The notes under the pieces: model-generated | What the model was told of the DNA's origin: nothing | The model's input: the letters and a program-made list of their open reading frames with translations, nothing else | The model's database searches: none | In this document: positions 1 to 37,469 of the stretch, one piece after another | How positions within the stretch are numbered: the stretch's first letter is position 1 | Layout: every line of letters starts with the position of its first letter | Source: an uncultured Desulfobacterales bacterium | GTDB lineage: Bacteria; Desulfobacterota; Desulfobacteria; Desulfobacterales; JAFDCJ01 | Assembly (NCBI GenBank): GCA_945787595.1 | Contig: CALZJV010000111.1 | Location: 1-37,469 of the forward strand | Length of the DNA: 37,469 nt | Reading direction: 5' to 3' | Translations under genes and position numbers: made by a program

Positions 1-2
1 AG

Positions 3-653
3 CACTTATATCATGAGGATCGCCTTAATTATCCCTTGAAAAGGATCGGGGAGAGGGGTGCGGGCAAATGGCAAAGACTCTCCTGGGATGACGCCTTAAC
101 TGAGGTCGCTGAAAAACTCGACCGGATCAGGGTCCAAAGCGGTGCCGAGGCAATTGCCTCCATCGGCGGTACCGGCCGAGGCTTTTCAGAATTGTTTAAG
201 GTGCGCTTTATGAATCTTTTCGGCAGTCCCAATCATGCCAATGCAGGGCAGTGGTGTTCGGTGGTCAGCCGCCAGATTCATGCGGCCATTTATGGCGCCG
301 GGGCCAGCCGTGCCGTCAAAGAGCCCTGCAAATGCGCCGTGATCTGGGGTGGCAATCCGGCAGAATCCTTTGCCTGCATCTTCCCGCAACATATCAAAGC
401 CAAAAGACGGGGGACTCAATATATTGTCATAGATCCGAAATACTCGGAAACCGCGGGCCGGCTTGCAGACCGCTGGCTCAGGTTAAGGCCGGGCACCGAT
501 GCCGCCCTCGCTTTGGGCTGGCTGAATGTCATCATTGCCGAAAAATTATACGATAAGGATTTTGTCGAAAAATGGTGCCATGGATTCGATGCGCTCAAAA
601 AACGCGTCAAACAGTATCCACCCCGCAAGGTGGCCGAGATAACTGGGGTGTAA
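3..653 (+). pseudogene. Molybdopterin oxidoreductase, 5' part (cut by window edge, frameshifted at 3' end)
   Basis: This is the N-terminal half of a DMSO-reductase-family molybdoenzyme. The frame is open to the left edge: before the apparent TTG start at 36 it reads HLYHEDRLNYPL, which continues the usual RLxYPLKRxGERGxGKW stretch of the family, so the true start lies outside the window. Visible features are the SWDDAL segment, a conserved GQWC Cys (a candidate Mo ligand, or close to it), WGGNPAES and VIDPKYSETA (typical molybdopterin-binding blocks), and WLRLRPGTDAALALG. The frame ends at TAA 651-653 just after EITGV. Family members continue here with about 25 residues (helix then KPA-type segment) before WGV. 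That segment is missing and the rest of the protein is in another frame from 641. A true pseudogene is likely; an assembly error is possible. The substrate cannot be told. Confidence 0.8.
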
Positions 654-2020
654 AGTCAGACATGCAGGGCCCAAACGTTACCGCCATTACCCAGGCCAAG
701 TGCATCCTGCGGGCCATAACCGGCAACCTCGATGTTATCGGCGGCGATATGCTCTCCGGTCCCTGTGAAAAGGCAAACTATGGGGCCATGCTCGAGCACA
801 TGGACCTGCTGTCGGCAGAACAAAGGAAAAAGCAACTCGGTGCGGACCGGCATAAACTTTGGTGTTATCCCGGATATGAAATGGTTGCCGAATCGGCCAG
901 ACCCTATTGGTACGGCAAAGGCTTATCGGCCGGCTTTCTACCCGGCTGTCACGAGCCCGCGGTATGGGACGCCATTCTGGAGGGAAATCCGTATCAGGTC
1001 AGCGGATTGATTAGTGGCGCCTGCAATCCCCTGGTGGCCTACCCCAACACCAAAAGAATCTACCATGCACTAAAAAGCGCCAGACTTGAACTTTCGGTGG
1101 TCGCCGAGCAGTGGATGACGCCGTCGGCCATGCTGGCGGATTACGTCTTTCCGATAACCAGCTGGCTGGAGCACCCCCAGCTGTATACCCAGACGTTTCA
1201 GGGAAGCGGAAATGCCGCGGCCATCGGAGAACAGGTGGTACCTCCCCTGCATGAACGCAAAAGTGATTTTGAATTTTATCGGGGCCTGGGCTTAAATCTC
1301 GGTCAGGAGAAATACTGGCGCGACAGCTTGGACAAAGAATGGGACTGGTGTCTGCAGCCGTTGCTGCAGGAGCTGAATTTGGATTCAGCCCGGGAGTTTG
1401 CCGCAAAGCAACGCTGGTGGTCCCCCCCGCCAGTGGAAAAAAGATATGAAACCATCGATCCGAAAACGGGCAGCCCCCGGGGATTTGCGACACCAACCGG
1501 CAAGGTCGAGCTGTATTCCACCATCCTTGAAAAATTAGGTTATGATCCCCTGCCCGGCTATCAAGAACCGCCTGAAACACCGATCAGCCAACCTGAGCTG
1601 GCCAAGAAATATCCGTTCATTCTGATCACCGGTGCCAGGTTTCGCCCCATGCACCACTCCGAACACCGACAGATTCGATCTCTGCGCAAACTCTACCCCT
1701 TTCCGACTGCTGAAATAAATCCCGATACCGCCCACCAGTTGGCAATCGGCGAAGGCGACTGGATGGTCATAGAGACCCCCAGAGGAAAGATTAAGCAAAA
1801 GGCCAAATTGACTTCCCGTATTCTTCCGAGAATGGTTGAATCCCAGCATGGGTGGTGGTTTCCGGAAGAAATCGGCGAAGACCCGATACTATTCGGCGTC
1901 TTCCAGTCCAACGTCAACGTCCTCACACCGGATAGCGAAGAATTTTGCGACCCGGCCACCGGAGCCGTCACCTTTGGGCCGCTGTTGTGCAGAATTTATC
2001 CGCTGAAAAAGTATGTTTAG
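641..2020 (+). pseudogene. Molybdopterin oxidoreductase, 3' part (different frame)
   Basis: This continues the molybdoenzyme that enters from the left edge. It starts in a different frame with NWGVKSDMQGPN, then the typical ILRAITGNLDVIGGD block, a LISGACNPLVAYPNTKR nucleotide-binding block, VVAEQWMTPSAMLADYVFPI, and the C-terminal molybdopterin dinucleotide-binding beta-barrel (FILITGARFRPMHHSEHRQ to about INPDTAHQLAIGEGDWMVIETPRG). The normal stop is at 2018-2020. The barrel domain (about the last 130 residues) is complete, so only the junction at about 641-650 is abnormal. No Fe-S or membrane subunit gene follows; the next 700 bp are non-coding. An internal ATG at 662 could start a C-terminal fragment, but no useful ribosome binding site is seen. 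Closest in style to polysulfide/thiosulfate reductase or acetylene-hydratase-like catalytic subunits; the exact function is unknown. Confidence 0.8.
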
Positions 2021-2197
2021 TTATGAAGCGTATTAAAAGGATTATTCCCAGGAGTTGATATTGGGCGTGTTACAAAGGAGGGGTTATCAAATAATTTAAC
2101 TTTAGATTAGTGAGCGGAATCCAAGTTATTAGGGTAATACTGCTAGCTTTCGATTTATAGCCGGTTTACACAATTCAGCCAAAGTTTGGGTTCAGGA

Positions 2198-2276
2198 CAA
2201 GGCGTCCCGCGAATTGAAATACTCACGTACTCCGTGTACGCTCGTACGCTCCGTCTTCAATTCGCGGGACGCCTTG
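2198..2276. repeat. Palindromic intergenic element (21-bp perfect arms)
   Basis: The left arm 2198-2218 (begins CAAGGCGTCCCGC) is perfectly complementary to the right arm 2256-2276. The similarity continues imperfectly for about 10 more bases outward. The 37-base centre is rich in CGTAC/GTACG steps and could form further small stems. It is GC-rich within an AT-rich gap, as expected for a mobile REP/MITE-like unit or a strong transcriptional hairpin. Confidence 0.75.
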
Positions 2277-2524
2277 CCCTGGACACTGAGACGCATTTTT
2301 GAGATAGGTTCTAGCAATTTATGATAATGAAGATTTCCATAAAATATTGATTTTTTTTCGCTTGACACGTTAAATTTAGGCTGTAGCTTAAATGATAACT
2401 ACTATTAATAAATTATAATTTTTGCAGTTTGCCTATTCTGATACATCCTTATTGCTACTTCGTCATATTTGCTTATACTTCAGCCCCTTGGTATAACAGT
2501 TTGATATTACATAATAAGCGAATG

Positions 2525-2558
2525 CCTAAAGTGACCTAAATTGCCTAAAATGCCTAAA
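2525..2558 (+). repeat. Four CCTAAA direct repeats
   Basis: CCTAAA occurs at 2525, 2535, 2544 and 2553, a spacing of 9-10 bases that places the copies on one face of the helix. The array lies 160 bases upstream of the envelope operon start, so it may be a regulator-binding array. Confidence 0.5.
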
Positions 2559-2610
2559 ATTATGGAAACGCTGCGCTCTATCTGTTTCATAAAATGGACA
2601 GAATACCACA

Positions 2611-2649
2611 ATTTTAGCTCATTTTAGTTCAATTTATATTTTAGCTCAT
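2611..2649 (+). promoter_or_regulatory. ATTTTAG(C/T)TC repeats upstream of envelope operon
   Basis: ATTTTAGCTC at 2611, ATTTTAGTTC at 2621 and ATTTTAGCTC at 2638 are near-identical. The outer two share 12 bases (ATTTTAGCTCAT). They lie 70-105 bases before the ATG at 2717, where a promoter or operator is expected. No regulator is identified. Confidence 0.35.
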
Positions 2650-2716
2650 ATTTTTTTTGGTAATGTGACAAAGTAGAATTATATAAAAAGAATTTATATA
2701 GATTAGGAGGCGGACA

Positions 2717-5700
2717 ATGTCGCCGGACACAGGTTTGCATCGTTATTATGATTGCCTTGAAAGCGCCATCAGAAGAATTGCCCTTCGCCTAAAACTCCTT
2801 ATCGCCCTTGAATCCCTTCTAAGACTGGCTTCGCTTTTTCTGATCGTCCTTTTAGGAAGCCTCTTTCTTCAGGGAACCCAGGAGATATTTTCGTACCTTC
2901 CTTTCGTCTATTGCCTCCTGGCCTCGATCTCGCTGATTGTGGTCTTTTTGTTAGGGCTCTGGAAAATCGCTTCCAGGCGTTCAACGTTACGTGTCGCCAG
3001 AGGATTTGAAGAAAAGTTCCCCTGGCTGAGAGATGATTTGACCAACTCTGTTCTTCTTTACCATCAAATCAACAGTTCCTCGGCAAACGATCATATCTCA
3101 GGGGAGTTGGTTACAGCCCAACTGCGCAAGACAGCAGATATGGTTTCGAAAATTCATCCAAAACAGGTGGTAAACTTCAGAAGCGCATTGCCGCACCTAA
3201 AACTCTTGATCCCTCTTCTTTTTGCTTTCACGGTGGTCTTCGCCATGGAACCTTCGTTTCCGGGCCGCGCATTCGCTTTTCTCTTCGATCCTCTGTCTGC
3301 CCTTCCGATGCGGGAAACGGTTATATCCGTCGATCCCGCGCCTTCCATGGTGTTGCGAGGAACTCCGGTGGTGATTAAGGCCAAGGCAACCGGTTACATT
3401 CCGGATCGCGTTTCGCTGAGGTTTTGGCCCGATAATGGCGAGGTCGTTCACTTTGCTATGGATTCTGAAGGAAACGGCAGTTTCAGTCACAAGATCCATG
3501 CGGCGCAGATCTCTTTCCGATATCAGGCCTTCAGCGACCGGGCCAATTCTGCTCTTTACGAAGCGCGAGTGGTGGATGCACCTAACATAGGGAAAATGAA
3601 GCTTACCCTGATCCCTCCCGGCTACACGCGTCTCCCCGAGGAAATTAAGGAGGAGGGTCACATCGAAGCGCTAAAAGGAACGGTTGTAAATCTGGAAGCG
3701 TGGGCAACAAAAGAGGTCAGGGAAGGGAAACTGATACTGGATCATAAAAACCAGCTCCCGCTCAAGGTTGAAGGCGTCCGGCTCAACGGTAACCTTTATG
3801 TTTTTAATCCCGGCACCTATTCTCTATCCGTCAGAGATGAACTCGGGCTCGAGAATGTCAATCCCGTCCAGTACAGAATCCATCTGATTCCTGACCAATA
3901 TCCTCAGGGAGAGATTATCAGCCCCATAGAAGACCTCGAAGTCACGGGGAGTGAGATTCTCCCCCTTATTTATTCCGCAAGTGATGATTATGGCCTGACG
4001 GCGATCAGACTGATCTATCAAATGGCCGGAACGGAGCGGTCCATCACGCTAAAGGGCTTCAAGGACGATCGTTCTGCAGGACTTGAGCGTTTCAAGTGGG
4101 ATCTGGCCAGCCTGGCGTTAACCCCTGGTGATCATGTGACCTACCGCCTCGAGGTGTGGGACAACGATTCGGTCTCCGGACCCAAAGTCGGTTATTCAAG
4201 GACACTCTCCCTGCGCATGAGGAACGAGAGGGATCTGGCCGCCCGGGAGTCGGAGCGGGCTCAGGAGATCGCCGACGCCCTGTTGGATCTTTTGGCGGAT
4301 CAGTTGGAAGACATCAAAGACCGCAAGGCGCTGGCGGCTGAAACCGTTAGCATTATGGAAAAGGTCGATCAGCATCTTGAAAGTATGGGGACGGAAAAGA
4401 TGGAACGCTTTGACATGGAGTCCTTGAAGCGGAATCTATCCACACTGCATAGAAGAATCGACCGGCTATCCAAAGAGTCGACCACCCAGGAGTTGGAGCG
4501 ATTGGCGCTTCTGGCCGAAAATATAGCCAATAAAACCAGGATGCATGAAGTTGAAGCCGTGGCGCGTGAAATCAGAAATCGGCAGAGACGCCTCCTCGAG
4601 GCGCTGCGTCAACACAAGGGGCCTCTCACACCGGAGGCTCGTCAGGCCATGCTGCGAGAGCTCGAGAAGCTCAAAGACCTTGTTGCACAGGTCATGGAGG
4701 CCATGAGTAAGATGGCCGCTCAGCTTCCCGACGAGTTCATCAACAATCCTGAGCTCAGCGGGTTGGAATTCCAGGATTTTTTCAAGGACCTCGAGGAGAT
4801 CCAGAAAAAGCTGATGGCGGGAGATATGGCAGGTGCCATTGAAGCCGCCCGGAGGCTAATGCAAAACCTTTCGGAGATGATGGCAGCCATGGCCAGGGCC
4901 GGGGCTCAAGCAAACATGGGCGCTTCCGGCAGACTTCAATCGGAGATGTCCCGTCAAGCCGGCGAGCTGGAGAAAATACTTGCGGAACAAAAAGAAATTC
5001 TGGCCGGCACGGAAGCGGTCGATCGAGAATTAAAGCACGCGATCGAAGCGGAAACCGAAAAGCGCCTTGAGCACATGATGTCCCGTTTTCATGAGCTCTT
5101 TAAACAGCTGCGCGGCCTGCTTACTTCTGAGGAGCGCGATTCCATTTCGGAAATGGAAAGACTTCTTGAAGCGGGGCAGATCGAAAGGCTTTCACAGCTT
5201 GTCGAAAGCCTGGAGAAAGAGCTTGCGGGCAAGCCGGATGTTCGGATGATTTTCGACGAATTGATGCAGCAGACGAAGGCGTTGATACCCGATCAAAACG
5301 AGGTCATGACGGCAGAAAGCCAGGAAAGATTCCCCGGCCTTTCCTCCAGTCAGAAAGAGCTCCGGGAAAGGACCGCGGGTCTGGGAGAGAAACTGGAGAT
5401 GCTCTCACAGCTCTTCCCGGGCATGGACACGGAAATCATTAACGACCTCAGGCAAGGTGCGCGTTCGATGGGCACAGCGTCCGGAGAATTGGATGGCGAA
5501 GATGCCGGCGGTGCAATCCCTCCGGAACAGGAAGCCATACGAAACTTGACTCGATCACAACAGGCCATGCAGCAGATGGCGCAGCAAATGGCCCGGCAGA
5601 TGGCGATGCACATGCAGGGAAATCGATGGGCCTATCCCGGGGGGTATGATCCGAGATCCGGCTGGTATTACGGACCCCGGATCCCCATGCCCACCCTGCC

Positions 5701-5893
5701 TCAGCCGGATGTGAGCAGGCCTCGGGAACGTGGCTATACCGGCATTGACAGGGAGGAATTTGATCCACCCACCAAAGATGCTTACAAAGCTCCCCAAATG
5801 CTCAGAGAAAAGGTCATGGAAGCCCTCAAGGAAGACATCCCTTCGCGTTACCGCAGAGAAGTAGAGCAATATTTTAGAGGTTTGACGCAATGA
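2717..5893 (+). CDS. Giant DUF4175-like membrane protein with coiled coil
   Basis: First gene of a seven-gene envelope operon, with a strong AGGAGG site nine bases upstream. It is 1058 residues. The N-terminus has two close membrane helices (about 34-52 and 60-82) and a third at about 161-177 (PHLKLLIPLLFAFTVVFAM). Beta-rich, Ig-like periplasmic segments follow (about 195-500; VDPAPSMVLRGTPVVIKAKA and similar). A long charged helical/coiled-coil region (about 500-930, many EK/ER/LE heptads) leads to a Met/Gln-rich stretch (QQMAQQMARQMAMHM) and a Gly/Tyr/Pro tail. This order matches the DUF4175-type proteins that sit upstream of MoxR/VWA clusters in proteobacteria; their biochemical role is not known. 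The gene overlaps the next by 4 bases (ATGA). I infer a scaffold for an envelope-associated VWA/MoxR machine. Confidence 0.8.
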   Translation: MSPDTGLHRYYDCLESAIRRIALRLKLLIALESLLRLASLFLIVLLGSLFLQGTQEIFSYLPFVYCLLASISLIVVFLLGLWKIASRRSTLRVARGFEEKFPWLRDDLTNSVLLYHQINSSSANDHISGELVTAQLRKTADMVSKIHPKQVVNFRSALPHLKLLIPLLFAFTVVFAMEPSFPGRAFAFLFDPLSALPMRETVISVDPAPSMVLRGTPVVIKAKATGYIPDRVSLRFWPDNGEVVHFAMDSEGNGSFSHKIHAAQISFRYQAFSDRANSALYEARVVDAPNIGKMKLTLIPPGYTRLPEEIKEEGHIEALKGTVVNLEAWATKEVREGKLILDHKNQLPLKVEGVRLNGNLYVFNPGTYSLSVRDELGLENVNPVQYRIHLIPDQYPQGEIISPIEDLEVTGSEILPLIYSASDDYGLTAIRLIYQMAGTERSITLKGFKDDRSAGLERFKWDLASLALTPGDHVTYRLEVWDNDSVSGPKVGYSRTLSLRMRNERDLAARESERAQEIADALLDLLADQLEDIKDRKALAAETVSIMEKVDQHLESMGTEKMERFDMESLKRNLSTLHRRIDRLSKESTTQELERLALLAENIANKTRMHEVEAVAREIRNRQRRLLEALRQHKGPLTPEARQAMLRELEKLKDLVAQVMEAMSKMAAQLPDEFINNPELSGLEFQDFFKDLEEIQKKLMAGDMAGAIEAARRLMQNLSEMMAAMARAGAQANMGASGRLQSEMSRQAGELEKILAEQKEILAGTEAVDRELKHAIEAETEKRLEHMMSRFHELFKQLRGLLTSEERDSISEMERLLEAGQIERLSQLVESLEKELAGKPDVRMIFDELMQQTKALIPDQNEVMTAESQERFPGLSSSQKELRERTAGLGEKLEMLSQLFPGMDTEIINDLRQGARSMGTASGELDGEDAGGAIPPEQEAIRNLTRSQQAMQQMAQQMARQMAMHMQGNRWAYPGGYDPRSGWYYGPRIPMPTLPQPDVSRPRERGYTGIDREEFDPPTKDAYKAPQMLREKVMEALKEDIPSRYRREVEQYFRGLTQ

Positions 5894-7464
5894 AAAAACG
5901 CATCGGTTTCATCTCATTGGTATGGGTTACACAGCTGGCTTTGATCGTGCCGTATGTCTCGGCCACGGCGTCATCGGAGATAGTGCAGTCATTAACAGCC
6001 AGGCTTGAAAGTTGGGACATAGAAGAGATCTGGCCGCCGGTCCAGGCGGCGCTTGCGAAACAGCCGCAGGATCCGGAGCTTCTGGAGGTCGCAGCCCATA
6101 TTGCGTTTCACCGCGGCGACTACCCCGAATCCCTCCAGCTGATAAGACGATCCATGGAGGTGGGAGGAGAGAACCCAAAACGCCGGGGATTCGCTCTGTT
6201 CATCGAAGAAACGATCAATGTCCTGGCTCCTTACAAAGAATACGAAACACCTCATTTCATTATACGTCTAAACGAGGAGCAGGACGGCATTCTGGTCGAT
6301 TATCTGACCGCTGCTCTGGAAAAAACATACGCGGTCATGTCCCGCAATTACGGTTTTAAATCCAAGGAGAAGGTTAGGGTTGAGCTCTTTCCCGATGCAA
6401 GGGCCTTTTACCTTGCCTCTACGCTCTCTGTTCGAGACATCGAAGTAACCGGAGCCGTTGGTTTGACCAAATTCAACAAGTTGCAGTTTCTCTCGCCCGG
6501 GGCTCTGGTATACGGCTACCGCTGGCTTGACGCGATCAGTCACGAATACATGCACTACCTCATTGTAAAACTAACGTCGAATAAAGCGCCGATATGGTTC
6601 CACGAAGGGCTTTCAAAATATGAGGAGACCCGCTGGCGCAATGGCCCCACTTATCTTTCACCGCTTTACCGGACACTTCTGGCCCAGGCCCAGGCAGATA
6701 GCCGGCTGATCGAGTTCGTAAAAATGGAGCCATCCTTAATCCATCTCGATACTCCCGAAGAAGTTCAGCTTGCCTATGCCCAGGCGGCCTCCGCCATCGA
6801 GTTCATCATCAGCAGCATCGGGCATGAAGGCCTTAAAAAGGTCATGGAGCGCATGGCCCGGACCGAGACAAAAGGCGCCGGTGAAGCCATCAAGGAAATG
6901 ATGGGGCTGGAGTTTTCTGAATTTGAAGAGAAATGGAAGGCATATCTGACCGCCAAAGAGATCAAACCCATGGCCGGTGCGAAAATTCAGCGTTATAAGA
7001 TCAAGGAGGGAAGCGCCAGCGAGGAACGCATGGACATGCAAGAGATCAAGTCTCTGGTGGCCAGGAATCGGGCCCATCTGGGTGATAAACTGAAAGAGAG
7101 AGGCCGCACGGGTGCTGCGGTTATTGAATATCGAAGAGCTTTGGCAGAGATGCAGTATGCCGTGCCCGTCATGAACAGGCTTTCCACGGCCCTCATCGAC
7201 CTCGGCCGGGATGAAGAGGCATTGGATATGATGAAGCGTACTCTCGATTTAGCTCCCGACCACCCCACGCCGTACACCCAACTCGGCCAGTTCTATTTGA
7301 AACTGAAAGATTTCAAGAAGGCCAAAGCGGCATTTGAGGAAGCCATTCAGATCAATCCATTCAACCCCGATGTACATGTCGGATTGGCCAATGCCAGCGC
7401 GATGCTCGGAGACAACGTTGGCTCCGCGCAGGAAAGAGACATTGCCCAAAGGCTAAGAAGGTGA
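5890..7464 (+). CDS. Secreted gluzincin (peptidase MA-like) with TPR repeats
   Basis: A 524-residue protein beginning with an N-terminal signal-like segment (MKKRIGFISLVWVTQLALIV). A short TPR-like stretch (about 45-95) comes next, then a peptidase MA-family domain (about 115-360). The zinc signature HEYMH lies at 218-222 and the downstream WFHEGLSKYEE supplies the third-ligand glutamate, so the metallopeptidase site looks intact. The C-terminus (about 395-515) has TPRs, including a clear repeat near PTPYTQLGQFYLKLKDFKKA. Start ATG 5890 overlaps the upstream stop by 4 bases and the stop overlaps the next gene by 4 bases, so translation is coupled. It probably acts in the periplasm on a protein of the same complex; the substrate is unknown. 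Confidence 0.85.
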   Translation: MKKRIGFISLVWVTQLALIVPYVSATASSEIVQSLTARLESWDIEEIWPPVQAALAKQPQDPELLEVAAHIAFHRGDYPESLQLIRRSMEVGGENPKRRGFALFIEETINVLAPYKEYETPHFIIRLNEEQDGILVDYLTAALEKTYAVMSRNYGFKSKEKVRVELFPDARAFYLASTLSVRDIEVTGAVGLTKFNKLQFLSPGALVYGYRWLDAISHEYMHYLIVKLTSNKAPIWFHEGLSKYEETRWRNGPTYLSPLYRTLLAQAQADSRLIEFVKMEPSLIHLDTPEEVQLAYAQAASAIEFIISSIGHEGLKKVMERMARTETKGAGEAIKEMMGLEFSEFEEKWKAYLTAKEIKPMAGAKIQRYKIKEGSASEERMDMQEIKSLVARNRAHLGDKLKERGRTGAAVIEYRRALAEMQYAVPVMNRLSTALIDLGRDEEALDMMKRTLDLAPDHPTPYTQLGQFYLKLKDFKKAKAAFEEAIQINPFNPDVHVGLANASAMLGDNVGSAQERDIAQRLRR

Positions 7465-8486
7465 AGAAATCAATGGAAGCTACCAATGGGTATCAATTAT
7501 CGGATGCAGAGCTCGCCCGGGCGGAAGAGATGGGCAGGAAAAAGTTTGAGATCATTTCGGAGATCAAGAAAGTCATCGTGGGGCAGGACAAGGTGATCGA
7601 CGAGATCTTAATCGCCCTTTTCTGCCGAGGTCACTGCCTGCTTGTCGGTGTCCCCGGCCTGGCCAAAACTCTGTTGATTTCAACCCTGGCAGGCATTATG
7701 GAACTTAAATTCAAGCGGGTCCAGTTTACACCCGACCTGATGCCTTCCGATATCACGGGAACCGATGTCCTCGAGGAGGAGGTCAGCAGCAAGCAACGCA
7801 CGTTTCGTTTCATCAAAGGTCCAATTTTTGCGAATATACTTCTGGCGGACGAGATCAATCGGACACCTCCCAAGACGCAGGCCGCGCTGCTTCAGGCCAT
7901 GCAGGAATACAAGGTGACGGCCGGGGGCGTAACCCATCCTCTCGATCTGCCTTTCTTTGTTCTGGCCACCCAGAACCCCATCGAACAGGAGGGGACCTAT
8001 CCTCTGCCCGAGGCTCAGCTTGACAGATTTATGTTCAATATCGAGATCAACTATCCGAGCTATGATCAAGAGACGGAGATCGTCGCTTCGACGACGAGCT
8101 CCCAACAGCCTGTGCTCAACAAGGTCATCCGCGCCGATAAGATTCTAAAGCTGCAGGAACTTGTGAGGAAGGTGCCCGCCTCTTCACATGTCATCCGGTA
8201 TGCGGTGAAATTGGTGCGCGCCTCACGCCCTCAGGAAGCCGAAGCCCTGCCGTTCGTTAAAGAGTGGACGGAGTGGGGCGCCGGCCCCCGAGCCTCGCAG
8301 TTCTTCGTCCTGGCAGCCAAGGCGAGGGCCGTGATGGATGGACGCTATGTTGCTTCTACGGAAGACATAAAAGCCGTGGTGCCCTCCATCTTGAGGCATC
8401 GAATTATCACCAACTTCAAAGCACAGGCAGAAGGGATCTCCTCACTGGATGTCATCGCCCGACTTTTACAAGAGGTGGCGCCTTGA
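7461..8486 (+). CDS. MoxR-family AAA+ ATPase
   Basis: A 341-residue cytoplasmic chaperone-like ATPase. Walker A GVPGLAKT is at 63-70, Walker B LLADEI at 127-132, followed by the MoxR hallmark NRTPPKTQAALLQAMQE and the sensor stretch LATQNPIEQEGTYPLPEAQLDRF. A C-terminal lid domain follows. MoxR proteins use ATP to remodel or insert cofactors into VWA-domain partners. The neighbours here (DUF58 and two VWA proteins) are the classical partners. GTG at 7461 overlaps the upstream stop (GTGA), as elsewhere in this operon; ATG 7473, preceded by AAGGTG, is an equally good alternative. The stop overlaps the DUF58 start by 4 bases. Confidence 0.93.
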   Translation: MKKSMEATNGYQLSDAELARAEEMGRKKFEIISEIKKVIVGQDKVIDEILIALFCRGHCLLVGVPGLAKTLLISTLAGIMELKFKRVQFTPDLMPSDITGTDVLEEEVSSKQRTFRFIKGPIFANILLADEINRTPPKTQAALLQAMQEYKVTAGGVTHPLDLPFFVLATQNPIEQEGTYPLPEAQLDRFMFNIEINYPSYDQETEIVASTTSSQQPVLNKVIRADKILKLQELVRKVPASSHVIRYAVKLVRASRPQEAEALPFVKEWTEWGAGPRASQFFVLAAKARAVMDGRYVASTEDIKAVVPSILRHRIITNFKAQAEGISSLDVIARLLQEVAP

Positions 8487-9370
8487 ACTATTTCGACCCG
8501 AAAGTCTTAGCCGGGGTAAAGACCCTCTACCTGAAGTCACGTTTTGTGGTGGATGGCGTGATGGTCGGAATTCATGCCTCCCGGGCGAAGGGGCTTAGCT
8601 CTGAATTTGAGGAACATCGCGGATACGCCCAGGGTGATGAAACACGCCATATCGACTGGAAGGCGTATGCCAAGTTTGATCGTTATTTTATTAAGGAGTA
8701 TCGCGAAACAACGAATCTGCGGGCTTACCTGGTCATGGATTGCAGCGCTTCGATGGGTTACGCCTCCGATGGGGTGAGCAAGTTCGATTATGGCTCGGTG
8801 TTGGCCGCCGCGCTGGCCTCGCTGATGTTGAAACAGCAGGATGCCGTCGGGGTGATCACCTTCTCCGACAAAATTGAACAGATGATTCCCCCCAAGGCTG
8901 CTCACGACCATCTCTTGGCTATTTTGAAAGCGCTGGAAGACACACGGCCGCAGGGGGCCACCGCGACCGCCGCCGTGTTGCAGGACCTGGCGGCCTCTTT
9001 GAAAAGACGGGGGTTGATTATTCTAATCTCGGATCTTCTCGATGAACCGCTGGAGGTCGCCAAAGGCTTAAAACAGTTGCGAGCCAGGGGAAGCGAGGTC
9101 ATTGTTTTTCACCTCATGGATCGCGAGGAATTGGAATTTCCCTTTAAAGAGCCCTGTCTGTTCCAGGATATGGAGGCGGATTTGAGACTCCTGGCCGATC
9201 CTCAGGCCATCCGGCCGGCCTATCTCAGGGCCCTCCGATCGCTTATGGACAGATATCGTCAGGCCTGCGTCGCGCATCAAATTGACTATTCCTTATTCGA
9301 CACCTCAGTCGGTCTGGATCAAGCTTTGGTTAGGTACCTCACCTGGCGGCAGAAGTTTAGACCGCGGTAA
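8483..9370 (+). CDS. DUF58 domain protein (VWA-like, MoxR partner)
   Basis: A 295-residue protein. I place the start at TTG 8483 because it overlaps the MoxR stop by 4 bases (TTGA), follows an AGAGGTGG ribosome site, and the protein then begins exactly where DUF58 proteins do; the open frame further upstream only shadows moxR. Features: GLSSEFEEHRGYAQGDETRHIDWKA is split as the DUF58 core (about 38-61), followed by the A-domain strand with DCSASM (86-91), a MIDAS-like DxSxS. A second VWA element lies at ILISDLLDEP. There is no membrane segment, so it is cytoplasmic. The family is thought to be acted on by MoxR in building envelope complexes, as in the Bat (aerotolerance) operons. Confidence 0.9.
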   Translation: MNYFDPKVLAGVKTLYLKSRFVVDGVMVGIHASRAKGLSSEFEEHRGYAQGDETRHIDWKAYAKFDRYFIKEYRETTNLRAYLVMDCSASMGYASDGVSKFDYGSVLAAALASLMLKQQDAVGVITFSDKIEQMIPPKAAHDHLLAILKALEDTRPQGATATAAVLQDLAASLKRRGLIILISDLLDEPLEVAKGLKQLRARGSEVIVFHLMDREELEFPFKEPCLFQDMEADLRLLADPQAIRPAYLRALRSLMDRYRQACVAHQIDYSLFDTSVGLDQALVRYLTWRQKFRPR

Positions 9371-9377
9371 ACAAAAG

Positions 9378-11351
9378 ATGAATCTCACTTTTCACAATCC
9401 ATTTTTTCTTTATGGGCTCGCAGCCGCAATCCTGCCCATCCTCATTCATCGGATTACGCAGAGAAAACCGGAAGTCCGGGAATTTTCTGCGGTTCGCCTT
9501 TTGCTCCAATCCCAGCGAACCACTGCAAGGCCCCGGCGGCTAAAACACCTTCTCTTGCTGATCTTAAGAATCCTTGCCATCGCGGCCATCGTGTTTATGA
9601 TGGCGAGGCCTGTGCTCGAACGCCCTGGTTTTGCCACGCTCTTAGCGGAAGGCGCCAAGGTATTGATCGTCGATAACTCCCTCAGTATGGGCTATCGCGA
9701 AGACAGGGGCCAACGCTACGATATTGCCAAAAGCGCAGCCCAAAAAGCGTTGGCGGGTTTCGAAGGCAGGATTACGCTTATTCCGACAGGCCGTCTCCAG
9801 AGGGGTCAAGCTTTTGAATGGATGCAAGTGGAAGAAGCCCTGAATGCTTTGCAAGCGCTACCCCTCTCATTTGCCCGGGGCGAAACAGAAGCTGCCTTTA
9901 CATCGGCCTATCAGCGGTTAAGGAATTTAGAAATGCCTAAGCAAATCTTGATTCTGAGTGACTTGGCACGCAGCGATTGGGACGGCCTTGATCTGACCCG
10001 GCTCGGGATCATCCCGGACGCAGACGTCACTTTTTTAAGAATCGGGCCTTCCACCAGAGATCCGAATTTCGGCATTAAAGATGTCAGCCTGACTGAAGGC
10101 GAGATCTTGGTAGGCGTTCCCGCCCGTCTGGCAGTTACCGTATCGAATCTCTCCGATCAAGCCGGTACCGCACTTGTGCAAATCTACCTTGCGGGTCTGA
10201 AAACCGAGCAGAAAACGATCGATCTGAAGTCCGGTCAGACTGCAAAGGTCTTCTTTGAGCTTTTAGTTGATAAACCCGGTTGGATTGATGCAGAGATTAA
10301 ATTGTCCCCCGACCGGCTTCGCAGCGATGATGTATTCTATTTTCCGATGAAGGTCAGAGACAAAGTCAACATTCTGATCGTCGATGGAGATCCCAAGACA
10401 TCTCTCAAGGCCAGTGAGAGCTACTTCCTGGTCAGTGCGCTGCATCCCGGTGCATTCGAAAAGTCGCCCTTTCTGACTCGCGTTATCACTGAGGGCGAGA
10501 TGGCCCGGACGGATTTGCGATCGTATGACGGCATCTTTGTGCTGAATGTCCCCCGGCCGGATTTCTCCCGCCTGGCGTCTTTCCTGGAAATGGAACGGCC
10601 GGTCTTCATTTTTTTAGGCGATCGAATCGTTGCCGAGGAATACAATCGGTTTTCGCTCGCTCCCTGGCAAATTAAAGGGCTAAACGATCTAAATGACAGC
10701 GCTGAAACGATAACCCAGGTTGATTTAAGTCCGGAAGCACGCAAGAATCTGACACGATTGGAAGATAGCCTCAAGAGCGTCTCTGTTCGCAGGCATTTCA
10801 AGATTGAAGGTACGGCCAGAAATCTTCTCACCCTTGGAAATCAGGATCCGCTGTTACTGGAAGCCAAGGCGGGGAAGTCCAGGCTTTTTATGTTTGCCTC
10901 CAGCGCCGACCTCGACTGGAATGACCTTCCGCTGAAAGCGGTCTATCTTCCGCTCCTGCAGGGCCTCGTGAAGGAAGCTATGGGATTAACGGGAACCTCC
11001 CAACCGGCCGGAATCACTTTTGGAGAGCCTTTTGGAGAAAAAAGCCGTGCGGTCCAACTAAAGGGACCCAAGGAAGGCCCCGGAATCTTTCAATTTCACC
11101 TTCACGGCGGTGAACTGAGACGCGGCCTGAACGCGCCTTATGAAGAATCGGATCTGGCAAAGGTTTCAGATGATGAGCTCAAAAAGAAGTTCGGCGCGAT
11201 TGATGTGAAAGTTGTGGAATATCAGAATGGCGGGCTAAAAAATCTGCGGGGAGGGCGCCAGGAGCTATGGTCTTCTCTGCTGATCTTCCTTTTGGCCATC
11301 CTGACGCTCGAAACAATTCTAGCAAACGGTATCTGGTGGTATAGAACTTAA
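9378..11351 (+). CDS. BatA-type membrane protein with VWA domain
   Basis: A 657-residue protein. ATG 9378 is chosen because NPFFLYGLAAAILPILIHRI directly after it is the BatA N-terminal membrane domain; the upstream open frame runs inside the DUF58 gene. Two N-terminal helices (about 7-23 and 56-77) are followed by a VWA-like domain with the MIDAS motif DNSLS (99-103). Beta-sandwich and GATase-like segments come next (about 370-460, ILIVDGDPK to PRPDFSRLASFLEMERPVFIFLG). A C-terminal helix (about 632-652) anchors the end. Most of the protein is presumably periplasmic. It differs from BatA of Bacteroides in its long extra domain. It sits between DUF58 and DUF4159 genes and is co-transcribed. 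Confidence 0.85.
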   Translation: MNLTFHNPFFLYGLAAAILPILIHRITQRKPEVREFSAVRLLLQSQRTTARPRRLKHLLLLILRILAIAAIVFMMARPVLERPGFATLLAEGAKVLIVDNSLSMGYREDRGQRYDIAKSAAQKALAGFEGRITLIPTGRLQRGQAFEWMQVEEALNALQALPLSFARGETEAAFTSAYQRLRNLEMPKQILILSDLARSDWDGLDLTRLGIIPDADVTFLRIGPSTRDPNFGIKDVSLTEGEILVGVPARLAVTVSNLSDQAGTALVQIYLAGLKTEQKTIDLKSGQTAKVFFELLVDKPGWIDAEIKLSPDRLRSDDVFYFPMKVRDKVNILIVDGDPKTSLKASESYFLVSALHPGAFEKSPFLTRVITEGEMARTDLRSYDGIFVLNVPRPDFSRLASFLEMERPVFIFLGDRIVAEEYNRFSLAPWQIKGLNDLNDSAETITQVDLSPEARKNLTRLEDSLKSVSVRRHFKIEGTARNLLTLGNQDPLLLEAKAGKSRLFMFASSADLDWNDLPLKAVYLPLLQGLVKEAMGLTGTSQPAGITFGEPFGEKSRAVQLKGPKEGPGIFQFHLHGGELRRGLNAPYEESDLAKVSDDELKKKFGAIDVKVVEYQNGGLKNLRGGRQELWSSLLIFLLAILTLETILANGIWWYRT

Positions 11352-11354
11352 GTC

Positions 11355-12116
11355 ATGATCTCCCGAAGAAAATTTTTAGCGATGGCAGTGGGTCTCATGG
11401 GAGGATGGATCCCATCTTGGCCCAGGTTTGCATTGGGTTCCCTCTTTCCGCATTTTTTCTTCGCTCAACTCAAATACCGGGGCGGAGAATGGGATCCAAA
11501 TCCTCTGTTTGCTGGCGCCATCGTTGAGGAGCTCGAGCTTAGAACAAGTATTGACGCCAGAAAGGAAAGACGCGTTATGCAACTATCGGACCGTGACCTG
11601 TTTTTCTGTCCTTTCCTTTATATGGCGGGTCGCTATGAATTTGAACCTTTTACGCAACAGGAACGGGAAGTTTTAGGACGCTTCTTAACCTACGGCGGTT
11701 TTCTCTTTGCCGAAGACACAGTCGGTGCCAAAGGGTTTGGGTTCGATCAGGCCTTTCGAAGGGAGATGCGCGCGGTCCTGCCGGGCTACGAGCTGAAAAG
11801 GCTTTCTTCCGAGCATTCCGTCTATCAGAGCTTTTATCTTATTGGCAGCTTCGGCGGCCGCCAGAGGGTCAATCCGTATCTTGAAGGCATCACGATCGAT
11901 AGCTGGACCCCGGTTATCTATTCACAAAACGACCTGTCCGGTGCATGGTCGCGGGACAGATTCGGAAAGTGGCTTCACGCTTGCGTTCCCGGAGGTGAGC
12001 CGCAAAGGAAAGCAGCTTTTAAAATGGGGATCAATATCATTGTTTACTCCCTAACATCCGACTATAAGCGGGATGTAATCCACCATCCCTTCATCAAGAG
12101 GCGTCAGAATTTATGA
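11355..12116 (+). CDS. DUF4159 protein with Tat-like signal
   Basis: A 253-residue protein. The N-terminus SRRKFLAMAVGLMGG is a twin-arginine-type signal with a following hydrophobic stretch, so export by Tat is likely. The body matches DUF4159: FFFAQLKYRGGEWDPNP near 35-50, LSDRDLFFCPFLYMAG, then LGRFLTYGGFLFAED, a fold related to class I glutamine amidotransferases without a visible catalytic Cys-His pair. DUF4159 genes commonly accompany MoxR/BatA clusters; no activity is established. It starts 3 bases after the BatA-type gene and overlaps the next gene by 4 bases (ATGA). Confidence 0.85.
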   Translation: MISRRKFLAMAVGLMGGWIPSWPRFALGSLFPHFFFAQLKYRGGEWDPNPLFAGAIVEELELRTSIDARKERRVMQLSDRDLFFCPFLYMAGRYEFEPFTQQEREVLGRFLTYGGFLFAEDTVGAKGFGFDQAFRREMRAVLPGYELKRLSSEHSVYQSFYLIGSFGGRQRVNPYLEGITIDSWTPVIYSQNDLSGAWSRDRFGKWLHACVPGGEPQRKAAFKMGINIIVYSLTSDYKRDVIHHPFIKRRQNL

Positions 12117-14314
12117 ACATGAACCCGATCACCATAGCCCCTGTTTTTCCATTGTGGCTGATTATCCTTCTCTTCTGTCTCGCTTTGGCTCAGGCCGCAG
12201 CCCAGTGTGTAAAGAGTTGGATTAAATTAGGACCTTGGAGAGCCCTCGTCATCTCTTTGCTGCGGTTCGCTGCAATCGTTGTTCTGGCCGTCTTCGCCTT
12301 AAACCCTTCTGTGGTTACCCGCACGGAACACAGGATATCACCTGCCATTGCCATCATTGTGGACACGTCTGAAAGCATGGAGCAATCCGTCGCCGGTGGG
12401 AAAGAATCCCGACTTGGTGAAGCCAAGGCTTTGCTGATGGAAGGTGACAGCTCCCTGATAGGGTCTCTGAGCAAGAAGTATGAAGTGCATGTTTATGGGT
12501 TGGCCGATTCGCTAAGACCCCTGGAATTTGGCGATGTGGCCCGTTTGGAAGCCGCTGGCAGAAAGGGGGATGTAAGCGAGGCCCTCAGAGCAATCAGCGA
12601 CCAAAATTCCGTTGCTGTGCTGTTGAGTGATGGCAACGTCAAGTGGAATGAAGGCCAGGCACAGCTGCTTCCGACCGTGACCGTTCCGTTTGGGGATCCG
12701 GAAACGTATCAGGATATCCTGATCAAAGGGATCAGCGCCCCGTCAATTGCCTTCAGGGACCGGGAAGTCACCATTGACGTTACCCTAAAAAACTACGGAT
12801 ACACGGACTTGACGCTTCCGGTCCTTCTCAAGGATTCGGGAAGGCTGCTTAACGCCAGAAACATCAGCGTGCAGGCCGATCCCGCAGAGTCAACCGTTGC
12901 TTTCTCCTTTGTGCCGAGTGAGGTGGGTCAGAAAAACCTTTCGATTTCGATTCCGCAACAGGTGGGGGAGCGCATTGTTGACAATAATCAAGTCAACCTC
13001 TCCATTAAAGTCGTCCGTGACAAGACTCGAATTCTGATGGTTTCGGGAAACCCGAGCATGAATTACCGTTTTATGCGGACGGCTCTTAAGAGCGACCCCT
13101 CTATCGATCTGCTCTCTTTTGTCATCCTGAGAACCCCTTCGGATATCTTAAATGTTCGCTCTTACGAACAGAGCCTGATCCCATTTCCGGTCAAGACCCT
13201 TTTCTTAACAGAACTGACGAATTTCGATCTGCTCATTTTCGACAATTTCAACTACGCTCTTTATTTGCGTCCTGAACATCTTGAAAGCATCCGCAGGTTT
13301 GTTGAGGATGGCGGTAGCTTCGCGATGGTGGGCGGGCCAAATCTTTTCGATGAGGGCAGATATGGTTTATCTCCAATAGGAGACATTCTTCCGGTTAGAT
13401 TTGTGGAGAGCGAGTTTTATCGAAGAGATCCACCCGTTCGGGTAAGACTGAGTCCGGCGGGCGCCAAACACCCGATTTTGCGTTTCAGCGGCGAATATCG
13501 AGAAGGCGATGGGGGCCCGGGTCTGCTCTGGCAAGAAATGTCTCCTTTAGACGGTGTCAATCTGATGGAAGCCAAAAAATCTGCAACCGTCCTTTTGGAG
13601 TCTGCGCAGGGGATCCCCTGGCCAATTCTGACCGTCTCGGAGAAAGGAAAAGGGAGGGTACTGGCCCTGACAACAGACTACGCCTGGAAGTGGTACATGG
13701 GAATGGTTGCCAGAGGAAAAGGGAATCAACTCTATCTCATGTTCGTACACCGGATGGTCCGGTGGCTTACGAAAGACCCGAGCCTCGATCTGGTTCAAAT
13801 GATCCTTCCGGAAACGGCCACGTCCACCGGGCAGGAGACCGATGTTAGAATCCGATTCCAGGATGGAGTGCCATCCCGGATTTCTGATGCGGCCGTCTCC
13901 TTCTCTGTTTTTAATCCTGAGGGAGTCAAAATCGATTCGAAACTCAAACCCACCCCGCAGCCCGGTGAGTACATTGTCTCTTTCCTTCCGCAGAATGGCG
14001 GGATCTTTCGAATAAAGGTTGAAACTCCCGTCGGACAACTGGAGGAATCCATGGTTGTCGCAGGGCCCCTTGAGGGCCTGGATGCCGGCCCGGCCCACGA
14101 CCAGCTCCAAAAGATCTCCACATCGACGGGCGGAAAATATATGCCGCGAAAAGATGAACTTACAAAGGAAATAGAGCAATACGTTCAAAAAGCAGAAAAG
14201 CAATTTGTTGAAGAAAAACTTGTACCGCTATGGGCAACCGCTTTTGTAATGGCTGTTGTTTTGGCCCTCCTGTCGTCGGAGTGGTATTTAAGGAGACGCT
14301 GGGGGCTGATTTAG
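12113..14314 (+). CDS. Membrane VWA protein with GATase-like domain
   Basis: A 733-residue protein. Two N-terminal helices (about 10-31 and 43-63) precede a VWA domain with an intact MIDAS start, IIVDTSESM (84-88 = DTSES). A beta-sandwich and a class I glutamine-amidotransferase-like domain follow (about 305-510: RILMVSGNPSMNYRFMR, LLIFDNFNYALYL, FVEDGGSFAMVGGPN). One C-terminal helix (about 703-722) ends the protein. The fold order resembles YegN/BatB-like proteins found at the end of such operons. ATG 12113 overlaps the DUF4159 stop, so translation is coupled. It is the last clear member of the operon; the next gene follows after 40 bases. Confidence 0.85.
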   Translation: MNMNPITIAPVFPLWLIILLFCLALAQAAAQCVKSWIKLGPWRALVISLLRFAAIVVLAVFALNPSVVTRTEHRISPAIAIIVDTSESMEQSVAGGKESRLGEAKALLMEGDSSLIGSLSKKYEVHVYGLADSLRPLEFGDVARLEAAGRKGDVSEALRAISDQNSVAVLLSDGNVKWNEGQAQLLPTVTVPFGDPETYQDILIKGISAPSIAFRDREVTIDVTLKNYGYTDLTLPVLLKDSGRLLNARNISVQADPAESTVAFSFVPSEVGQKNLSISIPQQVGERIVDNNQVNLSIKVVRDKTRILMVSGNPSMNYRFMRTALKSDPSIDLLSFVILRTPSDILNVRSYEQSLIPFPVKTLFLTELTNFDLLIFDNFNYALYLRPEHLESIRRFVEDGGSFAMVGGPNLFDEGRYGLSPIGDILPVRFVESEFYRRDPPVRVRLSPAGAKHPILRFSGEYREGDGGPGLLWQEMSPLDGVNLMEAKKSATVLLESAQGIPWPILTVSEKGKGRVLALTTDYAWKWYMGMVARGKGNQLYLMFVHRMVRWLTKDPSLDLVQMILPETATSTGQETDVRIRFQDGVPSRISDAAVSFSVFNPEGVKIDSKLKPTPQPGEYIVSFLPQNGGIFRIKVETPVGQLEESMVVAGPLEGLDAGPAHDQLQKISTSTGGKYMPRKDELTKEIEQYVQKAEKQFVEEKLVPLWATAFVMAVVLALLSSEWYLRRRWGLI

Positions 14315-14354
14315 ATATAAAACCACTGTTCGTTTGTAATATCGAAAGGTTGAC

Positions 14355-15164
14355 ATGAAAAATAATTCAATCATTTTGGTTTTACTGATCAGCGCTTTCC
14401 TCTTTGTCTTTGCAGGGCAAGGGGAGACAGCTTGCAGAAATCCCAATCTTGTGGATGGCGATGATTCCTTGCTTGTTCCGGTTGCGGCTTCAGGTTTCAT
14501 AGAGATCCAATGGTTCGGCCACTCTTTTTTTCAGATCACTTCCAGCAGCGGAACGAAAATCATCACCGATCCATTCGGATCCATGGGATACCCCATTCCC
14601 CAGGTCTGGCCTCACATCGTAACCGTTGGCAGGGAACACCGGAACCATAACAACGTCGGGCTGGCAAAGGGAAGCCCCATTGTTTTGCGCGGTCTGAAAG
14701 AGGGAACCTTTGAATGGAACGACATTAATCTCACCTTCCGCGATATCCTGATCTACAATGTACCCACTCATCAAAGAGGCTATATGGAATATCAGCGAAG
14801 CCTGAAAGGGGCTGCCTTCGTTTTTGAAATGGATGGCATGTGCATCCTGCATGCCGGAGATGTCAGTGAACCGTTCAACGAAGATCAACTCCAGTTCATC
14901 GGGCATATTGATGTGCTGATGGTGCCCATAGGCGGAACCTACACGGCAGGCCCGGACGAGGCCAATCAGATTATCGAGCAGTTAAAACCCAAGATCGTCA
15001 TCCCCATGCACTACTGGTATCGGGAGAGCGACCTGATGCGCTTTACAGACGGCCCCCACCAGACCCGGGTCCTTAATACCAGCAAATTCACCGTGAGTAA
15101 GGATACCTTGCCGCCCACAACCGAGATTTACATTCTCAAGGTGGTTCGGGAGGGTGATCTATAG
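14355..15164 (+). CDS. Secreted metallo-beta-lactamase-fold protein, UlaG-like, altered metal site
   Basis: A 269-residue protein with an N-terminal hydrophobic export signal (about 5-22). From residue 48 it follows the UlaG-like metallo-beta-lactamase fold: IQWFGHSFFQI, TDPFGSMG, the LHAGD strand (H166), GGTYTAGPDEA and PMHYW (H219). The canonical HxHxDH metal motif is here R93-E-H95-R-N97-H98, so the first His is Arg and the Asp is Asn. Metal binding may be reduced, or the protein may use a different site. It starts 40 bases after the envelope operon, on the same strand with a modest AAAGGTTG site, and could be its last gene. The substrate is unknown. Confidence 0.8.
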   Translation: MKNNSIILVLLISAFLFVFAGQGETACRNPNLVDGDDSLLVPVAASGFIEIQWFGHSFFQITSSSGTKIITDPFGSMGYPIPQVWPHIVTVGREHRNHNNVGLAKGSPIVLRGLKEGTFEWNDINLTFRDILIYNVPTHQRGYMEYQRSLKGAAFVFEMDGMCILHAGDVSEPFNEDQLQFIGHIDVLMVPIGGTYTAGPDEANQIIEQLKPKIVIPMHYWYRESDLMRFTDGPHQTRVLNTSKFTVSKDTLPPTTEIYILKVVREGDL

Positions 15165-15383
15165 GCAGAGCCGGGTGCCAGGAGGCGCCTTTATATACCC
15201 CGGGGTAACACAAGGAACCGTTTCCATGAATAATAGTTGTGTTTACTGTGGAATCTATCAATATCGGGGCAAGTTGTGATATTAAAAAATCTGAATAAAA
15301 TTAAGCCCAGTTAAGAAGCCAGGTTTATTAATGAATAGGATTCGTTTAAAATTACAGGTTTCAAATTGATATCGCAAGGGTTT

Positions 15384-15659
15384 TTAGAGAATGGTATGGT
15401 CTGATACAGTCATCATGATTTCAAAATTATATCTGTACTTGAAGCATATATCTTTTGCAGATTGGCCGATCACCTGACCGGTCTCGCCTACCTTCAAATG
15501 AACGCGGCCAATCAATAAAAGAAAAGCGTAGTTTGCAGGATCTCCTCTTTTAAAAAGAATGTCACCTATCTCATGTTCTTCCTTGACCGACATCTCCGTG
15601 AGTGCCTTCACGAAATCCCTTCCTACACCCCGCGTAAGCTCTACTTGTTGGATATACAC
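15384..15659 (-). pseudogene. Truncated cyclic-nucleotide-binding-domain protein
   Basis: A 91-residue frame starts at GTG 15659 behind a good GAAGGAG site. Residues about 20-65 (VKEEHEIGDILFKRGDPANYAFLLLIGRVHLKVGETGQVI) are the first half of a cNMP-binding beta-barrel as in CRP-like proteins (split here only by my description). After GQVI the sequence no longer matches the family: the phosphate-binding GE-RA segment and any HTH or kinase part are missing. The sequence continues only to an early stop, so the gene looks decayed by rearrangement. No continuation in other frames was recognised down to 15165. Confidence 0.55.
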
Positions 15660-15921
15660 AACACCTACTCCTTCATTCGTAAATTAATAAAAACCCCATC
15701 TCCAGAACCGGAAACAGGGCCTTATGATCCATGCGCTCTTCCTTTTGATTAAAGGTTGAACTCAATAATTGTGCTGCGACAATGGAACAATTTGTATTAA
15801 AAAATCAAGCAGATTATGGACAGGAGGGGGGTAGGCCCAATTTGAGGGGCTTCTCCATCGAACCTTTACCATATTTCTGAGCTAAATGTTAGAGAAGGAA
15901 GGACACAACATGTTAAAAGGT

Positions 15922-16437
15922 TCAATTTCTTTGCCTCGACTTCTTGCGCTCTACTACCCACTCGCAATACGAGTCACCAAGTTGCATATTCTTGATAAGT
16001 CTGAACGTAAAATTTGGGTTTAGACTTTCGACAGCTCCATCACCCCACGCTTGGTGCCCTGAATTACAAAATTCCTCCTTAAGGCCAAATTCCTTCCACC
16101 TCTCATGCCAAGGACACATGGTTGTCCTGCCCACACACCTGTCTTCGGTAGCTTCAATAATTTCGAAATTAAATTCAGGTCCCATTGCTGTTATAGAAAG
16201 AAGTTTCAAAACCTCCACTACATCTCTTGCGTTTTCGGCGGTTAATCCAAAATTGTCTGCAAACTCTTTTGCTCCCTTGCCTGTCTCGTACCAAAGCTCC
16301 TGAGCGAACTCATTAAATTTGTTTTCTCCTATGGCATCTTTTAAAGCCTTATCTATTGCAGTGATTGCGCCTGTCAATCCTTTTGCTGCAATTTCCCATC
16401 GTGTCTCCGCAGGAACCTTCTCTATTGCTTCAGCCAT
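15922..16437 (-). CDS. L-2-amino-thiazoline-4-carboxylate hydrolase-like protein
   Basis: A 171-residue protein starting at ATG 16437 behind AAAAAAAGGGGGTG. The N-terminal half is helical and acidic. The C-terminal half carries the family pattern RCVGRTTMCPWHERWKE, then FCNSGHQAWGDG and a final beta strand (YCEWVVE). This Cys/His layout resembles the ATC_hyd family (L-2-amino-thiazoline-4-carboxylic acid hydrolase-like) and related DUF6125 proteins that occur widely in anaerobes. Most members have no proven substrate; the ATC name should not be taken as function. It is flanked by gene remnants and has no operon partner. Confidence 0.65.
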   Translation of the reverse strand: MAEAIEKVPAETRWEIAAKGLTGAITAIDKALKDAIGENKFNEFAQELWYETGKGAKEFADNFGLTAENARDVVEVLKLLSITAMGPEFNFEIIEATEDRCVGRTTMCPWHERWKEFGLKEEFCNSGHQAWGDGAVESLNPNFTFRLIKNMQLGDSYCEWVVERKKSRQRN

Positions 16438-16627
16438 TTATAGCACCCCCTTTTTTTAAGGTTTCAAACAGTGGAACTCAATATGTGGAATATTCGAAGG
16501 CGCGTAAAAATCAGATGTGAACTGGATTCGATTCCGTTAACGGAGAACCGCTTCTGGTCAGTTGGAATAGGAAGATCAAGAATAATTTATAAGCATTTAT
16601 ACCCAAATCGGTGGCATTTAGTCAATC

Positions 16628-16671
16628 ATTATTTAGGGTTCCAGCTGATATTATTTAGGGTTCCAGCTGAT
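16628..16671 (+). repeat. 22-bp tandem duplication
   Basis: ATTATTTAGGGTTCCAGCTG plus AT occurs twice back to back (16628-16649, 16650-16671) without mismatch. The identity suggests a recent slippage event in non-coding DNA. Confidence 0.8.
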
Positions 16672-17014
16672 GATGATTAATCGATCATAACTCAATGAAA
16701 TTCAAAAGAGTAATCCCCAATAGGTAGCTTCCGGCCATTATCGATCAGAATTTTAGATTGGGCATTAACAAAATTTCAGCCTTGGAAAAATTGGGAAACA
16801 TGCCTGAATCAAACCTGTCGAATTATTTGATATAATTATGTATTTGTTCAAGCAACACATAACCGGTCCACCCATTCTTCGCAATAAATCGCAAAATTTT
16901 CTCAGAGCTTTTGAATTTTGCACACAGTTTAGGAATGGATTTTGAGGTGGGAGTAAAATAGAAAGGTGGGGTCGTCGCAACTTACCAGCATTTTTTTATT
17001 AAGCTGGCTTTTTC

Positions 17015-17082
17015 TAGCCAAATAAACTAGCTGAAGCAGCAGGGGACAAACCTGCAATCTGATGGCCCCCTGTGTTTGGCTA
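17015..17082 (+). ncRNA. Candidate structured element with nested stems
   Basis: TAGCCAAA (17015-17022) pairs with TTTGGCTA (17075-17082). Inside, CAGGGG (17040-17045) pairs with CCCCTG (17067-17072) around a 21-base loop. The element ends 12 bases before the cytochrome b561 remnant. I do not recognise it as a known riboswitch class, and no poly-T tail makes it a terminator. Confidence 0.3.
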
Positions 17083-17094
17083 TTCTATGAATAG

Positions 17095-17337
17095 GTGACC
17101 AGTGACTGGTTGACAGGCGTTCTCCACCTGAATCAAAAAATTCTTCTGATCCTCGTCGTGATTCATATCTGCGCGGTCATATTCTATCTTATCGCAAAGC
17201 GTGAAAACTTGCTGAAACCGATGATTAACGGCACCAAGCTTTGGGATCAAAACCTTGAATCTTCCTGGGAGAACACGGTATTGGCATTTTTCATACTAGC
17301 AATTATCGCTGTGGCTGTTTACCTGATTATTTATTAG
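17095..17337 (+). pseudogene. Cytochrome b561-type subunit, C-terminal remnant
   Basis: An 80-residue frame directly after an in-frame TAG (17092-17094). It encodes two membrane helices (about 15-34 and 62-79) with the pattern LVVIHICAVIFYLIAKRENL then KPMING, which is the end of di-haem b-type cytochromes of the b561/hydrogenase-cytochrome family (HxxAVxFYxxxKRENLxxPMxxG). The His in VIHIC is a likely haem ligand of the last-but-one helix. The first two helices and the other ligands are missing upstream in all frames. GTG 17095 could start translation, but the product would be a fragment. It converges with a broken cytochrome c' gene, a protein this family often accompanies. Confidence 0.65.
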
Positions 17338-17379
17338 CCGGATTAAATCATTAGACGGGAGATCAAGCAGAGAGATTGG

Positions 17380-17748
17380 TTATCCAACACGGCGATTGAA
17401 GAAAAAAGCTTCGAATGTTTTTGCTGTTTTCATAAAATTTGCCTTATCACTAAATACCGACGAACTTAAGGTTGTATCCCCTTTATCGCTGCCCGGTTCC
17501 ATAGAAGCCTCCCACGGAAGAGTCGCCAGCATCTTTACAGCATCGGCATTAACGGAAAAAGCATCTTTTTGGTAAGCTGACTTCCCCTGTACTGCGGCCC
17601 CCATTCGTTTGAAATGCTGTGCAATCAGAAACATGACTGATTTGCGGTATTTGATCGCATCTTCAGGTTTTGCAAACTGGGCATACGCTGCGCCAAACAT
17701 AAATACGGTGATGAGAGCAAAAATCATGATTTTTGTCGCTACTTTCAT
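17380..17748 (-). pseudogene. Cytochrome c' lacking the haem-attachment end
   Basis: Start ATG 17748 is preceded by AGGAGG and followed by a clean signal peptide (MKVATKIMIFALITVFMFGA, cleavage near AYAQ). The mature part follows cytochrome c': KPEDAIKYRKSVMFLIAQH with KRMGAAV, then MLATLPWEAS, PGSDKGDT, and FSDKANFMKTAKTFEA. The family then has a last helix ending in CxxCH near residue 120 of the mature chain. Here the sequence ends in FFFNRRVG and a stop, so haem cannot be attached. A 3' deletion or rearrangement next to the convergent b561 remnant explains this. The reading frame upstream is intact, so the loss may be recent. Confidence 0.75.
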
Positions 17749-17952
17749 ACGGCCTCCTTTTTTGGATAGTTGGTTTTTGAGAGAAATTTCAATTTGCAGC
17801 AACTTTTCCCGAAAAACAAAACAGTTGTTTCACTTAACATTACGAAAAAGTTGCCGTTTTGGATTCATTTTGAACTAGAATTTTATCCAAAGCTTATTCG
17901 ATGGGCCGTTGCTGAAAGAGATATAGGAATAGTAGATCGAATAACCGACCCG

Positions 17953-19056
17953 CTAAAGATGACTGACCATGTATAAATGCCCGGTTTGCAAGTTGCTTCC
18001 GCCGGCAGGTTCTAAAGTGATCTCAAAGGATCGAAAATTCGAAAGCGATTCTTTGGAATGAATTTCGACTACGGCGTATCCGGTTGGTGTGACAGAGAAA
18101 ACCCCGCCACTGACTTGTTGTCCATTTTTTTTCATCCATAGCTGATATTGTTGACTTTCATCCGGAATAGGAAGATCGCTTGCTACCAGCACACCTTTTT
18201 TGCGGTCCTGACTGATGACAAACGTACCATCTCCTTTGGGAGCCCTGGACGTGCCTTTCATTTTTAAAACCAGCAGTTCTACGGCGACCTCATCCTGTAA
18301 CTCTTGTGCATTATACCATTGAATCAAATTGACGACTGAAAGGCTGATAATCATAACCAGGCCGGCAAAGGCCCATGCCGGGGATAAGCCCTGCCAAAGT
18401 GATCTCCATTTCCATCGCTTTACAATAGGCTGAACTACGGACGGCATTTTGGCAGTTGATTGAATCCTCTGCATCAATTTCTGTCTAAGCTTTTGAAGGC
18501 CAAGACGTATTCGCGTTTTTATTGTTCCCAAGGGTTCGTTCAAAGCCTCGGCAATTTGCCGGTGTGTGTAACCTTTAAAATAGGCCATTGCCAGGACATC
18601 CTGTTGATTTTTCGGCAGTCTATTGATGGCATCAGACACCTTATACCTTGTTACCGCCGATTCAAAAGCTGCGCCGGGATTATCATTTGAGGGCAGTTTC
18701 TCTAATTGGACGTCAGACCATTGGGGGCGATTAATATCTTGACGGACGTTGCGCCGGCGCAGAGTATCAATGGAGCGGTATCTTGCAATACTAGCTATCC
18801 AACCCTTAACCGACCCTTTTTCAGGGTGGTATTTGTCGGCCCTTTCCCAGATTTGCATGAAGACCTCAAGGGTAATGTCTTCAGCCGTCTCGTGGCTAAC
18901 CGCAATTTTTGTTGCAAGGCTAAAGACAAGCGTTTTATATCGATCGTAAAGAATGCCAAATGCCTTTCGATCACCAATACCTATTTGCTGAATCAGGCTG
19001 CGGTCGTCTTCTTGAGCGTTGCTTTTTGTTGATCGATATCCATTAATAGGTGGCAT
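17953..19056 (-). CDS. ECF sigma factor fused to an RskA-type periplasmic domain
   Basis: A single uninterrupted 367-residue frame. Residues about 20-100 are sigma region 2 (LIQQIGIGDRKAFGILYDRY, ETAEDITLEVFMQIW, KGSVKGWIASIARYRSID). Residues about 135-195 are sigma region 4 (INRLPKNQQDVLAMAYFKGY, HRQIAEALNEPLGTIKTRI). A membrane helix follows (about 227-247, AWAFAGLVMIISLSVVNLI), then a C-terminal domain of anti-sigma-K (RskA) type (about 260-365: QYQLWMKKNGQQVSGGVFSV, EITLEPAGGSNLQTG). The sigma-binding N-terminal domain of RskA and its zinc site are absent. Topology is cytoplasmic sigma, periplasmic sensor-like domain. The ribosome site is weak (AAGG). It lies 204 bases upstream of the cytochrome c' gene on the same strand. 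Confidence 0.88.
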   Translation of the reverse strand: MPPINGYRSTKSNAQEDDRSLIQQIGIGDRKAFGILYDRYKTLVFSLATKIAVSHETAEDITLEVFMQIWERADKYHPEKGSVKGWIASIARYRSIDTLRRRNVRQDINRPQWSDVQLEKLPSNDNPGAAFESAVTRYKVSDAINRLPKNQQDVLAMAYFKGYTHRQIAEALNEPLGTIKTRIRLGLQKLRQKLMQRIQSTAKMPSVVQPIVKRWKWRSLWQGLSPAWAFAGLVMIISLSVVNLIQWYNAQELQDEVAVELLVLKMKGTSRAPKGDGTFVISQDRKKGVLVASDLPIPDESQQYQLWMKKNGQQVSGGVFSVTPTGYAVVEIHSKESLSNFRSFEITLEPAGGSNLQTGHLYMVSHL

Positions 19057-19316
19057 AAATGGGCCTTGCGGGCTAAATCCAGCAAACTGGTTTGATTAAA
19101 CCTGGAAAATTAAATTTTATAGAAACGCTGTAAATGATAATACTGTGAAATAAGGAACAGGAACTCAAATTGCCAAAAGCACAAATGTGGGCCCAGAGAA
19201 CTAAAGCTGTAAATTATAACTCCCGCTGGCCAAATATAAATATATTCTTAGTATTTTTTTGGTGGATGTCGTGTCCTTTATCTTCATGCGCCAAGTTGTG
19301 GTTATGGTGGATTATG

Positions 19317-20363
19317 TCAAGCTTCAAACAATACGATCTCATCAACCTGTGGCCTGATGCCGATTTCTTGGCCAATTGAATGATTGTGGTGACTTGAAAC
19401 CAAAGCCAATATCTTTTCTTTGTTCTGAAGCCTTAAGGTATAGAGGATGTTTGCTCCGCGGAAATTTTTTCTCAAAATTTCAGCTTTAAATGGGCTATTA
19501 TCATCATGGATGATATCTTCCGGTCTGATCAAAACATTGGCCGGACAACCATATCGACAAGGATATGAAAAGCGTCCTTTCAAGGTGCCGAGATGAGTTT
19601 GAACTTCATCTACCGATGTCACCCGGCCAAGTACCAATACGCCTTCTCCAACAAAATCTGCCACAAATTGACTTTTAGGACGATGATACAGATTATAGGC
19701 TGTATCCCACTGCTCTAAATACCCATCTTTCATCACACCGATTGTATCAGCCATCGCAAAGGCCTCATGTTGATTATGGGTGACAAGGAGTGCACTGATT
19801 CCCAACTCCTTGAGAATTTTTCTAACATCAACACTGAGCCGTTCGCGCAGGGACACATCGAGATTGGAAAAAGGCTCATCCATCAGCAAAAGATCTGGAT
19901 TCGGTGCTAATGCTCTTGCTAAGGCTACACGTTGCTGCTGACCGCCGGATAATTCATGCGGATATTTCTCTTCATCATTTGCCAATCCGACCAAATCAAG
20001 CATTTCCATCACACGACGATTCCGTTTTGACTTGTCCAGAGTTTCAAGTCCAAAAATAATGTTTTTCCTGACTGTTAAATGAGGGAAAAGCGCATAATCC
20101 TGAAAAACCATACCCAGTCGTCTGTTTTCAGGTGGAACGCAATTGTTGGAATTGGTTACAGGTGATCCGTCGATAAAGATTGAACCTGATTCTATCCTTT
20201 CGAACCCTGCTATACATCGTAATATAGTCGTTTTTCCACAACCACTTTCCCCCAGTAGACAGCCGATGTGCCCTTTTTGTAATTCGAACGATAACGCGTT
20301 GATGACGCATTTGCCGTTATATTTTTTTGAAATGTTATTTACCTCTAAGGCGTTCGGTACCAT
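19317..20363 (-). CDS. fbpC: Iron(III) ABC transporter ATP-binding protein
   Basis: A 348-residue ABC ATPase. Walker A GESGCGKTT is at 38-46, the Q-loop Gln near 88 (MVFQDYALFPHLTV), signature LSGGQQQRVALARAL from 138, Walker B LLLMDEP at 158-164, and the switch His in VTHNQHE at 196. The C-terminal part (about 240-348) is a TOBE-like regulatory domain (VLIRPEDI) as in FbpC/PotA-type proteins. ATG 20363 has AGGTGAT just upstream and follows the permease stop by 16 bases. It is the last gene of a three-gene operon with permease and binding protein. The neighbouring DtxR-type regulator supports ferric iron as the substrate. Confidence 0.88.
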   Translation of the reverse strand: MVPNALEVNNISKKYNGKCVINALSFELQKGHIGCLLGESGCGKTTILRCIAGFERIESGSIFIDGSPVTNSNNCVPPENRRLGMVFQDYALFPHLTVRKNIIFGLETLDKSKRNRRVMEMLDLVGLANDEEKYPHELSGGQQQRVALARALAPNPDLLLMDEPFSNLDVSLRERLSVDVRKILKELGISALLVTHNQHEAFAMADTIGVMKDGYLEQWDTAYNLYHRPKSQFVADFVGEGVLVLGRVTSVDEVQTHLGTLKGRFSYPCRYGCPANVLIRPEDIIHDDNSPFKAEILRKNFRGANILYTLRLQNKEKILALVSSHHNHSIGQEIGIRPQVDEIVLFEA

Positions 20364-20379
20364 GATTTATCACCTGGAT

Positions 20380-22095
20380 TTATAAATTAGATTGTTCCGA
20401 TTTCCTATTGAGGAGAATGAGCGGAATCAGACCTGCTAATACCAAAGTTATGGATGGGAGTGCTGCCCGCTGCCATTCCCCCTCCGATGTGAGTTCAAAA
20501 ATCTTAACCGCCAGTGTGTCCCACCCAAACGGTCGAGTCATCAGCGTGATGGGCATCTCTTTCATCACATCAACAAAAACAAGCATGGCAGCCGTATAGA
20601 GTCCATTTTTCAATATTGGGATGTGGATTCTTCTAAGGAGCTTTACACCAGTTATTCCCAGCAATGTTGATGCTTCATCTAAGCTCCTTGTAATGCGATG
20701 CATGGAACTGTTGATGCTGTTGAAACCAGCTGTTAAAAAGCGAACCGTATAGGCAAATAAAACTGTAATGATGGTACCGTTTAGAATTGACTTGAGCTGG
20801 ATACCAGTTATTTCTTTAATTGCCCATATTATTTGTTTGTCTGTATAATTCACCATTATCACGATGCCGACTGCTAAAACGGTTCCAGGCAGTGCATATC
20901 CCATAGACGATAGGCGTATTGTCCACTTGGTAAAATAATCAGGATACTGACGCTGGATATAGGCCATGAGCAATCCAAGACCGGTAATAATTGCTGCTGC
21001 CATTAAAGAAAAAAATAAAGATCTGATAAGAAGACCTATGTAACGGCTGTCAAGCTCCACAGCAGCTGATTTGAGAGACCATACTGCCAATTGTAGGCAT
21101 GGAATCAAGAAGGCGATCAACACAATCGCACTCAGAGCCCCGCAAGCTATCCATTTTTTCCAACCATAAAGCCTGATTCGGCTGTTTTCGGTGCTCAACT
21201 TACCAACCTGATGAAACTGCATTTTGGTTCGCATTTGTTGTTCAACGATGACCAACAAAATTACAAAAATTAAAAGTACGGAAGATAGCTGGGCAGCGGC
21301 AGATAGAGAGAAAAAACCAAACCAGGCCTTATAGATGCCGGTTGTGAAGGTATCATAGTTAAAGATAGAAACAGCTCCGAAATCCGCTAAAGTTTCCATC
21401 AATACAAGCATTAATCCACAGGCGATCCAGGGTCTTGCCATGGGCAATGCCGCTTTAAAAAATGCGTTTTTCCGGCTTTGTCCCAGAGCTTGAGATACTT
21501 CAAGGATTCTTTTCCCCTGGGTTTGGAACGCGTTTTTTGCCAGCAGATAGACGTAAGGGTATAGTGCCAGAGACATTACGAATATTACGCCTCCAGCCGA
21601 CCGTATGTTTGGAAACCATTTTGCAGACGAAACGAGTTGCGTCCTTAACAACGTCTGAACCGGGCCAGAAAAATCCAACAGTCCGATAAACACAAACGCA
21701 AGAACATACGTTGGTATGGCAAGTGGAAGCATAAGTGCCCAGTTGAAAAACTTACGGCCTGGAAAATCAAATACCGCCGTTAGCCATGCCGTACCAACGC
21801 CAAGAATAAATGTACCTGTCAGTACCCCGATGCAAAGGATAAAAGTATTTTTCAGCAACTCGATTAAAAGGGTGTCAACGATATGCTGCCAGATTTCCGA
21901 TACGGGTTGCAGAAGAGATGAAAAAATAACCAGGATTGGTATGATTACAAATAGTGCAGAGATTATCGCGATGAATCTTATACTTATGATTGAATGTGCC
22001 TTTTTCAGCAAAGCACTACCAAATGGGCGTTGATACCTTTCATTTGGCACGCAGGCAGATATATTCATATTATCAATTATAGAAATCGCCATCAT
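20380..22095 (-). CDS. fbpB: Iron(III) ABC transporter permease, two fused halves
   Basis: About 571 residues with some 12 membrane helices in two homologous halves. Each half carries an EAA loop that contacts the ATPase: EVSQALGQSRKNAFFKAALP in the first and EASTLLGITGVKLLRRIHIP in the second. This is the FbpB/SfuB layout. The start is uncertain: ATG 22095, ATG 22092 or TTG 22107, none with a good ribosome site. I chose ATG 22095. It lies 73 bases after the binding-protein gene in the same operon. The inner-membrane channel delivers ferric iron released by the periplasmic protein. Confidence 0.85.
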   Translation of the reverse strand: MMAISIIDNMNISACVPNERYQRPFGSALLKKAHSIISIRFIAIISALFVIIPILVIFSSLLQPVSEIWQHIVDTLLIELLKNTFILCIGVLTGTFILGVGTAWLTAVFDFPGRKFFNWALMLPLAIPTYVLAFVFIGLLDFSGPVQTLLRTQLVSSAKWFPNIRSAGGVIFVMSLALYPYVYLLAKNAFQTQGKRILEVSQALGQSRKNAFFKAALPMARPWIACGLMLVLMETLADFGAVSIFNYDTFTTGIYKAWFGFFSLSAAAQLSSVLLIFVILLVIVEQQMRTKMQFHQVGKLSTENSRIRLYGWKKWIACGALSAIVLIAFLIPCLQLAVWSLKSAAVELDSRYIGLLIRSLFFSLMAAAIITGLGLLMAYIQRQYPDYFTKWTIRLSSMGYALPGTVLAVGIVIMVNYTDKQIIWAIKEITGIQLKSILNGTIITVLFAYTVRFLTAGFNSINSSMHRITRSLDEASTLLGITGVKLLRRIHIPILKNGLYTAAMLVFVDVMKEMPITLMTRPFGWDTLAVKIFELTSEGEWQRAALPSITLVLAGLIPLILLNRKSEQSNL

Positions 22096-22168
22096 TTGTA
22101 GAATCAACTTTGAACAAATGATGGATTGTGGTTATGGTTTATTTACGATAAATCTTAATTCAATCGAG

Positions 22169-23179
22169 TTATTTATATCCAACTCGATCCATCAGCTTTA
22201 TCGCTGCCGCTTGGTTCTCACCAGCATTCTTAAGATTGATTTTATTTTGCTTGAATGATCCCCAATAAGCAACGATTGGGTTGACAGGAACATTAGGATT
22301 GACCGGATATTCCAGGTTGGCATCGGCAAATATCTGCTGGGCATTTTTAGCCGATAACCATTCGAGAAAAGCAACAGCCGCGGCCTTGTTTTTAGAAGCA
22401 GCAACTACACCAGCCCCTGATACATTGACATGTACACCACCCGAGGATTGGTTCGGCCAAAAAAGTGCAATCGGAATGGTAGGGTCTTTTTTAGCAAGAC
22501 GACCAAAATAGTAGGTATTAACAATTCCAACATCCCCCTGACCGGCAATGATAGCCTCCATTACCTTTGTGTCATTGGAAAATGGAGGGGCAGCAAGATT
22601 GCCCACCCAGCCTTTCACAATCTTGGCTGTCTCCTCTTCACCGTGCTCCTTGATCAACATTGCAACCAATGATTGGTTGTACACTTTTTTCGAGGTTCTA
22701 AGAACAAGCCTCTCTTTCCAATCAGCCTTAGATAGGTCCTCGTAGGTGGTCAGTTCGTCAGGTTGAACCCTTTTAGTACTGTAAACAATTGTTCTTGCCC
22801 TTAATGACAGGCCAAACCATTTGTTCTCCGGGTCACGTAGGTGGCTTGGAATATTGGATGTTAAGATGTTCGATGGAACTGATTGCAATACTCCCTGCTT
22901 GGCAGCATGCCACAAATTGCCTGCATCCACGGTAATTAAAAGATCGGCTGGCGTATTTTCGCCTTCTGCTTTTATGCGCTGAAGCAAAACGGGGGCTTTA
23001 TCGGTAATGTATTTGACCTGGACACCTGTCTCTTTGGTGTAAAGTTCAAATACCGGCTTGATCAGATGCTCTTTGCGGGCCGAATAAACGACAATTTCCT
23101 GGCTAAATGCCGTCCCTGAATAGGAAACCAAGAGAAAAAGTGAAATCGAAAAAAATAAGGTTCGGATTTGTTTGTTCAT
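22169..23179 (-). CDS. fbpA: Iron(III)-binding periplasmic protein
   Basis: A 336-residue binding protein with a signal peptide (about 1-26, cleavage near AFSQ), then EIVVYSARKEHLIKPVFELY, the usual start of FbpA-type ferric-binding proteins. The paired tyrosines in NTYYFGR match the family's iron-coordinating YY pair. Other family blocks are ADLLITVDAGNLW, WFGLSLRARTIVYS and GVHVNVSGAGVV. ATG 23179 has AAAGGAG upstream with slightly long spacing. It is the first gene of the importer operon, with a promoter/operator candidate about 150 bases upstream and a divergent DtxR-type regulator. Confidence 0.9.
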   Translation of the reverse strand: MNKQIRTLFFSISLFLLVSYSGTAFSQEIVVYSARKEHLIKPVFELYTKETGVQVKYITDKAPVLLQRIKAEGENTPADLLITVDAGNLWHAAKQGVLQSVPSNILTSNIPSHLRDPENKWFGLSLRARTIVYSTKRVQPDELTTYEDLSKADWKERLVLRTSKKVYNQSLVAMLIKEHGEEETAKIVKGWVGNLAAPPFSNDTKVMEAIIAGQGDVGIVNTYYFGRLAKKDPTIPIALFWPNQSSGGVHVNVSGAGVVAASKNKAAAVAFLEWLSAKNAQQIFADANLEYPVNPNVPVNPIVAYWGSFKQNKINLKNAGENQAAAIKLMDRVGYK

Positions 23180-23331
23180 TTATTTTATCGCTCCTTTAAT
23201 ATTAGTAGACAAACTTTCTTAAACCACGGATTAATCTGCATGAACGCAAAGTACGGTGTGGATTTAGAATAGCTATTAATGTCAGTTGAATTCATGAATT
23301 CTTGAGACATCCATCCTTCGAAGGAGAATGT

Positions 23332-23360
23332 TTGATACACCAAACATATTATGGTGTCAA
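23332..23360 (-). promoter_or_regulatory. fbpA-operon promoter overlapped by an imperfect palindrome
   Basis: Read on the minus strand: TTGACA (23360-23355), a 17-base spacer, then TATCAA (23337-23332). The same bases form a near-palindrome, TTGACACCA and TGGTGTATCAA around a 9-base centre, so a dimeric repressor could cover both promoter boxes. The divergent DtxR-type protein is the obvious candidate. A short perfect palindrome, TCCTTCGAAGGA, lies at 23315-23326 in the leader. Confidence 0.5.
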
Positions 23361-23463
23361 CAACAATTCTTAATTTTTCAAAAAAATTTTGACATATGAT
23401 GAAATGTATGAGATTTTGTGCTAATACGTTGTCGAACAACATAAATTAAAAGAGGGCGTTAAA

Positions 23464-23976
23464 ATGAAAGGGCTTTCTGAGAACTTAGAGAATTATTTAG
23501 AAACCATTTTAGTTCTACAAAATGAAAATACCGTAGCAAGGGTAAAGGATATCGCCGAAAAGCTTGGTGTTCTCAGCGGGACCGTTACCTCAGCTTTAAG
23601 AACGCTTTCTGAAAAAAAAATGATCAATTATAAACCATATAGCTTTATTACCTTAACGAAAGAAGGGAAAAAAATAGCGGATGAAATATTACGGCGACAC
23701 AATGTAATAAAAGATTTTTTACAATGCGTGCTACTGATAGACGAGAAAAAAGCTGAAGAGAATGCTTGCAGAATGGAACACTCAATGGATAAAATCGCCG
23801 TTAACAGACTCGTTCAATTTATCGATTATATCTATCAATGCCCTCGCACCGGAGAAGATTGGATCGGTAATTTCAACACTTTTTTTACGCAGAATAAAAT
23901 TGCTGAGGCTAATTGCCCAGAATGTCTTGATGATTGTCTAAAACGGTATCGGGAAAGCCCCAAAAAGTCAGTTTAG
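23464..23976 (+). CDS. DtxR-family iron-dependent repressor
   Basis: A 170-residue regulator divergent from the iron importer. Residues 8-65 form the winged helix (SENLENYLETILVLQNENTV, VKDIAEKLGVLSGTVTSALR). The dimer/metal domain follows with RRHN (His79) and ACRMEH, placing Cys102, Glu105 and His106 at the positions used by Corynebacterium DtxR. The DtxR metal ligand Met10 is Asn here, and His98 is Glu. The C-terminal CPECLDDC stretch holds three Cys and could add a metal or redox site. There is no SH3-like third domain, so it is of the short class. ATG 23464 has AGAGGGCG upstream. It likely represses the importer when iron is plentiful. Confidence 0.87.
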   Translation: MKGLSENLENYLETILVLQNENTVARVKDIAEKLGVLSGTVTSALRTLSEKKMINYKPYSFITLTKEGKKIADEILRRHNVIKDFLQCVLLIDEKKAEENACRMEHSMDKIAVNRLVQFIDYIYQCPRTGEDWIGNFNTFFTQNKIAEANCPECLDDCLKRYRESPKKSV

Positions 23977-24172
23977 GCCAAATCGAGTTACTACACATGA
24001 AATAATCTATACCAATCATTTAACGCTTTACCACCAGGGGGAAAAGGGAATTAAACTCCTCGAAGCTGTGAATACTCATATTAACGACCGTAAATCCAAA
24101 GTAGATATCCAATGCTATCTATTAAAAACATTTCGAAATCAGCATAAAGAGAACCAACAAATCCTATCGTGA
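23960..24172 (+). other. Coding-like stretch without recognised family
   Basis: In the frame that starts inside the end of the DtxR gene and stops at TGA 24170-24172, the translation looks protein-like (for example IIYTNHLTLYHQGEKG, then KLLEAVNTHI and VDIQCYLLKTF). There is no start codon with a ribosome site. I do not recognise a family. It may be the tail of a lost gene or chance. Confidence 0.25.
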
Positions 24173-24212
24173 AATTCATAATTGGATCGATGAACCCCAA
24201 CCTTAAAGCAAG

Positions 24213-24554
24213 GTGTTGGAAATTGCCAAAAAGCAGGGTGCGACTCCCTTTGATACACCGGGAGCTGAACTGAATCATCGGAATGATCTTTGCACTTTTG
24301 ACGTAATTATCGAAGATTATGGGTTGACAGACAAGGCCCTGCTGCGCATGGCCAAGGTCATCAACGCAGCAGACACGAACCGATTAGATGCCGATCCCCT
24401 ATCAACCGGTTTTGAGGCTATCGCAGTGGGCTACGGCCTGCGCTATCCAGACGACTTTGAAAACATCCAGAGGCAGTTCGAGGTATACGATGCGCTATAT
24501 GCCTGGTGCCGGTTGGATATGGCCAAGAATGGAATTTGTCATTATTTCAGATAG
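24213..24554 (+). pseudogene. ChrB C-terminal domain remnant (chromate resistance type)
   Basis: A 113-residue frame that starts shortly after an in-frame TAA (24204-24206). VLEIAKKQGATPFDTPG, then ELNHRNDLCTFDVIIEDYGL, VINAADTNRLDADP and AIAVGYGLRYPDDFENI match the ChrB C-terminal domain closely. The expected upstream part of the domain (PWLIRRFIDPxAEF) and the whole N-terminal ChrB domain are not found in any frame. The end CRLDMAKNGICHYFR also departs from the family. No ChrA transporter is present. This is a remnant rather than a working regulator/exported protein. Confidence 0.7.
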
Positions 24555-25190
24555 AAAAACGATATCATCACAGTTTCCACATTCTTTATCTGGTTTAAGA
24601 TCCATATTCAAACATTTTATATCATCAATTTCTCTTTTCTAATGCAACCTCGGATTAGGCTGTTCGAAAAATCGAAAATCGTTTCAAATCTCACCATTTT
24701 TTCAGCTCTAAATTTTTAAAAATTAGAACGGGGCGATTCTTATCGCAGTGTGTGGATTTCACTTTCAAATCCATCAAAAAATTGAACCATGATATTTTAG
24801 GTTGGCCGGACAAACCCACAATTCCCGGCCATTGTAGGTTTCCCCTATCCAATCCACATTCTGTAGCAAGTGTAGATTGCCTAAATCGCAACCTTTTGAG
24901 GCTTTCTAAAAATTTAGGACTAGTAAACGAAATATATATTTCTTCAAGAGGTTAGATGAATAGCCGGAAGATACAAGTGATGAAATCTGAATAAATAATG
25001 CGATTGCTACTGCAGGTTACTCTATATCAGTATACTGCAGCACATTCCTTGAAAAATTTATTGCATTCTCTGTTTTCAAATAGGCATTTAGGGCAATTCA
25101 TGATCTAGTTAAAATTGATCTGCACTATCAATGGTTTTTACAGTTTAATTAATTGAATCGTGTTAATTTTCAAAGTAGCATAACGATTTA
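24555..25190. other. Non-coding AT-rich stretch
   Basis: No gene was recognised. It contains small hairpins: an AAATTTTTAAAAATT-type palindrome near 24709-24726 and CCTAAAT/ATTTAGG arms at about 24880 and 24917. One GC-richer block (24800-24860) has GGCCGG/CCGGCC arms. No terminator or promoter could be assigned with confidence. Confidence 0.4.
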
Positions 25191-25860
25191 TTAGAACCAC
25201 CTTTCTTCGCCATGGCAACCGGATACATCGCACCCTCTATTGGTAACCGGGTCATAGCTAAGAGCATCCCTTATAGTTTCATCTGCAGCCCCTTCAAAGC
25301 TTGGTGTGTCCAGTCCGGTAAAATGATCGGTAGCCAATTTCACAGGGTCGTGGCATTCGGTACAGTTCAAGTTTTCCTCCCTCACATGTTTTTCGTGCCT
25401 GCCCGAGTTATAGCTGTTGAACTGGCTGGTGCCCCGTGCATGACAACTTTCGCAATCGGCGGCCACGTTGAGAGTTCCCGTCAACCATTGCGGTGTTGTT
25501 TGTCCACCGTGGCAGCTGACATTCGAACAGGTTCTACCGGCCGGGTTATACGAAAAAATGCCTGACTTGGCATCATAGGTGACCAGCCCGGCAACGCTGG
25601 CCGGCGTACTCGTGTCGAAATGAACATTAGTGTTGGTGCCGGAACCGCTGTGGCAGGTGATACAGATGCCCGTAACCTTTGGCAAGGCGTCATGCACGCC
25701 ATGGGCGCCTTCACGGTTCGGCCGCGAGTTGCCGGCCGGTGCAGCACTGTCAGGCGGATCGTTGTGACAGGAAGTGCAGTTTGAAAGAACCAGGGGCGAG
25801 CCGGCCGTATGGCAATCAGCGCAGGCACGTCCGATGCCTCCTTCAGCCGATGGCCACCCC
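25191..25860 (-). pseudogene. Large multihaem cytochrome, 3' part (after frameshift)
   Basis: C-terminal section of the large cytochrome, in a different frame from its 5' part. It begins near WPSAEGGIGRACADCH and ends at the stop at 25191 after DVSGCHGEERWF. It holds seven haem motifs: five CXXCH (CADCH, CTSCH, CITCH, CESCH, CTECH) and two CX4CH (CSNVSCH and CDVSGCH). The CSNVSCHG, then ADCESCHARG, then LNCTECHDPV order follows the Geobacter CxxxxCH...CXXCH domain. The upstream open frame in this register is a shadow of the other part. Dropping one base from the run at 25857-25860 would fuse both parts into one chain of about 780 residues. Confidence 0.8.
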
Positions 25861-27537
25861 AAGGTTGCCGGCAGTTTTGTGGCTGTTTGAAGCAGCGCCG
25901 CTCCAGGTGGGATAAGGGTGAGCGGTATTTTGAGTGTGACAATCTTCACAACCGCTGACCAGATTTCCCACCGCAACATTAAAGCGTGGATTGCTGCCGG
26001 GACCGCTGCTAGCGGGTACGGCATGGCAGTCCTGACAATATTTAAGATCGGCCTTTGCTTCCGGCCCATGCAGAGCAGCGTCTGTAAACGGAAGCGTATG
26101 AGGTGCGCCGGGACCACCGGGATGACAACCCGTCGTCGACCCGTCGGCATTGGTGAATCCGGCTGTGAAGCAGCTCGGTGCCGCAGAATTGGGGGCGGTC
26201 CGGCCCTGCGTAAAATCATGACATATATTACAGGTAGTGTTCTGATTCAGGGCATTGCGGTGGCTGGACAGGTAGTCGATGGTAACATCATTGGTGCCCT
26301 GCCAACGGGTGGGATGAGCCTCCGCGTCTGAATGGCATTGATTTGTTGAGCAACCGGTGGAAGCAGTTCCGCCGTCAAATTGGATGGTACCGGGCGTACC
26401 ATGGCATTGCTGGCAAGCTGCAAGATCACCCTTGGCTTCCGGCCCGTGCAGCACCGGGTCGTCAAAAGGTATAGCGTGCGGCGCCCCGGGACCGCTGGGA
26501 TGACATCCCGTAGCGGAACCGTCTGCATTGGTGAAGTTGGCAGTAAAGCAGCTTGGGGCATCCGGATGAGGACCGGGCGCGTCTGTCTCTACATTATGAC
26601 AAACAGCACAGGCAACACCTAGCGAGCCGGCGCTGCGGTGGCTTGACAGATAATCGACGGATGGGTCATTGCTGCCCTGCCAGTTGGTCGGATGGGCCCG
26701 CGTATCCGGATGGCATTGAACCGATGAACAGGCGGTAGATGCAATGGCGCCGTCAAACTGGATGGTACCGGGAGTACCGTGGCACTGCTGGCAGAAAATC
26801 AGATCTGCCTTAGCGTCAGCGCCATGGTCGCCGGCATCCGTATAGGGAAGATCATGCGGGGCGGTAAATCCCGGACCACCTGAATGACATCCGGTAGTAA
26901 TGCCGTCACTGTTCGCAAAATTGGCAGAAAAACAGCTTGGCGCATTCGCAAGCGGACCTGAGCCGGGCCCGTTGGTTTTGTGACACAGGACGCAGCTGGT
27001 ATTAACTGTTTCCAGGGTAATCGTTCGGTGGGTGGCGTCATAAGACGGATCGCGATCGTCATTGGTACCCTGCCAGTTGGTTGGATGCGCACTGGCGCTT
27101 GGATGGCAGGCCGCGGCAGAGCAGGAACCGTCAGGATTATTGAAAAGACCAGGATCAGATACGGCGCCGCCGTCAAAGTCGTTTAACGCTTTACCGTGAC
27201 AGCCACGGCATAAAAGCTGATTTGCCTTGGCGGCCGCTCCATGATCTTCGGGATCAATATACGGCAGAGGATGAACGCTAAAAGGCGGACCACTGTCATG
27301 GCAGGAAATACATCCCGGCACCGGGTCGCCACTGCCCAACAAATCGAGGCCATGGCATTTTTTACAGCTAAATAGATCTGCGTCGGCCTCAGCAGCGTGT
27401 GACAAAAGATATCGTGATAGATGGACCTGATCGGTCCCGGGGGCATCCGTGCTAGAGGTCGAACAACCACTGACATAAAAAATCAGTACGCACAGAGTGA
27501 GCCTAATCAAATATTGTGGCAATATTTTATTTTTCAT
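25843..27537 (-). CDS. Large outer-surface multihaem c-type cytochrome (lipoprotein), 5' part
   Basis: A 564-residue part of a very large cytochrome. A lipoprotein signal ends in YVSGC (Cys25). It carries ten CXXCH, three CX4CH (CSAAACH, CSSVQCH, CSTNQCH) and three CX14CH motifs (Cys202-His218, Cys330-His346, Cys456-His472). Three modules of about 127 residues repeat, each with AHPTNWQG, SSHR, CxxCHN, PSCFTANFTNADG, PHxLPF and CQQCHGTPGTIQFDG. This is the Geobacter CxxxxCH...CXXCH domain type. With the 3' part, 20 regular sites plus 3 unusual ones are present. It starts 6 bases after the 5-haem gene, in an operon with the porin. The stop at 25843 follows a frameshift, so as read the protein is cut short. 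Confidence 0.85.
   Translation of the reverse strand: MKNKILPQYLIRLTLCVLIFYVSGCSTSSTDAPGTDQVHLSRYLLSHAAEADADLFSCKKCHGLDLLGSGDPVPGCISCHDSGPPFSVHPLPYIDPEDHGAAAKANQLLCRGCHGKALNDFDGGAVSDPGLFNNPDGSCSAAACHPSASAHPTNWQGTNDDRDPSYDATHRTITLETVNTSCVLCHKTNGPGSGPLANAPSCFSANFANSDGITTGCHSGGPGFTAPHDLPYTDAGDHGADAKADLIFCQQCHGTPGTIQFDGAIASTACSSVQCHPDTRAHPTNWQGSNDPSVDYLSSHRSAGSLGVACAVCHNVETDAPGPHPDAPSCFTANFTNADGSATGCHPSGPGAPHAIPFDDPVLHGPEAKGDLAACQQCHGTPGTIQFDGGTASTGCSTNQCHSDAEAHPTRWQGTNDVTIDYLSSHRNALNQNTTCNICHDFTQGRTAPNSAAPSCFTAGFTNADGSTTGCHPGGPGAPHTLPFTDAALHGPEAKADLKYCQDCHAVPASSGPGSNPRFNVAVGNLVSGCEDCHTQNTAHPYPTWSGAASNSHKTAGNLGVAIG
26040..27120 (-). repeat. Three tandem cytochrome modules of about 380 bp
   Basis: AHPTNWQG/AHPTRWQG recurs at residues 150, 281 and 407, and the CX14CH Cys at 202, 330 and 456, so the unit is 126-131 residues. 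Modules two and three are the most alike (FTNADGSxTGCHPxGPGAPH). The pattern indicates growth of the protein by in-frame duplication. Confidence 0.75.
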
Positions 27538-27543
27538 CTCATT

Positions 27544-28011
27544 TTATCCATGACAAGATCTACAGGTCTGTGATGATTTAGGATTCCCATGACAGCGATA
27601 ACAGGAGGTCGGGTTAATGCGACCGTCAATAACATGCCGGGTAAGGTAGTCCCCGCGATGTGGCATACGGCGATAACTTTCAGTCTGGTTTTTGATGGAG
27701 GGCCTCAACTCGATTGCGACCCCGTGGCAATCGCTGCAAAAACTTCCGCGGTGACAGCCGCCACAGACACTGCCGAATCGACCGGCCACCTGCCTATGAT
27801 TATCGGCAAAAAACATACCGTGGTTCAATTTCTCATAGGGAATCTCTGCTTCCTCCATATCATGGCAATCGGTGCAATAACGAAGATCTTCCCCCTCTTC
27901 TTCAGGATGCCGCGGAGGCGGTGCATAACCACTTTGAACGGCTGCACAGGCAACCACAAGGATGATCGTCAAAATAATCGCGCTTAATCCCAGTAATTCT
28001 TTGTTTTTCAT
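27544..28011 (-). CDS. Pentahaem c-type cytochrome lipoprotein
   Basis: A 155-residue protein with a lipoprotein-type signal (ILVVAC, Cys22) and five CXXCH motifs: CTDCH, CGGCH, CSDCH, CYRCH and CRSCH, the last one at the very C-terminus (CRSCHG). Extra His residues (LNHGMFF, NHRQVAG, MPHRGDYLTRHV) are suited as distal haem ligands, as in cytochrome c3/c7-like proteins. It sits between the porin and the large cytochrome genes, 6 bases before the latter. In the porin-cytochrome model it is the periplasmic-side carrier. It shares the MKNK leader start with its neighbour. A palindromic repeat element lies directly upstream. Confidence 0.88.
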   Translation of the reverse strand: MKNKELLGLSAIILTIILVVACAAVQSGYAPPPRHPEEEGEDLRYCTDCHDMEEAEIPYEKLNHGMFFADNHRQVAGRFGSVCGGCHRGSFCSDCHGVAIELRPSIKNQTESYRRMPHRGDYLTRHVIDGRINPTSCYRCHGNPKSSQTCRSCHG

Positions 28012-28100
28012 CGCCGCCTTCCTGATAATTTGAAAAGTTTATCCATACTGCTAAGGGTGTTTAATATTGTTGCTCTATCTATAACCCCATTAGCGTTTAG

Positions 28101-28293
28101 CTAGTGTCCATCCATAAATCGGTTAAAATCGATTTGGGCACTAAATAGTGTTTCCAATCCAGAAATGCGGATTTCTGTCCAAGGTCAAGGATATCAAGCG
28201 TTTGTGCGGAGACGTAGCTGGCTACGTCGCACAAACAATCGCGCCGATTGACGCCGAGATTGGGCAAAAAGACCATTTATGGATGGAAACTAG
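28101..28293. mobile_element. Palindromic MITE-like element inserted at the porin 3' end
   Basis: Terminal arms of 19 bases, CTAGTGTCCATCCATAAAT (28101-28119) and its complement (28275-28293), match with one mismatch. Inside are two more hairpins: CAGAAAT/ATTTCTG (28160-28177) and a large TTTGTGCG...CGCACAAA stem (28201-28235) with an ACGTAGC/GCTACGT core. There is no transposase gene, so it is a non-autonomous unit. Its right part supplies the last 22 codons and the stop of the porin gene. Confidence 0.7.
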
Positions 28294-29874
28294 TAATCCG
28301 CGAATGTTCGAGTCAAAAAAAGGATCATTACTCCAATCTCCTGATAGTTTGACTTCCAAAGCATCATCGAAAAACCGCATCCCACCTCCTAGTGACAACC
28401 ACAGGGAGTAGTCCTGGCCATATATCTCCTCATCATAACGAACATACATGGCATCGCCGCTAATAAATCCCAACCGCGAGAGAATGGAGGGCGTGTTCCA
28501 GTAAAAAAAAGCTCTGGTCAGTAAATGGCGAGTCTCGTCGGAGTCGCCGTTCATACGGCCGATTTGCCCGCCTATCTGGGTGCGGCCAGTTAAATTCCAG
28601 TTGGCATTTCCTTCAACATAAAAGGCATTGTCATCCCTGCGATCATAATCATAAAAATTTATTTTGGCACCAAGGTCTACCTGATTGAACCGTTGCCAGA
28701 TGATGTCACTGCCCAGAGAGGAAAGGATTTCACCGGTCTCAGCCAGGAATCGAAATTGGTTGGCACTGTTGTCCTTGGTGTTAAAAAAGTCTTCATAACG
28801 ATAGCGTTGGTAAAACGGCCGAAAATTAAAATCGTAAATATCAAAGCGAATTTCGTATGAATGCTCGCCCCAGCCTTTGGTATCCAAATTGTAGGATGAG
28901 AAACCGAAAAAATTAATGTCGAGCGGCAACTCCGCAAAAAGGTCGAATCCAGCCATTTCTTCGTCGCTGTCGCCATCGCTGTTTTTCTTTTTATAGGAGA
29001 GCCCGATTTCATATTCCGCAGCCTTATGACCGGCGACTCTGCCACCCCAGATACTGTCCCCGGAGCGTCCATCTTCAGAAGACAGTTCGACCGGCGAGCC
29101 ACCGTATAGGGCAAATTTAAAATAGGGCGTCAAAGCGCTTTTAATCCCGAGACCATCGATGCTGTTGTTGATGATTCCTGCCATGACATGCTGACGCCCC
29201 AAGGTGAAGTTGGTGCCGTAGTCCGGACGGTTGTATTCCAGATAACCAGATAACAATTCACCATCTGGATTATCGTCAAAATAGTCGCTGTCATTAAAAT
29301 CGTACCGGCCCCACCCATGCATATGCAGGGATAATCCACCTTCATCCAATGCACCGAGATCGAGCCGCAGGTATTGGTAGGCGGGAACAAGCAGGTCATC
29401 ATCTTGTTTACCCCTATCCCGTTCAAAAGCCCGAAAGATGGTGTCAGATGATATTTCTACTTGATATAGGGCCTCAATATCATCTTCTTCTATTTCTTCC
29501 TCATCATCTTCCGTTGCAAGCTGTTGTTCCTTTTCTTTATCACCATCTACCGTTTCAAGCTGTTGTTCCTTTTCTTTATCACCATCTACCGTTTCAAGCT
29601 GTTGTTCCTTTCCGACAAAGGAATCTTCGCCTGCGGGTTGATTGCTGACCTCTGATCCTTCACCTTTGGCTGTTGAACTGCCCTTTTGCCCATTATTCAT
29701 CCTGACTAATTTTTCATATTCTTCTTCCGAAATCAGGTTGCCTTTAGAGTCGTAGTAATATGTTTGCCCGGCGTGAAGTTCAGAAAAATGAGTTAAAGTC
29801 AATGCCACCAAGAGCAATAGAACACTGTCGAGAAACAACTTTTTAAACATGGTTCTGCTTTCATTTTTCAACAT
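28222..29874 (-). CDS. Outer-membrane porin of a porin-cytochrome locus, altered C-terminus
   Basis: About 550 residues. ATG 29874 is preferred because AAAGGA precedes it; ATG 29850 is an alternative. A signal peptide (LFLDSVLLLLVALTLTHFS) is followed by YYYDSKGNLISEEEYEKLV, an acidic repeat linker (EQQLETVDGDKEK twice, then a poly-Asp/Glu run) and a beta-barrel of alternating strands (LHMHGWGRYDFNDSDYF, LGRQHVMAGIINNSIDGL, EHSYEIRFDIYDFNFRPFYQ, FYVEGNANWNLTG). Related barrels end in an aromatic strand after FDSDxRG. Here SNDPFFDSNIRG is followed by LLVSIHKWSFCPISASIGAI and a few more residues encoded by the repeat element, so the terminal strand is lost. It is the first gene of the operon with the two cytochromes. 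Confidence 0.75.
   Translation of the reverse strand: MLKNESRTMFKKLFLDSVLLLLVALTLTHFSELHAGQTYYYDSKGNLISEEEYEKLVRMNNGQKGSSTAKGEGSEVSNQPAGEDSFVGKEQQLETVDGDKEKEQQLETVDGDKEKEQQLATEDDEEEIEEDDIEALYQVEISSDTIFRAFERDRGKQDDDLLVPAYQYLRLDLGALDEGGLSLHMHGWGRYDFNDSDYFDDNPDGELLSGYLEYNRPDYGTNFTLGRQHVMAGIINNSIDGLGIKSALTPYFKFALYGGSPVELSSEDGRSGDSIWGGRVAGHKAAEYEIGLSYKKKNSDGDSDEEMAGFDLFAELPLDINFFGFSSYNLDTKGWGEHSYEIRFDIYDFNFRPFYQRYRYEDFFNTKDNSANQFRFLAETGEILSSLGSDIIWQRFNQVDLGAKINFYDYDRRDDNAFYVEGNANWNLTGRTQIGGQIGRMNGDSDETRHLLTRAFFYWNTPSILSRLGFISGDAMYVRYDEEIYGQDYSLWLSLGGGMRFFDDALEVKLSGDWSNDPFFDSNIRGLLVSIHKWSFCPISASIGAIVCAT
29518..29612 (-). repeat. 39-bp tandem repeat in the porin linker
   Basis: Two perfect 39-base copies (29518-29556, 29557-29595) and a 17-base partial copy. 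They encode the acidic 13-residue unit EQQLETVDGDKEK. Being in frame, copy number can vary without breaking the gene. Confidence 0.8.
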
Positions 29875-30455
29875 AAATTCCTTTGGGTAGTAAGTATAAC
29901 TGAACGGCAGAAGGCACAAATCCGATAGAATTCGTATGAATTAATCAAAAAATGTGCCTTTTTCTCATGTCTGCTTTTTTTGGACCTTTGAAAGAGAGAA
30001 AATAATTTAAAATTCAAGAAGTTAAAAAATCAGACCTAAAATTATCGGACTATATAGATTTCAAAAAAAATGAAGAACGACGCATGTCTCCAATCACAAG
30101 TTTGTAATTGCAGTATCGCTTATGTTACAATCTTTAGGTTTTTGAGATGTCCCTTAAATTCTAATTCGAATATTATTTGGGAATATCCTTAATCGTTTTA
30201 AGTTGAAATAATACGTAATTTCTGAATCCCAGCAAAATAGACTTATTGCAGGGTCATCAAATCTAGCTACACAATTGTTGATCCAATACCCAAAACAGGC
30301 GCTTGACATGGTCTGAACCTCTGGCCTATATTTCATTTGATCGTAAACTATGAATAAATTCAAATTCTACATACGATTACGATACTAAATATTTTTACAG
30401 GAATTCCATGACAGCGACTCCCAATCGCATGGACTGTGACCAATGAGGTGCAAAT
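29875..30455. other. Divergent regulatory gap
   Basis: About 580 bases between the porin operon (leftward) and the two-component genes (rightward). AT-rich, with the nested inverted repeat near the porin. The short open frame at 30154-30363 (minus) shows no family features and is not called. Promoters for both operons must lie here, but I cannot place them. Confidence 0.5.
29911..29960 (-). promoter_or_regulatory. Nested inverted repeat upstream of the porin operon
   Basis: AAGGCACA (29911-29918) pairs with TGTGCCTT (29953-29960). Centred inside is AATTC/GAATT (29929-29942) with a GTAT loop, giving a symmetric element of 50 bases. It lies 37-86 bases upstream of the chosen porin start, so it could be an operator or a leader hairpin. 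No certain promoter was found. Confidence 0.45.
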
Positions 30456-31169
30456 ATGAGCGTAAAAAAGGAGCTGCCTTCGTTACGCATTCTGATCGTT
30501 GAAGACAACGTCGACATCGCTGAAAACATCGCCGATTACCTGGAAATGCAGGGTCATGTGTTGGATTTTGCCATGGACGGTATCGGTGGATTGCACCTGG
30601 CGCTGACCCAGGATTATGACGCCATCGTACTGGACATCATGTTGCCGGCTATGGATGGATTAACATTTTGCAGAAAACTGCGGGAGCAAGGTGCGAAACA
30701 AACACCCGTTTTGATGTTGACCGCCCGCGACACCCTTTCCGATAAATTGGAAGGGTTTGAGGCCGGTGCCGATGATTATCTTGTCAAACCTTTTGAATTG
30801 CAGGAGCTTGAAGCCCGGTTGGGTGCTCTGGTCAGAAGGGCCGCTGACTCTCTCCAAGATCATCTTCAGGTTGGTGATCTCGAAGTAGACATGGGAAAAA
30901 TGGTAGTTCAACGGGCCGGGTATCATGTTGAGCTGAATCGCACCAGTATGAAAATTCTTACCATGCTGATTCAAGCCTATCCCAACGTTGTATCGCGCAA
31001 GGAGATAGAACACGTGTTATGGGGCGATATGCCTCCCGACAGCGATGCGTTGCGCAGCCACATTTATGCCCTGCGTCGCGCCATTGACAAACCTTTCAAA
31101 CGCCCCCTGATACAGACGGTTCACGGTGTTGGTTACAGATTGGTAGAATCCGATGACCTTTCGTCATAG
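30456..31169 (+). CDS. OmpR/PhoB-family response regulator
   Basis: A 237-residue protein with a receiver domain (ILIVEDN from 12, phosphoacceptor Asp60 in IVLDIMLP, Thr89 region LMLTARD, Lys111 in YLVKPFE). The C-terminal winged helix ends in LIQTVHGVGYRL, typical of OmpR/PhoB regulators. The start ATG has GAGGTG seven bases upstream. It overlaps the sensor kinase gene by 17 bases. Its neighbours are the porin-cytochrome operon (divergent) and the Rieske/cytochrome b operon (downstream). The box array before the latter has the architecture PhoB-type regulators bind, so this regulator is the natural candidate. Confidence 0.93.
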   Translation: MSVKKELPSLRILIVEDNVDIAENIADYLEMQGHVLDFAMDGIGGLHLALTQDYDAIVLDIMLPAMDGLTFCRKLREQGAKQTPVLMLTARDTLSDKLEGFEAGADDYLVKPFELQELEARLGALVRRAADSLQDHLQVGDLEVDMGKMVVQRAGYHVELNRTSMKILTMLIQAYPNVVSRKEIEHVLWGDMPPDSDALRSHIYALRRAIDKPFKRPLIQTVHGVGYRLVESDDLSS

Positions 31170-32442
31170 TCTTCGAACACGCATTATTATTGCGTTTTGT
31201 TTATTCGGTGCTGTGCTGGGCACCGTTTATGCCACCGCGGTGTATATTTCTCTGGACCTGATTGACGATCATCTCGTCGATAATCGTTTGGTACAGGAAC
31301 TTGAACATATTGTTGTTCACCATCAGCAGTACAGCGACATACCGCCACCCACTTCTCCTTATATTACCGCTTACCTTGATACGACACCCATGCCACCGCA
31401 TGTTCGGGAAATGGTCGGCGGATTGACTGAAGGTTTTCACGAAGCCTATCATGGGCGGGATGAATACCACATTGCCGTGCAAAGCCTGCCAGATTTGGAT
31501 AACTTTCTCTATCTGCTTTACGATGTCAGCGGTCTGGAATTTACCGAAAAACGCAAGCTGAATATAGGAATCGTATTAGCTGCCGGGGTGATCCTGATCA
31601 TTGGACTAGGGCTGTGGATAGGCTGGTTGACATCGCGCAAAGTTATTGCTCCGGTGTCCCATCTTGCAGAACAGGTAGATAAAAGTGGTCCGGATAACCT
31701 GCCGACCGACCTTTCCAGGCATTTTTATCAGGATGAAGTCGGTGTGCTTGCCAGGGCATTGGAGCAGACTATGCAGCGAGTAGAAGCCTTTGTCAATCGT
31801 GAGCACCAGTTTACCCGCGATGTCAGCCATGAACTTCGGACGCCGGTTACCGTGATCAAGGGAGCTGTGGAATTGTTGAAAAGGCATTTTGCCGCTGAAA
31901 AAAAATCAGTACCGCGATCCTTAAGCCGTATCGAACGGTCGGTGAACAAAATGGAGAACATCATCGAAACTCTGCTGTGGCTGTCCAGGGAAGATGCGGC
32001 CGATCATCAGGGATCGGTGTTTGCTGTAACCCCGGCCGTACGCGAGGTCATCGAACAAAATCGCTACCTCATCGCCGGCCGACCCGTTGATATCGACCTG
32101 ATGGTCAAGGCTGATCCCCAATTGACGGTTCCGTGCCCCTTGTTTCAGATTGCCTTAACCAATTTGATCCGCAATGCACTTCAATCTATGCCGAATGGAA
32201 AAATCACGGTTGATGTTCGCACGGATCGAGTGGTTGTTTCGGATACCGGAGTGGGCATTGCAGCAAAGGATTTGAAGACGGTGATGCAACCACATGTACG
32301 CGGCAGCGGCAGCGAAGGGTTCGGTCTGGGATTATCCATCGTAAGTCGATTATGCGATCGATTTGGTTGGCAGCTCGAAATTCAAAGCATCGTTGGCAGC
32401 GGAACCACGGTGCAATTGATTTTTTGTCCCACCGCAAAATAA
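31153..32442 (+). CDS. Sensor histidine kinase
   Basis: A 429-residue membrane kinase. The first helix (about 11-33) and second helix (about 138-158) enclose a periplasmic sensor of about 100 residues rich in His (VHHQQY, FHEAYHG, EYHIAV). A HAMP-like region follows, then HisKA with VSHELRTP (phospho-His226) and HATPase_c with the N-box LTNLIRNALQSM, G1 DTGVGI and G2 GFGLGLSIV. It overlaps the response regulator and forms its partner. The His-rich sensor could bind metal or haem, but that is only a guess. The signal is unknown. Confidence 0.92.
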   Translation: MTFRHSLRTRIIIAFCLFGAVLGTVYATAVYISLDLIDDHLVDNRLVQELEHIVVHHQQYSDIPPPTSPYITAYLDTTPMPPHVREMVGGLTEGFHEAYHGRDEYHIAVQSLPDLDNFLYLLYDVSGLEFTEKRKLNIGIVLAAGVILIIGLGLWIGWLTSRKVIAPVSHLAEQVDKSGPDNLPTDLSRHFYQDEVGVLARALEQTMQRVEAFVNREHQFTRDVSHELRTPVTVIKGAVELLKRHFAAEKKSVPRSLSRIERSVNKMENIIETLLWLSREDAADHQGSVFAVTPAVREVIEQNRYLIAGRPVDIDLMVKADPQLTVPCPLFQIALTNLIRNALQSMPNGKITVDVRTDRVVVSDTGVGIAAKDLKTVMQPHVRGSGSEGFGLGLSIVSRLCDRFGWQLEIQSIVGSGTTVQLIFCPTAK

Positions 32443-32534
32443 TCTCTCCAATTATTTTCCAGCCTTTTTTAAGGTGTCTGGTTAATACACCGGATATAAA
32501 CAAAAATAGTGCCCCGGTTTTTTTTTCTTTAAGA

Positions 32535-32594
32535 TTTCAATTATTTTTTACAATCATTTCACATTTTTTTCACAATTCATCTGCTAAATATATT
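32535..32594 (+). promoter_or_regulatory. PhoB-type box array and -10 before the Rieske/cytochrome b operon
   Basis: Four 7-base boxes start exactly 11 bases apart: TTTCAAT (32535), TTTTACA (32546), TTTCACA (32557) and TTTCACA (32568), with T/A-rich 4-base spacers. Ten bases after the last box is TAAATA (32585-32590), a plausible -10. No -35 is needed in this design, where the regulator replaces it. TATATT (32589-32594) is an alternative -10. Confidence 0.55.
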
Positions 32595-32756
32595 CCTGCG
32601 GATGCTACAGAGTAGAATGATCACTCAAAATGCAGCTCCTCGCAGTTGCACCGGGACGAGATACGAGAGCAACACTGCCCCTGTATCAGCTGGATAGAAC
32701 GAAAACGGGTTTGTCTTTCCATCCGTTGATGAGATTCCGAGCCTTAGGAGATCGTA

Positions 32757-33272
32757 ATGGAGAAAGAATCCGATTTAAACCGGAGAAAGTTTATGGAGAT
32801 CGGGATTTATACGATCACCGGCGCCATTACTGCCGTAAGCGGCGTTGCCCTGGCACGTTTTGCCGTTGGGACATCATTTGCAAAAAAGAAATCCAAATGG
32901 ATCGAGCTTGACTCCGAAGAGATCCAGGATGCCGACGAAGGATTTGCCAGAGTCGTTCTGGAATATGAACAAAAAGACGGCTGGCTGACTGCAACCACAA
33001 GGTCACTGGTGTATGTCAAGCGGGTAAAAGGAGATGAAGTCGTAGCGATTTCCGCCTCTTGCTCCCATCTGGGCTGCATTGTAACCTGGGACGAAGAGCA
33101 AAAAATATTTAAATGTCCGTGTCACGACGGCAAATACGACGTGGAGGGAAGGGTCATTAGCGGGCCACCTCCCGGGCCGTTAAGAAGGCATAAGACCAAA
33201 ATTGAAGACGGCACAATCCTGTTGGCCACCGATACAATGCCTTACGGAGGTGATCCCCATGAACGTGCTTAA
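32757..33272 (+). CDS. Rieske iron-sulfur protein of a b6-type quinol complex
   Basis: A 171-residue protein with a Tat-like N-terminus (NRRKFMEIG) and one membrane helix (about 15-38). The soluble domain holds both Rieske boxes: CSHLGC (102-107) and CPCHDG (120-125), giving Cys102/His104/Cys120/His123 as cluster ligands and Cys107/Cys122 as the disulfide. The proline-rich SGPPPGPL loop after box 2 is also typical. It receives the first electron from quinol at the periplasmic side. AGGAG precedes the start. It overlaps the cytochrome b gene by 14 bases. A 314-base leader with a PhoB-type box array precedes it. Confidence 0.93.
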   Translation: MEKESDLNRRKFMEIGIYTITGAITAVSGVALARFAVGTSFAKKKSKWIELDSEEIQDADEGFARVVLEYEQKDGWLTATTRSLVYVKRVKGDEVVAISASCSHLGCIVTWDEEQKIFKCPCHDGKYDVEGRVISGPPPGPLRRHKTKIEDGTILLATDTMPYGGDPHERA

Positions 33273-33918
33273 ACGCATATATTTCTGGGTGGATGAGCGT
33301 CTGGAAATGCATGAAATTTTAAAAAAGGATGTTCTCGACAAACCCATTCCCAAAGGGCTCAATATTTCCTACTGTTTTGGCGGCATCACTTTTTTTCTGT
33401 TCGTGATGCTGGCCGTCACCGGGTATTTCATGACGCTGTATTATGTACCATCACCCGAGCAAGCGTATGACACGGTGGATTATCTAACCTATGAGGTCCC
33501 GCTGGGCTATGTGATCAGAGGCGTTCATCACTGGTCTGCCAACCTCATGATAGTGACCATATTCATCCACATGATTCGGGTTTTCGTTTACGGCGCCTAC
33601 AAGAACCCACGAGAAATCAACTGGATGACCGGCGTGTGCCTTTTTTGCCTGGTAATGGCATTCGGCTTTACGGGGTACCTTTTGCCCTGGGACCAAAAAG
33701 CCTACTGGGCAACTAAGGTCGGCACCAGCATTATGGGTACGGTTCCCCTGGTCGGCGACTATTCTTTAAGGTTAATGCGTGGCGGTAAAAATCTCGGCGC
33801 GCTGACAATGACCCGGTTTTATTCCCTGCATGTGTTGTTTCTGCCGGCAGCCACCTTCATTTTTCTTGTCGGGCACTTTGTGATGATCCGCAAGCAAGGG
33901 ATTTCAAAACCGCTTTAA
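33259..33918 (+). CDS. Cytochrome b6-like subunit
   Basis: A 219-residue protein. ATG 33259 is chosen because GGAGGTGAT stands just before it and the protein then begins like cytochrome b6; the upstream open frame runs inside the Rieske gene. Four membrane helices carry the two His pairs for haems bL and bH: VHHW with FIHMIR, and SLHV with GHFVM. ISYCFGGIT contains Cys39 at the place of the Cys that attaches the extra haem c(n) in chloroplast b6 and related Firmicutes complexes. A short chain plus a separate subunit IV is the b6f-style split rather than the bc1 style. Confidence 0.92.
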   Translation: MNVLKRIYFWVDERLEMHEILKKDVLDKPIPKGLNISYCFGGITFFLFVMLAVTGYFMTLYYVPSPEQAYDTVDYLTYEVPLGYVIRGVHHWSANLMIVTIFIHMIRVFVYGAYKNPREINWMTGVCLFCLVMAFGFTGYLLPWDQKAYWATKVGTSIMGTVPLVGDYSLRLMRGGKNLGALTMTRFYSLHVLFLPAATFIFLVGHFVMIRKQGISKPL

Positions 33919-33953
33919 AGATTAATTGAATATTAGGAAACAGGCAAATCGTT

Positions 33954-34370
33954 ATGAACCAACAGGCAAAAACCGGCGAGCTTGAACACTCTGATGAGAT
34001 ATTTTATCCGTCTTTTCTTTTTAAAGAAATTTTTGTGATGATGCTGATTTTTATTCTGGTGGCCATTATCCTGTCGCTGGTTTTCCCCGTAGGACTTGGA
34101 GATCCGGCCGATCCCACCGACAACCTATTTGTTCCCAAGCCTGAGTGGTATTTCATGTCCTTGTATGAATTACTGAAATTTTTCCCCGGAAAACTAGAGG
34201 TCATCGCTACGGCCATCATCCCGGCAGGCGGCATTCTGGTTCTTTTCCTGGTACCGTTTTTTGACAAGAGTCCCGAAAAAAGACCGAGTAAAAGACCGCT
34301 TGCGATGATCCTGATGTTTTTGGCCGTGGCGGCAATTATCGCACTCACGCTGATCGGTATCCTATCTTGA
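33954..34370 (+). CDS. Cytochrome b6f subunit IV-like protein
   Basis: A 138-residue membrane protein equivalent to the C-terminal third of cytochrome b. It has three helices and the quinol-oxidation motif PEWY (KPEWYFMSLYELLKF). It starts 35 bases after the b6-like gene; AGGAAACAGG lies upstream. Together the two chains form the quinol-binding core. No cytochrome c1 or f gene follows; the next gene encodes a different periplasmic cytochrome after a 246-base gap. Confidence 0.92.
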   Translation: MNQQAKTGELEHSDEIFYPSFLFKEIFVMMLIFILVAIILSLVFPVGLGDPADPTDNLFVPKPEWYFMSLYELLKFFPGKLEVIATAIIPAGGILVLFLVPFFDKSPEKRPSKRPLAMILMFLAVAAIIALTLIGILS

Positions 34371-34435
34371 CGGAAAGGAGGGATAGAACGTAACAAAAAT
34401 GTATCGGAATTCAATAACTACAGATATCATTGATT

Positions 34436-34563
34436 GGTTGATTAGTTGATTGGTTAAGTGGTTGTAAATATGGATTTATCCCATATTTGCAAAATAATTG
34501 GACACTTCATGCTTTAACAATTTTAACATTCTAAAATTATGACTATAATTTACCTAATCAACC
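34436..34563. repeat. 10-bp inverted repeat before the EB_dh-type gene
   Basis: GGTTGATTAG (34436-34445) is the exact complement of CTAATCAACC (34554-34563). Flanking TTGATT/AATCAA sequences add partial similarity. It could form a long hairpin in the leader of the downstream gene or end the upstream transcript, though no T-run follows. Confidence 0.35.
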
Positions 34564-34616
34564 ATTCAACCAGTAAACTATTCAACGAGGTCTGAACTAA
34601 CAACCAGGAGGTAAAA

Positions 34617-35606
34617 ATGAAAAAAATATTTATGGTTACATTGCTTGTTTTAGCAACCGGAACTTTTGCGGTCTACCAGGCATCTATGGCCAAAGCCAAG
34701 CCGGGAGATCTGGTGCTAACTTCAAAGAAGGTGAAGTCGGCCCCATCAGATGCCGGCAGTTCCCAATGGGACCAGGCCAAAGAATCGAAGATTGCCCTTA
34801 CAGGAGCAGGAACCGTTGAAGGCAAATCCCTTGAACTCAATGCAAAATCCGTTTACACCAACGATGAAATTTTTTTTCGGCTTGAGTGGGCCGATAAAGA
34901 TAAAACGTTAAACAAAAACAGATGGAAAAGTACCGGTGGTAAGTGGACCAAGTTTAAGGGAGATGAAGACCGATTGGGAGTGACATGGGAAATTAACCGC
35001 ATAGATAAGTTTGCCACCAAAGGATGTGCGGTTCTCTGCCACAATGAATCTAAGAATGAAAAAGACTGGTACTATGCCGTAAGCTCTTCAAAAGAAAAGG
35101 GAGATATGTGGCATTGGAAATCTGTCAGATCAAATCCGGTGGGGTACACCGAAGACGGTTTTGTAACGACAAATCCGAGCAAGGAGCCTGAAAAAGGCAG
35201 AAAACGAGATGCCGATTCCGGTACTAAGGCCAAAAGCAATCGGACCAAAGATAAATCAGGACCCGCTTATATGCAGGACCCCTCCAAACCGGCATCAGTT
35301 GAAGATGCGTTGCTTGTATCTGAGGCCGTTGAGATAAAGGCTGATACAGCATTACAGAGCGGTCATGAGATCCCAGGTTATATGCTTTACACAGAATGGA
35401 AGGGCAGTTTTGCAGATTTAAAAACAAAGGGCGTATGGAAAAACGGGAAATGGACCCTGGTGATGTCTAGAAAACTAGACACCGGATACGACGATGATAT
35501 TCAATTCAACACCCGCAAGAAATATCCTTTTGCCGTTGCCGTATTTGACGATGCCCATGAACACAACAGCTACAATTCGGAACCATTAAAACTTGAGTTT
35601 AAATAA
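34617..35606 (+). CDS. Periplasmic EB_dh-type cytochrome with CX3CH motif
   Basis: A 329-residue protein with a signal peptide (MKKIFMVTLLVLATGTFAV, cleavage near SMA) and a strong AGGAGGT site. The body resembles the haem-binding domain of ethylbenzene/dimethylsulfide dehydrogenase gamma subunits (EB_dh): AKSVYTNDEIFFRLEWADKD, DRLGVTWEINRID, and a C-terminal EIPGYML and WTLVMSRKLDTGYDDDIQF. A C-type site occurs at 137-142, CAVLCH, with three residues between the Cys instead of two. A Lys/Arg/Ser-rich insert (about 185-220) separates the halves. It follows the Rieske/b6 genes and could be the electron acceptor that replaces cytochrome c1/f; this is inference. Confidence 0.8.
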   Translation: MKKIFMVTLLVLATGTFAVYQASMAKAKPGDLVLTSKKVKSAPSDAGSSQWDQAKESKIALTGAGTVEGKSLELNAKSVYTNDEIFFRLEWADKDKTLNKNRWKSTGGKWTKFKGDEDRLGVTWEINRIDKFATKGCAVLCHNESKNEKDWYYAVSSSKEKGDMWHWKSVRSNPVGYTEDGFVTTNPSKEPEKGRKRDADSGTKAKSNRTKDKSGPAYMQDPSKPASVEDALLVSEAVEIKADTALQSGHEIPGYMLYTEWKGSFADLKTKGVWKNGKWTLVMSRKLDTGYDDDIQFNTRKKYPFAVAVFDDAHEHNSYNSEPLKLEFK

Positions 35607-36464
35607 GCCTGGGTTGAGCGGTTCCGGGTTGAAAAACCCAGACAAATTGTATCAAAGGGATCATATTCTATTTATGCGGTATGATGGGTATTCCAGATTT
35701 TGAATAATATTGAGAGCAGTATCCATCGGTTGTAACCTTTGAACTTTGAACTCCGAACCTGGAACCGCCCTGGACTTGTGGAGAAATCCTGGGCCCGTTT
35801 TTCCCGGATAGTTCTTTTAGCAACTATTTTTATTGAGGGCCCAACACCGTAAATCAACAAAAACCCTTAGGCCGTCAGGGAAAGAATGGCAATACAGTAA
35901 GGGGATAAACTGCGCATGATAAGATCTTCTAGAATCCTACCGATAAGCGCAAATTTTTTGAACGTTTGGGAGGAATTTAAAGGGCACTGACACGCGCTGT
36001 TTTGCATGGGCCTTAAATCCCAATCCTTTTCACCTGATATCAAAAAACGGATAAACATTTTTTTTGCCCTTCCGTATCTGCAAATCCTCAAGTTGCCCTA
36101 AAAGCGGCTCTAGCTCTTCCCGTTTTTTCAATTCAGGCTGCATTAACAATATAAAATGAAGGTTAATAATTTCAGTGGCATATTTAACGTGGTTTTAAGG
36201 TGGGATTAAAATAGAAGGTATGGGCCGAAAAAACCGATTGCCCGCTTCAAGATATCATTTGAGTATCATAATTTTTAACCTATCGTTTTAATTACAGATA
36301 TATAGCAGATTTAACGCCGGGCGTGAGCAGCGGCCCAAATGAAAACCGAGTTGGCACGGTCTTCCCGTAAAACCGCGACCTACACGCCGTCAGCTCCACT
36401 GGTTTTGTTCGGTGCAATTCAGACTCTTTCCACTCGGATTTATGGTCTTGTTGAAATAAGGTGG
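35607..36464. other. Non-coding gap with little recognisable content
   Basis: A small hairpin GGGTT-GAAA-AACCC lies just after the EB_dh-type gene (about 35626-35639) without a T-run. A 37-residue open frame on the minus strand (36143-36030) reads as a charged helix (MQPELKKREELEPLLGQLED) but has no family. At 36194-36224 is a segment similar to 16941-16971. Nothing else was recognised. Confidence 0.4.
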
Positions 36465-37469
36465 TTAGACTTCTTTAGACAAACGCTGTTCTGCGATCCG
36501 GTGCGCAGCTTCATCGGTCGTAATACCTTCCGCGTTCGCCATTTCAAAGATACGCTGAAGTGCGTAACGCACGCTCTTTACGACTTTCTCTTCCGCGTCT
36601 GCCTGCGACCAACCCAGAGTCTCGATCCCTGGAATCGCCATAGCACCGCCTACATTAACCACATAGTCAGGGGCGTAGAGGATACCCTTCGCACGAAGCC
36701 TTCCAGTATCTTCCGGATGAGCAAGCTGATTGTTGGCCCCACCGGCAACAATCCGACATCTCAACTGCGGGATGGTGATTTCATTCAGCACTCCACCAAA
36801 AGCACAAGGAGCGAAGACATCACACTCCGTTTTGGATGTTTCTTCAATGGGAATGAATTGCAATCCTAGTTCATCCTTAAAGCGTTGGATGAGCATATCA
36901 TCCACTTCGCTGAAAAGTACTTCGGCTCCTGCATTGAGCAAGTGCTCGATCAGTATGCCTCCCACACTTCCCGCCCCTTGCACAAGTACCTTCCGGCGCT
37001 TCATTGACGCCTCTCCAAAGACGTGTTCACAAGCAACCTGTATACCAGTGAATACCCCGAGTGCTGTAACTGGGCCAGATGAACCTGCTCCGCCAGCTGC
37101 TGGGGTGCGACAGAAGATGTATGGTGCACCAGTCTCAGCGATGGTATCCATGTCAACGGAGGATGTTCCCACATCCGGCCCTGTATAGAAGAAGCCCCCA
37201 AGCTGATGAACTAACCTTCCATAACGCCTGAGCAAATCGCGCCGAGTTTCCGGCTCTAAGTATTCAGGAATGGAAATAACAGCTTTCCCTCCACCCCGTT
37301 CGATGCCGGGAACGGCAAACTTATAAGTCATACCAGCAGCAAGTCTCAGAGCATCCTCTAGCGCGGCTTCTTGATCAGGATAGTGCTTCATGCGTGTTCC
37401 TCCCGTGGCCGGGCCAAGTTGGGTAGAGTGAATAGCGATGAATATCCATGCGCCAGTAGCTCGATCATA
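36465..37469 (-). CDS. Leu/Phe/Val-type amino acid dehydrogenase (5' end outside window)
   Basis: The frame is open to the right edge: before the internal ATG 37391 it reads IFIAIHSTQLGPATGGTRM, the usual N-terminal core of leucine/phenylalanine dehydrogenases, so the true start lies beyond 37469. Visible features: AGMTYK and GGGKAVI with the catalytic lysines, GPDVGTSSVDMDTIAE, then the NAD-binding Rossmann start VLVQGAGSVGG, and CAFGGVLNE with ANNQLAHPED and YAPDYVVNVGGA. The enzyme deaminates branched-chain or aromatic amino acids to 2-oxoacids with NAD+. Substrate choice cannot be told. The C-terminus (ITTDEAAHRIAEQRL) is complete. Confidence 0.9.
   Translation of the reverse strand, partial: YDRATGAWIFIAIHSTQLGPATGGTRMKHYPDQEAALEDALRLAAGMTYKFAVPGIERGGGKAVISIPEYLEPETRRDLLRRYGRLVHQLGGFFYTGPDVGTSSVDMDTIAETGAPYIFCRTPAAGGAGSSGPVTALGVFTGIQVACEHVFGEASMKRRKVLVQGAGSVGGILIEHLLNAGAEVLFSEVDDMLIQRFKDELGLQFIPIEETSKTECDVFAPCAFGGVLNEITIPQLRCRIVAGGANNQLAHPEDTGRLRAKGILYAPDYVVNVGGAMAIPGIETLGWSQADAEEKVVKSVRYALQRIFEMANAEGITTDEAAHRIAEQRLSKEV

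Follow-up and report, generated by a model that had tools for sequence, protein, structure and literature searches.

A single-chain ECF sigma factor with a membrane helix and an RskA-type outer domain, probably formed by a small deletion in a two-gene sigma/anti-sigma pair

How an extracytoplasmic function (ECF) sigma factor came to share one polypeptide with the membrane helix and outer domain of an anti-sigma protein, and whether such a chain could act as a regulator, are the questions raised by one gene in the window, the whole 37,469-nucleotide stretch of DNA analysed here. The original prediction, which gave no strand, described a chain in which sigma regions 2 and 4 run on without a break into one transmembrane helix and an RskA-like outer domain. 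The gene is on the minus strand, with its ATG at the high end of 17953–19056 and a TAG at 17955–17953; all 367 codons are open, there are no internal stops, and neither a stop nor a frameshift that would part the chain lies near residue 200. Its parts are as follows.

17953–19056, minus strand: fused open reading frame of 367 aa, ECF sigma factor, transmembrane helix and RskA_C domain (reading frame, Pfam)
18748–18951, minus strand: sigma region 2, residues 36–103 (Pfam PF04542)
18487–18639, minus strand: sigma region 4, residues 140–190 (Pfam PF08281)
18451–18480, minus strand: retained part of anti-sigma helix 4, residues 193–202 (AlphaFold2; helix 176–202 in the fusion, helix 61–75 in a stand-alone anti-sigma)
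18322–18378, minus strand: transmembrane segment, residues 227–245 (hydropathy; model helix 227–257)
17959–18273, minus strand: outer beta domain of RskA_C type, residues 262–366 (Pfam PF10099 at residues 241–355; eight model strands)

Pfam and hydropathy place the domains in the order described, and the Pfam matches exceed their curated cut-offs: Sigma70_r2 (residues 36–103) scores 56 bits against 24, Sigma70_r4_2 (residues 140–190) 50.7 against 25.7, and RskA_C (PF10099, residues 241–355) 61.8 against 29.4. Membership of the ECF group is seen in the presence of regions 2 and 4 together with the absence of Pfam matches to the region 1 or region 3 families, and the sigma70-ECF model TIGR02937 scores 96.8 bits (cut-off 42.9). 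The SigK subfamily model NF007228 (PRK09646) reaches 137.5 bits, below its cut-off of 226, the top model, PRK12519, is below its own as well (149.9, cut-off 222), and a PDB sequence search put R. sphaeroides SigE (2q1z_A, E 1.9e-19) ahead of SigK (4nqw_A, E 2.8e-17); we therefore call the sigma half SigK-like and do not class it as SigK. The second half is of RskA type, a single transmembrane helix being followed by RskA_C; NF052375, an NCBIfam model for anti-sigmas, scores 74.7, below its cut-off of 100. Membrane anchoring, also foreseen by the original prediction, is supported by a single hydrophobic stretch, whose top 19-residue window (residues 227–245) has a mean hydropathy of 2.17, and by basic residues before it (K/R at 213, 214, 216, and 218) and acidic residues after it, which fits an N-in topology. 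The fused protein would sit in the membrane with its sigma part inside and RskA_C outside.

The one-chain form had been called unusual, and the searches agree: relatives are nearly all encoded as separate genes, with a single further fused copy. Among the best 120 of 1108 protein matches, free sigma relatives (mostly 201 aa) reach at most 91% identity to the sigma half, free RskA_C anti-sigma relatives reach at most 86% identity to the second half, and only one protein, P0002, is fused; more distant fusions may be present among the remaining 988. A query with the RskA half returned 71 proteins, 70 of them stand-alone (232–257 aa) and one, again P0002, fused. Across the 144 proteins compared, 70 carry the sigma half only, 72 the anti-sigma half only, and both halves occur together in P0002 and the window's own fusion (P0001). 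P0002, encoded on a 2,642-bp contig, departs from the window's fusion at a single residue (I25V) and agrees with it letter for letter at the junction. The close free relatives and the second fused contig together argue that the fusion is not a chance arrangement; because those close relatives are separate genes, it does not look like an established one-chain system either.

Genome searches gave the same picture. Of 116 relatives screened, 93 had a match, and among the matches listed four had open frames of at least 367 aa. The 460-aa frame of G006 is divided by a TAA that parts sigma from anti-sigma, and in G116, G022, and G087 (394, 494, and 441 aa, sigma match only) a stop in each leaves the sigma alone. 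In two of these genomes the sigma gene is in frame with its neighbour and split from it just by a stop and a short spacer or none: in G006 the neighbour is the next gene (L036, 3024–3605 and 2253–2981), and in G022 (L055) it is an anti-sigma-like frame. Among 389 genomes of the class, seven had a match at E 1e-20 and, judged mainly by frame length, no listed open frame reaches the length of the fusion. No fusion was found in 395 genomes of the phylum, in which nine RskA_C matches occur in seven genomes (three loci were read, two are known as separate genes, and the other four frames have at most 291 aa). Plasmid records with a match numbered 517, with none of the 25 matches listed covering 80% of the query; viral contigs gave no match; and a genome-contig search returned two loci, L001 and an unrelated sigma match of 26%. 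As far as searched, the fusion appears private to its lineage.

The L001 locus, from a Desulfosarcina MAG, points to the origin of the gene. It is syntenic with the window, sharing the upstream ABC-transporter permease and ATPase genes (BPD_transp_1, and ABC_tran with TOBE_2, by Pfam; we take these genes to be fbp-type) and the downstream cytochrome c', and its sigma and anti-sigma are two separate genes. The fusion halves are 78% and 74% identical in amino acids to their L001 counterparts, and in the alignment the window gene is without one 289-bp block, with no other gaps. Taking L001 as a stand-in for the fusion's true parent, the missing block covers the final 9 residues of the sigma, the spacer between the genes and the first 65 residues of the anti-sigma. 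This comparison makes it very likely, in our view, that the fusion arose when an ordinary sigma/anti-sigma pair of separate genes recently lost 289 bp by deletion. The parents would have been a SigK-like ECF sigma gene and a downstream RskA-type zinc anti-sigma gene, and the deletion would have put the anti-sigma, from its residue 66 onwards, in frame behind sigma residues 1–191. The breakpoint is marked by the following feature.

18476–18489, minus strand: deletion junction CTTAGACAGAAATT, from codon 190, a hybrid of two imperfect 14-bp repeats (alignment to L001)

The repeats lie apart in L001, CTTAGACAGATATT near the end of the sigma gene (position 3126) and CTTAAGCAGAAATT at anti-sigma codon 64 (position 3415), both in codon frame. 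When 14-mers from the two gene parts were compared (22,800 pairs), this pair, with 11 of 14 positions matching, was one of the two best, at a repeat length picked after the junction had been seen. Exact runs longer than the junction's 4 bases (up to 8) are shared at 30 other possible junctions in the span, and one third of all breakpoint pairs would give an in-frame join. The deletion probably occurred by slippage or recombination between short imperfect direct repeats. That the parents share just 4 exact bases at the junction, as in chimeric joins, would also fit an artefact of assembly or amplification in which two separate genes became linked, a reading we find very hard to credit. Four bases in common are not enough for an assembly graph to collapse, and the join is in frame and coincides with an imperfect repeat pair that is among the two best. 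The second, non-identical contig carries the same junction protein and, though it may stem from the same sample, its identical junction letters make an assembly error unlikely.

What the deletion removed and what it spared can be read from the stand-alone relatives. According to the available text of PMC7406223, sigma-4 is bound in class I anti-sigmas by the bundle of helices 1–3; helix 4 comes after a flexible linker and binds regions 2.1 and 2.2 of sigma-2, the core-polymerase-binding site. In the AlphaFold2 model of P0030, a stand-alone anti-sigma, helices at residues 3–14, 20–32, 34–53, and 61–75 come before the membrane-spanning helix and an outer domain of beta strands. The fusion picks up at P0030 residue 66, so that it has lost helices 1–3, the linker, and one turn at the start of helix 4. 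The zinc motif HX3CX2C, present in 71 of 72 stand-alone anti-sigmas, is absent from the fusion; its H29, C33, and C36 are invariant in the 58 of the 72 that were aligned, an alignment from which P0144, with no zinc motif at its listed start, was left out. Pfam likewise finds zf-HC2 in P0030 and not in the fusion. The N-terminal four-helix domain by which class I (zinc) anti-sigmas are recognised is therefore absent from the fusion except for most of helix 4. The earlier claim that the sigma-binding part of RskA is missing stands for helices 1–3 and the zinc site, which are deleted, and fails for helix 4, most of which is kept according to the alignment and the models.

Structure prediction, which had been proposed as a check, modelled sigma-2, sigma-4, a membrane-spanning helix, and an outer domain of beta strands (input alignment of 14 sigma rows, 30 anti-sigma rows, and both fusions; mean pLDDT 78), with a pTM of 0.39 that makes the relative positions of the domains unreliable. 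A helix at residues 176–202 runs from sigma-4 across the junction into the retained helix 4 and is followed by a low-confidence stretch (203–225), a helix at 227–257, and the outer beta domain. The first Foldseek match in the PDB was M. tuberculosis SigK in complex with RskA (4nqw_A, E 8.4e-10), and the superposition is poor (TM 0.22 by query length, rmsd 11.9). A PDB sequence search with P0030 gave weak matches only, the best being RsiW (E 0.061).

The state of the gene and of its neighbours bears on whether the product is a working protein or debris. With the halves divided at residue 194, two residues beyond the join, the sigma half keeps 77 of 79 conserved columns (the exceptions are D64E and T67M) and the anti-sigma half all 51 of 51. 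The stem branch of the fusion is not extreme: branches longer than it lead to 10 of the 55 and 5 of the 51 other tips. By relative-rate counts the sigma half is no faster than P0003 or P0004. For the anti-sigma half, unique changes outnumber those of P0030 or P0032 every time (10 of 10 comparisons; at most 13 versus 4; chi-square 0.07–4.76). The dN/dS values of the fusion are 0.26 and 0.19 against L001 and 0.19 and 0.33 against G006; for comparison, fbpC (0.06) and fbpB (0.04) are both lower against L001. Judged from its letters, the fused protein is not visibly decayed; as its conservation mostly predates the fusion, present selection is not proven by it. The two adjacent genes are truncated.

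17407–17748, minus strand: cytochrome c' remnant, residues 1–114 of the 153-aa G006 relative (comparison with G006)
17098–17334, plus strand: cytochrome b561 remnant, residues 180–258 of the 262-aa G006 relative (tblastn, E 9e-31, 63% identity)

Beside the fusion, then, cytochrome c' is reduced to 114 of 153 residues, with its haem-binding end not found within the window, and b561 to 79 of 262, with a Pfam score of 19.5 bits (below the cut-off of 30.1) versus 93.3 for the G006 relative. In G006, the genes for b561 and c' are convergent and apparently complete (L036, 806–1594 and 1697–2158, respectively). The damage to this pair of genes takes another form in L001, with an in-frame TAA in c' (4196–4651) and b561 in fragments only (4985–5145). 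Elsewhere in the window, a molybdopterin oxidoreductase gene (36–2020, plus strand) is split over two overlapping frames, 36–653 and 572–2020, by a frameshift or a sequence error. Against G006 the truncated cytochrome genes have dN/dS values of 0.21 and 0.22 (for c' against L001, silent sites are saturated and give no ratio); recently broken genes at this locus thus look conserved too, and low ratios are no proof of present function.

These truncated neighbours make locus decay a serious rival to a working switch, and the differing damage in L001 and the split molybdopterin oxidoreductase gene speak for it as well. The 289-bp deletion would then be one of several small ones in a decaying locus, too young for stops to have entered the frame, and the protein would be unstable or useless. 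We regard such a dead end as a real possibility, if less likely than not; it must accommodate 367 codons without a stop, the full or nearly full retention of conserved columns (mostly older than the fusion), a second allele with one residue changed, and the L001 sigma and anti-sigma frames, which are open although the cytochromes beside them are broken. That the fusion is a newborn one-component membrane sigma switch, working and kept by selection, strikes us as rather unlikely.

The upstream region offers one candidate regulatory element.

19083–19094, minus strand: palindrome CAAACCAGTTTG, 27–38 bp before the start codon (comparison with L001)

Its counterpart before the L001 sigma gene is CAAACCGGTTTG. 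At one mismatch or fewer the palindrome has three matches in the window, two of which are the same site on both strands, and 9 of 100 shuffles did equally well; it is a possible operator and may be due to chance. When four upstream regions were aligned, clear similarity was confined to the window and L001, which is insufficient to name a promoter, and nothing in the window reaches an Rfam gathering score. Further upstream, at 19317–23976, an ABC transporter (ATPase, permease, and binding protein) adjoins an iron-dependent repressor gene (23464–23976), which suggests a metal-uptake neighbourhood.

If the fused protein is active, how would it be controlled? With the bundle gone, classic inhibition cannot work in full. 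The membrane anchor, perhaps together with helix 4, might hold the sigma part off in place of the lost bundle, and a cut in the outer domain, followed by one from a site-2 (M50) protease, would free a sigma fragment of about 24–27 kDa (computed masses are 23.6 kDa for residues 1–205 and 27.1 kDa for residues 1–235). The analogy is with IutY of Pseudomonas putida, which in its full-length form is described, in the available text of PMC5411451, as signal-dependent and as freed by Prc and RseP. For M. tuberculosis, the available text of PMC7509140 names RskA among the substrates of Rip1, a site-2 protease, and states that an altered outer part of RskA can raise SigK activity. Genes for M50 proteases are present in the genomes of all three relatives and also in 14 of 14 control genomes, so their presence says little. 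By analogy, release of the sigma by proteolysis is plausible, and if the fusion is active, it most likely works in the manner of IutY, by membrane tethering and proteolytic release. Taken jointly, the deletion origin and this tether-and-release mechanism are a tentative account, one we are slightly more inclined to doubt than to accept.

Tethering without effective inhibition would have the opposite outcome: the anchored protein would be active from the membrane, or trimmed at once by housekeeping proteases, and its regulon would always be on. The sigma-4-binding helices 1–3 (as described in the available text of PMC7406223) are lost in the fusion, and the IutY variants truncated in the outer domain that figure in the available text of PMC5411451 show high activity without a signal. 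Unlike those truncated forms, however, the fusion has an outer domain that looks complete (51 of 51 columns), and its retained helix 4 could still touch sigma-2; we hold a constitutive sigma to be improbable.

For the tether-and-release mechanism, IutY is the closest working example that we found. It belongs to ECF243 and, according to the available text of PMC5411451, is a single chain of 374 aa, close in length and plan to the 367-aa fusion, in which an ECF sigma in the cytosol is linked by one transmembrane segment to an outer domain. It differs in that its outer domain is a cell-surface-signalling anti-sigma, with the receptor IutA in the system, whereas the outer half of the fusion is RskA_C, the flanks are an ABC transporter and cytochrome remnants, and the origin would be a class I zinc anti-sigma. 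The contrast in outer domains is drawn from Pfam, which found no outer-domain family besides RskA_C in that half at E up to 1.

One-chain sigma/anti-sigma proteins have been described before: PMC8999054, in its available text, covers IutY, ECF48, ECF52, and ECF53. The last three, from Actinobacteria (ECF52 being represented by SCO4117), resemble the fusion in joining an ECF sigma to a C-terminal membrane part; as far as the available texts of PMC8999054 and PMC5826349 go, their extension is described with a zinc-finger anti-sigma domain, which is deleted in the fusion, and ECF52 further has a stretch rich in proline and a carbohydrate-binding domain. No RskA-type fusion that lacks the bundle turned up in the open-licence full texts searched. 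The SigK/RskA-like pair in L001 is the nearest two-gene system, alike in both halves, which are direct relatives, in gene order, and in the upstream ABC-transporter genes; it differs in being two genes with a full anti-sigma domain, where the fusion is one chain without helices 1–3 and the zinc motif.

The main value of the fusion lies in its being a natural experiment. To our knowledge, the origin of one-chain sigma/anti-sigma proteins is rarely visible; here, with the separate-gene form at hand in the syntenic L001 and the break placed within 4 bases, the states before and after can be compared. Because the sigma-4-binding bundle was removed and most of the sigma-2-binding helix kept, the fusion also amounts to a natural dissection of class I anti-sigma function. 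If it is a working newborn switch, proteins like IutY or ECF52 can arise in a single step, and one small deletion would convert an inhibitor-based two-protein switch into a tether-and-release switch. It would then test whether anchoring alone, or anchoring plus helix 4, suffices to hold a sigma factor off.
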